From: Palleronia pelagia | GTDB taxonomy: Bacteria; Pseudomonadota; Alphaproteobacteria; Rhodobacterales; Rhodobacteraceae | Assembly: GCF_900110115.1 (NCBI RefSeq) | Contig: NZ_FOCM01000006.1 | Location: 1 to 64,000 of the forward strand | Length of the DNA: 64,000 nucleotides | Direction: 5' to 3' | Shown here: in pieces, positions 1-64,000 of the stretch | Layout of the letters: the number at the start of each line of letters is the position of its first letter | How positions within the stretch are numbered: the stretch's first letter is position 1 | The notes under the pieces: model-generated | Told to the model about the DNA's origin: nothing | The model's input: the letters and a program-made list of their open reading frames with translations, nothing else | Database searches by the model: none | Made by a program: the position numbers and the translations under genes

Positions 1-654
1 CTGGGCGCAGCACCCTGCACCGCGATGGTGTTCGTCTGGTCGCAGCTGACGCGCGGAGACGAGACCTACACGCTTGTGCAGGTGTCGGTGAACGACCTGA
101 TCATGATCGTTGCATTCGCCCCGATCGTGGCGCTGCTGCTCGGCGTGACCGAGATCGCGGTTCCTTGGGAAACCCTCTTGCTCGCGACAGTCCTCTACGT
201 GGTGCTGCCGCTGGCCGCCGGACTGGCGACACGGCGTGTGCTGGGCGGGCCGGACCGGATCGACGCCTTCACCGCCCGGGTAAAGCCCGCCTCGATCATC
301 GGACTGGTGGCAACGGTCGCGATCCTCTTCGGGCTGCAAGGCGGCGCAATCCTGAACCAGCCGCTGACCATCATGCTGATCGCCGTTCCGATCCTGATCC
401 AGAGCTACGGAATCTTCGCGCTTGCCTATGGTGCCGCATGGTGGCTGCGCGTGCCACACAAGATTGCCGCGCCTTGCGCCATGATTGGAACCTCGAATTT
501 CTTCGAGCTGGCCGTTGCCGTGGCGATCAGCCTGTTCGGCCTCAACTCCGGCGCCGCGCTGGCGACCGTGGTCGGCGTCCTTGTAGAGGTCCCCGTGATG
601 CTGTCGCTCGTTGCCATTGCTAATCGAACTCGCGCGCGTTTTCCGGCGGGTTGA
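1..654 (+). CDS. acr3: ACR3-family arsenite efflux permease, C-terminal part (start lies before the window)
   Basis: This is an inner-membrane arsenite (As(III)) exporter of the ACR3/BASS superfamily; only the last 217 codons are present. The frame is open from base 1 and contains the family hallmark [11 protein letters not shown] with its conserved cysteine (near residue 6 of the visible part), followed by alternating hydrophobic helices. It ends with [11 protein letters not shown], close to the usual ACR3 C-terminus, so the 3' end looks intact. In arsenic operons this gene normally neighbours arsR, arsC or arsH. Here nothing arsenic-related follows; a remnant zone begins immediately. Family assignment rests on the cysteine motif and the helix pattern. 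Confidence 0.85.
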
Positions 655-684
655 AGCCGGCGTTATGCTTCTGTTTTGATATAA

Positions 685-1122
685 GCCCTGAGCGGGCGCT
701 TGGAACAGGATCCATCCCCGCTTTTTGCGATCGGTGCGGACCTGGGGGAGCGCTTCGCGAAGCAGGCTGTCGCGTTGCTGGGCAATGCGCCGGTTTCCTA
801 TGGAAAGGCCGCGATCGTCGGGACGTCAGGGGATATGCAACACGGCGACGCGGTGATTCATCCCCGTTTGGATGCGCCGATGCGCGCCGCCTCCGGCGGC
901 GGCGAGGCCGTCATTACGTCTAACTTGAAGGTCGGGGCCGTCGGCACGTCGATCGACCTGCCCCTCGGACACAAGGACAACCCGTGGTCGTTCGATCACT
1001 TCGATACGATGACGCTGTGTGTTCCCGACGATCCCGCGCCGCACGAGATCGTCATGTTTCTCGCCTATTCGGATGTTGGACGCCCGATCCCGAGATGCGG
1101 GAAAGGACCGGTGTCTACTTAG
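685..1122 (+). pseudogene. 5'-truncated remnant of an amino-acid-synthesis-family (PF06684-like, DUF1185) gene
   Basis: The frame running from about 685 reads SGRLEQDPSPLF, then SYGKAAIVGT, HPRLDAPMRAASGGGEA, IDLPLGHKDNPW and DEIV-type motifs. That is the order seen in the roughly 190-residue PF06684 family (GRYVEDLSPL, SYGKAAIVGT, HP.fGapmRAAvGGGkA, IDVPLhHKDA). The N-terminal third (usual start ...RKI...E) is missing: an in-frame TAA lies at 682-684, just before the first homologous residue, and the only start is a TTG at 700 with no clear ribosome site. I therefore read it as a truncated gene, not an active one. Its function is not established even for intact members. Confidence 0.6.
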
Positions 1123-1647
1123 ACAGTTAATGTCTGTTTCGTCCGCATAGCCGACGCTTGATGTCGTCGCAGCGAACGGCCGCTTCCCGCCCTTGGTGAC
1201 CGGGGTCGCCCACCAGCAGCGAGCGACCACCTTCCGCGTGAACTGGACGTGTCAACTCACGGCCCAATCCGCTGTCTGTCGGCAGTCAATGCCGCAGTCG
1301 GTCGATCATGCGGATAGGGATCTCCTAAAGCCAGAACGAGAGGAGCGCCTCGAAACGGAGGGTCCGATTTCATTATCATCCATCACGATTGCGGCTTTTG
1401 ACGGTGCCTCTTGGACGGGGAGAGCTGCGCGGCCGGCAGGGCATTTTAGGCGGCGCAGATCGATTAACCTCTCAGAAATTCAGAAGCCGTGGATCGGAAA
1501 GCAAACGAAATGTCGACGCGCAAACGTCAGCTCCGCGAGCCTCAGGTGGATGCGATTGTCTGCTGACCTATCGGCCTTCGAAGCGCCACGATCGCCTCCT
1601 GCCTTTTGCTTCATCGATCGAAGGTTGGGTCGCAAGAACCACATGAC

Positions 1648-1842
1648 CTACGCCTCTTCCAGGAAATAGGAGAGCTGTTCGATGAATCCGAACTTGCGCA
1701 TCATCGCATCGCCCGCCGGGGATCGGCTGATCTCGCGCAACCTTTCGAGGTCGTGCACCTTGCCGATCAAGCAATGGTGCCGGGCGTTCGGCCGGGCATA
1801 CTGAAGGGTGACATGAACTGTTTTGTGCGAGTATACCTGCAT
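1648..1842 (-). CDS. Possible small protein divergent from lysR (unrecognised)
   Basis: A 64-residue frame begins 31 bases from the divergent LysR gene. Its second half (ISRSPAGDAMMRKFGF..QLSYFLEEA) has amphipathic, protein-like composition, but I recognise no family. The divergent position next to a LysR gene fits a regulated target, and it could equally be the stump of a longer gene lost in rearrangement. There is no strong Shine-Dalgarno sequence. Treat as tentative. Confidence 0.25.
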   Translation of the reverse strand: MQVYSHKTVHVTLQYARPNARHHCLIGKVHDLERLREISRSPAGDAMMRKFGFIEQLSYFLEEA

Positions 1843-1851
1843 TATCGTAGT

Positions 1852-1863
1852 TATCGTTCGATA
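1852..1863. promoter_or_regulatory. Dyad between lysR and the divergent frame
   Basis: TATCG-TT-CGATA is a perfect 5-bp inverted repeat ending 10 bases before the lysR start. An overlapping direct repeat TTATCGT occurs at 1842-1848 and 1851-1857. LysR proteins commonly bind dyads near their own start, so this is a candidate autoregulatory site; the assignment is inference. Confidence 0.35.
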
Positions 1864-1873
1864 GGATCGAACA

Positions 1874-2788
1874 ATGATTGATCAGCTCAGAACCATGGCA
1901 ATCTTTCAGGCGGTGGCCGAGCTTGGATCGTTTCGGCAGGCCGCCAAGACGCTGAACCTGTCGCCGTCAGTGATCAGCCATCACGTTTCGACGCTAGAGG
2001 AGCAATTGGGCACGCCGCTGCTCTACCGGTCCACGCGCCGCATCTCGCTGACCGATGCCGGAGCCGAACTCCTGGCGGCCAGTCAACGAATGACTGCCGC
2101 CGCTCTGGATGGGCTGTCGGCCGTCCACCGGCGCGCGAAACAGCCCACGGGAACACTGACGATCGCGGCAGCGACCCCGTTCGCGCAGAGCCCCTATGTC
2201 GAGGCGTTCACCCGCTTTGCGCAGACCTTCCCCGACGTGCATCTGAAGGTTCAATTGGAAGATAACACCGTTCCTTTGGAGGGATCGAACGTCGATGTGG
2301 CCATTCGCGGCCGCATGCACGATCTCGACGACAGCAGCTACAAAGCCCGCAAGCTTGGCATCGTCGAGTTTTGTGTCTTTGCCGCGCCGTCCTACGTCCA
2401 CGGACGACCTGAGCCGCAGTCTATGGAGGATCTGGCGGATTGGGACTGGATTCAGAGCCCGCCCATTTCCTGGTCTGCATTCGCGACCTTGGCCGACGGG
2501 ACTGCTCCCACTCGGTCTCCGAGGGTCGTCGCGACCTGCAACAATTTTGCGATGGCTCGAAAGTTCGTCGAAGAAGGTCTTGGGTTCATGATCGAGACCT
2601 ACCCGCTCGTCGCCGATGACTTTCGCGCGGGGCGGCTGGTCCAACTGGTGCCGCGCGTGACGCTCCGTCCGATCGACGTCTACGCGATCTATCCGTCCAA
2701 CAGCCCGAAAGATGGGCTCGCGCATCTGTTCGTCGATTTCATGATGGGCCAACCCTGGACCGCGGAGCACAGTTTCGGCGTCCGATGA
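1874..2788 (+). CDS. LysR-family transcriptional regulator
   Basis: A 304-residue protein of typical LysR length. Residues about 1-60 form the winged helix-turn-helix (MAIFQAVAELGSFRQAAKTLN, then SPSVISHHVSTLEEQLGTPLLYRSTRRISLT, seen in consecutive pieces). Residues about 95-300 form the periplasmic-binding-protein-like effector domain. ATG at 1874 follows AGGA seven bases upstream. The effector is unknown. It lies in a zone of gene fragments and faces a doubtful small frame, so its regulatory target may have been lost. It resembles the CrgA/DsdC-like subgroup that often controls nearby metabolic genes, but the substrate cannot be inferred. Confidence 0.9.
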   Translation: MIDQLRTMAIFQAVAELGSFRQAAKTLNLSPSVISHHVSTLEEQLGTPLLYRSTRRISLTDAGAELLAASQRMTAAALDGLSAVHRRAKQPTGTLTIAAATPFAQSPYVEAFTRFAQTFPDVHLKVQLEDNTVPLEGSNVDVAIRGRMHDLDDSSYKARKLGIVEFCVFAAPSYVHGRPEPQSMEDLADWDWIQSPPISWSAFATLADGTAPTRSPRVVATCNNFAMARKFVEEGLGFMIETYPLVADDFRAGRLVQLVPRVTLRPIDVYAIYPSNSPKDGLAHLFVDFMMGQPWTAEHSFGVR

Positions 2789-3043
2789 TTGCCCGGTTTC
2801 TGGTCGGAGAATGTCATCAAATCATGTGATCCCAATGGCAGCTCTGGTCGCAGTGCGGACCTCGATGCTCGGTTGGATGGGGCTCTCTTTCGACCCCTCA
2901 TGACGATGGCACCTTCGGCCACTGTTCAGTCCCGGTATGTTTGCCACATCGCTTTCAGAACCCTCCAGAGCGAAGTGAGGGGCCGCCAAACGCCTGTTTC
3001 CGGCGTGCAGCGATCGGAAATCGCCTTCAGCAATCCGTTCGAT

Positions 3044-3226
3044 CTAGGACCTCACAGCATCCGCACGACCTTGGCGCACCAGCGTGGCTGCGGTCACGTT
3101 ATCGAAGGATGGCAGCGGCTCGGTGTCATACTTGGCAACGGCTTTGGCGTGGGAGCCGGTCCAGGCTTCGATGAGTTCGAGAATTTCCGCCGTCACGTCG
3201 ATTTCGAGGTCGAGATTGGCGGGCAT
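3044..3226 (-). CDS. Possible small hypothetical protein or gene fragment
   Basis: The 60-residue minus-strand frame reads MPANLDLEIDVTAEILELIE, then AWTGSHAKAVAKYDTEPLPS and ends VRQGRADAVRS. It has helix-forming, gene-like composition, unlike the random frames around it. The frame stays open upstream to 3352 but that part looks non-coding. GGAG lies about 12 bases before the ATG, which is too far to be convincing. No family recognised. It may be the 3' end of a decayed gene. Confidence 0.3.
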   Translation of the reverse strand: MPANLDLEIDVTAEILELIEAWTGSHAKAVAKYDTEPLPSFDNVTAATLVRQGRADAVRS

Positions 3227-3693
3227 ACGGCCCTGCGGGTGCTCCGGCGGCTGATCTGACAGATCAGAGCGTGGCTGGCGGAGCTTCCCGCGAGAGGGCG
3301 TGGATTTCTTGGGCGTGCTGGAAACCTCGAGCCGTATCGCGCGGGATAGCAAGAATCTCTACTTCCGAGCATGGTGCTACTCATTCCTGCAAGCCATCCA
3401 GGCCGTCAGCGAGATGAGAGGCTCGCAGTGAGCCGCAGGAATGTTCGCATAGCGGACGAACACGGTTTGCGGACACCCCCTATACCTTTAGGCTACGCGT
3501 GGCAGCCCGTGGCGGTTCATGGCATTTTTCGATGGCTCACCTTCTTGCTCGACGGTCCGGCTGCGGTAGCGCGCTGATCTCGGGCTTGATCTGCCTGAGA
3601 TCCTTCGTCTGCTCTGGCTTCATACACAAAGAGAAAACCGCTATCAGATGCAGGCTGGAAAGCTAACGCCCCAAACGGTGCCAGAAGACGAGA

Positions 3694-3736
3694 CGCGAAA
3701 AGCTTTGCGCTAACTTGGCGAAAAGCTTTCCGCCAA
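3694..3736. repeat. Two adjacent AAAGCTTT-centred palindromes
   Basis: CGCGAAAAGCTTTGCG (3694-3709) and TTGGCG-AAAAGCTTTC-CGCCAA (3715-3736) share the core GCGAAAAGCTTT. The second is a 22-base dyad broken at one symmetric pair. They lie in the gene-poor stretch upstream of the TRAP operon. They could be an operator pair or a recombination-site relic; neither is shown. Confidence 0.4.
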
Positions 3737-4156
3737 GACAGTAGCCTAACTCATTGAAATCAAATGAGGTGAGGCGACGCATTACGCGCGCGCCTACAGA
3801 AAAAATCAGCCGAACGCCCCTGATCGGGACGCGATCGCTCGGTTGGCCGGATTCACCCGTTTGCTTGTGTGGCCCTCGCCTGTGACCTAGCGGGCACAGT
3901 TGCCTTGCGAAGCAACTGAGGGTTGGTCGACGCCACGGGCTCACGACTGATGCGCGCAATTATCTGTCCGGCTGTACCGATGATGGCGCAATCATGCTTC
4001 GAATCTCTTGCCATGTTCCGCATTTGGCCCATTTCTTGCGTCTGCATGGTGGGCCGCCAAGCGGACCTGCCGCAAATCGTCCTGCCCGTGTGTCGCCGCG
4101 GCACCGAATACGCCGAAGCGGGAACGGGACGGACCGGAAGAACCAAGGGAGAAGAC

Positions 4157-5155
4157 ATGACAACTGCGAACGTGATCCAGGTCGCCGCGATCGGGCTGAG
4201 CCTGACGGCAACCACCGCCTTCGCCGCCGAGCACGAGAACCGTGAAGGCTGGCCCGAAAGCTTCACCGTCGGCACCGCCTCGCAAGGCGGCACCTACTTC
4301 GCCTACGGCTCGGGCTGGGCCAACCTGGTCGCCGAAGAGCTGGGCCTGACCGGCGGCGGCGAAGTCACTGGCGGCCCGATGCAGAACATGGCGCTGGTCC
4401 ACACCGGCGAGGCGCAGTTCGGCATGACCACCATGGGCCCCGCGGCGGAATCGCTGGAAGGCACCAACCCCATCGCGCCGGGCCTGCAGATGACCAATGC
4501 CTGCGCCATGTTCCCGATGTATCAGACGCCCTTCAGCGTGACCGCGCTGTCGTCGTCGGGCATCGAGTCGGTCTCGGACATCCCCGAGGGCGCGCGGATC
4601 GGCTTCGGCCCCGCCGGCTCGACCTCGGACACCTACTTCCCGCGCATGATGGAAGAGCTGGGCGTCGACTTCGAGCGTCGCAACGGCGGTTGGTCCGACC
4701 TGGGCGGCCAGCTGCAGGACGGCCTTCTGGACGTGATCGCCTTCGCGGCGGGCGTGCCGGTGCCGGCGGTCAGCCAGCTGGAAGTGCAGACCGACGTGAA
4801 CATCATCGAGTTCACCGAGGAAGAGCAGCAGACCATCCTGGATGCCTTCCCCGTGTCGCAGTTCGAGATCGCGGCCGACACCTACACCACGCTGGAAGAG
4901 CCCGCGCGTTCGGTGTCCATGTGGAACTTCGCCATCGCCAACTGCGACCTGCCCGCCAGCTTCGTGAAGGCGGTCGTGGACGTGGTCATGTCGGATAACG
5001 AGCGGATGGTGAACATCCACCGCGCGGCTTCGTCGACGCTGCCCGAGAACTGGGACAAGAACACCGTGATGAAATGGCATCCCGGTGCGGCCGAGTGGTT
5101 CATGGAAAACGCCGATGCGGATATTTCCGAGGACATGATCTACTCGAACATGTAA
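4157..5155 (+). CDS. TAXI-family TRAP transporter solute-binding protein
   Basis: This is the periplasmic receptor of a tripartite ATP-independent (TRAP) transporter, TAXI type. The 332-residue protein has a signal peptide (about residues 1-23, cleavage after TTAFA) and the characteristic opening VGTASQGGTYFAYGSGWANLV. Later come a GFGPAGS-type ligand segment and a DVIAFAAGVPVPAV stretch. ATG at 4157 was chosen because GGGAGAAG precedes it and the signal peptide starts there, although the frame stays open upstream to 3923. The fused permease gene follows 107 bases downstream, separated by a hairpin. TAXI systems take up organic acids or amino acids; the ligand here is unknown. Confidence 0.92.
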   Translation: MTTANVIQVAAIGLSLTATTAFAAEHENREGWPESFTVGTASQGGTYFAYGSGWANLVAEELGLTGGGEVTGGPMQNMALVHTGEAQFGMTTMGPAAESLEGTNPIAPGLQMTNACAMFPMYQTPFSVTALSSSGIESVSDIPEGARIGFGPAGSTSDTYFPRMMEELGVDFERRNGGWSDLGGQLQDGLLDVIAFAAGVPVPAVSQLEVQTDVNIIEFTEEEQQTILDAFPVSQFEIAADTYTTLEEPARSVSMWNFAIANCDLPASFVKAVVDVVMSDNERMVNIHRAASSTLPENWDKNTVMKWHPGAAEWFMENADADISEDMIYSNM

Positions 5156-5180
5156 AAAGACGGATACGTCGCTAAGATCG

Positions 5181-5206
5181 CGCCGTGCCCCGAGAGGGGC
5201 GCGGCG
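5181..5206 (+). terminator. Hairpin between TRAP binding-protein and permease genes
   Basis: CGCCGTGCCCC (5181-5191), loop GAGA, GGGGCGCGGCG (5196-5206): an 11-bp stem with one G-U pair, followed by TTAT but no long U run. Position suggests an attenuator or 3'-end stabiliser that allows more binding protein than permease. Confidence 0.6.
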
Positions 5207-5262
5207 TTATAGTATCGGGGGCCGCGATGGCCCCCCGGCATGACCTGAAGGGGAGAAGGCGC

Positions 5263-7554
5263 ATGTCCCAATCGAGCGAAACCGGCCGGACCGAGGAAAT
5301 CGACGAGGTTCTCGAACCCGTCTTTGCCGAAGGCGTCGACGAAGAACCGGTCGAACCCAATCGCCGCGATTTCTCGGGCAATCTCGCCGTTTTCGCCGCC
5401 GTGGTGGCCGGGCTCTACGCGGCGTTCCACATGGCCGCGCTGAACGGCGTTTCGATCTCGGACTACACGGGGATCGAGCTGCCGTTCCTGCCGCAATTCC
5501 CGCTCGAAACCTGGAATTTCCGCATCGTGCACATCGCGGGTGCGCTGGTCCTGGGCTTCCTTTTCTTCGCCGCGCACCGGTTCCCCGACGAGGGCGAGAC
5601 CGCGCCGACCCGCACGCTGAGCCTTGCGGGATACGTGCTGTTCATCCCGCTGGTCGTGTCGGTGTGGACGGTGCTGCAGTTCATCCTCCTGATGAACAGC
5701 GGCGAGTTGCCCGAGATGGGCGGCCTGACCACCTGGGCCGCGTTCCCCGGCACCGAGATCTTCGCGCAGGAGGTCTGGGGCTTCGGCATCCCGCTGCTGA
5801 TCGCCACCTTCGGCGGCATCGCCCTGGGCTGGTTCGAACGGCAGCCCCGCGGGCGCGTCGCCACCTCGGACATCGTCATGGGCCTGTGCGGCGTCGTGGT
5901 CGCGATGTACCTGATCCCGATCTACTCGACCGCCGCGCGCAACTCGGTCGGGACGTCCTTCGTGCCCATCGGCGTGGCCTTCGCCGCCACCGCCGGATCG
6001 GCCCTCATCCTCGAACTGACCCGCCGGGTCGCGGGCCTGGCGCTGGTCATCATCGCCGGGATCTTCCTGATCTACACCTTTACCGCGCACCTGATGCCCG
6101 GCATCCTCGCGGTGCAGTCCGCCTACACCTGGCAGCGGTTCTTCGGGCACGTCTATTCCGATGCGGGCATCCTCGGGCCGACCACGGCGGTCAGCTCGAC
6201 CTACATCATCCTGTTCATCATCTTCGCCGCTTTCCTGCAGGCGTCGAAGGTCGGTGATTACTTCATCAACTTCGCCTTCGCCGCCGCCGGGCGCGCGCGG
6301 GGCGGCCCGGCGAAGGTCGCGATCTTCGCGTCCGGCCTCATGGGCATGATCAACGGCACCAGCGCGGGCAACGTGGTCGCCACCGGCAGCCTGACGATCC
6401 CGCTGATGAAGAAGGTGGGCTACAAGAAGGAAACCGCCGGCGCGATCGAGGCCGGCGCCTCGACCGGCGGGCAGATCATGCCGCCGATCATGGGCGCGGG
6501 CGCCTTCATCATGGCCGAGATCACGGGCATCCCCTACACCGAGATCGCCTTCGCCGCGATCATCCCGGCGGTTCTGTATTTCGTGTCGATCTACTTCATG
6601 GTCGATTTCGAGGCCGCCAAGCTGGGCATGCGCGGGATGCGCGAGGACGAGCTGCCGCGCCTCAAGGCGATGGTGAAGCGGGTCTACCTGTTCGTGCCGA
6701 TCATCATCCTGATCGCCGCGCTGTTCATGGGCTACTCGGTGATCCGGGCGGGCACGCTGGCCACCATCGCCGCCGCCGTCGTCAGCTGGCTGACACCGGT
6801 GCGCATGGGGCCGCGCGCGATCTTTCGGGCGTTCGAGCTTGCCGGTCTCATGTCGATCCAGATCATCGCGGTCTGTGCGGCTGCGGGCATCATCGTGGGC
6901 GTCATCAGCCTGACCGGGATCGGCGCGCGCTTCTCGGCGCTGCTGCTGAACCTGGCCGGGCTCAGCCAGCTTCTGGCGCTGATGTTCGCCATGTGCATCG
7001 CGATCCTGCTGGGGATGGGGATGCCGACCACGGCGGCCTATGCGGTGGCTGCGTCGGTGGTCGCGCCGGGCCTGGTCGAGATCGGGATCCCGCAGCTGAC
7101 GGCGCATTTCTTCGTGTTCTATTTCGCCGTCGTCTCGGCCATCACGCCACCCGTGGCGCTGGCCAGTTACGCGGCGGCTGGGATCTCGGGGGCGAACCCC
7201 ATGTCGACCTCGGTCGCGTCCTTCAAGATCGGCATCGCGGCCTTCATCGTGCCCTTCATGTTCTTCTACAACAGCGCGCTTCTGATGGATGGCGGCGTGA
7301 TCGAGGTGCTGCGCGCGGGCGCCACCGTGGTCTTCGGGGTCTTCCTGCTGAGCGCCGGGGTGCAGGGATGGTTCCTGGGTTCGCGTCCGCCATGGTTCCT
7401 GCGTGCGGGGCTCGTCGTGGCGGCCCTGTTCATGATCGAGGGCGGCATCGTGACCGACCTGATCGGCGTGGGCGCGGCGGTCGCGGTGTTCCTGGCGCAG
7501 CGGGTATTCTCGCCCGCGCCGGACGCGCAGATCGGGGTGCGCGGCGCGGACTGA
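5263..7554 (+). CDS. TRAP transporter fused permease (4TM/12TM) subunit
   Basis: This inner-membrane permease of the TAXI TRAP system fuses the small DctQ-like and large DctM-like parts. The 763-residue protein starts with a hydrophilic acidic stretch (residues 1-40) followed by many membrane helices. Family segments include NGTSAGNVVATGSLTIPLMK and GASTGGQIMPPIMGAGAF, and near the end GMGMPTTAAYAVAASVVAP. ATG at 5263 follows AAGGGGAGAAGG; an in-frame GTG at 5185 lies inside the intergenic hairpin and is unlikely to be used. It works with the receptor encoded just upstream and is driven by an ion gradient, not ATP. Confidence 0.93.
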   Translation: MSQSSETGRTEEIDEVLEPVFAEGVDEEPVEPNRRDFSGNLAVFAAVVAGLYAAFHMAALNGVSISDYTGIELPFLPQFPLETWNFRIVHIAGALVLGFLFFAAHRFPDEGETAPTRTLSLAGYVLFIPLVVSVWTVLQFILLMNSGELPEMGGLTTWAAFPGTEIFAQEVWGFGIPLLIATFGGIALGWFERQPRGRVATSDIVMGLCGVVVAMYLIPIYSTAARNSVGTSFVPIGVAFAATAGSALILELTRRVAGLALVIIAGIFLIYTFTAHLMPGILAVQSAYTWQRFFGHVYSDAGILGPTTAVSSTYIILFIIFAAFLQASKVGDYFINFAFAAAGRARGGPAKVAIFASGLMGMINGTSAGNVVATGSLTIPLMKKVGYKKETAGAIEAGASTGGQIMPPIMGAGAFIMAEITGIPYTEIAFAAIIPAVLYFVSIYFMVDFEAAKLGMRGMREDELPRLKAMVKRVYLFVPIIILIAALFMGYSVIRAGTLATIAAAVVSWLTPVRMGPRAIFRAFELAGLMSIQIIAVCAAAGIIVGVISLTGIGARFSALLLNLAGLSQLLALMFAMCIAILLGMGMPTTAAYAVAASVVAPGLVEIGIPQLTAHFFVFYFAVVSAITPPVALASYAAAGISGANPMSTSVASFKIGIAAFIVPFMFFYNSALLMDGGVIEVLRAGATVVFGVFLLSAGVQGWFLGSRPPWFLRAGLVVAALFMIEGGIVTDLIGVGAAVAVFLAQRVFSPAPDAQIGVRGAD

Positions 7555-7634
7555 CCGCCGCTCCTGCCGGGGGTTGAGCGAGGACGGGGCGCGACCTAGG
7601 GTTGCGCCCTGTTCCCGTTCAGCGAAGGTTTGCC

Positions 7635-8873
7635 ATGTTCCGCCAGATCCTTGCCGCCGCCCTGATGGGCCTCACCCTCGTCGCGCCGGCGGTGGCGCAG
7701 GACCGCGCCGCGGTCGAGCGGCAATTCCAGTCCTGGCTGTCCGACACCATCTGGCCTGCCGCCCGGCGCGCCGGCGTGTCGCGCGAGACCTTTCAAAGCG
7801 CCTTCGGCGGCGTGCGGCTGGACTGGGACCTGCCCGACCTGGTGCCGCCGGGCAGCACGACCGGCCCGCGCCGACAGCGGCAGGCCGAGTTCGGCAATCC
7901 CGGACGCTATTTCAACCGCGGGTCCGTCGATGGCGCGACCTCGGTCGGGCGGCAGATGGCACGCACCCATGCCAATACGCTGGCCGCGGTGACGCGCGCC
8001 ACGGGCGTGCCGGGACATATCATCCTGGGCATCTGGGGGCGCGAGTCGGGTTATGGTCGCGTGGACATCCCCCACGACGCTTTCCGGGTGCTGGGAACCA
8101 AGGGCTTCATGTCGCGCCGCGCGGAGTATTTCACCGGCGAATTGCTGGCCGCCCTGCGCATCGCCGAGGCGGGGCACGCGCCGCCGGGTGCCATGAAAAG
8201 CAGCTGGGCCGGCGCGCTGGGCCAGCCGCAATTCATGCCGTCGAACTTTCTTGAGTATGCCGCGGACGGCAATGGCGACGGGCGGGCGGATATCTGGCGG
8301 TCCGAGGCCGACACCATCGCGTCCATCGGCAACTACCTTGCGCGGCACGGCTGGCAGGCGGGCCGCGACTGGGGCTTCGAGGTGCGGGTGCCCGATGCGG
8401 TCTCCTGCGCGCTGGAGGGGCCAGACCGGGCGCGGCCCATCGCCGACTGGGTGGCCGCCGGGGTCACCCGCGTGTCGGGCCGGCCCTTCCCGGACCACGA
8501 GCTGCGCCAGCCCGGATCGCTTCTGATGCCGGCGGGCCGGTACGGCCCGGCCTTCATCGTCACCCCGAATTTCTACGTGCTGAAGGATTACAACAACAGC
8601 GACCTCTACGCGCTGTTCGTGGGGCACGTGGGCGACCGGATCGCCTATGGCGTCGGCGACTTCACCGGGCGCTGGGGCGATGTCGGGGGGCTCATGCGCT
8701 CGGACGTGGCGGCGATGCAGCGCGGGCTCGAGGCGCTGGGCCACGACGTGGGCGGCGCCGACGGGCTGGCGGGGTTCAAGACGCGCCGCTCCATCGGGGC
8801 GTGGCAGCAGGCGAACGGCCGTGCGCCCACCTGTTTCCCGGATGCCGGGCTGGTGCGCGCCCTGGCGCGGTGA
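7635..8873 (+). CDS. Lytic murein transglycosylase, MltB family, with peptidoglycan-binding domain
   Basis: This is a periplasmic enzyme that cleaves peptidoglycan glycan strands to 1,6-anhydro-muropeptides. The 412-residue protein has a signal peptide (about 1-20, ...APAVAQ), an MltB-type catalytic domain (about 28-325) with the catalytic glutamate in GIWGRESGYG, and the family motif GQPQFMPSNF. A C-terminal PG_binding_1 repeat (about 350-410, AMQRGLEALGHDVGGADGLA) completes it. ATG at 7635 is preceded by GAAGG. It stands alone downstream of the TRAP permease with an 80-base gap and no shared function. Confidence 0.92.
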   Translation: MFRQILAAALMGLTLVAPAVAQDRAAVERQFQSWLSDTIWPAARRAGVSRETFQSAFGGVRLDWDLPDLVPPGSTTGPRRQRQAEFGNPGRYFNRGSVDGATSVGRQMARTHANTLAAVTRATGVPGHIILGIWGRESGYGRVDIPHDAFRVLGTKGFMSRRAEYFTGELLAALRIAEAGHAPPGAMKSSWAGALGQPQFMPSNFLEYAADGNGDGRADIWRSEADTIASIGNYLARHGWQAGRDWGFEVRVPDAVSCALEGPDRARPIADWVAAGVTRVSGRPFPDHELRQPGSLLMPAGRYGPAFIVTPNFYVLKDYNNSDLYALFVGHVGDRIAYGVGDFTGRWGDVGGLMRSDVAAMQRGLEALGHDVGGADGLAGFKTRRSIGAWQQANGRAPTCFPDAGLVRALAR

Positions 8874-9073
8874 TCCGCGGTCTGCACCGGGCCGGAATTT
8901 CCGCGTGGCCCTTTTTCGCGGCAGACGGCCTGCGGACCTGCCCAAATGATTGCCACTCGGACAATTCGCGGCGTAGGCTCGGGCCCAAGGTCCGGCGAAT
9001 GTCGCAGGCAGTGTCATCTGCCCGTTGCATTCCGCCCCTAGAAGGCCGCCACACACCAAGTCTGGGGAGACAC

Positions 9074-10024
9074 ATGAAGACCATCACCACATTCGCCGCC
9101 ATCGCCGCCCTGATGACCGCCGTGCCGGCCCATGCCGAGTTCCAGCTGGGCGACCGCTACTCCGACGAGGACGGCGACCTGATCGCCGACATTCCGACCG
9201 ACGAGTCCGAGCTGCTCGACCCGAGCACGCTGATCTTCGCCTATACCCCGGTCGAGGATCCGGCCGTCTACGCCGAGGTCTGGCAGGGTTTCCTGGACCA
9301 CATGTCCGAGGTCACCGGCAAGAACGTGCAGTTCTTCCCGGTCAATTCGAACGCCGCCCAGATCGAGGCGATGCGCGCCGGCCGCCTGCACGTGGCGGGC
9401 TTCAACACCGGGTCGAACCCGCTGGCCGTGGCCTGCGCGGGCTTCCGTCCCTTCGCCATGATGGCGGCCGAGGACGGGTCTTTCGGTTACGAGATGGAGA
9501 TCATCACCTATCCCGGCTCCGGCATCAGCGAGGTCGCAGACCTCGAGGGCAAGTCGCTGGCCTTCACCTCGGAGACGTCGAACTCGGGCTTCAAGGCGCC
9601 GTCGGCGATTCTCAAGGCCGAATTCGGCCTGGTCGCGGGCGAGGATTTCGAGACCGCGTTCTCGGGCGCGCATGACGCGTCGATCCTCGGCGTGGCGAAC
9701 CAGGACTACATCGCCGCGTCGATCGCCAACTCGGTCAAGGACCGGATGCTGGATCGCGAAGTGGTGACACCCGACCAGATCGAGGTCGTGTACCAGTCGC
9801 AGACCTTCCCGACCACGGCCTACGGCACCGTCTACAACCTGACGCCCGAATTGCAGGACGCCATCCGCGAGGCGTTCTTCAGCTACGACTGGGAAGGCAC
9901 CGCGCTGGCCGAGGAATTCGGTCGCAACGGCGAGGACAAGTTCATCGAGATCACCTTCCAGGAAAACTGGGAAGTGATCCGCACCATCGACGAGGCCAAC
10001 GGCGTCTCCTACGACTGCAACTGA
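9074..10024 (+). CDS. phnD: Phosphonate-type ABC transporter substrate-binding protein PhnD
   Basis: Periplasmic receptor for phosphonates or related phosphorus oxyanions. The 316-residue protein has a signal peptide (1-21, AVPAHA) followed by the PhnD fold: [36 protein letters not shown] and the loop [16 protein letters not shown], which matches the anion-binding segment of the family. ATG at 9074 follows GGGGAGA. It heads a cluster with phnC and two permeases. No C-P lyase genes (phnG-M) are in the window, so the true ligand (phosphonate, phosphite or phosphate ester) is not settled. Confidence 0.9.
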
Positions 10025-10047
10025 GCCACGACACACGTCAAACAGGG

Positions 10048-10069
10048 ACGGGCGGCACCGGCCGCCCGT
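10048..10069 (+). terminator. Hairpin between phnD and phnC
   Basis: ACGGGCGGC (10048-10056), loop ACCG, GCCGCCCGT (10061-10069), followed by TTCGTC. It is a perfect 9-bp stem placed exactly between the receptor gene and the ATPase/permease genes. A partial terminator or 3' stabiliser that lowers downstream expression is the likely role. Confidence 0.6.
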
Positions 10070-10092
10070 TTCGTCATTCGAAGGATGTCCGA

Positions 10093-10914
10093 ATGCTTCA
10101 TCTCGAGGGGCTGTCGAAAAGCTATGCCGGGGGCGACCCGGCCCTGAGCGATGTGACCCTGACCGTGCCCAAGGGCGAGATCCTGGGCCTGATCGGCCCG
10201 TCGGGTGCCGGTAAATCCACGCTGATCCGCTGCATCAACAGGCTGGTCGAGCCCACCACGGGCGCCGTGCGGCTGGGCGACGAGGATCTGGCGCAGCTGG
10301 GCAAGGCCGACCTGCGCCGTGCGCGCCGCCGCATCGGGATGATCTTCCAGGAATACGCGCTGGTCGAACGGCTGACGGTTATGGAGAACGTGCTGTCGGG
10401 GCGGTTGGGCTACGTGCCGTTCTGGCGCAGCTTCCTGCGCCGCTATCCGGCGCGCGACGTGCAGCAGGCCTACCGGCTGCTGGACCGCGTGGGCCTGATG
10501 GACAAGGCCGACAGCCGCGCCGACGCCCTGTCGGGCGGTCAGCGGCAGCGGGTCGGCATCGCCCGCGCGCTGGCGCAGGAGCCCGAGCTTCTGCTGGTCG
10601 ACGAACCCACCGCCAGCCTGGATCCCAAGACATCGCGCCAGATCATGCGGCTGATCACCGAGATCTGCCAGGAACGCGGCCTGCCCGCCATCGTGAACAT
10701 CCACGACGTGCCGCTGGCGCAGCAGTTCATGCAGCGCATCGTGGGCCTGCGGGCCGGCCGCATCGTGTTCGACGGCGCACCGTCCGAGCTGACCGAGGAC
10801 GCGCTGACCACGATCTACGGCGCCGAGGACTGGAACGCCATGCGCAAGGGCGATGCCGACCAGGCCGAGGCCGAGGCCGACGCGCAGCGCCGGCTCGAGG
10901 CCATCGCGCAATGA
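10093..10914 (+). CDS. phnC: Phosphonate-type ABC transporter ATP-binding protein PhnC
   Basis: Cytoplasmic ATPase that powers the PhnD/PhnE importer. The 273-residue sequence has Walker [10 protein letters not shown] (about residues 36-44), the signature [15 protein letters not shown], Walker [13 protein letters not shown] and a late H-loop (NIHDV). Length matches the family. The stop codon overlaps the next start (ATGA at 10911), which indicates translational coupling with the first permease. Confidence 0.93.
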
Positions 10915-11714
10915 GCACGTCCTATCCCACGACGTGGCGCCGCCCGCCGCAGCTGATCAAGTCGGCGCGGCTGCGCTATGCCATCCAGTTCGCCATCGCG
11001 CTTTACCTCGCCGTCGCCATCGGCACGCTCGAGGTCGACTGGGCCCGCGTCGCCGCCGGGCTGGAGCGCGGCGGCCGTTTCGCCGCCGGGTTCCTTCAGC
11101 CCGATTTCGTCAGCCGCTGGGGCGATATCTCGCGCGGGCTGGTGGAAAGTCTGACCATGACGCTGACCTCGACGGTGGTCGGCGTTCTGCTGTCGGTGCC
11201 GGTTGGCATCGGCGCGGCGTCGAACATCGCGCCGGCGCCCATCTACTTCGTCTGCCGCAGCATCATCGCCGTCAGCCGCGCCCTGCAGGAGATCATCATC
11301 GCGATCTTCCTGGTGGCCATGTTCGGCTTCGGGCCGTTCGCCGGCTTCCTGACCCTGTCCTTCGCCACCATCGGCTTCCTGGCGAAACTGCTGGCCGACG
11401 ACATCGAGGAGATCGAGCCGGGCCAGGTCGAGGCGGTCCGCTCCACCGGCGCATCTTGGTGGCAGATGGTCAACTACTCGGTCCAGCCGCAGGTGATGCC
11501 GCGGCTGATCGGCCTGTCGCTCTATCGGCTCGACATCAATTTCCGCGAAAGCGCGGTGATCGGGATCGTCGGCGCGGGCGGCATCGGCGCCACCCTGAAC
11601 ACGGCCATCGACCGCTATGAATACGACAGCGCTGGCGCGATCCTTCTGCTGATCATCGCCATCGTCATGGTGGCGGAATACGGGTCGAGCTATCTGCGGA
11701 AGTTCCTGCAATGA
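10911..11714 (+). CDS. phnE: Phosphonate-type ABC transporter permease PhnE (first)
   Basis: Inner-membrane channel subunit, 267 residues, with about six hydrophobic helices. The binding-protein-dependent transport motif reads [21 protein letters not shown], split around the EAVxxTGA core that contacts the ATPase. The ending [15 protein letters not shown] is typical of PhnE. It overlaps phnC and the next permease by four bases each (ATGA), so phnC and both permeases form one tight operon. Confidence 0.92.
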
Positions 11715-12523
11715 CCACGACCGATACATACAGCGCCGTCTGGCAGCGCCGTACGCCCCGCAAGCGCCTGCTGATCTGGACCGGGTGGGTGGCGCTGGTC
11801 GCGTTGTTCGTCTGGTGCTGGCAGCTGATGACCGAGAACACGATCTGGGCCTTCGTGACCGACGCGCCCCGGCAGGCCGCCGATATCGGCGCGCGGATGT
11901 GGCCGCTGGAATGGGGCTACCTGCCCGAGCTGATGGGGCCGCTGTGGGACACCATCAACATCGCCACGCTCGGCACGATCGGCGGGGTCATCATGGCGGT
12001 GCCCGTGGCATTCCTGGCCGCCCGCAACACCACGCCATCGGCGACGATCCTGCGGCCCATCGCGCTGTTCATCATCGTGGCGTCGCGGTCGATCAATTCG
12101 CTGATCTGGGCGCTGCTCCTGGTGGCGATCATCGGGCCGGGCCTGCTGGCCGGGATCGTGGCGATCGCGCTGCGCTCGATCGGGTTCGTGGGCAAGCTGC
12201 TCTACGAGGCCATCGAAGAGACCGACCGCCGCCAGATCGAGGCCGTGCGCGCCACCGGCGCGGGCGGGTTGCAGGTGCTGAGCTACGGGATCGTGCCGCA
12301 GATCATGCCGGCCTTCTGGGGGATTTCCGTCTTTCGCTGGGATATCAACATCCGCGAAAGCACGATCCTGGGCCTTGTCGGCGCGGGCGGCATCGGCCTG
12401 AAGCTGAACGCGTCGATCAACACCCTGTCGTGGGACGAGGTCGCGGTGATCCTGCTTCTGATCCTGGGCACCGTCGTGGTCAGCGAATGGGTGTCGGCCA
12501 AGCTGCGGCGCGCGATCATCTGA
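11711..12523 (+). CDS. phnE: Phosphonate-type ABC transporter permease PhnE (second)
   Basis: Second PhnE-like membrane subunit, 270 residues, probably pairing with the first as a heterodimer. The EAA-type loop is IEAVRATGAGGLQVLSYGIV and the C-terminal block RESTILGLVGAGGIGLKLN mirrors the first permease. The two proteins share this layout but differ clearly in the N-terminal 60 residues, so the duplication is not recent. Translation is coupled to the upstream gene by a 4-base overlap. Confidence 0.92.
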   Translation: MTTTDTYSAVWQRRTPRKRLLIWTGWVALVALFVWCWQLMTENTIWAFVTDAPRQAADIGARMWPLEWGYLPELMGPLWDTINIATLGTIGGVIMAVPVAFLAARNTTPSATILRPIALFIIVASRSINSLIWALLLVAIIGPGLLAGIVAIALRSIGFVGKLLYEAIEETDRRQIEAVRATGAGGLQVLSYGIVPQIMPAFWGISVFRWDINIRESTILGLVGAGGIGLKLNASINTLSWDEVAVILLLILGTVVVSEWVSAKLRRAII

Positions 12524-12628
12524 GGTGTCCGGGCGCAGTATCGTCGCGCCCGGCACACGAAAACGCGATGAAGCCCCGCGCGAGTCTCTGCGTAAGCTGT
12601 TCCTGCGTTTTCGGCAGGGAGTCTCGCC

Positions 12629-13540
12629 ATGAATGAGCAATCACCGCAGCGCCGCCTGACCGCGGCGGATTTCGACCAGGATCTCCTGGATCTCTACGAC
12701 TACTACGCGCACGGAAAGATCTCGAAGCGCGAGTTCCTGGACCGGGCCGGGAAATGGGCCGTGGGCGGGCTGACCGCCGCGGCCATCCTGAACACCTTGT
12801 CGCCGAACTACGCGCTGGCGCAGCAGGTGGCGCACGACGACCCGGATATCAGCGGCGAGGATATCGTCTATTCCAGCCCCAACGGCACCGGCGACATCTC
12901 CGCCTACCTGGTGCGCCCGGCCGAGATCGACCCCGACAACCCGCCCGCGGCGGTCCTGGTCGTGCACGAGAACCGCGGGCTCAACCCCTATATCCGCGAC
13001 GTGGTGCGCCGGCTGGCCAAGGCCGGGTTCATCGCCATGGGGCCGGACGGCCTGTCGTCGCTGGGCGGCTATCCCGGCACCGACGACGAGGGCCGCGAGA
13101 TGCAGCGTAGCCTCGACCAGCAGGCGCTGCTGAACGACTTCTTCGCGGGGTTCGAATACCTGCAGGCGCTCGACGGCACCAACGACAAGGTCGGTGCCAC
13201 GGGCTTCTGCTACGGCGGTGGCGTGGTGAACCGGCTTGCCGTCGCCTATCCGGAGATGGCGGCGGGTGTGCCGTTCTACGGGTCTTTCCCGGATGCCGCG
13301 CAGGTCGCCGACATCCAGGCGCCGCTGATGGTGCAGCTTGCCGCGCTGGACGGGCGGATCAACGCCATGTGGCCGCCGTTCCAGCTGGCGATGGAGGAAA
13401 ACGACAAGCGATACGAGGCGCATATCTATCCCGGCGTGAACCACGGCTTCCACAACGACACCACGCCGCGCTACGACGCCGCTGCCGCGCAACTGGCCGA
13501 GGAGCGCATGATCGCCTGGTTCCGCACCTACATGGCGTAG
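12629..13540 (+). CDS. Exported dienelactone-hydrolase family protein
   Basis: Alpha/beta-hydrolase of the dienelactone hydrolase (carboxymethylenebutenolidase) family, 303 residues. The N-terminus carries a Tat-like signal (SKREFLDRAGKWAVGGLTAA, about residues 35-54) ending ...YALAQQ, as in exported members. The DLH triad is visible: Cys in GFCYGGG, Asp in AALDGRIN and His in NHGFH, with the supporting Glu in VHENRG. It follows the phn permeases by 105 bases on the same strand; a functional link to phosphonate uptake is not evident. The natural ester or lactone substrate is unknown. Confidence 0.88.
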   Translation: MNEQSPQRRLTAADFDQDLLDLYDYYAHGKISKREFLDRAGKWAVGGLTAAAILNTLSPNYALAQQVAHDDPDISGEDIVYSSPNGTGDISAYLVRPAEIDPDNPPAAVLVVHENRGLNPYIRDVVRRLAKAGFIAMGPDGLSSLGGYPGTDDEGREMQRSLDQQALLNDFFAGFEYLQALDGTNDKVGATGFCYGGGVVNRLAVAYPEMAAGVPFYGSFPDAAQVADIQAPLMVQLAALDGRINAMWPPFQLAMEENDKRYEAHIYPGVNHGFHNDTTPRYDAAAAQLAEERMIAWFRTYMA

Positions 13541-13673
13541 GGCGGGCGGCACAGAGGATGTCGGGAGCCCCGCGTCGCACAGTGCCGACGCGCGCCTTCG
13601 CGGCGCGCGCCGGTTCGCCCTATCGACGCCGGCGGGGCGGCGCCGAAGGGGCAGATGTTCGTTTCGAGACGGC

Positions 13674-15062
13674 TTACGCGGCGTCTTGCGCGTCCATCAC
13701 GTAGACCGACTTGGCGTTGACGAATTCCTTCATGCCGAAGCCGCCGTGCTCGCGGCCATAACCCGAATCCTTCACGCCGCCAAAGGGCATGTTCGGGATC
13801 GCGATGTTGAACCCGTTGACCGAGACCATGCCGGTGTCGAAGCGCTCGGACGCGAGCTTGCGCGCCCGTGCCTCGTCGGTCGAGAAGATCCCGCCGCCAA
13901 GGCCGTAGCGGCTGTCGTTGGCGATCCGCATGGCGTCTTCGTCGTCTTCGGCCTTGATGACCGAGGCGACCGGCCCGAACAGCTCGTCGTCATAGGCCGG
14001 CTGCCCGGGCTTCACGTCGACGAGGACGGTGGCCGGGTAGTAGGCGCCCGTCCGGTCCGGGACCGAGCCGCCGACGATGGCGCGCGCGCCCTTCTCGACG
14101 CTTTCGTCCACTTGGCTCGCCAGCTTGTCGCGCAGGTCGTCGCGCGCCATCGGCCCGAGCTTCGTGTTCTCGTCGGTGGGGTCGCCCAACTCGATGGCGC
14201 TCATCTTCTCGGCATAGCGCTCGACGAAGGCGTCGTAGTTCTTCGCCGTCACGATGAAGCGCTTGGCGTTCACGCAGGTCTGGCCGTTGTTGTAGAGCCG
14301 CCCGTTGACGCAGGCGTCCACCGCCACGTCGAGATCGGCGTCGTCCAGCACGATGTAGGCGTCGTTCGACCCCAGCTCGAGCACGGTCTTCTTCAGGTTC
14401 TCACCGGCCTTGGCGGCCACGATGCGGCCCGCGCCATCACTGCCCGTCAGCGTCACGCCTCGGACGAGATCGTTCTCGATCACCTTGTCGGACTGGTCGT
14501 GGTCGATGATCAGCACGGTGAAAAGGTCCTTGGGCAGGCCGGCCGCCTCGAACACGCGCTTCAGGAACAGGCCCGACCCGGTGCAGTTCTCGGCGTGCTT
14601 CAGAAGCACGCCGTTGCCGGCCATGAGGTTGGCGATGGCATAGCGCACGGCCTGGTAGCAGGGGAAGTTCCACGGCTGGATGCCGTAGATCACCCCGATC
14701 GGCTCGTAGCTGACGACACCCGTGCCGCCGGGAATGTCACGCTCTTCGTCTGCCAGCTCACCGGGGCCGTTCTCGGCCGTGTAGTCGCAGATGGCGGCGC
14801 AGAGCTCGACCTCCTGCTGGCTGTCGCCGATGAGCTTGCCGACTTCGCGGGTCATCAGCTGTGCGAACTCGTCCTTGTTGGCGCGAAGCTCCTCGCCGAT
14901 GGCGCGGATGACTTTGGCGCGGTCCTCGGCTGGCTTCTGCTGCCATTGCAGGAATGCGTCATGACAGGCCTGTACCGCGTTCTTCACGGCGTCGTCGGTC
15001 ATCAGGTCATAGGTTTCGATCGGTTCTTCGGTCGCTGGATTGACTGTGGTGATCTGGTTCAT
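13674..15062 (-). CDS. sad: NAD-dependent succinate-semialdehyde dehydrogenase, Sad/YneI type
   Basis: Oxidises succinate semialdehyde to succinate, probably with NAD+, in GABA-type catabolism. The 462-residue length equals that of E. coli Sad. The motif order ELGSNDAYIVLDDADLDVAV then GRLYNNGQTCVNAKRF carries the catalytic Cys (about residue 265), and NMPFGGVKDSGYGRE is at the C-terminus. ATG at 15062 was preferred over an upstream in-frame start because AAGGAAG precedes it and residue 1 then matches the family. Another aldehyde could be the true substrate. No GABA transaminase lies nearby. Confidence 0.82.
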   Translation of the reverse strand: MNQITTVNPATEEPIETYDLMTDDAVKNAVQACHDAFLQWQQKPAEDRAKVIRAIGEELRANKDEFAQLMTREVGKLIGDSQQEVELCAAICDYTAENGPGELADEERDIPGGTGVVSYEPIGVIYGIQPWNFPCYQAVRYAIANLMAGNGVLLKHAENCTGSGLFLKRVFEAAGLPKDLFTVLIIDHDQSDKVIENDLVRGVTLTGSDGAGRIVAAKAGENLKKTVLELGSNDAYIVLDDADLDVAVDACVNGRLYNNGQTCVNAKRFIVTAKNYDAFVERYAEKMSAIELGDPTDENTKLGPMARDDLRDKLASQVDESVEKGARAIVGGSVPDRTGAYYPATVLVDVKPGQPAYDDELFGPVASVIKAEDDEDAMRIANDSRYGLGGGIFSTDEARARKLASERFDTGMVSVNGFNIAIPNMPFGGVKDSGYGREHGGFGMKEFVNAKSVYVMDAQDAA

Positions 15063-15527
15063 CACGGACTTCCTTTCCGTCTGCGGTCGCTTGGGTTCGG
15101 CAACGTGTGCCTTCCGGAAAGTTTCCATTTACGTGGCGATCTGTGATCGCTTCGGTCCATCGCGGTCGGCAAATGCTCCCACGATCGCGACACGGCGGAA
15201 GGGTCCCGTCGCCTTGTTGCGATAGGCCATTCGCCAAGCGGCGATGGCGCCACCAGGGCTCCCGCAAGTGATCCGTTGCACCGGTTCTTGCAGCAGTACC
15301 GTAGGGGCGGCAGCGCAGTCGCAGCGGCGCGCGAGGCCGACCATGTCCTCGATGGAGCCTGAAACCTCAGGCGCGGAATGGTGCGCCTGATGATTCTGGA
15401 ATATGTTCCGGGTGACGCGGGGCCCTGCCTCGACGGATGTGCTGGGTGATCCCTGACACCGCGCCATGTACGACTGTCACGCCGTCCCGAGGCGAAACTC
15501 GGGGGCAAAAGCATTACATGGGGGAAT
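15063..15527. other. Intergenic stretch between sad and tRNA-Leu
   Basis: About 465 bases. It holds the leader of the dehydrogenase gene and the region downstream of tRNA-Leu. Open frames are present but none has a ribosome site or familiar motif. I see no clear hairpin terminator, repeat or RNA gene here. Confidence 0.4.
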
Positions 15528-15613
15528 TGGTGCCCAGGAGAGGACTCGAACCTCCACGTCCATACGGACACTAGCACCTGAAGCTAGCGCGTCTACCATT
15601 CCGCCACCTGGGC
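15528..15613 (-). tRNA. tRNA-Leu(CAG)
   Basis: The minus strand folds as a class II tRNA of 86 bases. The acceptor stem is GCCCAGG/CCTGGGC, the anticodon stem CTAGC/GCTAG with loop TTCAGGT (anticodon CAG), there is a variable arm, the T-loop is TTCGAGT, and 3' CCA is encoded. It reads CUG leucine codons. Confidence 0.96.
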
Positions 15614-15750
15614 CGGTGTCGTGAGGCGCCGTCTAAAGCCGCTCGCGGGGGGTGTCAACGCCAAACAGACGGGCAATTTCGAATTGCGGCTTGTGCGGTG
15701 AGGGCAGGCGTCCTACACCCTCAGACGCTCACCCACGAAGGAATGTCGCC

Positions 15751-16728
15751 ATGGCAAAACTGGTCACGATCATCGGGGGATCCGGCTTCGTCGGACGCTA
15801 CATCGCGCACCGGATGGCAAGCCTTGGCTGGCGTGTCCGCGTCGCCTGCCGCCATCCGCACGAGGCGCATTTCGTCCGCCAGTACGGCGTCGTCGGCCAG
15901 GTCGAGCCAATCTTCTGCAACATCCGCGACGACAATTCCGTGCGCGCCGTCGTGGCCGCAGCCGACGCGGTGGTGAATTGCGTGGGCATCCTGGCAGAGG
16001 GCGGCAAGCAGACCTTCGCGGCACTGCAGCAGGACGGCGCGGCGCGGATCGCGCGCCTGTCGGCCGAGGAGAACGTGGGCCGCCTCGTGCAGATCTCGGC
16101 CATCGGCGCCGACGAGAACAGCCCCAGCGCATACGCCCGCACCAAGGCCGCCGGCGAGCGGGCGGTGCAGGAGGCGTTCCCGGGCGCGGTGATCCTGCGT
16201 CCGTCAATCATCTTCGGCCCCGAGGACGAGTTCTTCAACCGCTTCGCCACCATGTCGATCCTGTCGCCCTTCGTGCCGCTGGTGAACGGCGGGGTGAAGT
16301 TCCAGCCGGTCTATGTGGACGACGTGGCCAAGGCCGCCGAGCTGGCTTTGCTGGGCAAGGCCGAGCCGGGAATCTACGGGCTGGGCGGGCCGGACGTGAA
16401 CACCTTCCGCGAGCTCATGTCCGAGATGCTGTCGGTGATCCGCCGCCGCCGGCTGATCGTCTCGGCACCGCTGTGGCTGGGCCGGATCATGGGCAGCGGG
16501 TTCGACCTGCTGAAGACCATGAGCTTCGGGCTGATCCGCGGGCCGCTCAGCCGCGACCAGGTCGAGAACCTGTCCCGCGACAACGTGGTGGGCGAGGGGG
16601 TCAGGACCTTCGCCGATCTCGGGATCGAGCCCACGGCGACCGAGGCGGTGCTGCCCGACTACCTGTGGCGCTTCCGCCCCTCGGGCCAGTATGCCGCGAT
16701 CAAGGAAAGCGCGCGCAACCTGCGCTGA
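15751..16728 (+). CDS. NDUFA9-like NAD(P)-binding protein (complex I-associated type)
   Basis: Atypical short-chain dehydrogenase of the NDUFA9/39-kDa complex I subunit type, 325 residues. The nucleotide-binding motif GGSGFVGRYIA lies at residues 8-18. The later segments VNCVGILAEGGKQTF, AYARTKAAGERAV and ILRPSIIFGPEDEFFNRFA are hallmarks of this subgroup. Alphaproteobacterial members are linked to respiratory complex I or to ubiquinone synthesis as accessory factors; which applies here cannot be read from context. ATG at 15751 follows GAAGGA. It converges with uppP. Confidence 0.85.
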   Translation: MAKLVTIIGGSGFVGRYIAHRMASLGWRVRVACRHPHEAHFVRQYGVVGQVEPIFCNIRDDNSVRAVVAAADAVVNCVGILAEGGKQTFAALQQDGAARIARLSAEENVGRLVQISAIGADENSPSAYARTKAAGERAVQEAFPGAVILRPSIIFGPEDEFFNRFATMSILSPFVPLVNGGVKFQPVYVDDVAKAAELALLGKAEPGIYGLGGPDVNTFRELMSEMLSVIRRRRLIVSAPLWLGRIMGSGFDLLKTMSFGLIRGPLSRDQVENLSRDNVVGEGVRTFADLGIEPTATEAVLPDYLWRFRPSGQYAAIKESARNLR

Positions 16729-16740
16729 GGCGCGGGCCGC

Positions 16741-17544
16741 TTAGGTATAGGCGATCCAAAGCAGCAGCGTGCCCAGGCACAGGCGGTAGATCACGTAAGG
16801 CGTGAAGCTGACCGAGCGCAGCAGGCGGAACATCAGCTTCAGCGCGACGAAGGCGGCGACGAACGAGAAGACCGCCACCAGCACCATGTCGCGTGCCATG
16901 TCCATGTCGGCCTGCGACGCCACGTCCAGCGACAGCAACAGCCCCGAGGCCGCGATCACCGGCACGGACATCAGCATCGACAGGCGTGCCGCGTCGGTGC
17001 GATCGTAGCCCAGCTTGCGGCCCGCGGTGATGGTGATGCCCGACCGTGACGTGCCGGGGATCAGCGCCAGGATCTGCGCACATCCCATGATCAGTGCGTC
17101 GGACAGCCGCCAGCGTTCGGCCGAACGGTCGCGGCCTCCGGTATGATCGGCCCAGTAGAGCAGCAGGCCGAAGACGATGGTCGACCATCCCACGACGGCG
17201 GTCGAGCGCAGCGCGTCATCCAGCCCGGAAAGCTTCAAGAGCAGCCCGGCCAGCAGCACCGGCACCGTGGCGATGGCCAGACACAGGGCCAGCCACGCGT
17301 TCTGCCCGTCGATGCGACCGCGCAACAAGGGCGGAATGCCGGCAACGGCACGCCCCACGTCCTGGCGGAACACCCAGATCACCGCGCCAAGGGTGCCCAC
17401 ATGCGCCGCCACGTCCACGGCGAGGCCCTGATCGTCAAGGCCGGTCAGGCGCGGCAGCAGAATCAGGTGGCCGGATGAAGAGACCGGCAGGAACTCGGTC
17501 ACGCCCTGGACGAGGGCAACCAGAAACAGGTGAAAAATGGGCAT
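16741..17544 (-). CDS. uppP: Undecaprenyl-diphosphatase UppP/BacA
   Basis: Integral membrane phosphatase that recycles undecaprenyl pyrophosphate to the lipid carrier used for peptidoglycan and polysaccharide export; overproduction gives bacitracin resistance. The 267-residue length fits the family. Active-site motifs are present: EFLPVSSSGH (about 17-26) and IPGTSRSG (about 160-167), with about eight hydrophobic helices. The ATG at 17544 starts at the usual MPIFHLFLVALVQGVTEFLP; the longer upstream frame looks non-coding. Confidence 0.95.
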   Translation of the reverse strand: MPIFHLFLVALVQGVTEFLPVSSSGHLILLPRLTGLDDQGLAVDVAAHVGTLGAVIWVFRQDVGRAVAGIPPLLRGRIDGQNAWLALCLAIATVPVLLAGLLLKLSGLDDALRSTAVVGWSTIVFGLLLYWADHTGGRDRSAERWRLSDALIMGCAQILALIPGTSRSGITITAGRKLGYDRTDAARLSMLMSVPVIAASGLLLSLDVASQADMDMARDMVLVAVFSFVAAFVALKLMFRLLRSVSFTPYVIYRLCLGTLLLWIAYT

Positions 17545-17758
17545 GGGGCTGGTTCGCTGGTGCGGTTGCGCGCAGAATAGGCGCGGGTGCCGCACAGGAA
17601 AGCGAAATATTGGGTCCGATTCGGACATTATTTCAGCTGCGAGCGCCCCGGTGCGGCGAAAAAACACGCCAAGAAACCTCAAATAGGTCAGTATATATGT
17701 CTTTTATTTGATCCGGCATGGTTGTAAGGCGGTGCGACCGAAATTCGGAGGATCGTTC

Positions 17759-19198
17759 GTGGCCAAGCAACCGATGCTGAAATTCGTGAATGTCGCGCGG
17801 GACATGCCCGAAAAGCGGCCCCCCGATCTGCGGCGCGGGGACTTCAACGAGATCTACGGCGAATACGCGCGCGAGAAGGCGGCCGAGCAGTCCGGACGGT
17901 GTTCGCAATGCGGCGTGCCCTACTGCCAGTCCCACTGCCCGCTGCACAACAACATTCCCGATTGGCTGCGCCTCACCGCCGAGGGCCGCCTGCAGGAAGC
18001 CTACGAGGTCAGCCAGGCCACCAACACCTTCCCCGAGATCTGCGGCCGCATCTGCCCGCAGGACCGGCTGTGCGAAGGCAACTGCGTGATCGAGCAGTCG
18101 GGCCACGGCACCGTCACCATCGGCGCGGTCGAGAAATACATCACCGACACCGCGTGGGATGAAGGTTGGGTGAAGCCGATCACCAACGGAGGCGAGCGCA
18201 AGGAAAAGGTCGCCATCATCGGTGCCGGGCCGGGCGGCCTGGCCGCGGCCGACATGCTGCGGCGCGAGGGCGTGCAAGTGACCGTCTACGACCGCTATGA
18301 CCGCGCGGGCGGGCTGATGACCTACGGCATCCCCGGCTTCAAGCTGGAGAAGGACGTGGTGATGAAGCGCATCGCCCAGCTGGAAGAGGGCGGCGTCGAC
18401 TTCAAGCTGAACACCGACGTGGGCACCGACATCACCTTCGCCGAGATCCGCGACGGTTTCGACGCGGTGCTGATCGCCACGGGCGTCTACAAGACCCGCG
18501 ACCTGCAGGCGCCGGGCGTCGGGGCCGAGGGCATCGTGAACGCCATCGATTTCCTCACCGCCAGCAACCGCAAGAGCTTTGGTGACGCGGTGCCGGAATT
18601 CGACTCGGGCGAGCTGAACGCCGAGGGTAAGCGCGTGGTCGTCATCGGTGGCGGCGACACGGCCATGGACTGCGTCCGCACATCGATCCGGCAGGGCGCG
18701 ACGTCTGTGAAATGTCTCTACCGCCGCGACCGCGAGAACATGCCCGGCTCCCAGCGCGAGGTTCAGAACGCCGAGGAAGAAGGTGTCGAGTTCGTCTGGC
18801 TGAGCGCGCCCAAGGGCTTCACCGGCGAGCGGGTCGAGGGCGTGATGGTGTCGAAGATGCGCCTGGGCCAGCCCGACGCCACCGGCCGCCAGGTGCCCGA
18901 GCTGATCGAGGGCGCGGACTACGTGGAAGAGGCCGACCTTGTCATCAAGGCGCTGGGGTTCGAGCCCGAGGACCTGCCCAAGCTCTGGGGCGTCGACGGG
19001 CTGGAAGTCACGCGCTGGGGCACGGTGCTGGCCGATTTCCAGACTCACGAGACGTCGCTGCCCGGCGTATACGCGTGCGGCGACATCCAGCGCGGCGCGT
19101 CGCTGGTGGTCTGGGCCATTCGCGACGGGCGCGAGGCGGCACAGGCCATCCTGGCGCAGCTCGCGGGCAAGACCATGGCCCCCGTCGCCGCGGAATAG
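17759..19198 (+). CDS. gltD: Glutamate synthase (NADPH) small subunit
   Basis: The beta subunit feeds NADPH electrons through FAD and iron-sulfur clusters to GltB for glutamate synthesis from glutamine and 2-oxoglutarate. The 479-residue protein has the N-terminal cysteine clusters CSQCGVPYCQSHCP and CGRICPQDRLCEGNC, the FAD GxGxxG motif IIGAGPGGLAA, and the NADPH motif VIGGGDTAMD. A GTG start at 17759 is chosen: CGGAGG lies about 8 bases upstream and the protein then opens AKQPMLKF as in relatives. gltB lies about 1 kb downstream on the same strand, with another gene between. Confidence 0.95.
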   Translation: MAKQPMLKFVNVARDMPEKRPPDLRRGDFNEIYGEYAREKAAEQSGRCSQCGVPYCQSHCPLHNNIPDWLRLTAEGRLQEAYEVSQATNTFPEICGRICPQDRLCEGNCVIEQSGHGTVTIGAVEKYITDTAWDEGWVKPITNGGERKEKVAIIGAGPGGLAAADMLRREGVQVTVYDRYDRAGGLMTYGIPGFKLEKDVVMKRIAQLEEGGVDFKLNTDVGTDITFAEIRDGFDAVLIATGVYKTRDLQAPGVGAEGIVNAIDFLTASNRKSFGDAVPEFDSGELNAEGKRVVVIGGGDTAMDCVRTSIRQGATSVKCLYRRDRENMPGSQREVQNAEEEGVEFVWLSAPKGFTGERVEGVMVSKMRLGQPDATGRQVPELIEGADYVEEADLVIKALGFEPEDLPKLWGVDGLEVTRWGTVLADFQTHETSLPGVYACGDIQRGASLVVWAIRDGREAAQAILAQLAGKTMAPVAAE

Positions 19199-19208
19199 GC
19201 GCGGTCGA

Positions 19209-19264
19209 GGGGGCGCTGCCCCCGCTGCTGCGCAGCCCCCGGAGGTATTTGGGGAAAGATGAAG
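19209..19264 (+). repeat. Dispersed hairpin motif, copy 1
   Basis: Two consecutive hairpins (GGGGGC-GCT-GCCCCC at 19209-19223; GCTGC-TGC..-GCAGC at 19224-19236) are followed by the core CCCC-GGAGGTATTT-GGGG (19237-19254) and the tail AAAGATGAAG. It lies 10 bases after the gltD stop. Five related copies occur in this window. Confidence 0.75.
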
Positions 19265-19419
19265 CAGGGGCGCCGGCACGGATCGGCGACCTTTCGGAAT
19301 TGACAGAAACGATGCGGCCACTGCAGGAAAAAGGAGTGGACCGATCTGGTGCGCACGGGTCCCGTAAAGGGCAGGCGCTGGCGGGACGGACGACTGGATT
19401 ATGACGCCAAGGGACAGCC

Positions 19420-20262
19420 ATGAAGCACCTAGAGCCCTGTTACGACAGGGACGGTCTGCGCCTCTGGCACAGGCCGGGCGACGGTCCTTACCTCTTCGTG
19501 GTTTTTTCGGGTGTTGGGACCAATCATGCGGCACAGGTGCAGCCGGAGTTCATGCGCTTCTTCCGCGAGACGCCGCAGCATTCTGCGCTTTTCGTGGCGG
19601 ACGATTCCCGCAGCTGGCTGAATGCGCCGGGACTGATCGACTTGGTCGGCGGTCGGGTCGAGGCGATCCGTGCCGCCCGGCCGGATATTCTTCGGGTTGT
19701 GACGCTGGGAAATTCCATGGGCGGCTTTTCGGCCATCGCCATAGCGCCGCTGCTGGGCGCGCAGACGGCGATCGCCTTCACGCCGCAGGTGTCGGTCCAT
19801 CCCGAAGTGGTTCCGGGCGAGCGCCGCTGGCGACGCTTCCGTTCGGCCATCACGGATTGGCGGGTCAGGACGCTCGATCTAGCCGCGGCCGAGGAGACAT
19901 TACATTTCGTCTTCCACGGCGCGCACCCGGCAGAGCGTCGGCACTGGGAGCCCGTCCCGCTGCTGCCCCACGTGCACCACTACATATTTCCGGATCATTC
20001 ACACTTCCTTGTGCGTCCGATGAAAGAGGCCGGACTTCTGCACCCGATCGTCGCCCATGCCGCAGCCAGGCGGCCGCGCCGCGTGCGGCAATGCGTCGAG
20101 CGGATGGGCGGGATGAAAGGGTTACATTTCGAGCGGCGGGAGGCGATGACCCGCGCCGCATCTTCGAGAGAGGACACGACCGATGACCAAGTACGATGCC
20201 GAATGGGTGGCCCGCGAGGAAGCCAAGCGCGCCTATATGGCCGAGCATTCCCTGTATCGTGA
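19420..20262 (+). CDS. Alpha/beta-hydrolase-like protein between gltD and gltB
   Basis: A 280-residue protein with the nucleophile-elbow-like motif LGNSMGGFSA (about residue 95). A late FPDHSHFLV segment could hold the histidine, so a serine hydrolase or acyltransferase-like fold is plausible. The first residues RDGLRLWHRPGDGPYLFVVF look like the first strands of such a fold. The last 80 bases overlap the gltB start in another frame, and the overlapping tail is rich in Arg, so the real C-terminus may be of little importance. Substrate unknown. Position inside the glutamate synthase locus may only reflect insertion. Confidence 0.65.
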   Translation: MKHLEPCYDRDGLRLWHRPGDGPYLFVVFSGVGTNHAAQVQPEFMRFFRETPQHSALFVADDSRSWLNAPGLIDLVGGRVEAIRAARPDILRVVTLGNSMGGFSAIAIAPLLGAQTAIAFTPQVSVHPEVVPGERRWRRFRSAITDWRVRTLDLAAAEETLHFVFHGAHPAERRHWEPVPLLPHVHHYIFPDHSHFLVRPMKEAGLLHPIVAHAAARRPRRVRQCVERMGGMKGLHFERREAMTRAASSREDTTDDQVRCRMGGPRGSQARLYGRAFPVS

Positions 20263-23200
20263 CGATGACGAGCACGCGTCCTGCGGCGTGGGCCTGGTCG
20301 TCGACAAGGCCGGCAAGCCGTCGCGCCGCGTGGTGCAGGCGGGCATCGACGCGCTGAAGGCGATCTGGCACCGTGGCGCGGTCGACGCCGACGGCATGAC
20401 CGGCGACGGCGCCGGCATCCACGTGCAGATCCCGTTCAAGTTCTTCGGCGAACAGGTCGAGCGCACGGGCCACGCGCTGCGCGATGAATTACTGGCCGTG
20501 GGCCAGGTGTTCCTGCCGCGCACCGATTTCGGCGCGCAGGAGATCTGCCGGACCATCGTCGAGACCGAAGTCCTGCGCATGGGCTACTACATCTATGGCT
20601 GGCGCCACGTGCCGGTCGACACCTCGGTCTTGGGCGAGAAGGCCAACGCCACCCGCCCCGAGATCGAGCAGATCCTGATCTCGAACGCCAAGGGCGTGGA
20701 CGAGGAGACATTCGAGCGCGAGCTCTACGTCATCCGCCGCCGGATCGAGAAGGCATCGGCCGCCGCAGGCGTGCGCGACCTGTATCTTGCATCGCTGAGC
20801 TGTCGGTCGGTCATCTACAAGGGCATGATGCTGGCCGAGCAGGTGGCCGAGTTCTATCCCGACCTGAAGGACGACCGGTTCGAGAGCGCCTTCGCCATCT
20901 ACCACCAGCGCTATTCGACCAACACCTTCCCGCAGTGGTGGCTGGCCCAGCCGTTCCGCATGCTGGCCCATAACGGCGAGATCAACACGCTGAAGGGCAA
21001 CCTGAACTGGATGAAGAGCCACGAGATCCGGATGGCGTCGGCCGCCTTCGGGGACATGGCCGACGACATCAAGCCCATCGTGGCGCAGGGGTCCAGCGAC
21101 TCGGCCGCGCTGGATTCGGTCTTCGAGGTGCTCGTCCGCGCGGGCCGCAACGCGCCCATGGCCAAGACCATGCTGGTGCCCGAGTCGTGGTCGAAGCAGG
21201 CCGACGAGTTGCCCGAGGCGTGGCGCGACATGTATTCCTACTGCAACTCGGTCATGGAGCCGTGGGACGGCCCCGCCGCGCTGGCCATGACCGACGGGCG
21301 CTGGGTCTGCGCCGGGCTCGACCGCAACGGCTTGCGCCCCATGCGCTATGTCGTGACCGCCGACAACCTCGTGATCGCGGGATCCGAGGCGGGCATGGTG
21401 CCCATTGACGAATCCGGCATCGTCGAGAAGGGCGCGCTGGGCCCCGGCCAGATGCTGGCCATCGACATGCAGGAGGGCCAGCTCTTCCACGACGTCGAGA
21501 TCAAGGACAAGCTGGCCGCCGCGCAGCCCTTCGGCGAATGGGTCGGCAAGATCGTCGAGCTGGATGCCGACCTGGCCCGCGCGACCGAGCGCCCCGTCTT
21601 CTCGGGGGCCGAGCTGCGCCGCCGCCAGATCAGCGCGGGTTACACCATGGAAGAGCTCGAGCAGATCCTCGCGCCCATGGCCGAGGACGGGAAGGAAACG
21701 CTGGCGTCCATGGGCGACGACACGCCCTCGGCGGTGCTGAGCGAGAAGTACCGCCCGCTGAGCCATTTCTTCCGCCAGAACTTCAGCCAGGTGACGAACC
21801 CGCCGATCGACAGCTTGCGCGAATTCCGGGTGATGAGCCTGAAGACCCGGTTCGGCAACCTCAAGAACGTGCTGGACGAAAGCAGCAGCCAGACCGAGAT
21901 CATCGTGCTGGACAGCCCCTTCGTGGGCAACGCGCAGTTCGACCGCATGGTCGAGTCGTTCAACGCGCCCATGGTCGAGATCGACTGCACCTTCGAGGCG
22001 GGCCAGGGGCCCGGCACGCTGACCCAGGGTTTGCGGCGCATCCGCGAGGCGGCGGAAGAGGCCGTGCGCTCGGGCTCGGGCCACCTGGTGCTGTCGGATG
22101 CCAAGGCCTCGGAAGATCGCGTGCCCATGCCGATGATCCTGGCGACCTCGGCCGTGCACAGCTGGCTGACCAAGCAGGGGCTGCGCACCTTCTGTTCGCT
22201 GAACGTGCGCTCGGCCGAATGCATCGACCCGCATTACTTCGCCGTGCTGATCGGCTGCGGCGCGACCACGGTGAACGCCTATCTCGCCGAGGACAGCCTG
22301 GCCGACCGGATCGAGCGCGGTCTGCTGGACTGTTCGCTGACCGAGGCGGTCGCGCGCTACCGCGCCGCCATCGACGCGGGCCTTCTGAAGATCATGGCCA
22401 AGATGGGGATCAGCGTGATCTCGTCCTATCGCGGCGGGCTGAACTTCGAGGCGGTGGGCCTGAGCCGCGCCATGTGCGCCGAGTATTTCCCCGGCATGCA
22501 CAGCCGCATCAGCGGCATCGGCGTCAACGGCATCCAGCGCAAGGTCGAGGAGATCCACGCCCGCGGCTTCCGCGGCGGACAGGACGTGCTGCCGATCGGC
22601 GGCTTCTACAAGGCGCGCCGCTCGGGCGAGCAGCACGCCTGGGAAGCGACGACCATGCACATGCTGCAAATGGCCTGCAACACGGCGTCCTACCAGACGT
22701 GGAAGCAGTTCTCGGCCAAGATGCGGGGCGCCAAGCCGATCCACCTGCGCGATCTCATGGACTTCAAGGCGCTGGGCAAGCCCGTGCCCATCGAAGAGGT
22801 CGAAAGCATCACCTCGATCCGCAAGCGGTTCGTGACGCCGGGCATGTCGCTGGGCGCCCTGTCGCCCGAGGCGCACCGGACGCTGTCGATCGCCATGAAC
22901 CGGATCGGTGCCAAGTCGGACAGCGGCGAGGGGGGCGAGAGCCCCGAGGATTTCACCCCCGAGCCCAATGGCGACAACGCGTCGGCGAAGATCAAGCAGG
23001 TGGCGTCGGGCCGCTTCGGCGTGACGGCGGAATACCTGCTGCATTGCGAAGAGCTGGAGATCAAGGTGGCCCAGGGCGCCAAGCCCGGCGAGGGCGGCCA
23101 GCTTCCGGGCATGAAGGTGACCAAGCTGATCGCCAAGCTGCGGCACTCGACCCCCGGCGTGACCCTGATCTCGCCGCCGCCGCACCACGACATCTACTCG

Positions 23201-24721
23201 ATCGAGGACCTGGCGCAGCTGATCTACGACCTCAAGCAGATCAACCCGCGCGCCAAGGTGACGGTGAAGCTGGTCGCGTCCTCGGGTGTCGGCACCATCG
23301 CGGCCGGGGTGGCGAAGGCGAAGGCCGACGTGATCCTGATCTCGGGCCATAACGGCGGCACCGGCGCGTCGCCCGCGACGTCGATCAAGTACGCGGGCCT
23401 GCCGTGGGAGATGGGGCTGACCGAAGCGCACCACGTTCTGGCCATGAACAACCTGCGCTCGCGCGTGACGCTGCGCACCGATGGCGGACTGCGTACGGGG
23501 CGCGACATCGTCATGGCGGCGATGATGGGAGCCGAGGAATACGGCATCGGCACCGCCGCGCTGATCGCCATGGGCTGCATCATGGTGCGCCAGTGTCAGT
23601 CGAACACCTGCCCGGTGGGCGTCTGCACCCAGGACGACGCGCTGCGCGAGAAGTTCACGGGCAACGCCGACAAGGTGGTGAACCTCATCACCTTCTACGC
23701 CCAGGAGGTCCGTGAGATCCTGGCGTCGATCGGCGCACGTTCGCTGGACGAGGTGATCGGCCGGGCCGACCTGCTGAGCCAGGTCAGCAGGGGCAGCGCG
23801 CACCTGGACGACCTGGACCTGAACCCGCTGCTGATCACCGTCGATGGCGCGGACAAGATCGTCTATGACCGCGACCGCCCGCGCAACGCCGTGCTGGACA
23901 CGCTGGACGTCGAGATCGTGCGCGACGCGCAGCGGTTCCTCGAGGACGGCGAGAAGATGCAGCTGAGCTATGCCGTGCGCAACACTCACAGGACCGTGGG
24001 CACGCGCACGTCCAGCCACATCGTCAAGCGGTTCGGAATGCGCAACCACGGCCTGCAGGACGACCACTTGCACGTGAAGCTGACGGGCAGCGCGGGGCAG
24101 TCGCTGGCTGCCTTCGCGGCCCCGGGTCTGAAGATCGAGGTCTCGGGCGACGCCAACGACTATGTCGGCAAGGGTCTGTCGGGCGGCACAGTGGTGGTGC
24201 GCCCGCCCATGATCAGCCCGCTGGTCGCGTCCGACAACACGATCATCGGCAACACCGTGCTTTATGGTGCTACGAGCGGCTACCTTTTCGCAGCCGGCCG
24301 CGCGGGCGAACGGTTCGCCGTCCGCAACTCGGGCGCGCACACGGTGATCGAGGGCTGCGGCTCCAACGGGTGCGAATACATGACCGGCGGCGTCGCCGTG
24401 ATCCTGGGGGCGATCGGCGCCAATTTCGGCGCGGGCATGACGGGCGGGATGGCGTATATCTACGACCCCGAGGGCCGATCGCCGATCATGATGAACGCCG
24501 AGACCCTGGTGACCTGCCCGGTCGCGTCGGACTTCTACGAGGCCGAGCTGAAGGGCCTGATCGAGCGCCACGCCGAGGAAACCGGCAGCCGTCGCGCGAA
24601 GGAGATCCTGCAACACTGGGAGACCGAGCTGGCCAACTTCACGCAGGTTTGCCCGAAGGAAATGCTGGACAAGCTCGAGCATCCGCTGGGCACCGAGGTG
24701 CAGGCGGTTCCGGCCGAGTGA
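20183..24721 (+). CDS. gltB: Glutamate synthase (NADPH) large subunit
   Basis: The alpha subunit hydrolyses glutamine and channels ammonia to 2-oxoglutarate, giving two glutamates. The 1,512-residue length is normal. The class II glutaminase nucleophile is Cys34 in HASCGVGLVVD, exposed after removal of a 33-residue propeptide. FMN/2-oxoglutarate-domain signatures such as GEGGQLPGMK and HNGGTGASPATSIKYAGLPW follow. The 3Fe-4S cysteines are in MGCIMVRQCQSNTCPVGVC. The C-terminal beta-helix domain carries repeated G-x-x-G motifs. ATG at 20183 follows GAGAGGAC. It partners GltD encoded upstream. Confidence 0.97.
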   Translation: MTKYDAEWVAREEAKRAYMAEHSLYRDDDEHASCGVGLVVDKAGKPSRRVVQAGIDALKAIWHRGAVDADGMTGDGAGIHVQIPFKFFGEQVERTGHALRDELLAVGQVFLPRTDFGAQEICRTIVETEVLRMGYYIYGWRHVPVDTSVLGEKANATRPEIEQILISNAKGVDEETFERELYVIRRRIEKASAAAGVRDLYLASLSCRSVIYKGMMLAEQVAEFYPDLKDDRFESAFAIYHQRYSTNTFPQWWLAQPFRMLAHNGEINTLKGNLNWMKSHEIRMASAAFGDMADDIKPIVAQGSSDSAALDSVFEVLVRAGRNAPMAKTMLVPESWSKQADELPEAWRDMYSYCNSVMEPWDGPAALAMTDGRWVCAGLDRNGLRPMRYVVTADNLVIAGSEAGMVPIDESGIVEKGALGPGQMLAIDMQEGQLFHDVEIKDKLAAAQPFGEWVGKIVELDADLARATERPVFSGAELRRRQISAGYTMEELEQILAPMAEDGKETLASMGDDTPSAVLSEKYRPLSHFFRQNFSQVTNPPIDSLREFRVMSLKTRFGNLKNVLDESSSQTEIIVLDSPFVGNAQFDRMVESFNAPMVEIDCTFEAGQGPGTLTQGLRRIREAAEEAVRSGSGHLVLSDAKASEDRVPMPMILATSAVHSWLTKQGLRTFCSLNVRSAECIDPHYFAVLIGCGATTVNAYLAEDSLADRIERGLLDCSLTEAVARYRAAIDAGLLKIMAKMGISVISSYRGGLNFEAVGLSRAMCAEYFPGMHSRISGIGVNGIQRKVEEIHARGFRGGQDVLPIGGFYKARRSGEQHAWEATTMHMLQMACNTASYQTWKQFSAKMRGAKPIHLRDLMDFKALGKPVPIEEVESITSIRKRFVTPGMSLGALSPEAHRTLSIAMNRIGAKSDSGEGGESPEDFTPEPNGDNASAKIKQVASGRFGVTAEYLLHCEELEIKVAQGAKPGEGGQLPGMKVTKLIAKLRHSTPGVTLISPPPHHDIYSIEDLAQLIYDLKQINPRAKVTVKLVASSGVGTIAAGVAKAKADVILISGHNGGTGASPATSIKYAGLPWEMGLTEAHHVLAMNNLRSRVTLRTDGGLRTGRDIVMAAMMGAEEYGIGTAALIAMGCIMVRQCQSNTCPVGVCTQDDALREKFTGNADKVVNLITFYAQEVREILASIGARSLDEVIGRADLLSQVSRGSAHLDDLDLNPLLITVDGADKIVYDRDRPRNAVLDTLDVEIVRDAQRFLEDGEKMQLSYAVRNTHRTVGTRTSSHIVKRFGMRNHGLQDDHLHVKLTGSAGQSLAAFAAPGLKIEVSGDANDYVGKGLSGGTVVVRPPMISPLVASDNTIIGNTVLYGATSGYLFAAGRAGERFAVRNSGAHTVIEGCGSNGCEYMTGGVAVILGAIGANFGAGMTGGMAYIYDPEGRSPIMMNAETLVTCPVASDFYEAELKGLIERHAEETGSRRAKEILQHWETELANFTQVCPKEMLDKLEHPLGTEVQAVPAE

Positions 24722-24760
24722 TCTGATCGGCCTCCGGCCGACTCTGAACCCAATCAAGCG

Positions 24761-24791
24761 CGCGCGCCCCGGACCAAATCCGGGGCGCGCG
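24761..24791 (+). terminator. Intrinsic terminator after gltB
   Basis: CGCGCGCCCCGGA (24761-24773), loop CCAAA, TCCGGGGCGCGCG (24779-24791): a perfect 13-bp stem about 40 bases after the gltB stop, followed by GCGTTT. The short U run is typical of high-G+C genomes. Confidence 0.75.
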
Positions 24792-24836
24792 GCGTTTAGG
24801 GGGCAGACACGGATCCGAATTGAATAGAGGTACGCC

Positions 24837-25109
24837 ATGGCGAAACTGTTGATCGAAGCGCTGGACAAGGCCGAGGCCGGCGAATGGGATGCGGCGCACG
24901 AAATCGTGCAGCAATACGACGGGCGCGGGGCGGCGTGGCTGCACGCCTACCTGCACAAGGTCGAGGGCGACGACTCCAACGCCCGCTACTGGTATCGGAA
25001 GGCCGACATGCAGCCCTTCGAGGGCGACCGGTACGAGGAGCTTTACGCGCTGCGGCAGGAGCTGACCTCGGGGACCGAGGGCATGATGGGGCAGAAGCCG
25101 GCGACCTGA
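24837..25109 (+). CDS. Conserved small hypothetical protein
   Basis: A 90-residue, helix-rich, soluble protein. Its pattern (EALDKAEAGEWDAAHEIVQQ, then WLHAYLHKVEGDDSNARYWY) resembles a single TPR/Sel1-like helical hairpin pair that ends in a conserved YWYRKA segment. There is no signal peptide or membrane segment. ATG at 24837 is preceded by AGAGG. It follows the gltB terminator, so it is probably transcribed on its own. Function unknown. Confidence 0.75.
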   Translation: MAKLLIEALDKAEAGEWDAAHEIVQQYDGRGAAWLHAYLHKVEGDDSNARYWYRKADMQPFEGDRYEELYALRQELTSGTEGMMGQKPAT

Positions 25110-25141
25110 TCTCGGCATCGCGCGTGGCGCCGGACCGGGAA

Positions 25142-25196
25142 GGGGCTCCGCCCCGCCGCTGACGCGGCCCCCCGAGGTATTTTGGGAAAGATGAAG
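25142..25196 (+). repeat. Dispersed hairpin motif, copy 2
   Basis: Hairpins GGGGC-TCC-GCCCC (25142-25154) and GCCGC-TGAC-GCGGC (25155-25168) precede the core CCCCGAGGTATTTTGGG and tail AAAGATGAAG (25170-25196). The stems differ from copy 1 in sequence but keep pairing. Confidence 0.75.
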
Positions 25197-25208
25197 GCGC
25201 GGCGGCGG

Positions 25209-26522
25209 TCAGCGCTCGATCGCCAGCCCCGAGGGAACGTGTTCCGGTATGCCCAGCCGGCCGGTCAGGGAGGCCGGGTCGGTGAGCGACTCGAGGAAGG
25301 CGAGGAGCGCGTCGAGATCATTGGCGTCCAATAGGCGGCCGGGCCGGGCCGCGGCCGCGATGGCGGCGCGCTCGGCCGGGTTGTCGAGAGCCCAGTCGTC
25401 GGGCGCGATGTTTTCAAGCCGCGGCAGGGTGGGCGCGTCGTCGTAGCGGTCGAGCGCGGTCGCCGGGTCCGCGTGATTGCGCAGGAAGGCCCGCAGGTCG
25501 GAATGCGCGCCCGCATGGCCCCAAGGGCCGGTGCGGGTCACGTTGCGCAGCATGGGCGTCCGGAACGCGTAGGCGTCGTCGGCGGCGCCGGTAACCCGCA
25601 TCCGGCCCGTGTCCTGCTGGTGGGACTCGAACCGCGCGGCCTTGCCCGGTCCGATCTGCGGCGCGCCCATGGCGTGGAAGGCGTTGTCGGTCATCAGCGG
25701 GCCGGCGTGGCAGTCGGCGCAGCCCGCGTCGCCGTAGAAGAGTTCCATCCCTTCGGCCGCCGCGCCCGTCAGGGGCGACTCGTCGCGCAGGGCGGCATCG
25801 AAGGCGCTGTCGGTGGCGCGCCATTCGAAGTTCATGAAGGCGGCGATGGCGTCGGAGATGTCGGTGAAGTCGATGGGCTGGCCGGCCGCGATCTCGGGAT
25901 AGGCCTCGGCGAACATGGCGGCGTATTCGGGAATGCCGGCCACCCGCGCGGCGATGGTTTCCCACGCGCCGTCGGGGCCGGTCAGCCGCCCCTGGCGCAC
26001 CAGTTGCGCCACGTCGTTCTCGGTATAATGGCCGGCCATCTCGTCGGGGCTGAGCACCGGGAACATGGTCTGGGCCGACAGCAGGCTGTCGAAGCCGGCC
26101 ACCATGTCCTGGCCCAGGGGCGTGCGCAGGCCGCCGGGCCGGGTCTCGTCCACCTCGATCCGGCCATCGTGAAACAGGACCGTCACCCCCGGGTGGCCGA
26201 GGTTGAACAGCCCCGGCGCGTTGCGCGGGATGCGCTGTTCGGGCGGGTTGTCGGGATCGGCCACGCGGTCGGGGCCAAGGCCGGTACCGCCATCGCCGAT
26301 CCCGAGGCTCACGCCGTCGCCGGTGGCGAAACGCGGGTGGTGACAGGTGGCGCAGGAGACCGTGCGGCTGCCCGACAGGATCGGGTCGTAGAACAGCAGC
26401 TGGCCCAGCTTGACCTCGGCCGCCGGGTGCCGCGGGAAGTCGTCGGGATCCAGCGGTGGCGGCAGGTCGGCGGCCGCGAGCGGCGTGGCAAGGGAAAGGG
26501 CGAAGCAGGCAAGGCGCAACAT
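25209..26522 (-). CDS. Di-haem cytochrome c peroxidase/MauG-family protein
   Basis: Periplasmic di-haem c-type protein of the bacterial cytochrome c peroxidase/MauG superfamily, 437 residues. It has a signal peptide (1-18, SLATPLAAA) and two haem-binding motifs, CATCH (near residue 60) and CADCH (near 265). A late MxxxRNVTRTGPWGHAGAHSDL stretch (seen here as LRNVTRTGPWGHAG) is typical. It reduces peroxide with electrons from a small cytochrome or acts as an oxidase on another protein. ATG at 26522 was chosen because the signal peptide starts there. It stands alone, upstream of convergent repeat copy 2. Confidence 0.88.
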   Translation of the reverse strand: MLRLACFALSLATPLAAADLPPPLDPDDFPRHPAAEVKLGQLLFYDPILSGSRTVSCATCHHPRFATGDGVSLGIGDGGTGLGPDRVADPDNPPEQRIPRNAPGLFNLGHPGVTVLFHDGRIEVDETRPGGLRTPLGQDMVAGFDSLLSAQTMFPVLSPDEMAGHYTENDVAQLVRQGRLTGPDGAWETIAARVAGIPEYAAMFAEAYPEIAAGQPIDFTDISDAIAAFMNFEWRATDSAFDAALRDESPLTGAAAEGMELFYGDAGCADCHAGPLMTDNAFHAMGAPQIGPGKAARFESHQQDTGRMRVTGAADDAYAFRTPMLRNVTRTGPWGHAGAHSDLRAFLRNHADPATALDRYDDAPTLPRLENIAPDDWALDNPAERAAIAAAARPGRLLDANDLDALLAFLESLTDPASLTGRLGIPEHVPSGLAIER

Positions 26523-26589
26523 GGCGGCAACGGTGCTGTGGGCGCGGGGCGCGGTCAAGCGGGTGGCGCCATGCCGGGCCGGCGCGGGC

Positions 26590-26621
26590 AAAAAAAACCC
26601 CGCCGACATCGGTCGGCGGGG
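26590..26621 (-). terminator. Intrinsic terminator after ccrM
   Basis: On the minus strand CCCCGCCGAC, loop CGAT, GTCGGCGGGG is followed by eight T. Stem arms are 26612-26621 and 26598-26607, with the T run at 26590-26597. It lies about 80 bases past the ccrM stop and is a textbook rho-independent terminator. Confidence 0.92.
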
Positions 26622-26702
26622 CAAGGTTGCACCATGGGGCAGGCGCGGATGCGCCCGTCCTTGCCATGGTGCCGGCGGTAACTTCTGGGGTGTCTCGGTG
26701 GC

Positions 26703-27902
<1,200 letters not shown>

Positions 27903-28565
27903 TTAATTTTCTTGATACAATATCTTGTGGATCGGCTTGAAAGAACGCCGATGATGTGGGGTCACACCGTGGCTTTTCAGCCCCACATGATGTGCGGTGG
28001 TGCCGTAGCCCTTGTTGCTTTCCCAGGCGTAATGCGGGTGCTGTTGCGCGAGCGTCACCATGGTCCGGTCGCGTGCCACCTTGGCCACGATCGAAGCTGC
28101 GGCGATGGAGACCGACAGCCCGTCGCCGCCGACCACGGGTGTGGCGGGGCAGGGCAGGCCGGTGGGCAGGCGGTTGCCGTCGATCAGCAGGTGGCCCGGC
28201 GGCACCGGCAGCGCGTCGATGGCCCGACGCATGGCGACGAAGCTGGCCTGCAGGATGTTCAGGCGGTCGATCTCCTCCACCGTGGCTTCGCCCAAACCGA
28301 TCTCGGCCGCCTCGAACAGCTGGGCATAGAGCGCCTCGCGACGATTGGGGCTGAGCTTCTTGCTGTCGTCCAGACCTTCGGGAATGGCCGCGGGGTCCAG
28401 GACGACGGCGGCTGCCACGACCGGCCCCGCCCAGGGGCCGCGGCCGACTTCGTCGATGCCGGCGATGCGCAGGCGGCCTCTGGCCCCGAAACGCGTCTCG
28501 TACATGTCGTCTGGCATGGTCCAGACATCGCCCGCCGGGCGGTCCTGTGCAAGCGCCAATGCCAT
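27903..28565 (-). CDS. rnhB: Ribonuclease HII
   Basis: Removes ribonucleotides and RNA primers from RNA-DNA hybrids. The 220-residue frame has the RNase HII active-site core AGIDEVGRGPWAGPVVAAAV (D, E at about residues 35-36), the LDDSKKLS motif, LLIDGN and the late AAASIVAKVARDR. The start is uncertain: ATG at 28565 lacks a clear ribosome site, and ATG at 28517 or 28505 would remove 16-20 residues while keeping the catalytic core. It may share transcription with ccrM downstream, although the intervening 108 bases could hold a separate ccrM promoter. Confidence 0.93.
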   Translation of the reverse strand: MALALAQDRPAGDVWTMPDDMYETRFGARGRLRIAGIDEVGRGPWAGPVVAAAVVLDPAAIPEGLDDSKKLSPNRREALYAQLFEAAEIGLGEATVEEIDRLNILQASFVAMRRAIDALPVPPGHLLIDGNRLPTGLPCPATPVVGGDGLSVSIAAASIVAKVARDRTMVTLAQQHPHYAWESNKGYGTTAHHVGLKSHGVTPHHRRSFKPIHKILYQEN

Positions 28566-28675
28566 GAAAAATTGGGGCGGGACCGTTCCCGATGGGTTCG
28601 ATCCCGCCCCGTCACGACCCGCCGCGCCAAGATGTGCGGAGTGGTTTGCGATGGGCCGTGAAGACGGGGCCGCGC

Positions 28676-29149
28676 TTAGTGTCGCTGCGCCACCGTCCAT
28701 CCCTGTCGCTGCAGGCAGCGCGCGCCGTAGACGGCGCGGTCGCGGCCAAACGCGTGGACGATCCGTTCGCAGCGCCGCGGCAGGTTCCGGGCCTGCGGGA
28801 AATGCCGTTGCAGACAGCGCTTTCCGTAAACGGCGCGCAGGCCACGGCCGGTTTCGACCCGGTGTTGGCAAACGGCCGGCAGGGCGCGTTCGGCCCGGTG
28901 GTCGCGATACCGGTCCCGGTCGCGCTGGCGTTCGCGCTCGCGCTCGGCGGCGCGCTCACGCTCACGTTCGCGGTCCTTGCGGTCGTCCTTGTACTTGTCG
29001 ATGGCGACGCCCAGCACGCCAATGGCGGCCAGCGCGGCCAGAAGCTGGCCCGCCTGTTCCTGGTTGATCTGTGCCTGCGCCTGCGGGGCGGACACGGGAC
29101 TGGTGGCAAGGCCAAGGCCGAGGATGGCGGCGAGTAGGATACGGGACAT
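28676..29149 (-). CDS. Secreted protein with charged coiled region and two Cys/YGxRCLQR repeats
   Basis: A 157-residue exported protein of unknown function. Signal peptide residues 1-26 (LGLGLATSPVSAPQAQA) are followed by a short hydrophobic helix (LLAALAAIGVLGVAI). Then comes a strongly charged Arg/Glu/Asp stretch (about 54-88, e.g. RERERERAAERERERQRDRD). Two imperfect repeats end the protein: C-x3-VETGRGLRAVYGKRCLQRHF and C-x3-VHAFGRDRAVYGARCLQRQG (about 95-120 and 125-152). Each repeat holds two cysteines that could pair. GGAG precedes the ATG. It is divergent from the 95-residue secreted protein. Confidence 0.7.
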   Translation of the reverse strand: MSRILLAAILGLGLATSPVSAPQAQAQINQEQAGQLLAALAAIGVLGVAIDKYKDDRKDRERERERAAERERERQRDRDRYRDHRAERALPAVCQHRVETGRGLRAVYGKRCLQRHFPQARNLPRRCERIVHAFGRDRAVYGARCLQRQGWTVAQRH

Positions 29150-29338
29150 GGCGTGGCTCCTTTCGGGATCGCGTTTCTGTCGATGCCCCTGCTTGGTGCC
29201 GGGTCGCCAAGCCACGCAATATCGCCCGCTCGTCATCGCATAACAGCGCGCCATCGCCCCGTGGTCATTGATTGTCGCGGGGGCGCGGGCCATGGTTCGG
29301 ATCACGCCCATGCCCTTTTTCAGAAGGTGTCCGACCCG

Positions 29339-29626
29339 ATGTTCCGCTTTGCCAGATGCGCCGCGATCAGCGCCATCGCCCTTGTCGCCGCCGGCGCGGT
29401 CGAGGCCGCGTGCTACGTGGATTACAAGGCGCGCATCGCGCAGCCTTTCCAGTTGCATTACGGTGTAATCCGGCTCAGCGATGCCGAATGCGCCGATCCC
29501 CGTGCCGCCGTGCAGGCCCGCATCGGCGTGGACGGCTGGGAGGTGCTGGCGATCATGGACCAGTTCGACGAGGCGGGTGCAGAGGCAAGGAGGAACGATG
29601 CTGCGGGTTTTTACCTCCGTTACTGA
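29339..29626 (+). CDS. Small secreted hypothetical protein
   Basis: A 95-residue protein with a signal peptide (residues 1-23, ALVAAGAVEA) that leaves a mature domain opening CYVDYKARIAQPFQLHYGV and containing ECADPRAAVQARIGVDGWEV. Two cysteines remain in the mature part and could form a disulfide. No family recognised. ATG at 29339 is chosen because the signal peptide begins there. Its last 29 bases overlap the next gene, which carries its own AGGAGG inside this gene, so the two are probably co-translated. Confidence 0.7.
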   Translation: MFRFARCAAISAIALVAAGAVEAACYVDYKARIAQPFQLHYGVIRLSDAECADPRAAVQARIGVDGWEVLAIMDQFDEAGAEARRNDAAGFYLRY

Positions 29627-30299
29627 CAGCCGGTCGGCGGGCCGCGTCGTCGCCATCGGGATCGCCGTGATCGTGGCGATCCTGCTCATGGCGGCGGTCG
29701 GGCTGTTCCTGAGCCTGCCCGACGCCAACGCGTTCAACGCGCGGGTCGAGCGGCTTTTCGTCGAGAACGCCGACCTCGTCTCGGGCGAAAGCATTCGCCT
29801 GCTCGAGATCCTCGCCCAGTCCGGCACCGCGTTTTCCGAGGTGCTGGCATCCTACCGCGTCATCATCTTCGTGCTTCTGGTCTTTGCGGCGGCGCTGTTG
29901 CTGGCGTCGCTCGCGTTTCTCGTGACCATCGTGGCGCTGAACCGCCGCATGGGCGAGATCGAGCGCGCGGGCATCCAGGTGTCCAGCCTTCTCATCAGCC
30001 GCGAAGAGCGGACCGTGTATCTGAACAACATGGAATTCGCCCTGACCGAGGCGGCGATCGAAACGCTGTCGGTTCTGGCCGAGGCGCGCATGGACGACGA
30101 CGTGCTGTCGGGCTCGCAGATCGAGGCGATGGTGTCGGGCCGGGATGCATCGGATTGCGACGAGGCATCGGGCGCCACGCGGATCAAGCGGCTGCGCGAT
30201 GCGCTGGGCAACCAGATGGTCAGCGAGTTGCTGGTCAAGACCATCGCCCGGCGCGGCTACATGCTGTCCATCGACAAGGACGTGATCCGTATGGTGTGA
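29598..30299 (+). CDS. Membrane-anchored winged-helix (OmpR-type DNA-binding) protein
   Basis: A 233-residue protein with two membrane helices (about 17-40 and 88-114) and a periplasmic loop of about 45 residues between them. A cytoplasmic C-terminal domain (about 133-226) resembles an OmpR/PhoB trans_reg_C winged helix: it begins ISREERTVYLNNMEFALTEA and ends in VKTIARRGYML, the usual final strand-turn of that fold. A strong AGGAGG precedes the ATG. DNA binding by a membrane-bound C-terminal domain reverses the ToxR arrangement. It overlaps the upstream secreted-protein gene; a sensing role is inference. Confidence 0.7.
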   Translation: MLRVFTSVTDSRSAGRVVAIGIAVIVAILLMAAVGLFLSLPDANAFNARVERLFVENADLVSGESIRLLEILAQSGTAFSEVLASYRVIIFVLLVFAAALLLASLAFLVTIVALNRRMGEIERAGIQVSSLLISREERTVYLNNMEFALTEAAIETLSVLAEARMDDDVLSGSQIEAMVSGRDASDCDEASGATRIKRLRDALGNQMVSELLVKTIARRGYMLSIDKDVIRMV

Positions 30300-30320
30300 G
30301 CACCGGCCCGGCGCAGCCGG

Positions 30321-30523
30321 CGATCGCTCCGGTGGAGCGATCGAGGTGCGAACGGGCGGAGCCCCAAAAGCGCGCCCGGAAATCGCTCCAGTGGAGCGAT
30401 TTCAGCGCCGAACGGGCGGAGCCCCCGAGGCGACCGGCCCGGCAAAGCCGGCGATCGCTCCGGTGGAGCGATCGAAGTGCGAACGGGCGGAGCCCCAATA
30501 GCTGCGCCGAACGGGCAGAGCCC
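30321..30523. repeat. Cluster of 23-base palindromes and GAACGGGCGGAGCCC units
   Basis: Three palindromes of arms CGATCGCTCC/GGAGCGATCG with a GGT centre (30321-30343 and 30452-30474) or AAATCGCTCC/GGAGCGATTT with AGT (30380-30402) alternate with four GAACGGGC(G/A)GAGCCC units starting at 30350, 30410, 30481 and 30509. The variant palindrome keeps pairing because both arms changed together. The cluster lies just after the winged-helix gene stop. Frames running through it encode repetitive Arg/Ser/Trp peptides and are not taken as genes. Confidence 0.85.
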
Positions 30524-30550
30524 GGACCGAGGCGGTGCAAGCCCGTCCCC

Positions 30551-30772
30551 TCACCCGTAGTAGTGCCGCCAGCTTTTCTCGCAGTGGCGCGCGCCGAAGA
30601 CGCGGACCCAACCGGCCCAGAAGCGGTACCGTTTGCGCAGCCGCCAGCCCCGGGCGCACCAGCTTTCGTTCACACCGAAGGTCAGGCGGCAGGTCAGCCG
30701 TGACAGGCCGAGGATGTGGCGGCGGACCGTCAGCAGCCCGAGCGCCATGCACCGTGGAGGGGAGTGTTCCAT
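30551..30772 (-). CDS. Possible small Trp/Arg/Cys-rich protein
   Basis: A 73-residue minus-strand frame, preceded by GGAGAG six bases before the ATG. Its sequence (RHILGLSRLTCRLTFGVNES, then WCARGWRLRKRYRFWAGWVR, ending CEKSWRHYYG) is basic and aromatic, and looks more like a protein than the neighbouring frames. It lies downstream of clpB past that gene's terminator and ends beside the palindrome cluster. No family recognised; a shorter start at 30748 is possible. Confidence 0.45.
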   Translation of the reverse strand: MEHSPPRCMALGLLTVRRHILGLSRLTCRLTFGVNESWCARGWRLRKRYRFWAGWVRVFGARHCEKSWRHYYG

Positions 30773-30896
30773 GCGTCTCTCCGCTTGGGATCCACGAGGG
30801 TTGGCTCGGGGGCTCAATCCCTCGCGGTTTCCATCGCAGCGGAGTGTAAATCTTGTGTGACGGCCCCGTTCGCCGTCACGCCATCGGATGCAACAC

Positions 30897-30926
30897 AAAA
30901 AAGGCCCCGCGGTGTCCCGCGGGGCC
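30897..30926 (-). terminator. Intrinsic terminator after clpB
   Basis: On the minus strand GGCCCCGCGG, loop GACA, CCGCGGGGCC is followed by TTTTTT (30897-30902). It begins 8 bases past the clpB stop. Confidence 0.92.
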
Positions 30927-30933
30927 CTGGGGT

Positions 30934-33549
<2,616 letters not shown>

Positions 33550-33937
33550 TTTATCTTCTCCTTGTAAGCGTTTGGCCGGCGGGCGCCCGTCAGCGGCACG
33601 CCCCTTGGTCAGCCAAACCTTCGGGAATTCAGATGGGACTGTCCTTGACCTGCTTCAAGAAAGGCCGTGCGAAATAAATCACAGTCCTGTGAATCCTTAC
33701 CCGGAACTTATCCACAGCTTCGCCGTTACTTGACCGTGTGGTTAACGCCTCACCGAGCAGCCAGAGGGTCGAACAAGACCCCGTCCAATCCACCGGCGCC
33801 GCACGCCGGACCGCAGGCAAGGCCCCAAGGGGGTCACGCCGATCAACCTGCTCGCCAAATCATTCATTCGGGCCGAGATGCCGCCGGCATCCGCCCACCA
33901 CGACCGGGCGCGCGCCCGTGAGGAAGGAAGGCAAAGG
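33550..33937. other. Divergent intergenic region clpB / 78-residue protein
   Basis: About 390 bases. The clpB-side 110 bases hold the heat-shock-type promoter and leader described separately. The remainder up to 33937 holds the leader of the plus-strand small gene, with AGGAAGGAAGG just before its start. Other frames here look non-coding. Confidence 0.5.
33631..33659 (-). promoter_or_regulatory. Sigma-32 (RpoH)-type promoter of clpB
   Basis: On the minus strand CTTGAAG (33653-33659) and TCCCATCT (33631-33638) are separated by 14 bases, close to the E. coli heat-shock consensus CTTGAAA-N11-16-CCCCATNT. The -10 element lies about 80 bases upstream of the clpB start. Position and gene function agree. 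Confidence 0.75.
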
Positions 33938-34174
33938 ATGATCATTCTCGACGCAGACCTGTCCCGGGTGCGCCGCGATCGCGATTTCGGCCGGATCGAA
34001 GCGCTGGTCTCGCTGTGGGTCAAGGAAAGCGGACGCCACGTCCGCCCGATCCGCCTGACCACCAACGTTCCCATCCGCGGCAACGGCCCGGTCCGGGCCC
34101 GACTCATCCAGGACGCCGCCGCGCTGGCCGCGCGCGGCCTGGCGCCCGACACCAGTTTACCCCGCGTCGCTTAA
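33938..34174 (+). CDS. Small basic hypothetical protein
   Basis: A 78-residue soluble protein (MIILDADLSRVRRDRDFGRI start; IRLTTNVPIRGNGPVRARLI middle), basic overall, with no cysteine, signal or membrane segment. A strong purine-rich AGGAAGGAAGGCAAAGG precedes ATG 33938. It is divergent from clpB. No family recognised; the good ribosome site and composition support a real gene. Confidence 0.65.
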   Translation: MIILDADLSRVRRDRDFGRIEALVSLWVKESGRHVRPIRLTTNVPIRGNGPVRARLIQDAAALAARGLAPDTSLPRVA

Positions 34175-34331
34175 CGTCCCTTATCTGCCTCGACGCGCAA
34201 CTGGGCGCAGCGTATTGCCGCTGCGCCCTTTTTCTTGGGCGGGGGGCGGACCGTGGGGCCGTCGATCGCGGCCCGTCTCCGGGGGAGTGATCGGGTTCTA
34301 GAAAGCAGGGGCCTATTCGACCCCGTGACTC

Positions 34332-34718
34332 CTAGATCTGCTCCGCGACGCTGGCCTTGTCGATGACGGACCAGACGCGCCGGATCCTGTCGTCGTGATA
34401 TTCGTAGAAGACATTCTCGGTGAACCTGATCCTCGCCCCGTTCACCGGCAGCCCGAACAGCTGGCCGACAGGCGTGCAGTCGAAGGCCAGCCGGCTGGCG
34501 ATCACCGGCGGGTCGCAGGAGAGCATGGCAATGTTGAAGGACAGGTCGGGGATCGCCCGAAAGTCTTCGACCAGCATCCCCCGATAGCCGTCGAGCCCGA
34601 TCGCGGCCCCGTTGTATTCGACGCCGTCCGCCACGTGCTGTTGCAGCGCGTCCCAGTCCTGCGCGTTCAGGCACGCGATGTAGCCCCGGTAGAGTTCCCT
34701 GATCCTGTCGCGCGTCAC
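34332..34718 (-). CDS. SnoaL-like (NTF2-fold) ester-cyclase family protein
   Basis: A 128-residue NTF2-like alpha+beta barrel protein of the SnoaL/ester-cyclase group. The segment IRELYRGYIACLNAQDWDAL opens the fold; later AIPDLSFNIAMLSCDPPVIA and the ending FYEYHDDRIRRVWSVIDKAS match the family pattern where His/Asp residues line a cavity. SnoaL itself is a polyketide cyclase, but most relatives have unknown substrates. It stands alone between minus-strand genes with no polyketide genes nearby, so a catalytic role is unproven. Confidence 0.75.
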   Translation of the reverse strand: MTRDRIRELYRGYIACLNAQDWDALQQHVADGVEYNGAAIGLDGYRGMLVEDFRAIPDLSFNIAMLSCDPPVIASRLAFDCTPVGQLFGLPVNGARIRFTENVFYEYHDDRIRRVWSVIDKASVAEQI

Positions 34719-34819
34719 GTCGCCACCCCCCTTCGTCGGTCTTTTCGATTTCTAGGGACGGGCCTGCTCCCGGACCAGCCTCTTCAGGCGCTTCGCCCCG
34801 CTGGGAGGAGTGGTCGCAG

Positions 34820-34850
34820 AAAGGCTCCCGAAATTGCTTCGGGAGCCTTT
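34820..34850 (-). terminator. Hairpin downstream of the acidic membrane protein gene
   Basis: AAAGGCTCCCGAA (34820-34832), loop ATTGC, TTCGGGAGCCTTT (34838-34850): a perfect 13-bp stem with A/T ends, so it could work on either strand. It lies 41 bases beyond the stop of the minus-strand 196-residue gene. Confidence 0.75.
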
Positions 34851-34891
34851 GTATTGGCGCCACAGCGCCCCATGCTTTCAGATCTCGGGGC

Positions 34892-35482
34892 TTATTCGGC
34901 GATCGTCTCGTCGTCGCGGCCTTCGGGGCCCGACGGGGTGGGGACGAAGCCGGTGCCGCCGCTATCGGTGTCGCGCACCACCGACTGGTCCTCTTCGGGC
35001 GTCAGCTCGGTTTCGGTGTCGCGGCCGTCGGGAAAGCTTTCGTCCGATGCGTCTTCGACGCGGTCGGCGCCACTGTCGCTCGACTCGTCGACGATGAACT
35101 CGTCATCCGCGATGGTCGCCGACGACTCGGTCTGGGTGTCGCTCTCGTCATCCGGTGCGGGTTGGGGGGTCTCGCTGTCCTCGATGGGCTCCAGCGGATC
35201 CTCGGCCTCGGCCGGCGGCACGGTTTCCTGACCGGGCGCGGCCGGATCGACCTCGTCCAGCTCGTCGGTGATGCCCTCGGTCTCCATGTCGCGCTCGCCT
35301 TCGGGGTTGGTGCCCGCGCCGGCGGGACGGGACGAGATGTCGTCCTCGGCGATGATCGTCGGCTCGTCCGGCGGCGTCTCGTCGGACATGGCGAAGACGG
35401 CGACGATGGCGATCAGGGCCGCTGCCCCCACGAGAAAGATGGGGCCGAGGATGTTGCCGGCCCCTTTCGTTGATTTGGCCAT
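34892..35482 (-). CDS. Acidic single-span membrane protein
   Basis: A 196-residue protein with one membrane helix near the N-terminus (about residues 10-31, ILGPIFLVGAAALIAIVAVF). A long strongly acidic, Ser/Thr/Pro-rich, low-complexity tail follows (about 32-196; many Asp and Glu) with no cysteine. The tail is probably disordered. The Lys-rich N-terminus before the helix suggests N-in topology with the tail outside. GGAGG precedes the ATG. It starts 131 bases from the divergent pyrF. Function unknown; the composition alone gives no family. Confidence 0.75.
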   Translation of the reverse strand: MAKSTKGAGNILGPIFLVGAAALIAIVAVFAMSDETPPDEPTIIAEDDISSRPAGAGTNPEGERDMETEGITDELDEVDPAAPGQETVPPAEAEDPLEPIEDSETPQPAPDDESDTQTESSATIADDEFIVDESSDSGADRVEDASDESFPDGRDTETELTPEEDQSVVRDTDSGGTGFVPTPSGPEGRDDETIAE

Positions 35483-35613
35483 GGTTTAGCCTCCTGTCTT
35501 TGGCGGCAAAACGGGTCCCCCCATGCGGCGGTTCCACTCTTGCGCCCCTTGCGTCAATCCGCCACTTGGGGTGCGCTCCCTGCGAAAAGCGCGATGCGAA
35601 AAGGATTCCGCCC

Positions 35614-36306
35614 ATGACCGATGACCGCCTGATCGTTGCCCTGGACGTGCCCGACGCCATCGCCGGACTGGAGCTTGCGGGCCGCATCGGTCCCGCCGTC
35701 GGCTTCTACAAGATCGGGCTGGGCATGCTGACCGGCGGCGGGCTTGCCCTGGCGCGCGAGCTGAAGGACGAGCACGGCAAGCGGATCTTCCTCGACATGA
35801 AGCTGTTCGATATCGGTGCCACGGTCGAGGCGGCGGTGCGGGGATTGGTGCAGTTCGATCTCGATTTCCTGACCGTGCATGGCGACCCCCACGTGGTCCG
35901 CGCGGCGATGGAGGGCGCGGCCGGCTCGCGCACGCGCATCCTCGCGGTGACGATCCTGACCTCGCTGGACCGGTCCGACCTGGACGCGGGCCTGATGCGG
36001 GCGGGCGACATGGCGCAGATGGTCGAGGACCGCGCCGCCGCCGCGTTCGAGGCCGGCGCCGACGGCGTCATCGCCTCGCCGCAGGAGGCCGCCGCGATCC
36101 GCGCGTTGCCGCAATCCGAAGGCCGCCTGATCGTCACGCCGGGGGTCCGCCCCGAAGGATCGGCGCCCGGCGACCAGAAACGCATCGCCACCCCCGCTGG
36201 CGCCATCGGGGCGGGCGCCGACCATATCGTGGTGGGCCGTCCGGTCTGGCAGGCCCACGATCCGGCCGCCGCCGCGCGCGCCATCCTGTCGGACCTGCCG
36301 TCCTGA
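35614..36306 (+). CDS. pyrF: Orotidine 5'-phosphate decarboxylase
   Basis: Last step of UMP synthesis: decarboxylates OMP. The 230-residue protein shows the D-x-K-x-x-D catalytic array as FLDMKLFDIG (about residues 58-67), the opening LIVALDVPD, and the phosphate-binding end TPGVRPEG...GADHIVVGRP. ATG at 35614 gives the normal family length; AAGGA lies about 10 bases upstream. pyrB and the inactive dihydroorotase homologue lie about 5-7 kb away on the other strand, so the pyrimidine genes are dispersed. Confidence 0.96.
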   Translation: MTDDRLIVALDVPDAIAGLELAGRIGPAVGFYKIGLGMLTGGGLALARELKDEHGKRIFLDMKLFDIGATVEAAVRGLVQFDLDFLTVHGDPHVVRAAMEGAAGSRTRILAVTILTSLDRSDLDAGLMRAGDMAQMVEDRAAAAFEAGADGVIASPQEAAAIRALPQSEGRLIVTPGVRPEGSAPGDQKRIATPAGAIGAGADHIVVGRPVWQAHDPAAAARAILSDLPS

Positions 36307-36355
36307 GCCCGCGGCTGGACGCGGGCGGAGCGATTGCCTAAAGCTGGCACCGATC

Positions 36356-36432
36356 GGTCCCGTGGCTCAACTGGATAGAGCAGCCCCCTCCTAAGGGGCA
36401 GGTTGCAGGTTCGAATCCTGCCGGGATCGCCA
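36356..36432 (+). tRNA. tRNA-Arg(CCT)
   Basis: A 77-base cloverleaf. The acceptor stem GGTCCCG/CGGGATC includes one G-U pair. The D-arm is GCTC/GAGC, the anticodon stem GCCCC/GGGGC with loop CTCCTAA (anticodon CCT), the T-loop TTCGAAT, and CCA is encoded. It reads AGG codons. Its 3' end is the integration site of the 2.4-kb element that follows. Confidence 0.96.
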
Positions 36433-36433
36433 G
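36409..36433 (+). other. attL-like site at the tRNA-Arg 3' end
   Basis: A 25-base segment from the T-loop through the CCA plus G (GTTCGAATCCTG then CCGGGATCGCCAG). It recurs at 38809-38833 with a single T/G difference. The tRNA is left whole on this side, the usual outcome of tyrosine-recombinase integration. Confidence 0.85.
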
Positions 36434-36624
36434 CATCAACCCGTCGTCAGCAAAATCAATCACTTATCAGTCAATTCTGTAACTCAGGCCGACGAGTTTA
36501 CAAGGAACATGTCGCGTCGAGAGGCTCGGCGCTGAGCCAGAAGAAATCAGACATGTTCACCGCTCTGTTTCCGCGCGGTGAATCACGCCCTTCCGCTCAG
36601 ATCAATGGGGCCTGAGCTTAATTT

Positions 36625-38376
36625 TCATCTTAGGCCATTCCAGGATCGGATGTGCTCACAAAGGGTTTTTACCTGCTGTTGGAGGTCAAGATGGCCAACC
36701 ATAGCACTCTCATCGATGTACTCTTCAGCCCGGTGGGCGAGATCAACCTTCGTAGCGGCAACTTGCGAAACTTCATAAATTGACGGGATGTCCTGATACT
36801 CGTCTTGAATGTTGAGTTTTTTCCCTGTGAGCTCCTCCCAGACCGCTGCGGGAACATAATTTTCGATCTCTTTTCCAGCAGTAACCCAGGTGTGTCCCCC
36901 TTGGAGCTCAACCTGGTGGATGATCTCCCTTTTTGTTGCGTTAAGCCTTTTCTGTGGTCGGCGCGGTTTGCCACCTTTAGTTTTCCAAGCGTTTGGGCGG
37001 CGATCGCTATCGATCACAACGGAAACGTTCCTGTTAATTGCGAGCATTGAGACTTTTTCTGGCAGACTCTCTGGGGGTAACGAGTCAAAGTGACTAAGCA
37101 GCTTGCCTCCGTAAAAAAGGATAGAGTAATGAATGCCTTCTCGAAGTGAGCCGCGGGATAATACTTCGATCCATCTATTCACGTAGACGCGGTCCGAGGG
37201 CCCCTCGACCCAAATAACACCATTCGCTTGCAATATATCTGAGCCTCGGACATCGAGGTCGGAGAGAATGCTGGATTTCCCGCTGTATTCCATCGCATTT
37301 TGGCAAATCGTCCGCCCGTCATCCCGCTTCACGTGAAGAATGGTTGAGTCATTGCGTTTCGCTGCGAGATCAATGCAAAGGGCCGAGTGGGTGGTTATAA
37401 CCAAGCTAAAGTTCCGTTCAGCTCTTTGGTGCGCGAGAAAGTCGATAAGCCTTCGTAGCAATGCTGGATGAAGGTTATTTTCCGGCTCCTCTAGGCAGAA
37501 AATTAGTCTTGATGCAAAGCCGGTCTTTGCGATCTCTGGGTACAGACGAAGAAAGGCGAGTACAATAAAAACTGTTCTAAGAGAGCTGCCGGATTGCGAA
37601 AGTCTTATATCACCTTTGTCGTCCTCACGGAGATATATCTCCCACTCACTGGAGGTCTCGTTCTCCTGACATATAATTTCTGAAAAATGGCTATCGCCCA
37701 GATAAATTTCATTTATGTCTTGGAGTAGCGCTGCTTCGACTAGTTGCCGTGGCAGGTCGTCGCTATTGATAAAGGCCCGTACAAGATTTGTTAAGCCTGT
37801 TCCGGTCGGTCCTAAATCCCTACTAGTGCTCCTTTTCTCCGGTTGAACATCACGTTCAGCCCGAATTCTGGTGCTCCATAGGCCAGTAAACGGAGATTCT
37901 ACGGCGTCCTGCATGTTGCTAATGGCTTCCTGCACAAGACCCTTTTCTTCCCCCTCGTTTTCAAGAAGCCTGACCTTATTATTATTGTCGATGCTCCATG
38001 TGAATTCATGTGGAATAATATGCTTTTCGGCATACATCCAGTAATTTGGCGCCGGAATGCGTGAGCTTGATGTGGATGAAGGGAATCGGCGCTTAATTTT
38101 CTCTTCATTTGGCCTCTGCTTGAACTCTACGCGAGGATCGCTGCCGTTTCGAGCTAGAGGGCCGTCGAAAATTTTTCCCGATGTGGTTACGCATTCTTGA
38201 ATTACGTCAAGAATTGTGGATTTGCCAGAGTTATTTTTCCCAATTATGAAGGTGATCGGTGCGAACCAAAATAATCCGCTGCCGCAGTCGTCGAAGCACT
38301 TGACGCCCTTGATATTTATTTTCGCTCCATAAAGTGGGTGGTTCTTCGCGGGCGCGCTATCATCGGTATTCTTCAT
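36625..38376 (-). CDS. OLD-family ATP-dependent nuclease (AAA ABC-type ATPase + TOPRIM)
   Basis: A 583-residue class 1-type OLD (overcoming lysogenization defect) protein, close to the 586 residues of phage P2 Old. The ABC/SMC-like ATPase has Walker A GKNNSGKST (46-54), signature-like LSQSGSS (259-265), Walker B LIFCLEEPE (291-299) and H-loop TTHSA (328-332). The TOPRIM nuclease has E391 in VEGPSD, D456 and D458 in VVIDSD, and E503/E505 in KEIENY, so both active sites look intact. Family members cut nucleic acid and several act in phage exclusion. No UvrD-like helicase gene (the Gabija partner) is adjacent. Codon use and A+T content differ sharply from neighbours, which supports transfer. Confidence 0.9.
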   Translation of the reverse strand: MKNTDDSAPAKNHPLYGAKINIKGVKCFDDCGSGLFWFAPITFIIGKNNSGKSTILDVIQECVTTSGKIFDGPLARNGSDPRVEFKQRPNEEKIKRRFPSSTSSSRIPAPNYWMYAEKHIIPHEFTWSIDNNNKVRLLENEGEEKGLVQEAISNMQDAVESPFTGLWSTRIRAERDVQPEKRSTSRDLGPTGTGLTNLVRAFINSDDLPRQLVEAALLQDINEIYLGDSHFSEIICQENETSSEWEIYLREDDKGDIRLSQSGSSLRTVFIVLAFLRLYPEIAKTGFASRLIFCLEEPENNLHPALLRRLIDFLAHQRAERNFSLVITTHSALCIDLAAKRNDSTILHVKRDDGRTICQNAMEYSGKSSILSDLDVRGSDILQANGVIWVEGPSDRVYVNRWIEVLSRGSLREGIHYSILFYGGKLLSHFDSLPPESLPEKVSMLAINRNVSVVIDSDRRPNAWKTKGGKPRRPQKRLNATKREIIHQVELQGGHTWVTAGKEIENYVPAAVWEELTGKKLNIQDEYQDIPSIYEVSQVAATKVDLAHRAEEYIDESAMVGHLDLQQQVKTLCEHIRSWNGLR

Positions 38377-38808
38377 TTGGGCGGCCTTTTGTGGAGAATT
38401 ATTATGTCATCTAAGTTTTTGGATTGATCTACAAGTTTTCGCAAAAGCGATTTGACGGGGTTGAGATTCAATGCGGTCTACTCGATTGCTTTCGTGTCTT
38501 TTGCCAGTCCCAACTTTCGTCAAATCAAGCCGGACCGCAAGTCGAAGACCGTAAAACTCGGAGTAGTCCTTGCATGAAGGGCGTTACACATGCAGCCGAG
38601 ACTAGATGGCACTGCTCTGCTGCCCGCTGCGGTTGTTAGCACAGCCTGAGCCCAGTGCGGCCCCAGCGTGTCTAGGCTGGCAGCGAAAGCGATTCTACAC
38701 GTCTTGATAGTAGCTACACCTGTTTGCAACTCGGGCTGTAACCTATTGATTTTTATGAGGCGGTGGAAGCAACATTTAATCGGTCAGGCCATTGATTTGC
38801 TCATGAGA
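38377..38808. other. Right part of the island without recognised genes
   Basis: About 430 bases between the OLD start and the right repeat. It must contain the OLD promoter. Short frames on both strands (e.g. plus 38424-38639, minus 38520-38729) have no family, signal or good ribosome site. No hairpin RNA or second gene is evident. Confidence 0.4.
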
Positions 38809-38833
38809 GTTCGAAGCCTGCCGGGATCGCCAG
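38809..38833 (+). other. attR-like repeat of the tRNA-Arg 3' end
   Basis: GTTCGAAGCCTG followed by CCGGGATCGCCAG repeats 36409-36433 with one mismatch (G for T at the eighth base). High-G+C chromosomal sequence resumes directly after it. Confidence 0.85.
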
Positions 38834-38920
38834 TCCTCGCCATCCTTCGGTCGCGCCCCCCCGCGACGGAACGCCGCCGCCCCGGGCGCGTTATCCGGCG
38901 ACCGGTCCCGGAGCTTTCCC

Positions 38921-39658
38921 ATGTGCAATGCCTGCCTCAGCCGCCGCAGTTTCCTGAGCCTTGCCGCGGCGGGCACCGTTTCGGCCTGCGATGGACCGCC
39001 CGACCTTGTTCCGGACGCGCAGGTCGAAGCGATGGGGCTGCAGGCGTGGGAACAGATGCGCGCCGAGACGCCCGCCAGCCGCAACGCCGAGTACCAGGGC
39101 GCGCTGGACGCGGTGTCGCGCCGCCTGCTGGAAGAGCAGAACCAGCGCCCGCAGGACTGGGAGGTGGTCGTCTTCGCCTCGCCTCAGATCAACGCCTTCG
39201 CGCTGCCCGGCCGCAAGATCGGCATCTACGAGGGCATGTTCGGTGTGGTGCAGAACACCGACCAGTTGGCCGCCATCGTCGGCCACGAGATCGGGCACCT
39301 GGCCGCCGAGCACGCGCAGAAGCGCATGTCGGCGCAGGTGGCCAAGTCGCTGGGCGTGCGTTTTCTGGCCTGGGTTCTGAACGTCGGCGGCGTGGAGTAC
39401 GGCAACGAGATCGCTGCCGCGCTGGGTCTGGGGGTCGAGGTGGGGCTGTTGCTGCCCTATTCCCGCGACCACGAGTTGGAGGCCGACCGCTTCGGCCTGC
39501 AGGCCATGGCGGGGGCGGGGTTCCGCCCCGAAGAGGCGGTGACCCTGTGGCAGCGGATGCAGGCCGCGCAGGGCAATCGCGGGCCGGAATTCCTGGCGAC
39601 GCACCCCACGCCCGACAGCCGGATCGAGCAGATCGAGGAAATCCTTCAGACGATCTGA
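38921..39658 (+). CDS. M48-family metalloprotease, lipoprotein-like
   Basis: A 245-residue zinc metallopeptidase of the M48 (BepA/LoiP/HtpX-like) family. It has a twin-arginine signal SRRSFLSLAAAG followed by the lipobox-like VSAC (Cys23), suggesting a Tat-exported lipoprotein. The zinc motif is HEIGH (about residues 127-131) with a third ligand in HELEADR (about 184-190). The late THPTPDSRIEQIE is typical. Relatives degrade misfolded outer-membrane proteins in the periplasm. It is the first gene after the island's right boundary, so its upstream region may have been altered by the insertion. Confidence 0.9.
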   Translation: MCNACLSRRSFLSLAAAGTVSACDGPPDLVPDAQVEAMGLQAWEQMRAETPASRNAEYQGALDAVSRRLLEEQNQRPQDWEVVVFASPQINAFALPGRKIGIYEGMFGVVQNTDQLAAIVGHEIGHLAAEHAQKRMSAQVAKSLGVRFLAWVLNVGGVEYGNEIAAALGLGVEVGLLLPYSRDHELEADRFGLQAMAGAGFRPEEAVTLWQRMQAAQGNRGPEFLATHPTPDSRIEQIEEILQTI

Positions 39659-39726
39659 GGCCGGGCGTCAGCTGCCCCGCACGAGGTCAACCGGGATGAT
39701 CTTCGGAAGATTGGTCCGAGACACCA

Positions 39727-40533
39727 TCAGCCGCCCGCGAAACGGATCCAGTCGGCGCGGCTGCCGCGAAACGCGTTGATGTCCACGTCGCCCGAGAAGC
39801 CCGGCACGCGGCCCGTCCCGGTATATTGCCAGAACGCCCAGTCCTGCCCCGGATAGACCGTGGACGGGTGATCGGCGACCGCGCGCAGCCACATGGGATA
39901 GCCCAGCCGGCCCATGTCGTTGGTGCGGTAGAACTCGGGCGTGGTGTAGATCAGCGGACTGCGGCCATAGTGCCGTTCGATCCGGCGCAGGAACTCCTGC
40001 GCTTCGGCGCGGATCACCTCGGGGGGCGGGCGGCGCGTGCAGGTGGGCGAAAACGGCGTCCATTCCATGTCCAGCACCGGTGGCAGCGCATTGCGGTCGC
40101 GCGGGACGTTGCGGATGAACCACTCGGCCTGCTCTGCGGCCGGGCGGCACAGGTAGAAGAAGTGGTAGGCGCCCCGCGCCACGCCCGCCGCTGCGGCATC
40201 GCGCCAGTGTTGATCGAAGGCCGGGTCCACGTGATCGCCGCCCTCGGTCGCCTTGATGAAGGCGAAACTGACGCCCGACTGGCGCGCGGCGCGCCAATCC
40301 ACGTCGGTCTGCCAGCGCGACAGGTCGATGCCGTGCACGGTGTAGGCCCAGGGGGCGCGGCCCGGCCAGTCCGTGGGGTCGCCATCGTCGAAGCGCGGGA
40401 CGAACTGCGCGGCCGAGGCGACCACCGCACCGCCGGGTGCGGGCGCGCGGGATACATTGCAGCCCGCGACAAGCGCGACGACGACCAGAAGGCGAAGAAG
40501 ATGGTGCACGGGAACCCCCACGGGTGAAACCAT
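39727..40533 (-). CDS. Glycoside hydrolase family 25 lysozyme-like lipoprotein
   Basis: A 268-residue secreted protein: a hydrophobic signal ending VALVAGC (lipobox, Cys about 25) and then a GH25 (Lys1-type) barrel. GH25 landmarks are GIDLSRWQTDVDW at the first strand, FAFIKATEGG, GAYHFFYLC, and the acidic pair in PVLDMEW (Asp, Glu) that forms the active site; FWQYTGTGRVPG ends the fold. It cleaves the N-acetylmuramyl linkage of peptidoglycan. The start is the first ATG; an internal GTG is possible. It lies after the pyr genes on the same strand but looks functionally separate. Confidence 0.9.
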   Translation of the reverse strand: MVSPVGVPVHHLLRLLVVVALVAGCNVSRAPAPGGAVVASAAQFVPRFDDGDPTDWPGRAPWAYTVHGIDLSRWQTDVDWRAARQSGVSFAFIKATEGGDHVDPAFDQHWRDAAAAGVARGAYHFFYLCRPAAEQAEWFIRNVPRDRNALPPVLDMEWTPFSPTCTRRPPPEVIRAEAQEFLRRIERHYGRSPLIYTTPEFYRTNDMGRLGYPMWLRAVADHPSTVYPGQDWAFWQYTGTGRVPGFSGDVDINAFRGSRADWIRFAGG

Positions 40534-40599
40534 GCCCGAGCGTGCCGCGAAATCCGCCCGCCGCCAAGCGGCGCGTGGCGCAGCGCGGTCACATCGGCG

Positions 40600-41871
40600 T
40601 CACACCGCGTGCACCTGTTGCCCCGCGACCCAGGTGCCCAGCACGCGACCCTCCATCCGGGCGCCGTCGAAGGGCGTGTTCTTGGATTTCGAGGCCAGCG
40701 TCGCGCGATCCAGCACGAAGGGCGCGTCGGGGTCGAACAGCACCAGGTCGGCGGGGCAGCCCACTGCCAGCCGGCCCGCGGGCAGACCCAGCCGCCGCGC
40801 GGGGTTCAGGGACAGCGCGCGCCACAGGGTCGGCAGGTCCATGTGGCCCGCGTGGACCAGCCGCATGGCGGCGGGCAGAAGCGTCTCGAGCCCCACGGCG
40901 CCGCTGGCGGCCTCTTCGAAGGGCAGACGCTTGCTTTCCTCGTCCTGCGGCGTGTGCATCGAGCAGACCACGTCGATCAGCCCCGTCGCCACGGCCTCGA
41001 CCACCGCCAGGCGGTCCTCCTCGGCGCGCAGCGGGGGCTTCAGCTTGAAGAAGGTGCGGAAATCGCCCAGGTCGATCTCGTTCAGGGTCAGGTGGTGGAT
41101 GCCCACCCCGGCGGTCACGTCCAGCCCGTTGCGCTTGGCCCGTTCCAGGGCGGGCAGGGCGCGGGCGCTGGTGATCTGGTCGGCGTGGTAGCGCGCGCCC
41201 GTCATCTCGACCAGCGCCATGTCGCGGTCCAGCGCCATGCGCTCGGCCATGGGCGACACGCCCGACAGCCCCATGAGCGCGCTGAGCTTGCCCGAGGTCG
41301 CCGCCGCGCCCGCCGACAGGCTCGGGTCCTGCGGATGGGCTATGACCAGAGCGCCCATGGCGGCCGCGTAGGTCAGCGCGCGGGAAAACACCTTGCTGTC
41401 GGCCACCACCCGGTCGCAATCGGTGAAGGCCACGGCGCCGGCGTCGCTGAGAAACCCGATCTCGACCATCTCGCGGCCCGCGCGGCCCTTAGTGAGCGCG
41501 GCCATGGGGCGTACATGCACCGGGCTGTGGGCGGCCGCGCGGCGCGAGACGAATTCCAGCACCTCGGGCGTGTCGATTGCGGGGTCCGTGTCCGGGCGGG
41601 TGATGATCGTGGTGACCCCGCCGCGCGCCGCCGCCTGGCCGGCCGAGCCGAAGGACTCCTTGTGCCGTTCGCCCGGCTCGGAGACCTTCACGCCCAGGTC
41701 GACGATGCCGGGCGCCAGGCACTTGCCGCCGCAATCGACGATGCGCGCGCCGCGGGGCGCGTCGCCGTCGCGTGCCGTGATGACGCCGCCCTCGACGCTC
41801 AGGCTGCCTTCGTCCTCGGAAAGCATCTCGGGGTCGACGAGGCGGGCGTTGACGAAGTGAAGCGATGTCAT
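40600..41871 (-). CDS. Dihydroorotase-like protein PyrC', predicted catalytically inactive
   Basis: A 423-residue amidohydrolase-fold protein of the dihydroorotase type. The metal-binding motif D-x-H-x-H is lost: residues 58-67 read DLGVKVSEPG, with Gly60 and Lys62 in place of the histidines. The catalytic Asp motif SDHxP reads SMHTP (Met305). Such non-catalytic PyrC' (PyrX) proteins are known to assemble with and stabilise aspartate carbamoyltransferase dodecamers. pyrB is upstream on the same strand, which fits. An active dihydroorotase must be encoded elsewhere. ATG at 41871 fits the usual N-terminus. Confidence 0.88.
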   Translation of the reverse strand: MTSLHFVNARLVDPEMLSEDEGSLSVEGGVITARDGDAPRGARIVDCGGKCLAPGIVDLGVKVSEPGERHKESFGSAGQAAARGGVTTIITRPDTDPAIDTPEVLEFVSRRAAAHSPVHVRPMAALTKGRAGREMVEIGFLSDAGAVAFTDCDRVVADSKVFSRALTYAAAMGALVIAHPQDPSLSAGAAATSGKLSALMGLSGVSPMAERMALDRDMALVEMTGARYHADQITSARALPALERAKRNGLDVTAGVGIHHLTLNEIDLGDFRTFFKLKPPLRAEEDRLAVVEAVATGLIDVVCSMHTPQDEESKRLPFEEAASGAVGLETLLPAAMRLVHAGHMDLPTLWRALSLNPARRLGLPAGRLAVGCPADLVLFDPDAPFVLDRATLASKSKNTPFDGARMEGRVLGTWVAGQQVHAV

Positions 41872-41949
41872 CGGCGGATCCGGGCCTGTGGCTGCCCGGC
41901 CGTCCTAGGCACTGGCCCGGCGGCGGTCAATCGGCACGCGGGCACCCTT

Positions 41950-42010
41950 GGGGGCGCTGCCCCCGTCCGCTGGCGCGGACTCCCCCGGAGGTATTTGGGG
42001 ACCAGTGATG
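41950..42010 (+). repeat. Dispersed hairpin motif, copy 3
   Basis: Hairpins GGGGGC-GCT-GCCCCC (41950-41964) and GTCCGC-TGGC-GCGGAC (41965-41980) precede CCCC-GGAGGTATTT-GGGG (41983-42000) and the tail ACCAGTGATG. It lies on the strand opposite to the pyr genes, between PyrC' and the 173-residue gene. Confidence 0.75.
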
Positions 42011-42057
42011 GGGCCGGGAGCGTCACCGGCCGATCCGACGCGCACGTCGCCACGGTG

Positions 42058-42579
42058 TCACGCGGCGACGATGACCATGATCAGCGCGATGAGCAGCGCC
42101 ACGGCCAGGGCAACCATGGCGACCATGCCGCTCTGGCGTTTCTCATTCCGGGCCGCCGGTTCCTCGGGCGGGGGTGTGGCCTGCCGGCCGCGGGCGCTGT
42201 CGGTATCGATCCGGCCCTCGGCGCCCCGCGCCGCCACCAGCGGATAGTCGCCCAGATGGATCAGGGGTTCGGACGGCGTGACCGGCTCACCGATCGGGGT
42301 CGCGCCGGGCAGCAGCAGAAGCACCGGCGCGCGCACCTGGTCGAGCCGCGCCTTGTCGGGGGCCAGCGACTCGGGCGCGATGCCTTCGCCCTCGGCCAGG
42401 TAGTTGGCCAGGCCGATCCCGGCCAACACCGAAGGATCGATCAGTTGCAGTCGGTCCCGGTCGGGCACCACCCCCAGCGCGGAGCCAAGCGCGGCCGGAT
42501 CATCCAGCATCTGCGCCGCCTGCTCGGGCGGCAGGTCGACGCGGAAGACCTGGACATGGGTGGTGGGATCGATGGGCAT
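42058..42579 (-). CDS. C-terminally membrane-anchored hypothetical protein between pyrB and pyrC'
   Basis: A 173-residue protein with a soluble N-terminal part, a Pro/Glu-rich linker (about 133-146) and one C-terminal membrane helix (about 150-172, MVAMVALAVALLIALIMVIV). That is a tail-anchor-like arrangement. The N-terminal part opens with VQVFRVDLPPEQAAQMLDDP and has no recognised family. ATG at 42579 is used; an upstream in-frame TTG is less likely. Its place within the pyr cluster is frequent for unknown genes in related bacteria, but I cannot assign a role. Confidence 0.7.
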   Translation of the reverse strand: MPIDPTTHVQVFRVDLPPEQAAQMLDDPAALGSALGVVPDRDRLQLIDPSVLAGIGLANYLAEGEGIAPESLAPDKARLDQVRAPVLLLLPGATPIGEPVTPSEPLIHLGDYPLVAARGAEGRIDTDSARGRQATPPPEEPAARNEKRQSGMVAMVALAVALLIALIMVIVAA

Positions 42580-42646
42580 TTGCAGCTCGCTTGTCGTTGA
42601 AATCACAAGACCCAACGGCGCGGGTCACGCCGCTGTTCCGAAGGGG

Positions 42647-43588
42647 TCACGCCGCCCGTGCCGCGCGCAGGTTCTGCGCCAGCAGGTCCATGGCGGCCAT
42701 GCGGACGGCGACGCCCATCTCGACCTGTTCCTGGATGACCGAGCGGTTGATGTCGTCGGCGATCGTGCCGTCGATCTCGACGCCGCGGTTCATGGGGCCG
42801 GGGTGCATCACGATGGCATCGGGGGCCGCGTGGGAGAGCTTCTCGGCATCCAGGCCGTAGCGGTGGTAATACTCGCGCTCGGACGGGATGAAGCCGCCGT
42901 CCATGCGTTCCTTCTGAAGCCGGAGCATCATCACCACGTCGGCGCCGCGCAGGCCTTCGGCCATGTCGTGGTAGACCTCGACGCCCCAATCGGCGGCGCC
43001 CGAGGGGATCAGCGTCGGCGGCCCCACCAGCCGCAGGCGGCTTTCCATCTTGCCCAGCAGCCAGATGTTCGACCGCGCCACGCGGGAATGGGCGATGTCG
43101 CCGCAGATCGCCACGGTCAGCCGGTGCAGCCGGCCCTTCTTGCGCCGGATCGTCAGCGCGTCGAGCAGGCCCTGCGTCGGATGCTCGTGCCGGCCGTCGC
43201 CCGCGTTCAGCACGGCGCAGTTCACCTTCTCGGCCAGCAGGTTCACGGCGCCGGAATGGGGGTGGCGGACCACCAGCAGGTCGGGATGCATGGCGTTCAG
43301 CGTCAGCGCCGTGTCGATCAGCGTTTCGCCCTTCTTGATCGAGCTTGCCTGCATCGGCATGTTCATCACGTCGGCGCCCAGCCGCAGGCCCGCGATCTCG
43401 AAGCTCGCCAGCGTGCGGGTCGAATTCTCGAAGAACATGTTGACCTGGGTCATGCCCGCGAGCGCGTCGCCGTGCTTGTCCGGGCCGCGGTTCAGTTCGG
43501 CATAGTGCTGCGACAGGTCCAGCAGCGTGGTGATCTCGTCCGGGGCCAGTTGCTCGATGCCCAGAAGGTGTCTTTGCCGGAATGCCAT
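42647..43588 (-). CDS. pyrB: Aspartate carbamoyltransferase catalytic subunit
   Basis: Condenses carbamoyl phosphate with aspartate, the first committed step of pyrimidine synthesis. The 313-residue sequence has the carbamoyl-phosphate loop [13 protein letters not shown] (about residues 52-64), the HPTQ motif in [11 protein letters not shown], and the aspartate-side [14 protein letters not shown] precedes ATG 43588. No regulatory pyrI gene is adjacent; instead the inactive dihydroorotase homologue follows, as in bacteria whose enzyme is a PyrB-PyrC' complex. Confidence 0.96.
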
Positions 43589-43690
43589 GGCCGCTCTCCT
43601 CGCGCTGGGGCCGTCATAGCGGCGCGCGGGGGCGGGCGGCAAGGGCGGGCGGCTCTGGCACGGGGCGGCGGGCGCGGTTAGGGTTCGCGC

Positions 43691-44461
43691 ATGGAGACAT
43701 GGGATTCGTACGAGGCGGCGCGCGCGGCCCTGGCGTGGCAGGTCGAGCTTGGGGCGGACGAGGCGATCTGCGAGACGCCCGTCGACCGCTATGCCGCTTC
43801 GGCCGCCGCCCAGGCCGAGCGCGAGAAGCCCAAGGCCGACGCCCCGCACCTTCAGCCCGCGCCGGTCGCCGCCGACCCCGTCGCCGATGCCGAGCGCGTG
43901 GCGGGGGCTGCGAGCGATCTCGACGGGTTGCGCGCCGCCATGGCGGCCTTCGACGGCTGCGAGCTGAAGCGCGGCGCGCGCAACCTGGTCTTCGCCGACG
44001 GCGATCCGGCGGCGCGGCTGCTGATCCTGGGCGAGGCGCCGGGCCGCGACGAGGATATCGCGGGACGGCCCTTCGTCGGGCGCGCGGGCCAGTTGCTGGA
44101 CCGGATGCTGGCGGCCATCGGGCTGGACCGCACGGCCCCCGCGTCGGTCTACATCACCAACGTCCTGCCCTGGCGCCCGCCGCAGAACCGCGACCCGAAA
44201 CCGGACGAGATCGCGATGATGCTGCCCTTCGTGCGCCGCCATATCGAGCTGGCCGCGCCGGAGGTGATCGTGCTGATGGGCAACATCGCCTGCCAGGCCA
44301 TGCTGGGCAAACGCGGCATCACCCGCCTGCGCGGCCAGTGGTCCGAGGCCTGCGGCCGCCCCGCGTTGCCCATGGTTCACCCCGCCTACCTGCTGCGCAA
44401 CCCGGCGGCCAAGCGCGAGGCCTGGGCCGACCTGCTGGCCGTGAAGGACAGGCTGGGATGA
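43691..44461 (+). CDS. Uracil-DNA glycosylase superfamily protein (family 4/5-like)
   Basis: Excises uracil (from deaminated cytosine) from DNA. Within 256 residues, motif [21 protein letters not shown] (about 113-132) and the late [11 protein letters not shown] (about 234-244) define the family 4/5 branch. A ~90-residue N-terminal Ala/Glu-rich extension precedes the catalytic domain, as seen in alphaproteobacterial homologues. Single cysteines occur at several places, but I cannot confirm the complete four-cysteine iron-sulfur set. The stop codon overlaps the next start (ATGA), which suggests coupling with the metallophosphoesterase. Confidence 0.85.
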
Positions 44462-45048
44462 GGATCGTCGCGGTCTCGGACCTGCATCTGGACGCGGCCC
44501 GGGCCGATGCGCTGGTCGCGGCGTCCGAGGGCGCCGATCTTGTCATCGGCGCGGGGGATTTCGCGCAGAACCACGACGGGCTGGACGCCTACATGGCGCG
44601 GCTCGCGCCCCTCGCGGACAGGATGATCGTCGTGCCGGGCAACAACGAGACGCTGGAGGCTTTGCGCGGTGCCACCGACGCTCTGGTGCTGCACGGCGGG
44701 TGGGTCGACTGGAACGGCGTCATCGTCGCAGGGCTTGGCGGTGGCGTGCCGCCGATCCCGCCGCAGCCCTGGGGATCGTGGGACCTGAATGAGGCGGCGG
44801 CGGGCGACCTGCTCGACGCGATCCCGGCGGCGGATGTCCTGGTGACCCATTCGCCACCCTACGGCATGGGCGACGACCATGCGCGCGAAGGACGCATCGG
44901 CTCGGCGGCGATCAAGTCGGCGATCCTGCGGCTGAAACCGGCGCTGAGCCTCTTCGGGCACGTCCATGACTGCTGGGGCGAAAGCGGCACGCTGGGGCCC
45001 ACCCGCTGGCGCAACCTCGGGCCCGACCCGGTCTGGTTCGACCTGTGA
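44458..45048 (+). CDS. Calcineurin-like metallophosphoesterase
   Basis: A 196-residue phosphoesterase. The metal-site motifs are in order: DLHLD (residues 8-12), GAGDFAQN (about 31), GNNET (about 61), THSPP (about 126) and FGHVHD (about 160). The substrate is unknown; small members of this fold act on cyclic nucleotides, dinucleotides or protein phosphates. It is translationally coupled to the upstream glycosylase by a 4-base overlap, so a nucleic-acid or nucleotide role is possible but not shown. Confidence 0.88.
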
Positions 45049-45139
45049 TCGGGCGGTCACGTCTCGTTGCCCCCCGTGGCATGGTCCGCCACGCGCCTTA
45101 CATCCCCGACCAACACGGAACACCAAGGGAGCACGCACC

Positions 45140-46003
45140 ATGAGCGAGAGTTACGAGCCGCCGAAGGTCTGGACCTGGGACCAGGAGTCGGGCGGCAAGT
45201 TCGCCAACATCAATCGCCCTATCGCCGGACCGACCCACGACAAGGAGCTGCCCGTCGGGGAGCATCCGTTCCAGCTGTATTCCATGGCGACACCCAACGG
45301 GGTGAAGGTCACGGTGATGCTGGAGGAACTGCTCGAGGCGGGGCACGCGGGCGCCGACTACGACGCCTGGCTGATCCGCATCGGCGACGGCGACCAGTTC
45401 GGATCGGGTTTCGTCGAGGTGAACCCCAACTCCAAGATCCCGGCGCTCCTCGATCGTTCGGGCGAGACGCCGGTGCGGGTGTTCGAATCGGCCGCGATCC
45501 TGATGCACCTGGCCGAGAAGTTCGACGCTTTCCTGGGCGACAACCGTCCCGAGATGCTGTCGTGGCTCATGTGGCAGATGGGCAGCGCGCCCTACCTGGG
45601 CGGCGGTTTCGGCCATTTCTACGCCTATGCGCCCGAGAAGTTCGAGTATCCGATCAACCGCTTCACCATGGAGACCAAGCGGCAGCTGGACGTGCTGGAC
45701 CGCAACCTGGCCGACCGCCGCTTCGTGGCGGGCGAGGACTATACCATCGCCGACATGGCGATCTGGCCGTGGTACGGGCAGCTGGTTCTGGGTCGGCTCT
45801 ACGACGCGGCCGAGTTCCTGGATGTGACCAGTTACGAGAACGTCTTGGACTGGGCCAAGCGGATAGACGGCCGCCCGGCGGTGCAGCGGGGTCGCATGGT
45901 GAACCGCACCTTCGGCGAGCCTGCGATGCAGCTGCACGAGCGTCACGACGCGTCCGACTTCCACACCCGCACCCAGGACAAGATCGGCGACGCCGCGGAA
46001 TGA
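45140..46003 (+). CDS. yghU: YghU-type glutathione S-transferase / disulfide-bond oxidoreductase
   Basis: A 287-residue protein, against 288 in E. coli YghU. The YghU-specific N-terminal stretch (PPKVWTWDQESGGKFANINR) is followed by a thioredoxin-like domain (HPFQLYSMATPNGVKVTVML) and an all-helical C-terminal domain with GHFYAYAPEKFEYPINRF. YghU binds two glutathiones and shows disulfide-reductase activity. AAGGGAG precedes the ATG. It overlaps moaB by four bases, which indicates a two-gene operon with no obvious shared pathway. Confidence 0.92.
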   Translation: MSESYEPPKVWTWDQESGGKFANINRPIAGPTHDKELPVGEHPFQLYSMATPNGVKVTVMLEELLEAGHAGADYDAWLIRIGDGDQFGSGFVEVNPNSKIPALLDRSGETPVRVFESAAILMHLAEKFDAFLGDNRPEMLSWLMWQMGSAPYLGGGFGHFYAYAPEKFEYPINRFTMETKRQLDVLDRNLADRRFVAGEDYTIADMAIWPWYGQLVLGRLYDAAEFLDVTSYENVLDWAKRIDGRPAVQRGRMVNRTFGEPAMQLHERHDASDFHTRTQDKIGDAAE

Positions 46004-46542
46004 GCCGGATCGACGACAGCCGCGACTTCATCCCCGTCCGCATCGCCGTGCTGACGGTCAGCGACACGCGGCAGGCGGATGACGACCGGTCGGGCGACAC
46101 GCTGGTCGAGCGGCTGACGGCGGCCGGCCACATCCTGGCCGCCCGCGATATCGTGCGCGATGACCGCACGGCCATCGCGGGGCGGCTGCGCGACTGGTGC
46201 GCCGATCCCGAGATCGACGTGGTCATCTCGACCGGCGGCACGGGGCTGACGGGCCGCGACGTGACGGTCGAGGCGCATCGCGACGTCTACGAGAAAGAGA
46301 TCGACGCCTTCGGGATCGTGTTCACGCACGTCTCGATGGCGAAGATCGGAACGTCGGCGGTGCAAAGCCGCGCGACCGGTGGCGTGGCGCAGGGAACCTA
46401 CCTCTTCGCGCTGCCTGGAAGCCCGGGGGCTTGCCGGGATGCCTGGGACGAGATCCTGTCGCTGCAACTGGACTACCGCCACCGGCCCTGCAACTTCGTC
46501 GAGATTTTTCCGCGTCTGGACGAACATCACCGACGGAAATAG
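46000..46542 (+). CDS. moaB: Molybdenum cofactor biosynthesis protein MoaB
   Basis: A 180-residue MoaB/Mog-fold protein that adenylates molybdopterin in some bacteria. The signature STGGTGLTGRDVT (about residues 75-87) and the following SRATGGVAQGTYLFALPGSP (about 122-141) match the family. ATG at 46000 overlaps the yghU stop. No other moa genes lie nearby. Confidence 0.92.
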   Translation: MSRIDDSRDFIPVRIAVLTVSDTRQADDDRSGDTLVERLTAAGHILAARDIVRDDRTAIAGRLRDWCADPEIDVVISTGGTGLTGRDVTVEAHRDVYEKEIDAFGIVFTHVSMAKIGTSAVQSRATGGVAQGTYLFALPGSPGACRDAWDEILSLQLDYRHRPCNFVEIFPRLDEHHRRK

Positions 46543-46639
46543 GGCGCCCGACCGTATCAACAGTCACTCCGGCGTGTGCGCGCTTTGGTGGGCGGCGCGC
46601 GCAGGCTATGTTTCGAAGTGACTTGAACAAGGTTGGTCC

Positions 46640-48103
46640 ATGCGTTTTTTCACCCGCGCCCTGTCGGGACTTTTCCTGATCGCACTGACCGTTGGCCTTC
46701 TTGCCACGGCGGGGATCCTCGTGCGCGGGGCGATGCAGGACCGCGCCACCCGCGAGGCGCCGGGCGGCGGCGGCCGCGAACAGGTCTTCGCCGCGACCGT
46801 GCAGACCCTTGTACCGCAGCAGATCACGCCCAGCCTCGAGGCCTTCGGCGAAATCTCGAGCCGTCGCAATCTCGAGGTCCGGGCCAGCGTCGCGGGCCGC
46901 GTGGTGCAGATCGGCGACGATGTCGAAGAGGGCGGCGCGGTTTCCGCTGGTGACCTGCTGTTCCAAATCGACCCGCGCGACGCCGAACGCGCGGTCGCGC
47001 TGGCCGAAGCCGACCTGCAGGACGCCACCGCCGCGCTGGACGACGCCCGCCGCGCCGCCGAACTGGCGGCCGAGGATGTCGAGAACGCCCGCGACCAGCT
47101 GGAGCTGCGCCGGCGCGCCGCCACCCGCCAGACGGACCTGCAGGATCGCGGTATCGGCGCCACGGCCACCGTCGAAACGGCCGAACTGGCCGTGAGCGCG
47201 GCTGAACAGGCCCTTTTGTCCCGCCGCCAGGCCCAGGCCAATGCCGACGCCGCCGTCACCCAGGCCGAAACGGCGCTGGACCGCGCCCGCATCGCCATGG
47301 ACGAGGCCACGCGCGACCTGGAGGACACCACGATCACCGCGGCCTTCGACGGGGTCCTGTCCGAACTGGCAGTTGTCGAAGGCGGGCTGGTGTCCCAGAA
47401 CGAGAGGCTGGCCACGCTGATCGATCCCGACGCGCTCGAGGTCGAATTCCGGGTATCGGCGGGCGAATACGCCCGGCTGCTCGATTCCACGGGCCAGCTG
47501 ACCACGCGCGAGGTCACCGTGTCGCTCGAGGCGGGGGGCTTCACGCTCAGCTCGCCCGCGCGGATCAGCCGCGAAAGCGCGTCGGTGGGCGAGGGGCAGA
47601 CCGGCCGTCTGATCTTCGCGCGGCTGGAACAGCCCGAGGGTTTCCGCTCTGGCGATTTCGTCCGCGCCGTCGTGCAGGAGCCCGCACTGGAGGGGATCGA
47701 CCGGCTTCCGGCCGCCGCCGTCGGACCGGCGGGCGAGGTGCTGGTGCTGGGCCCCGAGGACCGGCTTGAGCCCGGCCGGGTCGAGATCGCGCGCCGGCAG
47801 GGCGACGACGTGCTGGTTCGCGTGGGCGACCTGGCGGGCCGCGAGGTGGTGGCCGAGCGCAGCCCGACCCTCGGCGCGGGCATCAGGGTGCGCCCGGTCC
47901 GCCCCGACGCGCCTGAGGAGCCCACTGCCGAGGCGGCCGAATTCCTGGACCTCGACCCGGATCGCCGCGCGCGGCTGGTGGCCTTCGTCGAGGGGAACAC
48001 AGGGATGCCGGACGCCGCCAAGCAGCGCGTTCTGGCGCAGTTGCGGGCCGACCGCGTCCCCGCAGGCGTCGTCGCCCGGATCGAAGAGCGGATGGGTGGC
48101 TGA
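46640..48103 (+). CDS. RND efflux periplasmic adaptor subunit (MFP)
   Basis: Membrane-fusion protein that joins an RND pump to the outer membrane. In 487 residues it has an N-terminal hydrophobic anchor (about 5-28), a barrel-sandwich half (EISSRRNLEVRASVAGRVVQ), a long alpha-hairpin (about 105-220, rich in Ala, Glu, Arg), and the returning lipoyl half (DTTITAAFDGVLSELAVVEG). Then come beta-barrel and membrane-proximal domains and an unusual C-terminal extension after about residue 420. The pump gene follows 68 bases downstream. ATG at 46640 places the anchor at the start. Confidence 0.92.
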   Translation: MRFFTRALSGLFLIALTVGLLATAGILVRGAMQDRATREAPGGGGREQVFAATVQTLVPQQITPSLEAFGEISSRRNLEVRASVAGRVVQIGDDVEEGGAVSAGDLLFQIDPRDAERAVALAEADLQDATAALDDARRAAELAAEDVENARDQLELRRRAATRQTDLQDRGIGATATVETAELAVSAAEQALLSRRQAQANADAAVTQAETALDRARIAMDEATRDLEDTTITAAFDGVLSELAVVEGGLVSQNERLATLIDPDALEVEFRVSAGEYARLLDSTGQLTTREVTVSLEAGGFTLSSPARISRESASVGEGQTGRLIFARLEQPEGFRSGDFVRAVVQEPALEGIDRLPAAAVGPAGEVLVLGPEDRLEPGRVEIARRQGDDVLVRVGDLAGREVVAERSPTLGAGIRVRPVRPDAPEEPTAEAAEFLDLDPDRRARLVAFVEGNTGMPDAAKQRVLAQLRADRVPAGVVARIEERMGG

Positions 48104-48171
48104 ATGCGAATTTTCGTGAGAGGTCGACCTGTCGCGTGCCCAGGCGTAATGATCTGGCCGGGGTCCAGGCC

Positions 48172-51100
48172 ATGAGACGGTTCGAGGGCGCGGGCGGTAT
48201 CATCGGCTATTTCACCCGCCACCGCACGGCGGCCAACCTGCTGCTGGTCGTGCTGCTGGCGCTGGGCCTGGCGGCGGTCCCGCAGATGAGGGCGCAGTTT
48301 TTCCCCGATATCGTGTCGGACGACATCGACGTCAGCGTCAGCTGGCCCGGCGCGGGTGCCGAGGCGGTGGACGATGCCATCGTCGGCGTGCTGGAACCCG
48401 CGCTGCTGGCGGTCGAGGGGGTCGCCAATTCCTCGTCCCGCGCGACCGAGGGGCGCGCCTCGATCGAGCTGGAGTTCGAGCCGGGCTGGGATATGGGCCG
48501 GGCCAGCGACGACGTCGAGACCGCTCTGGACGCCGTGTCCGACCTGCCCGAAGCTGCCGAAGACCCCGAGATCCGCCGCTCGAACTGGCGCGACCGGGTG
48601 ACCGACGTGGTCATCACCGGGCCGGTGGGTGTGGATCAGCTGGCGCGGTTGTCCGATGAATTCGTCGCGCGGCTGTTCCAGGCGGGCGTGACCAAGACCA
48701 CGATCCAAGGCATCGCCGACGGGCAGATCCGGGTCGAGGTGCCGTCGTCACGGCTGGTGCAATACGACCTGACCCTGCGCGAGATCGCCGATGCCATCGG
48801 CGGCGAGGCCGACGCCGCCCAGGCGGGCGAGGTCGGCGGCACCGCCAGGGTCCGGGCAGGCATCGCGCGGCGCAGCGCCGAGGAAATCGCACAGGTCATC
48901 CTGCGGGCCGAGCCCGACGGCAGCGCGCTGCGCGTGGGCGACGTGGCGCGGATCGTGCCGCAGGGCGTGGACCGGTCCGCCGCTTATTTCGTGGGCGACG
49001 ACCCGGCCATCACCGTGCGCGTGGACCGCACCGCCAGCGGCGACGCCATTCGCATCCAGCGCCAGGTCGAAGAGGTCGTGGCCCAGATGCAGCCGTCGCT
49101 GCCGCAGGGCGTCGCGCTCGACCTGATCCGCACGCGTGCCGATTACATCTCGGGCCGGCTCGACATCCTGCTGGACAACGGCGCCATGGGCCTCGCGCTG
49201 GTGGTGGGTCTGCTGTTCCTGTTCCTGAACGCGCGCACGGCCTTCTGGGTGGCGGCGGGCATCCCGGTGGCCATGACGGCGGCCATCGCGCTGATGTACG
49301 CCGCCGGGCTGACCTTCAACATGATCTCGCTCTTCGCGCTCATCATCACGCTGGGCATCGTGGTGGACGACGCCATCGTGGTCGGCGAGCACGCCGATTT
49401 CCGCGCGCGGCAACTGGGCGAGCCGCCGGTCGTCGCCGCCGAACGCGCGGCGCGGCGCATGTTCGCGCCGGTGCTGTCGGCGACGCTGACCACGGTCATC
49501 GCCTTTTTCGGACTGGTCGCCATCGGCGGCACCTTCGGCACCCTGATCGCCGACATTCCCTTCACTGTGATCGTCGTGCTGCTGGCCAGTCTGGTCGAAT
49601 GCTTCCTGATCCTGCCCAACCACATGGCCCACGCCATCGCCACCGGCAAAAGGCGCTGGTACGACGCGCCCAGCCGCGTGGTGAACCGCGGCTTCGCCTG
49701 GGTGCGCGAACGGCTGTTCCGGCCGCTCATGCGGCTGGTGATCGTGGCGCGCTACCCGGTCGTGGCGGCGATGATCGTCCTGCTGGCCGCGCAGGCGGCG
49801 CTGTTCCTGCGCGGCGACGTGCAGTGGCGGTTCTTCAACTCGCCCGAGCGGGGCAGCGTGTCGGGCAACTTCGCCATGAGCGCGGGCGCCACGCGTGCCG
49901 ACACGATCGAGCAGATCCGCCTTTTGCAGGACGCGGTGGCGCAGGTGAGCGCCGAGTACGAGGCCGAGCATGGCCGCAACCCGGTGGACTTCGCCATGGC
50001 AACGCTCGGCGGGTCGTCGGGCCGCGGGTTGTCGGGCACCGAGAATACCGACGAGGATCTGCTGGGCGCGATCTCCATCGAACTGATCGAGGCCGATCTG
50101 CGTCCCTATTCCAGCTACGAGTTCGTGGCCGCACTGCAGGACGCCGTGCCGCGCCACCCGCAGCTGGAACAGATCAGCTTTCGCGGCTGGCGGTCGGGCC
50201 CGGGCGGCGACGCGCTGAGCGTGCAGCTGTTCGGCGCGCCGCCCGACACGCTCAAACAGGCGGCCGAGGCCCTGAAGACCCGGCTGGCGCAGTTCCCCGA
50301 GGTCAGCGCGCTGGAAGACAGCCTGTCCTACGACAAGCAGGAGCTGGTGCTGGAGCTGACTCCCCAGGGCGAGGCGCTGGGCGTCAGCATCGACGCGCTG
50401 GGCCGGACCCTGCGCGACCGGCTGTCGGGGATCGAGGCCGCGTCCTTCCCCGACGGCGTGCGCTCGGCCACCATCCGGGTCGAACTGCCCGAGGACGAGC
50501 GCACGGCCGATTTCCTGGACCGCGCCATGATCTCGACCGACGCGGGGCTGGCGCGGCTGGGCGACCTGGTGACGGTCGAAACGCGCGACGGCTTCTCGAC
50601 CATCCGGCGCGAGAACGGCATCCGCCTGGCCACCGTCACCGGCGACATCTCCGAGGACGACCCGGCCCGCGCGACGGCCATCATGTTCGCGCTCGAGACC
50701 GAGATCCTGCCCGAGCTGCGCGGCGATTTCGGCATCTCGACCGACCTGTCGGGCCTGGCCGAAGAGGAGGAGGAATTCCTGACCGACGCCTCAATCGGTT
50801 TCGCGCTGTGCATCCTCGGGATCTTCCTGGTGCTGGCCTGGATCTTCGCATCCTGGACGCGACCGCTGGTGGTGATGGCGGTGATCCCCTTCGGCCTGAT
50901 CGGGGCGATCTGGGGGCACTACATCTGGGACGTGCCGCTGAGCATCTTCACGGTGGTCGGGATGATCGGCATGACCGGCATCATCATCAACGATTCGATC
51001 GTGCTGGTGACGACGGTGGACGAGTATTCCGAGACGCGCGGCCTGGTGCCCGCCATCGTGGACGCGGCCTGCGACCGGTTGCGGCCCGTCCTGCTGACCA

Positions 51101-51555
51101 CGCTGACCACCGTTCTGGGCCTTGCCCCGCTGCTCTACGAAGGGTCGAGCCAGGCGCAGTTCCTCAAGCCCACGGTCATCACGCTGGTCTATGGCCTCGG
51201 CTTCGGCATGGCGCTGGTGTTGCTGCTGGTGCCCGCCGTGCTGGCCATCGGGCAGGATTTCGGTCGCTTCCTGCGGGCGGCGCGGCGGCTGGGCCGGACG
51301 GGGCATGGCACGGGCGGCGCAAGGGCCGTGCTGGTCGCATCGGGGCTGGCCATCGCGGCGCTGTTCGCGGCGACTCTGGGCAGCCTGGCGGTGACGGGAT
51401 CGGTGTGGTCGCCGCTTGCTGGGCTGGCGACGGGCGGCGCGTGGCAGGTCTTCGGCCTGTTCGCGGCGGCGAGTTTCGTGGTGGTTATCCTTGCGGCCAT
51501 CGCCGGGGCCTTCTTGCTGCGTGCGCCCGGCGGCCCCATGCCCCCGGCCGAGTGA
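48172..51555 (+). CDS. RND-family efflux permease
   Basis: Proton-driven inner-membrane pump of the AcrB superfamily, 1,127 residues. The first helix (NLLLVVLLALGLAAVP) is followed by the large periplasmic domain, then helices 2-6 with ITLGIVVDDAIVVGEHADF (conserved Asp pair), a second periplasmic loop, and helices 8-12 with the matching IINDSIVLVTTVDEYSETRG. After the usual end (VPAVLAIGQDFGRF) about 85 residues add two further hydrophobic segments. ATG at 48172 is used; an in-frame GTG at 48136 would add 12 residues. Substrate unknown. Confidence 0.92.
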   Translation: MRRFEGAGGIIGYFTRHRTAANLLLVVLLALGLAAVPQMRAQFFPDIVSDDIDVSVSWPGAGAEAVDDAIVGVLEPALLAVEGVANSSSRATEGRASIELEFEPGWDMGRASDDVETALDAVSDLPEAAEDPEIRRSNWRDRVTDVVITGPVGVDQLARLSDEFVARLFQAGVTKTTIQGIADGQIRVEVPSSRLVQYDLTLREIADAIGGEADAAQAGEVGGTARVRAGIARRSAEEIAQVILRAEPDGSALRVGDVARIVPQGVDRSAAYFVGDDPAITVRVDRTASGDAIRIQRQVEEVVAQMQPSLPQGVALDLIRTRADYISGRLDILLDNGAMGLALVVGLLFLFLNARTAFWVAAGIPVAMTAAIALMYAAGLTFNMISLFALIITLGIVVDDAIVVGEHADFRARQLGEPPVVAAERAARRMFAPVLSATLTTVIAFFGLVAIGGTFGTLIADIPFTVIVVLLASLVECFLILPNHMAHAIATGKRRWYDAPSRVVNRGFAWVRERLFRPLMRLVIVARYPVVAAMIVLLAAQAALFLRGDVQWRFFNSPERGSVSGNFAMSAGATRADTIEQIRLLQDAVAQVSAEYEAEHGRNPVDFAMATLGGSSGRGLSGTENTDEDLLGAISIELIEADLRPYSSYEFVAALQDAVPRHPQLEQISFRGWRSGPGGDALSVQLFGAPPDTLKQAAEALKTRLAQFPEVSALEDSLSYDKQELVLELTPQGEALGVSIDALGRTLRDRLSGIEAASFPDGVRSATIRVELPEDERTADFLDRAMISTDAGLARLGDLVTVETRDGFSTIRRENGIRLATVTGDISEDDPARATAIMFALETEILPELRGDFGISTDLSGLAEEEEEFLTDASIGFALCILGIFLVLAWIFASWTRPLVVMAVIPFGLIGAIWGHYIWDVPLSIFTVVGMIGMTGIIINDSIVLVTTVDEYSETRGLVPAIVDAACDRLRPVLLTTLTTVLGLAPLLYEGSSQAQFLKPTVITLVYGLGFGMALVLLLVPAVLAIGQDFGRFLRAARRLGRTGHGTGGARAVLVASGLAIAALFAATLGSLAVTGSVWSPLAGLATGGAWQVFGLFAAASFVVVILAAIAGAFLLRAPGGPMPPAE

Positions 51556-51561
51556 GCGGCG

Positions 51562-52335
51562 TCAATCGCAGCCCTTGATCTCGACCGCGCCGCTTTGGCC
51601 CAGGACGGTCAGGCGCAGCGCCCCGCGGTCCAGCCCCAGCGCCATGCCCCGCGGCGCGAAGACCTCGGACGACACGTGCAGCATGTTGCCGTCGCGCCGC
51701 GTCACGCTGTCGGCGACCCAGAAGCGCGGATCGCCCGGCTCGATCACGCCGTGTTCGTCCCCGCCCATGGCAGGCAGGCGCAGCCGCGCGTCGACCCGCA
51801 GGCCCCGATCGGTGGGCGTCAGGCGGCAGTCCAGCGGCCCGGCCCCGGCCTTGCCCCCGGGCACCGGCCGGTCCGACAGGGCGGCGCGGATGCGGGCATC
51901 GGCCCGCGCGCTGGCCGCCGGAAGGGTGCCGGACAGCTGTGCCGAGACCGGCACGCAGATGTCGCGGCACACCCCCATGTCGAGGTTCAGGCGCAATTCG
52001 ACCGGCGCGCGCGGGTCGCGCGGCTCGACGATCAGCGGCAAGGTCACGCCGACGTCGTAGCCCACCGACCGCATGCCGTTCTGGTCGAACACGTGCGGCA
52101 CCGGCCAGACCACCCGCACGCCGGCCAGGTTGGTCGAGCCCGACCAGTTGAAGCTGGGCGGGATGCCCGCCTCGCCCGGCGCGCGCCAATAGGTCTTCCA
52201 TCCCGGCGCCAGGTTGATCTGCAGCGCGGCGGTGTGCGATCCGCCGTCGCGCCAGCCGGGCAGCAGGGACACCTGCGCCATTTCGGCCCGCAGCGGGGCG
52301 GCGAGAAGGATCAGAAGAGCGACGAGACGAAACAT
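51562..52335 (-). CDS. Secreted DsbD N-terminal-domain-like protein
   Basis: A 257-residue periplasmic protein with a signal peptide (1-17, ...APLRAE) and a PF11412-like thiol-disulfide interchange domain. In E. coli DsbD this domain passes electrons through a cysteine pair; here the pair appears as VCRDIC (about residues 117-122, CxxxC). The opening YLPGWRDGG...HTAALQINLAPGWKTYWR-type sequence is typical. No transmembrane part of DsbD is encoded next to it, so it is either a stand-alone member or partners another gene. It converges with the RND pump gene, 6 bases away. Confidence 0.85.
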   Translation of the reverse strand: MFRLVALLILLAAPLRAEMAQVSLLPGWRDGGSHTAALQINLAPGWKTYWRAPGEAGIPPSFNWSGSTNLAGVRVVWPVPHVFDQNGMRSVGYDVGVTLPLIVEPRDPRAPVELRLNLDMGVCRDICVPVSAQLSGTLPAASARADARIRAALSDRPVPGGKAGAGPLDCRLTPTDRGLRVDARLRLPAMGGDEHGVIEPGDPRFWVADSVTRRDGNMLHVSSEVFAPRGMALGLDRGALRLTVLGQSGAVEIKGCD

Positions 52336-52442
52336 GCCGTCCTTCTTGCGCCACGGCGCCGCGTTTGGAAATCACGTCTGCGCGAAAGAACGCGAACCGT
52401 GTGCCCCTTGCGACGGTCGCCCGCTGTGCCATCTTGGGGGGC

Positions 52443-53003
52443 ATGGACTACACCAACCTGACTGGACGCCTGGCGATCGCCATGCCGGGCATGGGCGATC
52501 CGCGCTTCGAGCGGTCGGTCATCCTGCTCTGCGCGCATGGCGAGGACGGGGCCATGGGGCTGATCCTGAACAAGCCCGCCTCGCAGGTCGACTTCACCGA
52601 GCTGATGGAACAGCTCGACATACCGCTGACCGCGCCCACCAGCCGACCGATCCACTTCGGTGGCCCGGTCGAGATGCAGCGCGGCTTCGTGCTGCACACG
52701 CGCGACTACGCCGGCGATAGCACCACGCTGACCGTGGGCGAGGATTTCGGCATGACCGCGACGCTGGACGTGCTGCGCGCCATCGCGGGCGGGCAGGGGC
52801 CGCGCGACGCGCTCGTGGCGCTGGGTTACGCGGGCTGGGGCGCCGGCCAGCTCGAGGACGAGATCGCGCAGAACGGCTGGCTGATCGCGGACCCGACGCC
52901 CGAGCTGGTCTTCGCCCCCGACAACGACGGGAAATGGATGGCGGCCATCGGCACGCTGGGGATCGATCCACTGCTGCTGTCGTCCGAGGGCGGACGGGCC
53001 TGA
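52443..53003 (+). CDS. YqgE/AlgH family protein
   Basis: A 186-residue protein of the UPF0301 family. The conserved opening NLTGRLAIAMPGMGDPRFER, the LCAHGEDGAMGLILNKP block, PIHFGGPVE, and GYAGWGAGQLEDEI define it. Structures of relatives exist but no agreed biochemical function does; AlgH was linked to alginate regulation in Pseudomonas. ATG at 52443 is preceded by GGGGGG. It stands alone. Confidence 0.92.
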   Translation: MDYTNLTGRLAIAMPGMGDPRFERSVILLCAHGEDGAMGLILNKPASQVDFTELMEQLDIPLTAPTSRPIHFGGPVEMQRGFVLHTRDYAGDSTTLTVGEDFGMTATLDVLRAIAGGQGPRDALVALGYAGWGAGQLEDEIAQNGWLIADPTPELVFAPDNDGKWMAAIGTLGIDPLLLSSEGGRA

Positions 53004-53021
53004 GCAGGGACGCCGCGCGGC

Positions 53022-53963
53022 CTAGCGCGGCGCGGCGGCACGGCGCAGGCGGTCGTTGATCGCGCGGCCCAGCCCGGTCTCGGGGATCGGCGCCACCGCG
53101 ATGCGGTCCGCCCCCATGGCGTCCAGCCGGTGCAGCGCCCCGAACAGGCCCGCCGCCGCCTCGACCAGGTCGCCCGAGGGGGACAGGTTCAGCGCGGCCT
53201 CTACCGGGCCGAAGCCCAGCAGGATCTCGTCCGGCTCCGGATCGGTCACGTTCAGCCGGACACTGCCGCGCGGCGCGTAGTGCGAGGCGAGCTGACCCGG
53301 CGCGTTCGGCGTCGCGCTGGCGACGGGCGGCAGGAGCGGTGCCCCCAGGCAGGCCTCGGCGGTCTCGGCGGGCAGGCCGCCGGGCCGCAGCAGGCGGCAG
53401 CCCGCGTCGTCGCAGGCCAGGATCGTCGACTCGACCCCCACCGTGCAGGGACCGCCATCCACCACCGCGGCGATCCGGTTGGACAGGTGGTCCATCACGT
53501 GGTCCGCCGTCGTCGCGCTGATCCGGCCCGAGGGGTTGGCCGAGGGCGCGGCCACCGGGCGTCCGGTGTGCGCCAGAAGGTCGCGGGCCAGCCGGTTCGC
53601 GGGCACCCGGATCGCCACCGTGGACAGGCCCGCCGTGACCAGCGGCGACAGGCCCGCGTCGGGCCGCAAAGGCAGCACGAGGGTCATCGGCCCCGGCCAG
53701 AACGCCTCGGCTAGTCGGGCGGCATCGCCCGACAGCGTGGCGTATCTCGTGACCGCGTCCATATCCGGCAGGTGGACGATCAGCGGGTTGAAGCTGGGCC
53801 GGTTCTTGGCGGCGAAGATCCCCGCCACCGCCCGCCCGTCGCTGGCGTCGCCGCCCAGACCATAAACCGTCTCGGTCGGGAAGGCGACCAGCGCGCTCCC
53901 CCGCAATAGGGCGGCCGCGCGGTCCAGGTCGGACGCCGACGATCCCAGCCGCAGGGCGGTCAT
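53022..53963 (-). CDS. Threonylcarbamoyl-AMP synthase (Sua5/TsaC)
   Basis: Makes the threonylcarbamoyl-adenylate used for the t6A modification of tRNAs that read ANN codons. The 313-residue length shows the Sua5 architecture: an N-terminal YrdC/TsaC domain (FPTETVYGLGGDA, KNRPSFNPLIVH, APSANPSGR) plus a C-terminal Sua5 domain (PGQLASHYAPRGSVRL). ATG at 53963 is used; an upstream TTG frame adds 7 residues. No strong ribosome site was seen. Confidence 0.93.
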   Translation of the reverse strand: MTALRLGSSASDLDRAAALLRGSALVAFPTETVYGLGGDASDGRAVAGIFAAKNRPSFNPLIVHLPDMDAVTRYATLSGDAARLAEAFWPGPMTLVLPLRPDAGLSPLVTAGLSTVAIRVPANRLARDLLAHTGRPVAAPSANPSGRISATTADHVMDHLSNRIAAVVDGGPCTVGVESTILACDDAGCRLLRPGGLPAETAEACLGAPLLPPVASATPNAPGQLASHYAPRGSVRLNVTDPEPDEILLGFGPVEAALNLSPSGDLVEAAAGLFGALHRLDAMGADRIAVAPIPETGLGRAINDRLRRAAAPR

Positions 53964-54109
53964 GGGTGCGCCGGGTTGACGCAAGGGCAGTGACGTGGCG
54001 TTTTCATTGCCGGAGTTCCGTGGGTGTATAACGTCTATCGTGCAATTTCAGGGCCATATCGTGCCCGGCGGCCCGTTTCCAGCCGCCCGCTTCGTTAGGA
54101 GAGACCGAC

Positions 54110-55813
54110 ATGCCATACCGTGCCCCCGTGCGGGATTACAGCTTTCTGTTCGATCATGTGGTGGGCCTTGAGCAGGTCACGGCGACCGACCGCTTCGCCG
54201 AGGCGACGCCTGACATGGTCGAGGCCATCCTGACCGAGGCGGGCCGGATGTGCGAAGAGGTTCTGGCCCCGCTGCAACGCAATGGCGACACGCATCCCGC
54301 CAGGCTTGAGAACGGCGTCGTCCGCACGTCGCCCGGCTTCGACGAGGGCTACAAGGCCATCGCCGAGGGCGGCTGGGTAGGCATCTCGGCCGATCCCGAA
54401 TTCGGCGGCATGGGCCTGCCCATGACGGTCACGACCGCCGTGAACGAGATGATGGCCTCGGCCTGCCTGGCGCTGCAGCTGAACCCGTTGATGACCCAGG
54501 GCCAGATCGAGGCGCTGGAACACCACGCCAGCGACGAGCTGAAGGCGCTGTACCTGCCCAAGCTCATCTCGGGCGAATGGTGCGGCACCATGAACCTGAC
54601 CGAGCCGCAGGCGGGCAGCGACGTGGGCGCGCTGAAGGCCAAGGCCGAGCCGCAGGACGATGGCACCTACGCCATCACCGGGCAGAAGATCTACATCTCT
54701 TGGGGCGACAACGACTTCTCGGAGAATGTCTGCCACCTGGTGCTGGCGCGCCTGCCGGGCGCGGTCGAGGGAACGAAGGGCATCAGCCTATTCATGGTGC
54801 CCAAGTTCATCCCCGACGCCGACGGCAAGCCGGGCGAGCGCAACGACCTGCGCGTCGTGTCGCTGGAGCACAAGATGGGCCTGCACGGCAGCCCCACCGC
54901 TGTGATGGAGTATTCCGGCGCGAAAGGCTGGATGGTCGGCCCCGAGAACGGCGGCATGGCGGCGATGTTCACCATGATGAACAACGCGCGGCTGGGCGTC
55001 GGCGGTCAGGGCATCGGCGTCGCCGAAGGCGCCTACCAGCACGCGCTGGCCTACGCGCTGGACCGCAAGCAGGGCCGCGCAGGCGGATCGGGCAGCATCG
55101 TGGAGCACGCCGACGTGCGCCGGATGCTGACCGAGATGAAGGCCGAGACCTGGGCCGCGCGCGCCATCGCGCTCAGCTGTGCGGTGGCCATCGACATGAC
55201 CACCGCCACCGGAGACGCGGGCTGGAAGGCGCGGGCCGCGTTCCTCACGCCCATCGCCAAGGCCTTCGGCACCGATGTCGGCATGGCCGTGTCGCAGACC
55301 GGCGTGCAGGTGCATGGCGGCATGGGTTTCGTAGAGGAAACCGGCGCGGCGCAGTATTCGCGCGACGTCCGGGTGACCGCGATCTACGAGGGGACGAACG
55401 GGATCCAGGCCATGGACCTGGTGGCGCGCAAGATGATGGATGGCGGCGAGGCCGCGGGCGCCCTGCTGGACGAGATCGTGGCCGATGCCAAGTCGGCGCA
55501 GGACGATCTGCCTGACATGGCCCAGGCCGTGTTCGACGCGGCCGAAACCCTGCGCGAGACCACCGACTGGCTGGTGGCGCAGGAGCTGCAGGACCGCTTC
55601 GCCGTGGCCGTTCCCTATCTGCGGGCGTTCGCCCGGGTCCTCGGCGCGGGCTTCCACCTGCGGGCGGCCATGAAGGGCGACGATCCCCGCCGCGCGCTGG
55701 CCCGCTTCTATATCGAGCGGATGCTGCCCGAGCACGCGGGACTTCTGGCGCAGGTGCGGCAGGGGGCGGACGGCCTTTACGACCTGTCGCTGGACGACCT
55801 GGCGGCGGCGTGA
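54110..55813 (+). CDS. Long-type acyl-CoA dehydrogenase (AidB/DmdC-like architecture)
   Basis: A FAD-dependent acyl-CoA dehydrogenase, 567 residues, longer than the usual ~380. After the N-terminal helices come MNLTEPQAGSDVGALK, KIYISWGDND and GLHGSPTAVMEYSG. The catalytic-base segment is IYEGTNGIQAMDL (Glu around residue 427). A further C-terminal domain of ~120 residues belongs to the acetyl-CoA dehydrogenase-like C-terminal group. Long enzymes of this type include 3-methylmercaptopropionyl-CoA dehydrogenase (DmdC) of Roseobacters, but no dmdB or dmdD lies nearby, so the substrate is open. AGGAGA precedes the ATG. Confidence 0.9.
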   Translation: MPYRAPVRDYSFLFDHVVGLEQVTATDRFAEATPDMVEAILTEAGRMCEEVLAPLQRNGDTHPARLENGVVRTSPGFDEGYKAIAEGGWVGISADPEFGGMGLPMTVTTAVNEMMASACLALQLNPLMTQGQIEALEHHASDELKALYLPKLISGEWCGTMNLTEPQAGSDVGALKAKAEPQDDGTYAITGQKIYISWGDNDFSENVCHLVLARLPGAVEGTKGISLFMVPKFIPDADGKPGERNDLRVVSLEHKMGLHGSPTAVMEYSGAKGWMVGPENGGMAAMFTMMNNARLGVGGQGIGVAEGAYQHALAYALDRKQGRAGGSGSIVEHADVRRMLTEMKAETWAARAIALSCAVAIDMTTATGDAGWKARAAFLTPIAKAFGTDVGMAVSQTGVQVHGGMGFVEETGAAQYSRDVRVTAIYEGTNGIQAMDLVARKMMDGGEAAGALLDEIVADAKSAQDDLPDMAQAVFDAAETLRETTDWLVAQELQDRFAVAVPYLRAFARVLGAGFHLRAAMKGDDPRRALARFYIERMLPEHAGLLAQVRQGADGLYDLSLDDLAAA

Positions 55814-55846
55814 TCGCACCATACGGGCGGCGCGCCTGCCGGGACC

Positions 55847-55877
55847 GGTCCGCAGAGGTATTTGCGGACCAGTGATG
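55847..55877 (+). repeat. Dispersed hairpin motif, copy 4
   Basis: GGTCCGCA (55847-55854), loop GAGGTATT, TGCGGACC (55863-55870), tail AGTGATG. The stem sequence differs completely from copies 1 and 3 (CCCC/GGGG), yet pairing and the GAGGTATTT loop are kept. Confidence 0.8.
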
Positions 55878-55909
55878 CAGCCGGGCCGCGCGGGTTGTCT
55901 TCCCGGGCG

Positions 55910-55934
55910 CTTGAGTATTTGAAGACCAGTGATG
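55910..55934 (+). repeat. Dispersed hairpin motif, copy 5 (short form)
   Basis: CTT-GAGTATTTG-AAG followed by ACCAGTGATG (55910-55934). The stem is only three pairs, but loop and tail match the other copies. It lies 33 bases after copy 4, so the two stand in tandem. Confidence 0.7.
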
Positions 55935-55935
55935 G

Positions 55936-55968
55936 AAGGGGCGCGCCGGATCCCACGGCGCGCCCCTT
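55936..55968 (+). terminator. Strong hairpin after the acyl-CoA dehydrogenase region
   Basis: AAGGGGCGCGCC (55936-55947), loop GGATCCCAC, GGCGCGCCCCTT (55957-55968): a perfect 12-bp stem 20 bases before the next gene's start. It may insulate the MBL-fold gene from upstream transcription. Confidence 0.65.
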
Positions 55969-55987
55969 GTCGGTTCAAGGGGGCGGC

Positions 55988-57004
55988 ATGGGCGAAAAGC
56001 TGATCTATCCGTGGGACGCGGCGCCGGAGCACGGGCAGCCGCTCGAGGTCGCGCCGGGCATCGAATGGGTGCGCCTGCCGCTGCCCATGGCGCTGGACCA
56101 CGTGAATTGCTGGATCCTTCAAGAGGATGATGGCGTCACCGTGGTCGATACCGGATTCGCGTCGAAGCTGACCAGGCGGCTATGGGAGCAAGCGCTGGAC
56201 GGGCGGCGCGTCAGCCGTGTTGTGGTCACCCACCATCATCCCGATCACGTGGGGCTGGCGGGCTGGTTTATGGAACAGGGCGCCGAGCTGTGGATGACGC
56301 GGGTGGCCTGGCTCATGGCGCGGATGTTGCGGCTGGACGAGCAGGACCGCCCCGCACCCGAGACCGTGGATTTCTGGCGCGCGTCCGGCATGGCGGCCGA
56401 GGTGCTGGCGCAGCGGCTGGAGGAACGCCCGTTCAACTTCGCCGACGTGGTGGCGCCGATGCCGCTGGGCTATCGCCGGCTGGACGAAGGCGCGACGCTG
56501 CGCATGGGCGGGCGCGACTGGGTGGTGCGGCTGGGCGCAGGCCATGCGCCGGACCACGCGACGTTCTGGTGTGACGAAGACGGCCTCGTATTGGGCGGCG
56601 ACCAGCTGTTGCCGTCGATCTCGCCCAATCTGGGGCTCTACGCGACCGAGCCCATGGCCGACCCGGTGGGCGACTGGCTGGACGCCTGCGCGCGGCTGGC
56701 CCGTTTCGCCGACTCTGGACAACTGGTCCTGCCGGGGCACAAGCTGCCGTTTCGGGGCTTGCCGCTGCGGTTGCGGCAGCTGATCGATAACCACCACGGC
56801 GCGCTGTCGCGGCTCGAGGCGCACCTCTCCCAGCCGCGCACCGCCGGCGAGTGCTTCGCGCCGCTGTTCAAGCGCGAGATCCGGGGCGGCGAATACGGGC
56901 TGGCGCTGGTCGAGGCCGCGGCCCATTGCCAGCACCTTTACCTGCAGGGCCGCGCCACGCGCGAACGGCGCGCGGACGGAGCCTGGGTCTACCGCGCGGT
57001 CTAG
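55988..57004 (+). CDS. MBL-fold metallo-hydrolase
   Basis: A 338-residue metallo-beta-lactamase-fold hydrolase with a C-terminal winged-helix-like extension (about 260-330). Zinc motifs: VVTHHHPDHVG (HxHxDH, about residues 81-91), a downstream LGAGHAPDHATFW with its histidine, a LVLGGDQLL Asp strand and a late LPGHKLPF histidine. Substrates of such two-domain proteins include thioesters and lactones. The terminating codons overlap those of the convergent dehydrogenase by 4 bases. It may act with the upstream acyl-CoA dehydrogenase, but two repeats and a hairpin separate them. Confidence 0.88.
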   Translation: MGEKLIYPWDAAPEHGQPLEVAPGIEWVRLPLPMALDHVNCWILQEDDGVTVVDTGFASKLTRRLWEQALDGRRVSRVVVTHHHPDHVGLAGWFMEQGAELWMTRVAWLMARMLRLDEQDRPAPETVDFWRASGMAAEVLAQRLEERPFNFADVVAPMPLGYRRLDEGATLRMGGRDWVVRLGAGHAPDHATFWCDEDGLVLGGDQLLPSISPNLGLYATEPMADPVGDWLDACARLARFADSGQLVLPGHKLPFRGLPLRLRQLIDNHHGALSRLEAHLSQPRTAGECFAPLFKREIRGGEYGLALVEAAAHCQHLYLQGRATRERRADGAWVYRAV

Positions 57005-57780
57005 CCGGCCTTCTGCTGCATCCGCTCCATCATCGACATGACCATGCGGCGCGGCAGGAACGGGATCACCCATTGGCAGGCCAGCGACAGCGACGTCCTG
57101 TCGAACGCCACGAGATCACCCCGGCGCATGGCGTCGTAGCCGATCTTGGCCACGGCCCCGGCGGTCATGCCGCTTTGCGTCAGCCTGGTTCCGGTGAGAT
57201 CGCTGCGCTGGGCGAACTCGGTCTCGACATAGCCGGGGACGAGGACGGTGGCGGTGACGCCCGTGCCGCGCAGTTCGTGCGCCAGGGCCTGGGTGTAGGA
57301 GTTCACGAAGGCCTTGGTGGCGAAATAGACGGCCTGCTCGGGGCCGGGCATGAACCCCGCGGTGGAGCCCACGTTGAGGATGCGACCACCGCCGCGCGCG
57401 ACCATGCCGGGCGCGAGGGCGCGGGTCAGCGCGACCAGCGCCTTCACGTTCAGGTCGATCATCCCGAGCTCGTCCTCCGCCGGGCGATCCAGGTGCTTGC
57501 CGCGCCCGCCGAAGCCCGCGTTGTTGACGAGGATATCGGGCGCCAGGCCCGCGTCTTCGATCCGGCGGACAAGGTCCTGCGCGCCGCCCTCGGCCCCCAG
57601 GTCGCAGGCCATCACGTGCACCGTGACGCCGTGGCGTGATTCGAGATCGGATTTCAGCTGGTCCAGCGCGTCGGCGCGGCGGGCGGTGACGATCAGGTCG
57701 CCGCCGCGCGCGGCGTGTTCACGCGCCAGCGCGGCGCCGATTCCCGAGGATGCGCCGGTGACGAGGGCGAGATCGGACAT
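57001..57780 (-). CDS. Short-chain dehydrogenase/reductase
   Basis: A 259-residue SDR: cofactor motif TGASSGIG (about residues 8-15), VNNAG (about 83), the catalytic Ser in LNVGSTAGFMPG, and the Y-x-x-x-K of VYFATKAF. Basic residues after the second strand (TARRADAL) suggest NADP preference. The substrate cannot be inferred. GGAGG precedes the ATG. The C-terminus is hydrophobic with basic residues (ACQWVIPFLPRRMVMSMMER) and may associate with membranes. Confidence 0.9.
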   Translation of the reverse strand: MSDLALVTGASSGIGAALAREHAARGGDLIVTARRADALDQLKSDLESRHGVTVHVMACDLGAEGGAQDLVRRIEDAGLAPDILVNNAGFGGRGKHLDRPAEDELGMIDLNVKALVALTRALAPGMVARGGGRILNVGSTAGFMPGPEQAVYFATKAFVNSYTQALAHELRGTGVTATVLVPGYVETEFAQRSDLTGTRLTQSGMTAGAVAKIGYDAMRRGDLVAFDRTSLSLACQWVIPFLPRRMVMSMMERMQQKAG

Positions 57781-57824
57781 GGGGGCCTCCTGTTCCATGG
57801 CATTGGAGGCAGATGGGGACGGGC

Positions 57825-57857
57825 GCGCAAAATAAAAGACCGCCCCGGCGGGGGCGG
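57825..57857 (-). terminator. Intrinsic terminator after rpmJ
   Basis: On the minus strand CCGCCCC, loop CGCC, GGGGCGG is followed by TCTTTTATTTT. Stem arms are at 57851-57857 and 57840-57846. It lies about 30 bases past the L36 stop. Confidence 0.9.
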
Positions 57858-57887
57858 CCTTTTCGGTACCTGAAGCGGACCTGCGGC

Positions 57888-58013
57888 TTAGCCCTGGCGG
57901 GCCTTGAAGCGACGCTGCGTCTTGTTGATCACGTAGACGCGGCCCTTGCGGCGCACCACGCGGCAGTCGCGGTGGCGGTTCTTCAGCGAACGAAGCGAGT
58001 TGCGAACTTTCAT
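57888..58013 (-). CDS. rpmJ: Ribosomal protein L36 (41-residue, cysteine-poor type)
   Basis: A 41-residue basic protein of the large ribosomal subunit. The sequence opens [20 protein letters not shown] and continues [20 protein letters not shown]. It has one cysteine, so it is the form lacking the zinc-binding Cys/His set. It is read on the minus strand and has its own terminator. The long basic stretch and family match are unambiguous despite the short length. Confidence 0.97.
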
Positions 58014-58103
58014 CAGTCCTCTCCCATCGATGTCGCGGCGCGGGGCACGCGCCTTGGTTGCAAGATGCCGGGGGCGGGCCCGACGGCGAAAATCCCGTGG
58101 AAC

Positions 58104-58179
58104 ATGGTGGGCGATACTGGGATCGAACCAGTGACCCCTTCGATGTCAACGAAGTGCTCTACCGCTGAGCTAATCGCCC
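58104..58179 (-). tRNA. tRNA-Val(GAC)
   Basis: A 76-base minus-strand cloverleaf: acceptor GGGCGAT/ATCGCCC, D-arm GCTC/GAGC, anticodon stem CTTCG/CGAAG with loop TTGACAT (anticodon GAC), T-loop TTCGATC, encoded CCA. It reads GUC/GUU valine codons. Confidence 0.96.
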
Positions 58180-58334
58180 CATGTCCGTTACCGACGCATA
58201 TGACATCGCCCCGAAGGCCGGGGGGTGTCACGCCGGTGCGCGGTCTATAAAAGCTCGTCCGCCCCTGTTCAAGCGCTTTTGCTGAACCATCTTGTTTGGC
58301 GTAAGAGACATGTCACGAACGGTAACAGGGGACG

Positions 58335-59210
58335 GTGATCCGCGTGGAGCTGCCAGCCTACGACCTTTTTCGTCCCGAGCGGCTCGAGACCGGGCTGATC
58401 TTCGCGTCGCCCCATTCCGGGCGCCATTACAGCGATGAATTCCTCGCCGCCAGCCGGCTGGACCCGGCCGTCCTGCGATCGTCCGAGGACGCGTTCGTCG
58501 ACCGCCTGTTCTCGGCCGCGCCCGCGCACGGGGCCCCCCTGCTGTGCGCGCATCACCCCCGCGCCTGGGTGGATCTGAACCGCGCCGTGACCGAGCTGGA
58601 TCCAGCCCTGATCGAGGATCTGCCGCGCGGCCCGCACAATCCGCGCGTGACCTCGGGGCTGGGGGTGATTCCCCGCGTCGTGGCCGGCGGACGCGCCATC
58701 TATGACGGTAAAATACCGCTGCCCGCCGCCAAGGCCCGGCTCGAAGGGGTCTGGACCCCGTACCACGCGCGGCTTCGGTCGCTCATCGACGAGGCGCGCA
58801 CCGCCTTCGGCCACGCCATCCTGATCGACTGCCATTCGATGCCGCACGAGGCGCTGGAAACCGCCGGCGCCCCCGGCAAACGCCCGCAGATCGTCCTGGG
58901 TGACCGGTTCGGGGCGGCGGCGGCGCCCGGCATCGTCGACAGTATCGAAAGCGTTTTCACCGCGCTGGGGCTGCGCTGCGCCCGCAACACGCCCTTTGCC
59001 GGGGCCTACATGGCGCAACATTACGGGCGGCCCGCACGCGCCCAGCACGTGGTCCAGATCGAGATCGACCGCGCGCTTTACATGGACGAGCGCAAGGTCG
59101 AGCCCAACGACGGCTTCGACGATTTCAAGGCGCTGATGGACCGGGCCGTGGCCCACATGGTCAAGATCGGGGCCGGGCGGCGCGACGGCGGGTCGCTGGC
59201 TGCCGAGTAG
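58335..59210 (+). CDS. N-formylglutamate amidohydrolase-family protein
   Basis: A 291-residue protein of PF05013 (HutG/N-formylglutamate deformylase-like). The metal-ligand segments read ASPHSGRHY (about residues 24-32), the SSEDAFVDRLF block, DLNRAVTELDP and LIDCHSMPHE. Family enzymes hydrolyse N-formylglutamate in histidine degradation. The rest of the hut pathway is not nearby, and many family members have unproven substrates. The GTG start at 58335 follows AGGGGA. Confidence 0.85.
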   Translation: MIRVELPAYDLFRPERLETGLIFASPHSGRHYSDEFLAASRLDPAVLRSSEDAFVDRLFSAAPAHGAPLLCAHHPRAWVDLNRAVTELDPALIEDLPRGPHNPRVTSGLGVIPRVVAGGRAIYDGKIPLPAAKARLEGVWTPYHARLRSLIDEARTAFGHAILIDCHSMPHEALETAGAPGKRPQIVLGDRFGAAAAPGIVDSIESVFTALGLRCARNTPFAGAYMAQHYGRPARAQHVVQIEIDRALYMDERKVEPNDGFDDFKALMDRAVAHMVKIGAGRRDGGSLAAE

Positions 59211-59219
59211 GCACGCGGC

Positions 59220-60482
59220 CTAGCGCAGCGACCGGCCCTTCAGGATCGCGCCGTCGCCCCAGCGCGCGCGAATCGCGTCGGTGGCGCGCTCGGCGCGCGC
59301 GCGGGCCTGCGCCTGCGGATCCAGCAGGTCGCCCACGCGGTCCGCGCCCTCGGCCCCCGTCAAATCCGACAGTCCGACGCCCAGCAGGCGGAACGGGCCT
59401 TCGCCCGCGACCGGGTCGAACAGGGCGCGCGCGGTGCGATAGATGCGGTCGGCGATCTGCGTGGGATCGGTCAGCGTCAGCCGCCGCGTCAGGATCGCGT
59501 GATTCGCGCGCTTCAGCTTCAGCGTGACGACTCGGCCCGCGATGTCCTTGGCCTTGGCGCGGCCGGCGACCTTCTCGGCCAGCCGCCAGATATGCCCGTC
59601 CAGCACGTCAGGGTCGGCGGTATCGGCGTGGAAGGTGGTTTCGTTGCTGATGCCCTTCACCGGCGCGTTGGCCGACACGCGGCGCCGGTCCTGCCCGCGG
59701 GCCAGGTGCCACAGGCGCGTGCCCATGCCGCCGAAGCGGGCGGTCAGGTCACGCTCGTCCCAGCGCTTGAGATCGGCGAAGGTCCGGATGCCCGCACGCT
59801 CCAGCGCCTCGCGCGTTACGGCGCCCACGCCCCAGATCAGGCCCACGGGCTTGTCGTGCAGGAAATCCACCGTCTCGGCCGCGCCGATGATCGAAAAGCC
59901 GCGCGGCTTGTCGAGATCCGACGCGATCTTGGCCAGGAACTTGTTGTGCGACAGCCCGATGGACCCGGTGATCCCCAGCTCGTCCTGCATGCGCTTCACC
60001 AGCCGCGCCAGCATGACCGCGGGCGGCGCGCCGTGCAGTCGCGCCGTCCCCGTGAGGTCCATGAACGCCTCGTCCAGGCTCAGCGGTTCGACCACGGGCG
60101 TCAGGTCGTCCATCATGGCGCGGACCTGCCGCGAGACGGCCGAATAGACGTCGAAGCGGGGCCGGACGATTACCGCCTCGGGGCAGAGCTTCAGCGCCTG
60201 GAACATGGGCATGGCCGACCGGACGCCCTTGATCCGCGCGATGTAGCAGGCGGTGGTCACCACCCCGCGTGACCCGCCGCCGACGATCACCGGCTTGTCG
60301 CGCAGCTCGGGGTTATCGCGCTTCTCGACGCTGGCGTAGAACGCGTCGCAATCCATGTGGGCGATGGACAGGTCATTGAGCTCGGGGTGCGTCAGCACGC
60401 GCGGACTGCGGCAGGCGGGGCAGCGCCCGCCGGCATCGAACGGCGTCAGGCAATCGCGGCAGAGACTCGGCATGGCGTGCAT
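59220..60482 (-). CDS. dinB: DNA polymerase IV (DinB) with N-terminal zinc ribbon
   Basis: Y-family translesion polymerase, 420 residues. The catalytic palm carries AHMDCDAFYASVE (Asp about 43 and 45) and EPLSLDEAFMDLTG (Asp-Glu). The HhH part includes GVGAVTREALERAGI, and the little-finger domain follows to the C-terminus. A four-cysteine ribbon CRDC...CPAC (residues 8-23) precedes the polymerase. An alternative start nine bases downstream keeps the ribbon. No LexA-type box was confirmed upstream. It is divergent from the LacI-type gene. Confidence 0.95.
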   Translation of the reverse strand: MHAMPSLCRDCLTPFDAGGRCPACRSPRVLTHPELNDLSIAHMDCDAFYASVEKRDNPELRDKPVIVGGGSRGVVTTACYIARIKGVRSAMPMFQALKLCPEAVIVRPRFDVYSAVSRQVRAMMDDLTPVVEPLSLDEAFMDLTGTARLHGAPPAVMLARLVKRMQDELGITGSIGLSHNKFLAKIASDLDKPRGFSIIGAAETVDFLHDKPVGLIWGVGAVTREALERAGIRTFADLKRWDERDLTARFGGMGTRLWHLARGQDRRRVSANAPVKGISNETTFHADTADPDVLDGHIWRLAEKVAGRAKAKDIAGRVVTLKLKRANHAILTRRLTLTDPTQIADRIYRTARALFDPVAGEGPFRLLGVGLSDLTGAEGADRVGDLLDPQAQARARAERATDAIRARWGDGAILKGRSLR

Positions 60483-60573
60483 TTAATCACCGGGGCCGCT
60501 TGGTGACAGAGCCCATCGCGCGCCTGGGGCCCAAGCCGTTGGGATCTTGGCCTCGGCGCGCTTTGCGATAGTA

Positions 60574-60585
60574 TGTTAGCGAACA
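60574..60585. promoter_or_regulatory. Operator-like dyad upstream of the LacI-type gene
   Basis: TGTT-AGCG-AACA: 4-bp arms in a 12-base dyad, within TATGTTAGCGAACAAA, resembling the TGTTA-centre-TAACA operators of GntR(LacI)-type repressors. It ends 15 bases before the ATG, so it could mediate autorepression and also reach the dinB side. Confidence 0.4.
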
Positions 60586-60600
60586 AACCGCGAGACCGCC

Positions 60601-61641
60601 ATGAACGATACTCCCACGATCCCGCCCCGCCGCCCCCTGACGCTGCGCGACGTGTCCGAGGCGTCGGGCGTCAGCGAAATGACCGTCAGCCGCGTCCTGC
60701 GCAACCGCGGCGACGTCAGCGCGGCCACCCGCGACAAGGTGCTGGATGCGGCCAAACAGCTTGGCTACGTGCCCAACAAGATCGCGGGCGCGCTGGCCTC
60801 GTCGCGGGTGAACCTGGTGGCGGTCATCATTCCGTCGCTGTCGAACATGGTCTTCCCCGAGGTGCTGGCCGGCGTCGCCGAGGCCCTGGACGGGACCGAG
60901 CTTCAGCCGGTGGTGGGCGTGACCCATTACAGCCCCGAGCAGGAAGAGAAGGTCCTTTACGAGATGCTGTCCTGGCGGCCCTCGGGGGTCATCATCGCGG
61001 GCATCGAGCATTCCGAGCAGAGCCGCCAGATGATGCGCGCCACGGATGTGCCGGTGGTCGAGATCATGGACGTGGACGGCGATCCGGTGGACGCGGTGGT
61101 CGGCATCTCGCACCGCCGCGCCGGCCGCAAGATGGCCGAGGCGATCCTGAAGCAGGGCTTCGAGAATATCGGCTTCCTCGGGACGCAGATGCCGCTGGAC
61201 CACCGCGCCCGCAAGCGGTTCGAGGGGTTCACCGAGACGCTGGCCAAGGCCGGGCTCGAGGTCATGGACCAGGAATTCTACTCGGGCGGATCGGCCTTGC
61301 TGAAGGGCCGCGAGATGACGAAGGCGATCCTGGATCGCTCGCCCGACATCGATTTCCTCTACTATTCCAACGACCTGATCGGGGCGGGCGGCCTGCTCTA
61401 CTGCACCGAGCAGGGCTTCGACATTCCCGGCCGGCTGGGCCTTGCCGGATTCAACGGGGTCGAGCTGTTGCAGGGCCTGCCGCGCAAGCTGGCCACGATG
61501 GACACCGAACGACAGGCCATCGGCCGCGAGGCCGCGCGCATCGTCGCGGCGCGCGCCGGCGGGGCGCCCGGCGGTGGCGAACGGATCGAGATCGAGCCGA
61601 AGGTAACGCTGGGCGACACGCTGCGCCGCTACAAGCCGTAG
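60601..61641 (+). CDS. LacI-family transcriptional regulator (GntR-like subgroup)
   Basis: A 346-residue LacI-type repressor. Residues about 13-65 form the helix-turn-helix and hinge (LTLRDVSEASGVSEMTVSRV then NRGDVSAATRDKVLDAAKQL), followed by a periplasmic-binding-protein-like domain (about 70-345) with VAVIIPSLSNMVFPEV and GFNGVELLQGLPRKLATMDT. The binding-domain pattern resembles E. coli GntR, the gluconate regulator, so a sugar acid is a reasonable guess. No sugar-acid genes are adjacent. A dyad lies just upstream. Confidence 0.93.
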   Translation: MNDTPTIPPRRPLTLRDVSEASGVSEMTVSRVLRNRGDVSAATRDKVLDAAKQLGYVPNKIAGALASSRVNLVAVIIPSLSNMVFPEVLAGVAEALDGTELQPVVGVTHYSPEQEEKVLYEMLSWRPSGVIIAGIEHSEQSRQMMRATDVPVVEIMDVDGDPVDAVVGISHRRAGRKMAEAILKQGFENIGFLGTQMPLDHRARKRFEGFTETLAKAGLEVMDQEFYSGGSALLKGREMTKAILDRSPDIDFLYYSNDLIGAGGLLYCTEQGFDIPGRLGLAGFNGVELLQGLPRKLATMDTERQAIGREAARIVAARAGGAPGGGERIEIEPKVTLGDTLRRYKP

Positions 61642-61676
61642 TCCGGGGCCGAACGCGTCCCCGGTGGGGAGTGTGA

Positions 61677-62330
61677 TCAGCCTGCCAGCGTCGCGCGGGT
61701 CATGTGCCGCTTGCGACCGAAGCCGGGCGTGCGCGTGACGTCGAACCCTGCCGACTGAAGCGCCCGGCGCACGTGTCCCGCCGCCGAATAGGTGGCCGCC
61801 GTCCCGCCCGGCGTCGTGTGCGCGGCGACCTCGGCCAGGATCTCGGGCGTCCACAGCGCCGGGTTCTTGGCGGGCGAGAAGCCGTCGAGAAACCACGCAT
61901 CCGCGCGCTCGGTCCATGCGGGCAGGGTCGTCTCGGCGAATCCCTCGACCACGTGCAGGTCCAGCCCCGGCAGGCTGATCCGCCGCGCGCCCGCCCTCCA
62001 TGCGTCGACCAACGCCTCGGCCCGGTCCGCCAGAACCGGGAAGGCCCCCAAGGCGCGCGCCATGTCGTCGGCTGCGATCGGGTGCGCCTCGAAGCTGGTG
62101 AACCGCAGGTCGCCCGATTGCCCGCTCTCCTGCCACGCCACCCAGGCGGCCAGCGCGTTCAGGCCGGTGCCGAAGCCAAGCTCGCCGATGTGAAAGCCCG
62201 GGGCGAAGCGCGCGGGCAGGTCGTTGCCACGCAGGAACACGTGATGCGTTTCATCCAGCCCGTGCGCGAAGGAATAGTAGGGATCGTCGTAGATCTCGCT
62301 GACGGGCACGCCGTCCTGCCACTGGGTCAT
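61677..62330 (-). CDS. mnmD: tRNA 5-methylaminomethyl-2-thiouridine methyltransferase (MnmD)
   Basis: SAM-dependent methyltransferase that completes mnm5(s2)U at tRNA position 34. It is 217 residues. The SAM motif GELGFGTGLNALA (about residues 47-59) and the family block DAWFLDGFSPAKNPALWT (about 140-157, D-x-F-x-P-x-x-N-P-x-L-W) are clear. E. coli carries this activity in the N-terminal half of the bifunctional MnmC; here it is a stand-alone gene. A divergent FAD gene, a candidate partner for the other half, begins 69 bases away. Confidence 0.92.
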   Translation of the reverse strand: MTQWQDGVPVSEIYDDPYYSFAHGLDETHHVFLRGNDLPARFAPGFHIGELGFGTGLNALAAWVAWQESGQSGDLRFTSFEAHPIAADDMARALGAFPVLADRAEALVDAWRAGARRISLPGLDLHVVEGFAETTLPAWTERADAWFLDGFSPAKNPALWTPEILAEVAAHTTPGGTAATYSAAGHVRRALQSAGFDVTRTPGFGRKRHMTRATLAG

Positions 62331-62399
62331 GGGCCATCCCTTGCCGCTTCGCGTCGACCCGATTACCTGACGGGACCACGCGCGGAAAGGGGATGCGAC

Positions 62400-63434
62400 A
62401 TGCAGGACGTTACCGTCTACGGCGCGGGCATCTTCGGGCTGTCGGTGGCCTGGGCGTGCCTGACCCGCGGCGCGCGGGTGCAGGTGATCGACCCCCACGG
62501 CCCCGGCGCGGGCGCGTCGGGCGGGATCGTCGGCGCGCTGGCACCCCATGTCCCCGAGAACTGGAACCCGAAGAAGGCCTTCCAGCTCGACAGCCTGCTG
62601 GCGGCCGAAGGCTTCTGGGCGGCGGTCGAGAATGCGGGCGGCGTGGCGTCCGGATACGGGCGCACCGGCCGTATCCAGCCCGTCGCGGACCCGCAGGCGC
62701 ATGACCGGGCCGACGCGCGCGGCGCGGGGGCGCGCGACCTGTGGCGGGGGCAGGCCGCGTGGTCGGTCACCGATGCCGCAAGCGACCCGTGGGGCGTCGC
62801 GGCGCCCTTGGGCGTCGTCATCCACGACAGCTTGACCGCGCGCATTCACCCGCGCCGGGCCTGCGACGCGCTGGTTGCCGCCATCCGCGCGCGCGGGGGC
62901 GCGGTGCTGGGCGAGGGGCGCGCGCGGGGCGCCGTCGTCTGGGCCACCGGTGCCGCGGGCCTTCAGGACCTGTCCCGGGAGCTTGGGCAGGAGGTCGGCC
63001 GCCCGATCAAGGGGCAGGCGGCGCTGCTCAAGCTGGACATGGGCGATGCGCCGCAACTGTTCGTGGACGGTCTGCACGTGGTGCCCCATGCCGACGGCAC
63101 GGTGGCCATCGGCTCCACGACCGAGCGGGACTACGACGATCCTTCGGGTTGCGACGCCTTGCTGGACGACGTGGTGGCGCGCGCCCGCGCGACGGTGCCA
63201 AGGCTGGCCGGGGCGCCCGTGATCGCGCGCTGGGCCGGGCTGCGCCCCCGCGCCCGGTCGCGTGCGCCGATGCTGGGGGCGTGGCCGGGACGGCCCGGCC
63301 ATTTCGTCGCCAATGGCGGGTTCAAGATCGGCTTCGGCATGGCGCCGGGCGTGGCCGGGGTCATGGCCGCGCTCGTGCTGGACGGGCGGGACGGAATCCC
63401 CGAGGGCTTTCGCCTGGAGGACAGCCTGCGCTGA
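62400..63434 (+). CDS. FAD-dependent oxidoreductase, MnmC C-domain-like
   Basis: A 344-residue DAO-type FAD oxidoreductase. The dinucleotide motif is VYGAGIFGLSVAWACLTRGA (residues 5-24). Later features include ASGGIVGALAPH, the RIHPRRACDALVAAI block, GQAALLKLDM and the late ARWAGLRPRARSRAPMLG typical of DAO enzymes. In MnmC the FAD domain converts cmnm5U to nm5U; divergence from mnmD suggests this protein may supply that step. The family is broad, so an amino-acid oxidase role is not excluded. ATG starts at 62400, after AAAGGGGA. Confidence 0.78.
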   Translation: MQDVTVYGAGIFGLSVAWACLTRGARVQVIDPHGPGAGASGGIVGALAPHVPENWNPKKAFQLDSLLAAEGFWAAVENAGGVASGYGRTGRIQPVADPQAHDRADARGAGARDLWRGQAAWSVTDAASDPWGVAAPLGVVIHDSLTARIHPRRACDALVAAIRARGGAVLGEGRARGAVVWATGAAGLQDLSRELGQEVGRPIKGQAALLKLDMGDAPQLFVDGLHVVPHADGTVAIGSTTERDYDDPSGCDALLDDVVARARATVPRLAGAPVIARWAGLRPRARSRAPMLGAWPGRPGHFVANGGFKIGFGMAPGVAGVMAALVLDGRDGIPEGFRLEDSLR

Positions 63435-63495
63435 GGGGGCGCCGCCCCCCGTCCGCTGCGCGGACTCCCCCCGAGGTATTTTGGGAAAGATGAAG
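63435..63495 (+). repeat. Dispersed hairpin motif, copy 6
   Basis: Hairpins GGGGGC-GCC-GCCCCC (63435-63449) and GTCCGC-TGC-GCGGAC (63451-63465) precede CCCCGAGGTATTTTGGG and AAAGATGAAG (63469-63495). It begins at the stop codon end of the FAD gene and lies 36 bases before the convergent alanine dehydrogenase end. Confidence 0.75.
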
Positions 63496-63531
63496 CGGCG
63501 GGGCGACCGGGACGGTGCCGCGCCCTCCGGC

Positions 63532-64000
63532 TCAGGCGAGAACGGTGTCGAGCGCCACGTGATCGCGGCCCAGCGCCTCGGCCACCGGGGCGTTGGTGAT
63601 CTGGCCCGCGTGCACGTTCAGGCCTTGCGCCAGGTGCGCGTCGTCGCGGCAGGCCTGTTTCCAGCCCTTGTCGGCCAGCGCCAGCATGAACGGCATGGTC
63701 GCGTTGCCGAGCCCGATGGTCGACGACCGCGCGACCGCGCCGGGCATGTTCGCCACGCAGTAATGCAGGATGCCGTCGACCTCGAAGATCGGGTCCTGGT
63801 GGGTGGTCGCCTTCGACGTCTCGAAGCAGCCGCCTTGGTCGATCGCCACGTCCACCAGCACCGCGCCGGGCTTCATCGTGGACAGCATGTCGCGGGTGAC
63901 GAGCTTGGGCGCGGCGGCGCCGGGGATCAGCACCGCGCCGATGACCATGTCGGCCTCGGCCACCGCCTCGGCGATGTTGCCGCCCGAGGCATAGCGGGTG
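63532..64000 (-). CDS. ald: Alanine dehydrogenase, C-terminal part (start lies beyond the window)
   Basis: NAD-dependent L-alanine dehydrogenase. The 155 visible C-terminal codons contain [40 protein letters not shown] and [16 protein letters not shown], the canonical end of the Rossmann and catalytic domains, and finish [10 protein letters not shown]. The start is outside the window to the right. It converges with the FAD oxidoreductase gene. Confidence 0.94.

What the first reader, a model, noticed from the sequence alone, without database searches (positions are those of the whole stretch)
36409..38833. 2.4-kb tRNA-Arg island whose only recognised cargo is an OLD nuclease, with no recombinase
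Near-identical 25-base copies of the tRNA-Arg 3' end (one mismatch) bound an interval of exactly 2,400 bases with clearly lower G+C. The only identifiable gene is a complete OLD-family ATPase/TOPRIM protein. OLD proteins are known to act against phage (P2 Old, and GajA with a helicase partner). A single-gene element at a tRNA with no integrase suggests mobilisation in trans, a satellite-like state, or a decayed larger island. It may be a minimal mobile defence cassette.
Basis: partly seen in the sequence, partly recalled or inferred. Interest (0 to 1): 0.8.

Follow-up and report, generated by a model that had tools for sequence, protein, structure and literature searches.

The report
Decayed tRNA island keeping one OLD gene
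A small foreign DNA segment sits at the end of a bacterial tRNA gene and holds one complete gene of a type known from virus defence; it looks like the leftover of a larger mobile island that lost part of itself, which is a known kind of thing with an interesting survivor.

Summary
Two 25-base copies of the tRNA-Arg(CCT) 3' end (24/25 identical) lie 2,400 bases apart. The segment between is 48.7% G+C against 67-71% outside, and a sister genome, 96% identical around the site, has one copy and no insert. The only recognised complete gene is a 583-aa stand-alone (class 1) OLD protein with ATPase and TOPRIM motifs intact; no integrase was found in it.

So the island lost DNA, which favours a decayed, CIME-like island over a cassette born without an integrase. 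The lost integrase itself is inferred.

Relatives of the OLD gene lie between tRNA or tmRNA end repeats in 6 of 80 other loci (not all fully testable): three with a complete integrase, one with a truncated one, two with none recognised, among them a 3.0-kb Mesorhizobium interval. OLD may be the part that selection keeps; movement in trans is possible but not shown.

The parts
36356..36432 (+). tRNA-Arg (anticodon CCT), the integration target; complete with encoded CCA
   Evidence: ARAGORN; Rfam tRNA 65.4 bits
36409..36433 (+). tRNA-side copy of the 25-base repeat (attL-like), from the T-loop region to one base past the tRNA 3' end
36434..36529 (.). 96 bases between the repeat and the IS stub, unassigned
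   Evidence: no Pfam match in the three of six frames scanned; no convincing plasmid match
36530..36621 (-). truncated end of an IS5-family insertion sequence: one terminus, the 5' leader and about the first 8 codons of the transposase; roughly 730 bases of the IS are missing
   Evidence: 89% identity over 92 bases to annotated IS5-family elements
36625..38376 (-). OLD-family protein, 583 aa: ABC-type ATPase plus TOPRIM nuclease, motifs intact
38377..38808 (.). 432 bases upstream of the OLD gene without recognised content; presumably its promoter region (inferred; the promoter scan gave nothing there)
   Evidence: no Pfam family above cut-off in six frames; no relative in 394 family genomes beyond the 25-base tRNA end; no match in plasmids
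38809..38833 (+). far copy of the 25-base repeat (attR-like), one mismatch, in the T-loop
35602..36306 (+). flanking host gene, orotidine 5'-phosphate decarboxylase (pyrF; start approximate)
   Evidence: Pfam OMPdecase 3.4e-50
38921..39658 (+). flanking host gene, M48 peptidase
   Evidence: Pfam Peptidase_M48 6.1e-38

Best explanation
An island inserted into the tRNA-Arg(CCT) gene by tyrosine-recombinase-type recombination and later lost DNA between the tRNA-side copy and the OLD gene, in an event that cut an IS5 element down to a 92-base stub. What is left is a CIME-like remnant: two attachment-site copies around one intact stand-alone (class 1) OLD gene. Shown: attachment copies, empty site in a sister, foreign composition, intact OLD, truncated IS, no integrase found. 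Inferred: that a tyrosine recombinase made the insertion and that its gene was among the lost DNA; that the OLD gene is kept because it protects against phage, its ATPase sensing an infection cue and its TOPRIM domain cutting nucleic acid; and that the remnant could still be moved by a matching integrase in trans or by accretion with a new element.
For: Repeats and empty site. Composition contrast. IS5 stub with one true IS end 3 bases from the OLD stop codon and the other side cut inside the transposase gene. Related OLD genes occur in tRNA/tmRNA islands with a full integrase (L163, L166, L187), in all three on the tRNA side, and in one island with only the arm-binding part of an integrase (L230). 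OLD motifs GKNNSGKS, EEPENNLHP, TTHS, VEGPSD, DSD and GKEIENY retained; the model has GajA and T. scotoductus OLD among its best fold matches.
Against: No integrase remnant was found in the non-coding parts. The gap lies on the tRNA side, but integrases do not always sit there: the truncated one in L230 and those of the tRNA-Arg(CCT) elements in G001, G014 and G285 lie beside the far copy. The IS could have inserted into, and been trimmed inside, an element that never had an integrase. The Mesorhizobium example shows no IS match in the part searched. Only one relative, G013, keeps both flanks, so insertion here and excision there cannot be told apart.
Confidence: 0.63

Rival explanations
1. 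A minimal cassette: attachment site plus one OLD gene, never carrying an integrase, excised and inserted by a recombinase supplied in trans by a phage, satellite or other island.
For: A second OLD island without recognised integrase, 3,007 bases at tRNA-Leu(CAG) in Mesorhizobium, with a 42-base repeat; in 8 of 29 relatives' loci compared, the alignments of its left flank and of the tRNA end within about 125 bases of each other (two aligned closely). S. mitis has OLD with three other recognised genes and no integrase among the ORFs of 90 aa or more between tRNA-Leu end repeats. tRNA-Arg(CCT) is used by integrase-bearing elements in this family.
Against: The IS stub shows DNA loss in this island. 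The integrases found at this tRNA go, in the two cases measured, with a 48-49-base displaced copy reaching the anticodon arm (G001; viral contig L296), whereas the window's copy starts in the T-loop, so they are probably not the matching enzyme; this genome has no relative of the G001 integrase. The ends share nothing beyond shuffles with three such elements.
Confidence: 0.2
2. Decay product that is now simply an immobile chromosomal gene, with OLD doing a housekeeping or selfish task rather than defence.
For: No integrase found, IS-scarred, attachment copies already differ at one base. An archaeal OLD-class ATPase has a cell-cycle role (PMC12796447, start of abstract in the listing).
Against: The closest relative lacks it, and only the own genome among 394 of the family holds this protein (next best 46% over part); best matches in the defence-model library are GajA, NsnB, AriA and Old.
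Confidence: 0.12
3. Chance resemblance or assembly artefact: the far repeat is unrelated to any insertion.
For: None found.
Against: No match expected in shuffles, exact empty site, composition step at both repeats.
Confidence: 0.02

Closest known systems
CIME (cis-mobilizable element), as defined in PMC5704250 (passages read)
   Same: Keeps attL and attR, has no integration or transfer genes; 3' end of a tRNA as target.
   Different: CIMEs are defined as decayed ICEs or IMEs; the parent here is unknown, and the cargo is a single OLD gene.
Class 1 OLD genes (P2 Old, T. scotoductus OLD, E. coli YbjD); PMC10568477 and PMC13261556 (passages read)
   Same: Stand-alone ATPase plus TOPRIM gene with no helicase or retron partner.
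   Different: Here the gene lies between tRNA attachment-site copies; in the passages read, P2 Old is a prophage gene and YbjD lies between chromosomal genes. Whole-protein sequence similarity to solved OLD proteins is marginal.
Gabija GajA (class 2 OLD)
   Same: Best defence-library match (3.8e-20) and first Foldseek matches.
   Different: No GajB helicase gene in the island or beside it.
tmRNA islands with intY and putative defence genes, one of them moved by a jumbo phage (PMC12595487, passages read)
   Same: Small attachment repeats at a tRNA-type gene, defence-type cargo, no transfer genes.
   Different: Those encode a tyrosine integrase, shown there to be needed for excision of I55; none was found here.

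Membership tests
CIME | attL and attR retained around the element | tested here: met
   25-base copies and empty site
CIME | no integration or transfer genes left | tested here: met
   only the OLD ORF is recognised; no integrase match in the island
CIME | derived from an ICE or IME by decay | tested here: inconclusive
   IS5 stub shows loss of DNA, but the parent element was not found
CIME | can be mobilised in cis after accretion | not testable with these tools
   needs cultures
OLD family | N-terminal ABC-type ATPase with Walker A, Walker B and signature motifs | tested here: met
   Pfam AAA_21 and AAA_15 over cut-off; core motif residues invariant (motif names recalled)
OLD family | C-terminal TOPRIM with acidic metal-binding residues | tested here: met
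   E391, D456, D458 and E503 invariant in the 9- and 14-member alignments; that these are the TOPRIM residues is recalled, and Pfam matched only the ATPase part
Class 1 OLD | single gene, no UvrD-like helicase or retron partner | tested here: met
   neighbours are the tRNA and pyrF on one side, an M48 peptidase on the other; no other recognised gene in the island
Gabija | GajB helicase next to GajA | tested here: not met
   no such ORF in the island or beside it
Retron-Eco8 effector | NCBIfam equivalog cut-off of 250 bits | tested here: not met
   40.7 bits; no ORF of reverse-transcriptase size besides OLD in the island
IME or PICI-type satellite | own integrase | tested here: not met

The most novel reading that the evidence does not exclude
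A branch of class 1 OLD genes travels recurrently as one- or two-gene tRNA islands without an integrase, moved in trans by recombinases of unrelated elements; that would explain why class 1 OLD genes turn up alone, outside defence islands. The window and Mesorhizobium islands would be two members, and the IS stub a late scar.
Probability: 0.17. Interest if true: 0.65.

Novelty: new member of a known kind. Interest (0 to 1): 0.37.

Why it matters
Class 1 OLD genes are reported as rare and isolated (0.45% of bacterial genomes according to PMC13261556, passages read, which cites Patel and Seed 2025; that paper itself was not held). How they spread was not addressed in what I read. This locus suggests one route by which a lone OLD gene arises: an island at a tRNA is pared down until the OLD gene and the attachment copies are what remains. 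A similar interval in Mesorhizobium hints that the gene is worth keeping, and both loci give boundaries for testing mobility and phage protection.

Tried and rejected
Close relatives of the OLD protein: single-sequence scans of genome contigs and viral contigs found none. A sample of the family, about one genome per genus, gave 30 of 394 genomes with a match, own genome included, the best other 46% over residues 290-510. Plasmids: 207 records, all under 60% identity, one covering 80% or more of the query; phages: 1 record. Alignment-based scans gave full-length relatives, 43-45% at best in genome contigs, and 30 loci in predicted viral contigs, the best 31-35%; I ran tRNA detection on five of these 30 and found one tRNA (L297), and did not study them further.

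The parent element by its ends: 38377-38833 matched 6 of 394 genomes, the five others by the 25-base tRNA end alone; the far-copy variant with G gave 0 viral contigs; the whole interior gave no phage record. The tRNA version of the repeat gave one viral contig, L296, with an integrase 64% like that of G001, but its copy reaches the anticodon arm, so it was set aside as helper. Sub-terminal sequences of the window island and of three integrase-bearing islands at the same tRNA are no more alike than shuffled ones. A 14-base inverted match near the two ends is weak: 5 of 200 shuffles reach it. The promoter and terminator scan gave no more than shuffles.

Side of the nearest tRNA: OLD lies on its 3' side in 10 of 11 loci with a tRNA in the better-scoring group (L160-L191 and L199, 33 loci) against 5 of 10 in the other 47. 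The groups were drawn by rank, not by a tree, after seeing data; only suggestive. In the same call L226 just exceeded its shuffles (14.5 against 13.5) with a 17-base A+T-rich match outside the tRNA; dropped. Other direct repeats (L165, L169, L176, L220 and a second one in L160) did not overlap a called tRNA and were dropped. Not every lone OLD gene comes from a tRNA island: in Pelagibius (L161) it is a single-gene islet with no tRNA called, and two relatives have 574 and 377 bases in its place. The base rate of integrase-less tRNA-bounded intervals with other cargo was not measured. The six literature searches showed no OLD-only tRNA island in the listings and passages I saw.

Full report
What was checked. 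The tRNA-Arg(CCT) gene lies at 36356-36432. Its last 24 bases plus one recur at 38809-38833 with one mismatch, exactly 2,400 bases on; shuffles of the window give no such pair, and a 23-mer from it finds only these two places in the whole genome. The interval is 48.7% G+C, the flanks 67.3% and 71.1%.

Empty site. All 14 genomes of the genus searched, own included, matched a query running from pyrF through the tRNA. The nearest, G013, aligns at 96-97% with window 34190-36433 and again from 38809, has one copy of the repeat, and runs on into the same M48 peptidase gene. Of six relatives checked with the tRNA behind pyrF, only G013 keeps the right flank; two of the other five had under 4 kb of downstream sequence. 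Insertion here and loss there are therefore not separated, but both mean precise traffic at the repeat. The family is Rhodobacteraceae by inference: a family member (G427) has a contig of the same length as a Pseudorhodobacter record.

The cargo. The one recognised gene, 36625-38376 on the minus strand, encodes 583 aa matching AAA_21 and AAA_15 over their cut-offs. In PADLOC the first matches are GajA, NsnB, AriA and, further down, Old models; in NCBIfam nothing reaches a cut-off. Core residues of the Walker A and B motifs, the H-loop and the acidic TOPRIM positions are invariant in alignments of 9 and 14 proteins (the motif names are recalled). A model from 14 sequences (mean pLDDT 79.2) has GajA and T. 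scotoductus OLD among its first Foldseek matches, E 7.5e-14 and 3.2e-11, with low TM-scores of about 0.3 over the full length; residues 9-378 match PtuA-, SMC- and Rad50-type ATPases at Z of about 16-19, and the C-terminal part is barely tested by that list. Without helicase or reverse transcriptase beside it, it is class 1 by the definition in PMC10568477 (passages).

The scar. A blastn search of the island against plasmids matched 62 records; in the ten rows shown the match lies each time within the same stretch of about 100 bases, and 7 of the 10 carry an IS5-family transposase annotation there. Window 36530-36621 is 89% identical to one end of the IS5-family elements in Celeribacter and Sulfitobacter plasmids. 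Those two elements share about 825 bases, so roughly 730 are missing here. The IS end lies 3 bases from the OLD stop codon; the OLD C-terminus aligns fully with its relatives, so the gene is not truncated. The other end is cut about 8 codons into the transposase, and 96 unassigned bases separate it from the attachment copy. DNA was thus lost on the tRNA side.

Was an integrase lost there? In the three related OLD islands with a complete integrase it lies on the tRNA or tmRNA side (L163, L166, and L187 by my reading of its repeat). But in L230 the truncated integrase lies beside the far copy, as do the integrases of the G001, G014 and G285 elements at tRNA-Arg(CCT).

Relatives. An alignment-based scan of genome contigs gave 266 relatives, 80 kept. 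I looked for flanking exact repeats in 31 of the 80 and for tRNA-end repeats in those with a called tRNA or tmRNA, 21 of the 80. OLD lies between tRNA or tmRNA end repeats in 6: L163 (tmRNA, 10.0 kb), L166 (tRNA-Phe, 8.4 kb), L180 (tRNA-Leu, 7.4 kb), L230 (tRNA-Thr, 4.8 kb), L160 (tRNA-Leu, 3.0 kb) and L187 (62-base repeat, 15.4 kb; no tRNA called, tRNA-Leu is my reading). Complete integrases: L163, L166, L187. Truncated: L230, a 265-aa ORF with only the arm-binding domain. None recognised: L180 and L160. Flanks of at most 10 kb and short contigs could hide further cases.

The Mesorhizobium case. In L160 the OLD gene (43% identical) and a 246-aa ORF without Pfam or plasmid relatives lie in 3,007 bases bounded by a 42-base repeat with a few mismatches that covers the tRNA-Leu(CAG) 3' end. 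In 8 of 29 relatives' loci compared, the alignments of the left flank and of the tRNA end within about 125 bases of each other, without the island. In two of them, G445 and G462, a closer look shows a short stretch there that L160 lacks, so the join is not exact. In the relatives closest on the tRNA side the left flank was not found next to it.

Who could move it. At tRNA-Arg(CCT), 32 loci of relatives were read downstream, 12 (L041-L052) and 20 picked from the list (L240-L259); three of the 32 had only 0.3-3.1 kb. A second copy was found in 3: G001, G014, G285, at 10.9, 14.1 and 11.6 kb. G236 has two matches 23.7 kb apart, beyond the stretch read. The integrases of G014 and G285 are 54% identical to that of G001, and a viral contig has one 64% identical. 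For G001 and the viral contig the displaced copy is 48-49 bases and begins in the anticodon arm; the window's begins in the T-loop. G000 has no relative of this integrase. So the recombinase that made the window island probably belongs to another type and was not found.

Verdict. A genuine, precisely bounded tRNA island, most likely a CIME-like remnant after loss of DNA next to an IS, whose surviving cargo is an intact class 1 OLD gene. Defence function, mobility and the former presence of an integrase are inferred. A review of helper-dependent elements (PMC11389934, passages) describes gene loss as an origin of mobilizable plasmids, MITEs and integrase-less cassette arrays, so the kind is known; the recurrence with OLD is the point worth following.

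Noticed in passing
L046 7047-17995 (genome G001, same genus): 10.9-kb element at the same tRNA-Arg(CCT) with integrase, MerR-type regulator, Nu1, GpA terminase, portal and protease/capsid genes: a capsid-forming satellite (cfPICI)-like gene set; the comparison is recalled, not tested. Related integrases at the same tRNA in G014 and G285.
   Followed up: partly
L296 75-1250 (IMG/VR contig): Viral contig whose integrase (64% like that of G001) abuts a 49-base copy identical to the window's tRNA-Arg end: apparently an integrase group specific for tRNA-Arg(CCT).
   Followed up: partly
L180 9727-12906 (Streptococcus mitis): Inside a 7.4-kb tRNA-Leu interval, OLD and an endonuclease/exonuclease/phosphatase gene are flanked by an exact 84-base direct repeat 3,096 bases apart.
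   Followed up: no
L161 9980-11821 (Pelagibius): OLD as a 1.84-kb single-gene, low-G+C islet without a called tRNA; two relatives carry 574 or 377 bases there instead.
   Followed up: partly
L230 8816-13718 (Bradyrhizobium): 4.8-kb tRNA-Thr island with OLD, a DUF3800 gene and a truncated integrase.
   Followed up: partly
L297 10001-11908 (IMG/VR contig): A full-length relative of the OLD protein about 200 bases from the 3' end of a tRNA-Cys in a predicted viral contig.
   Followed up: no
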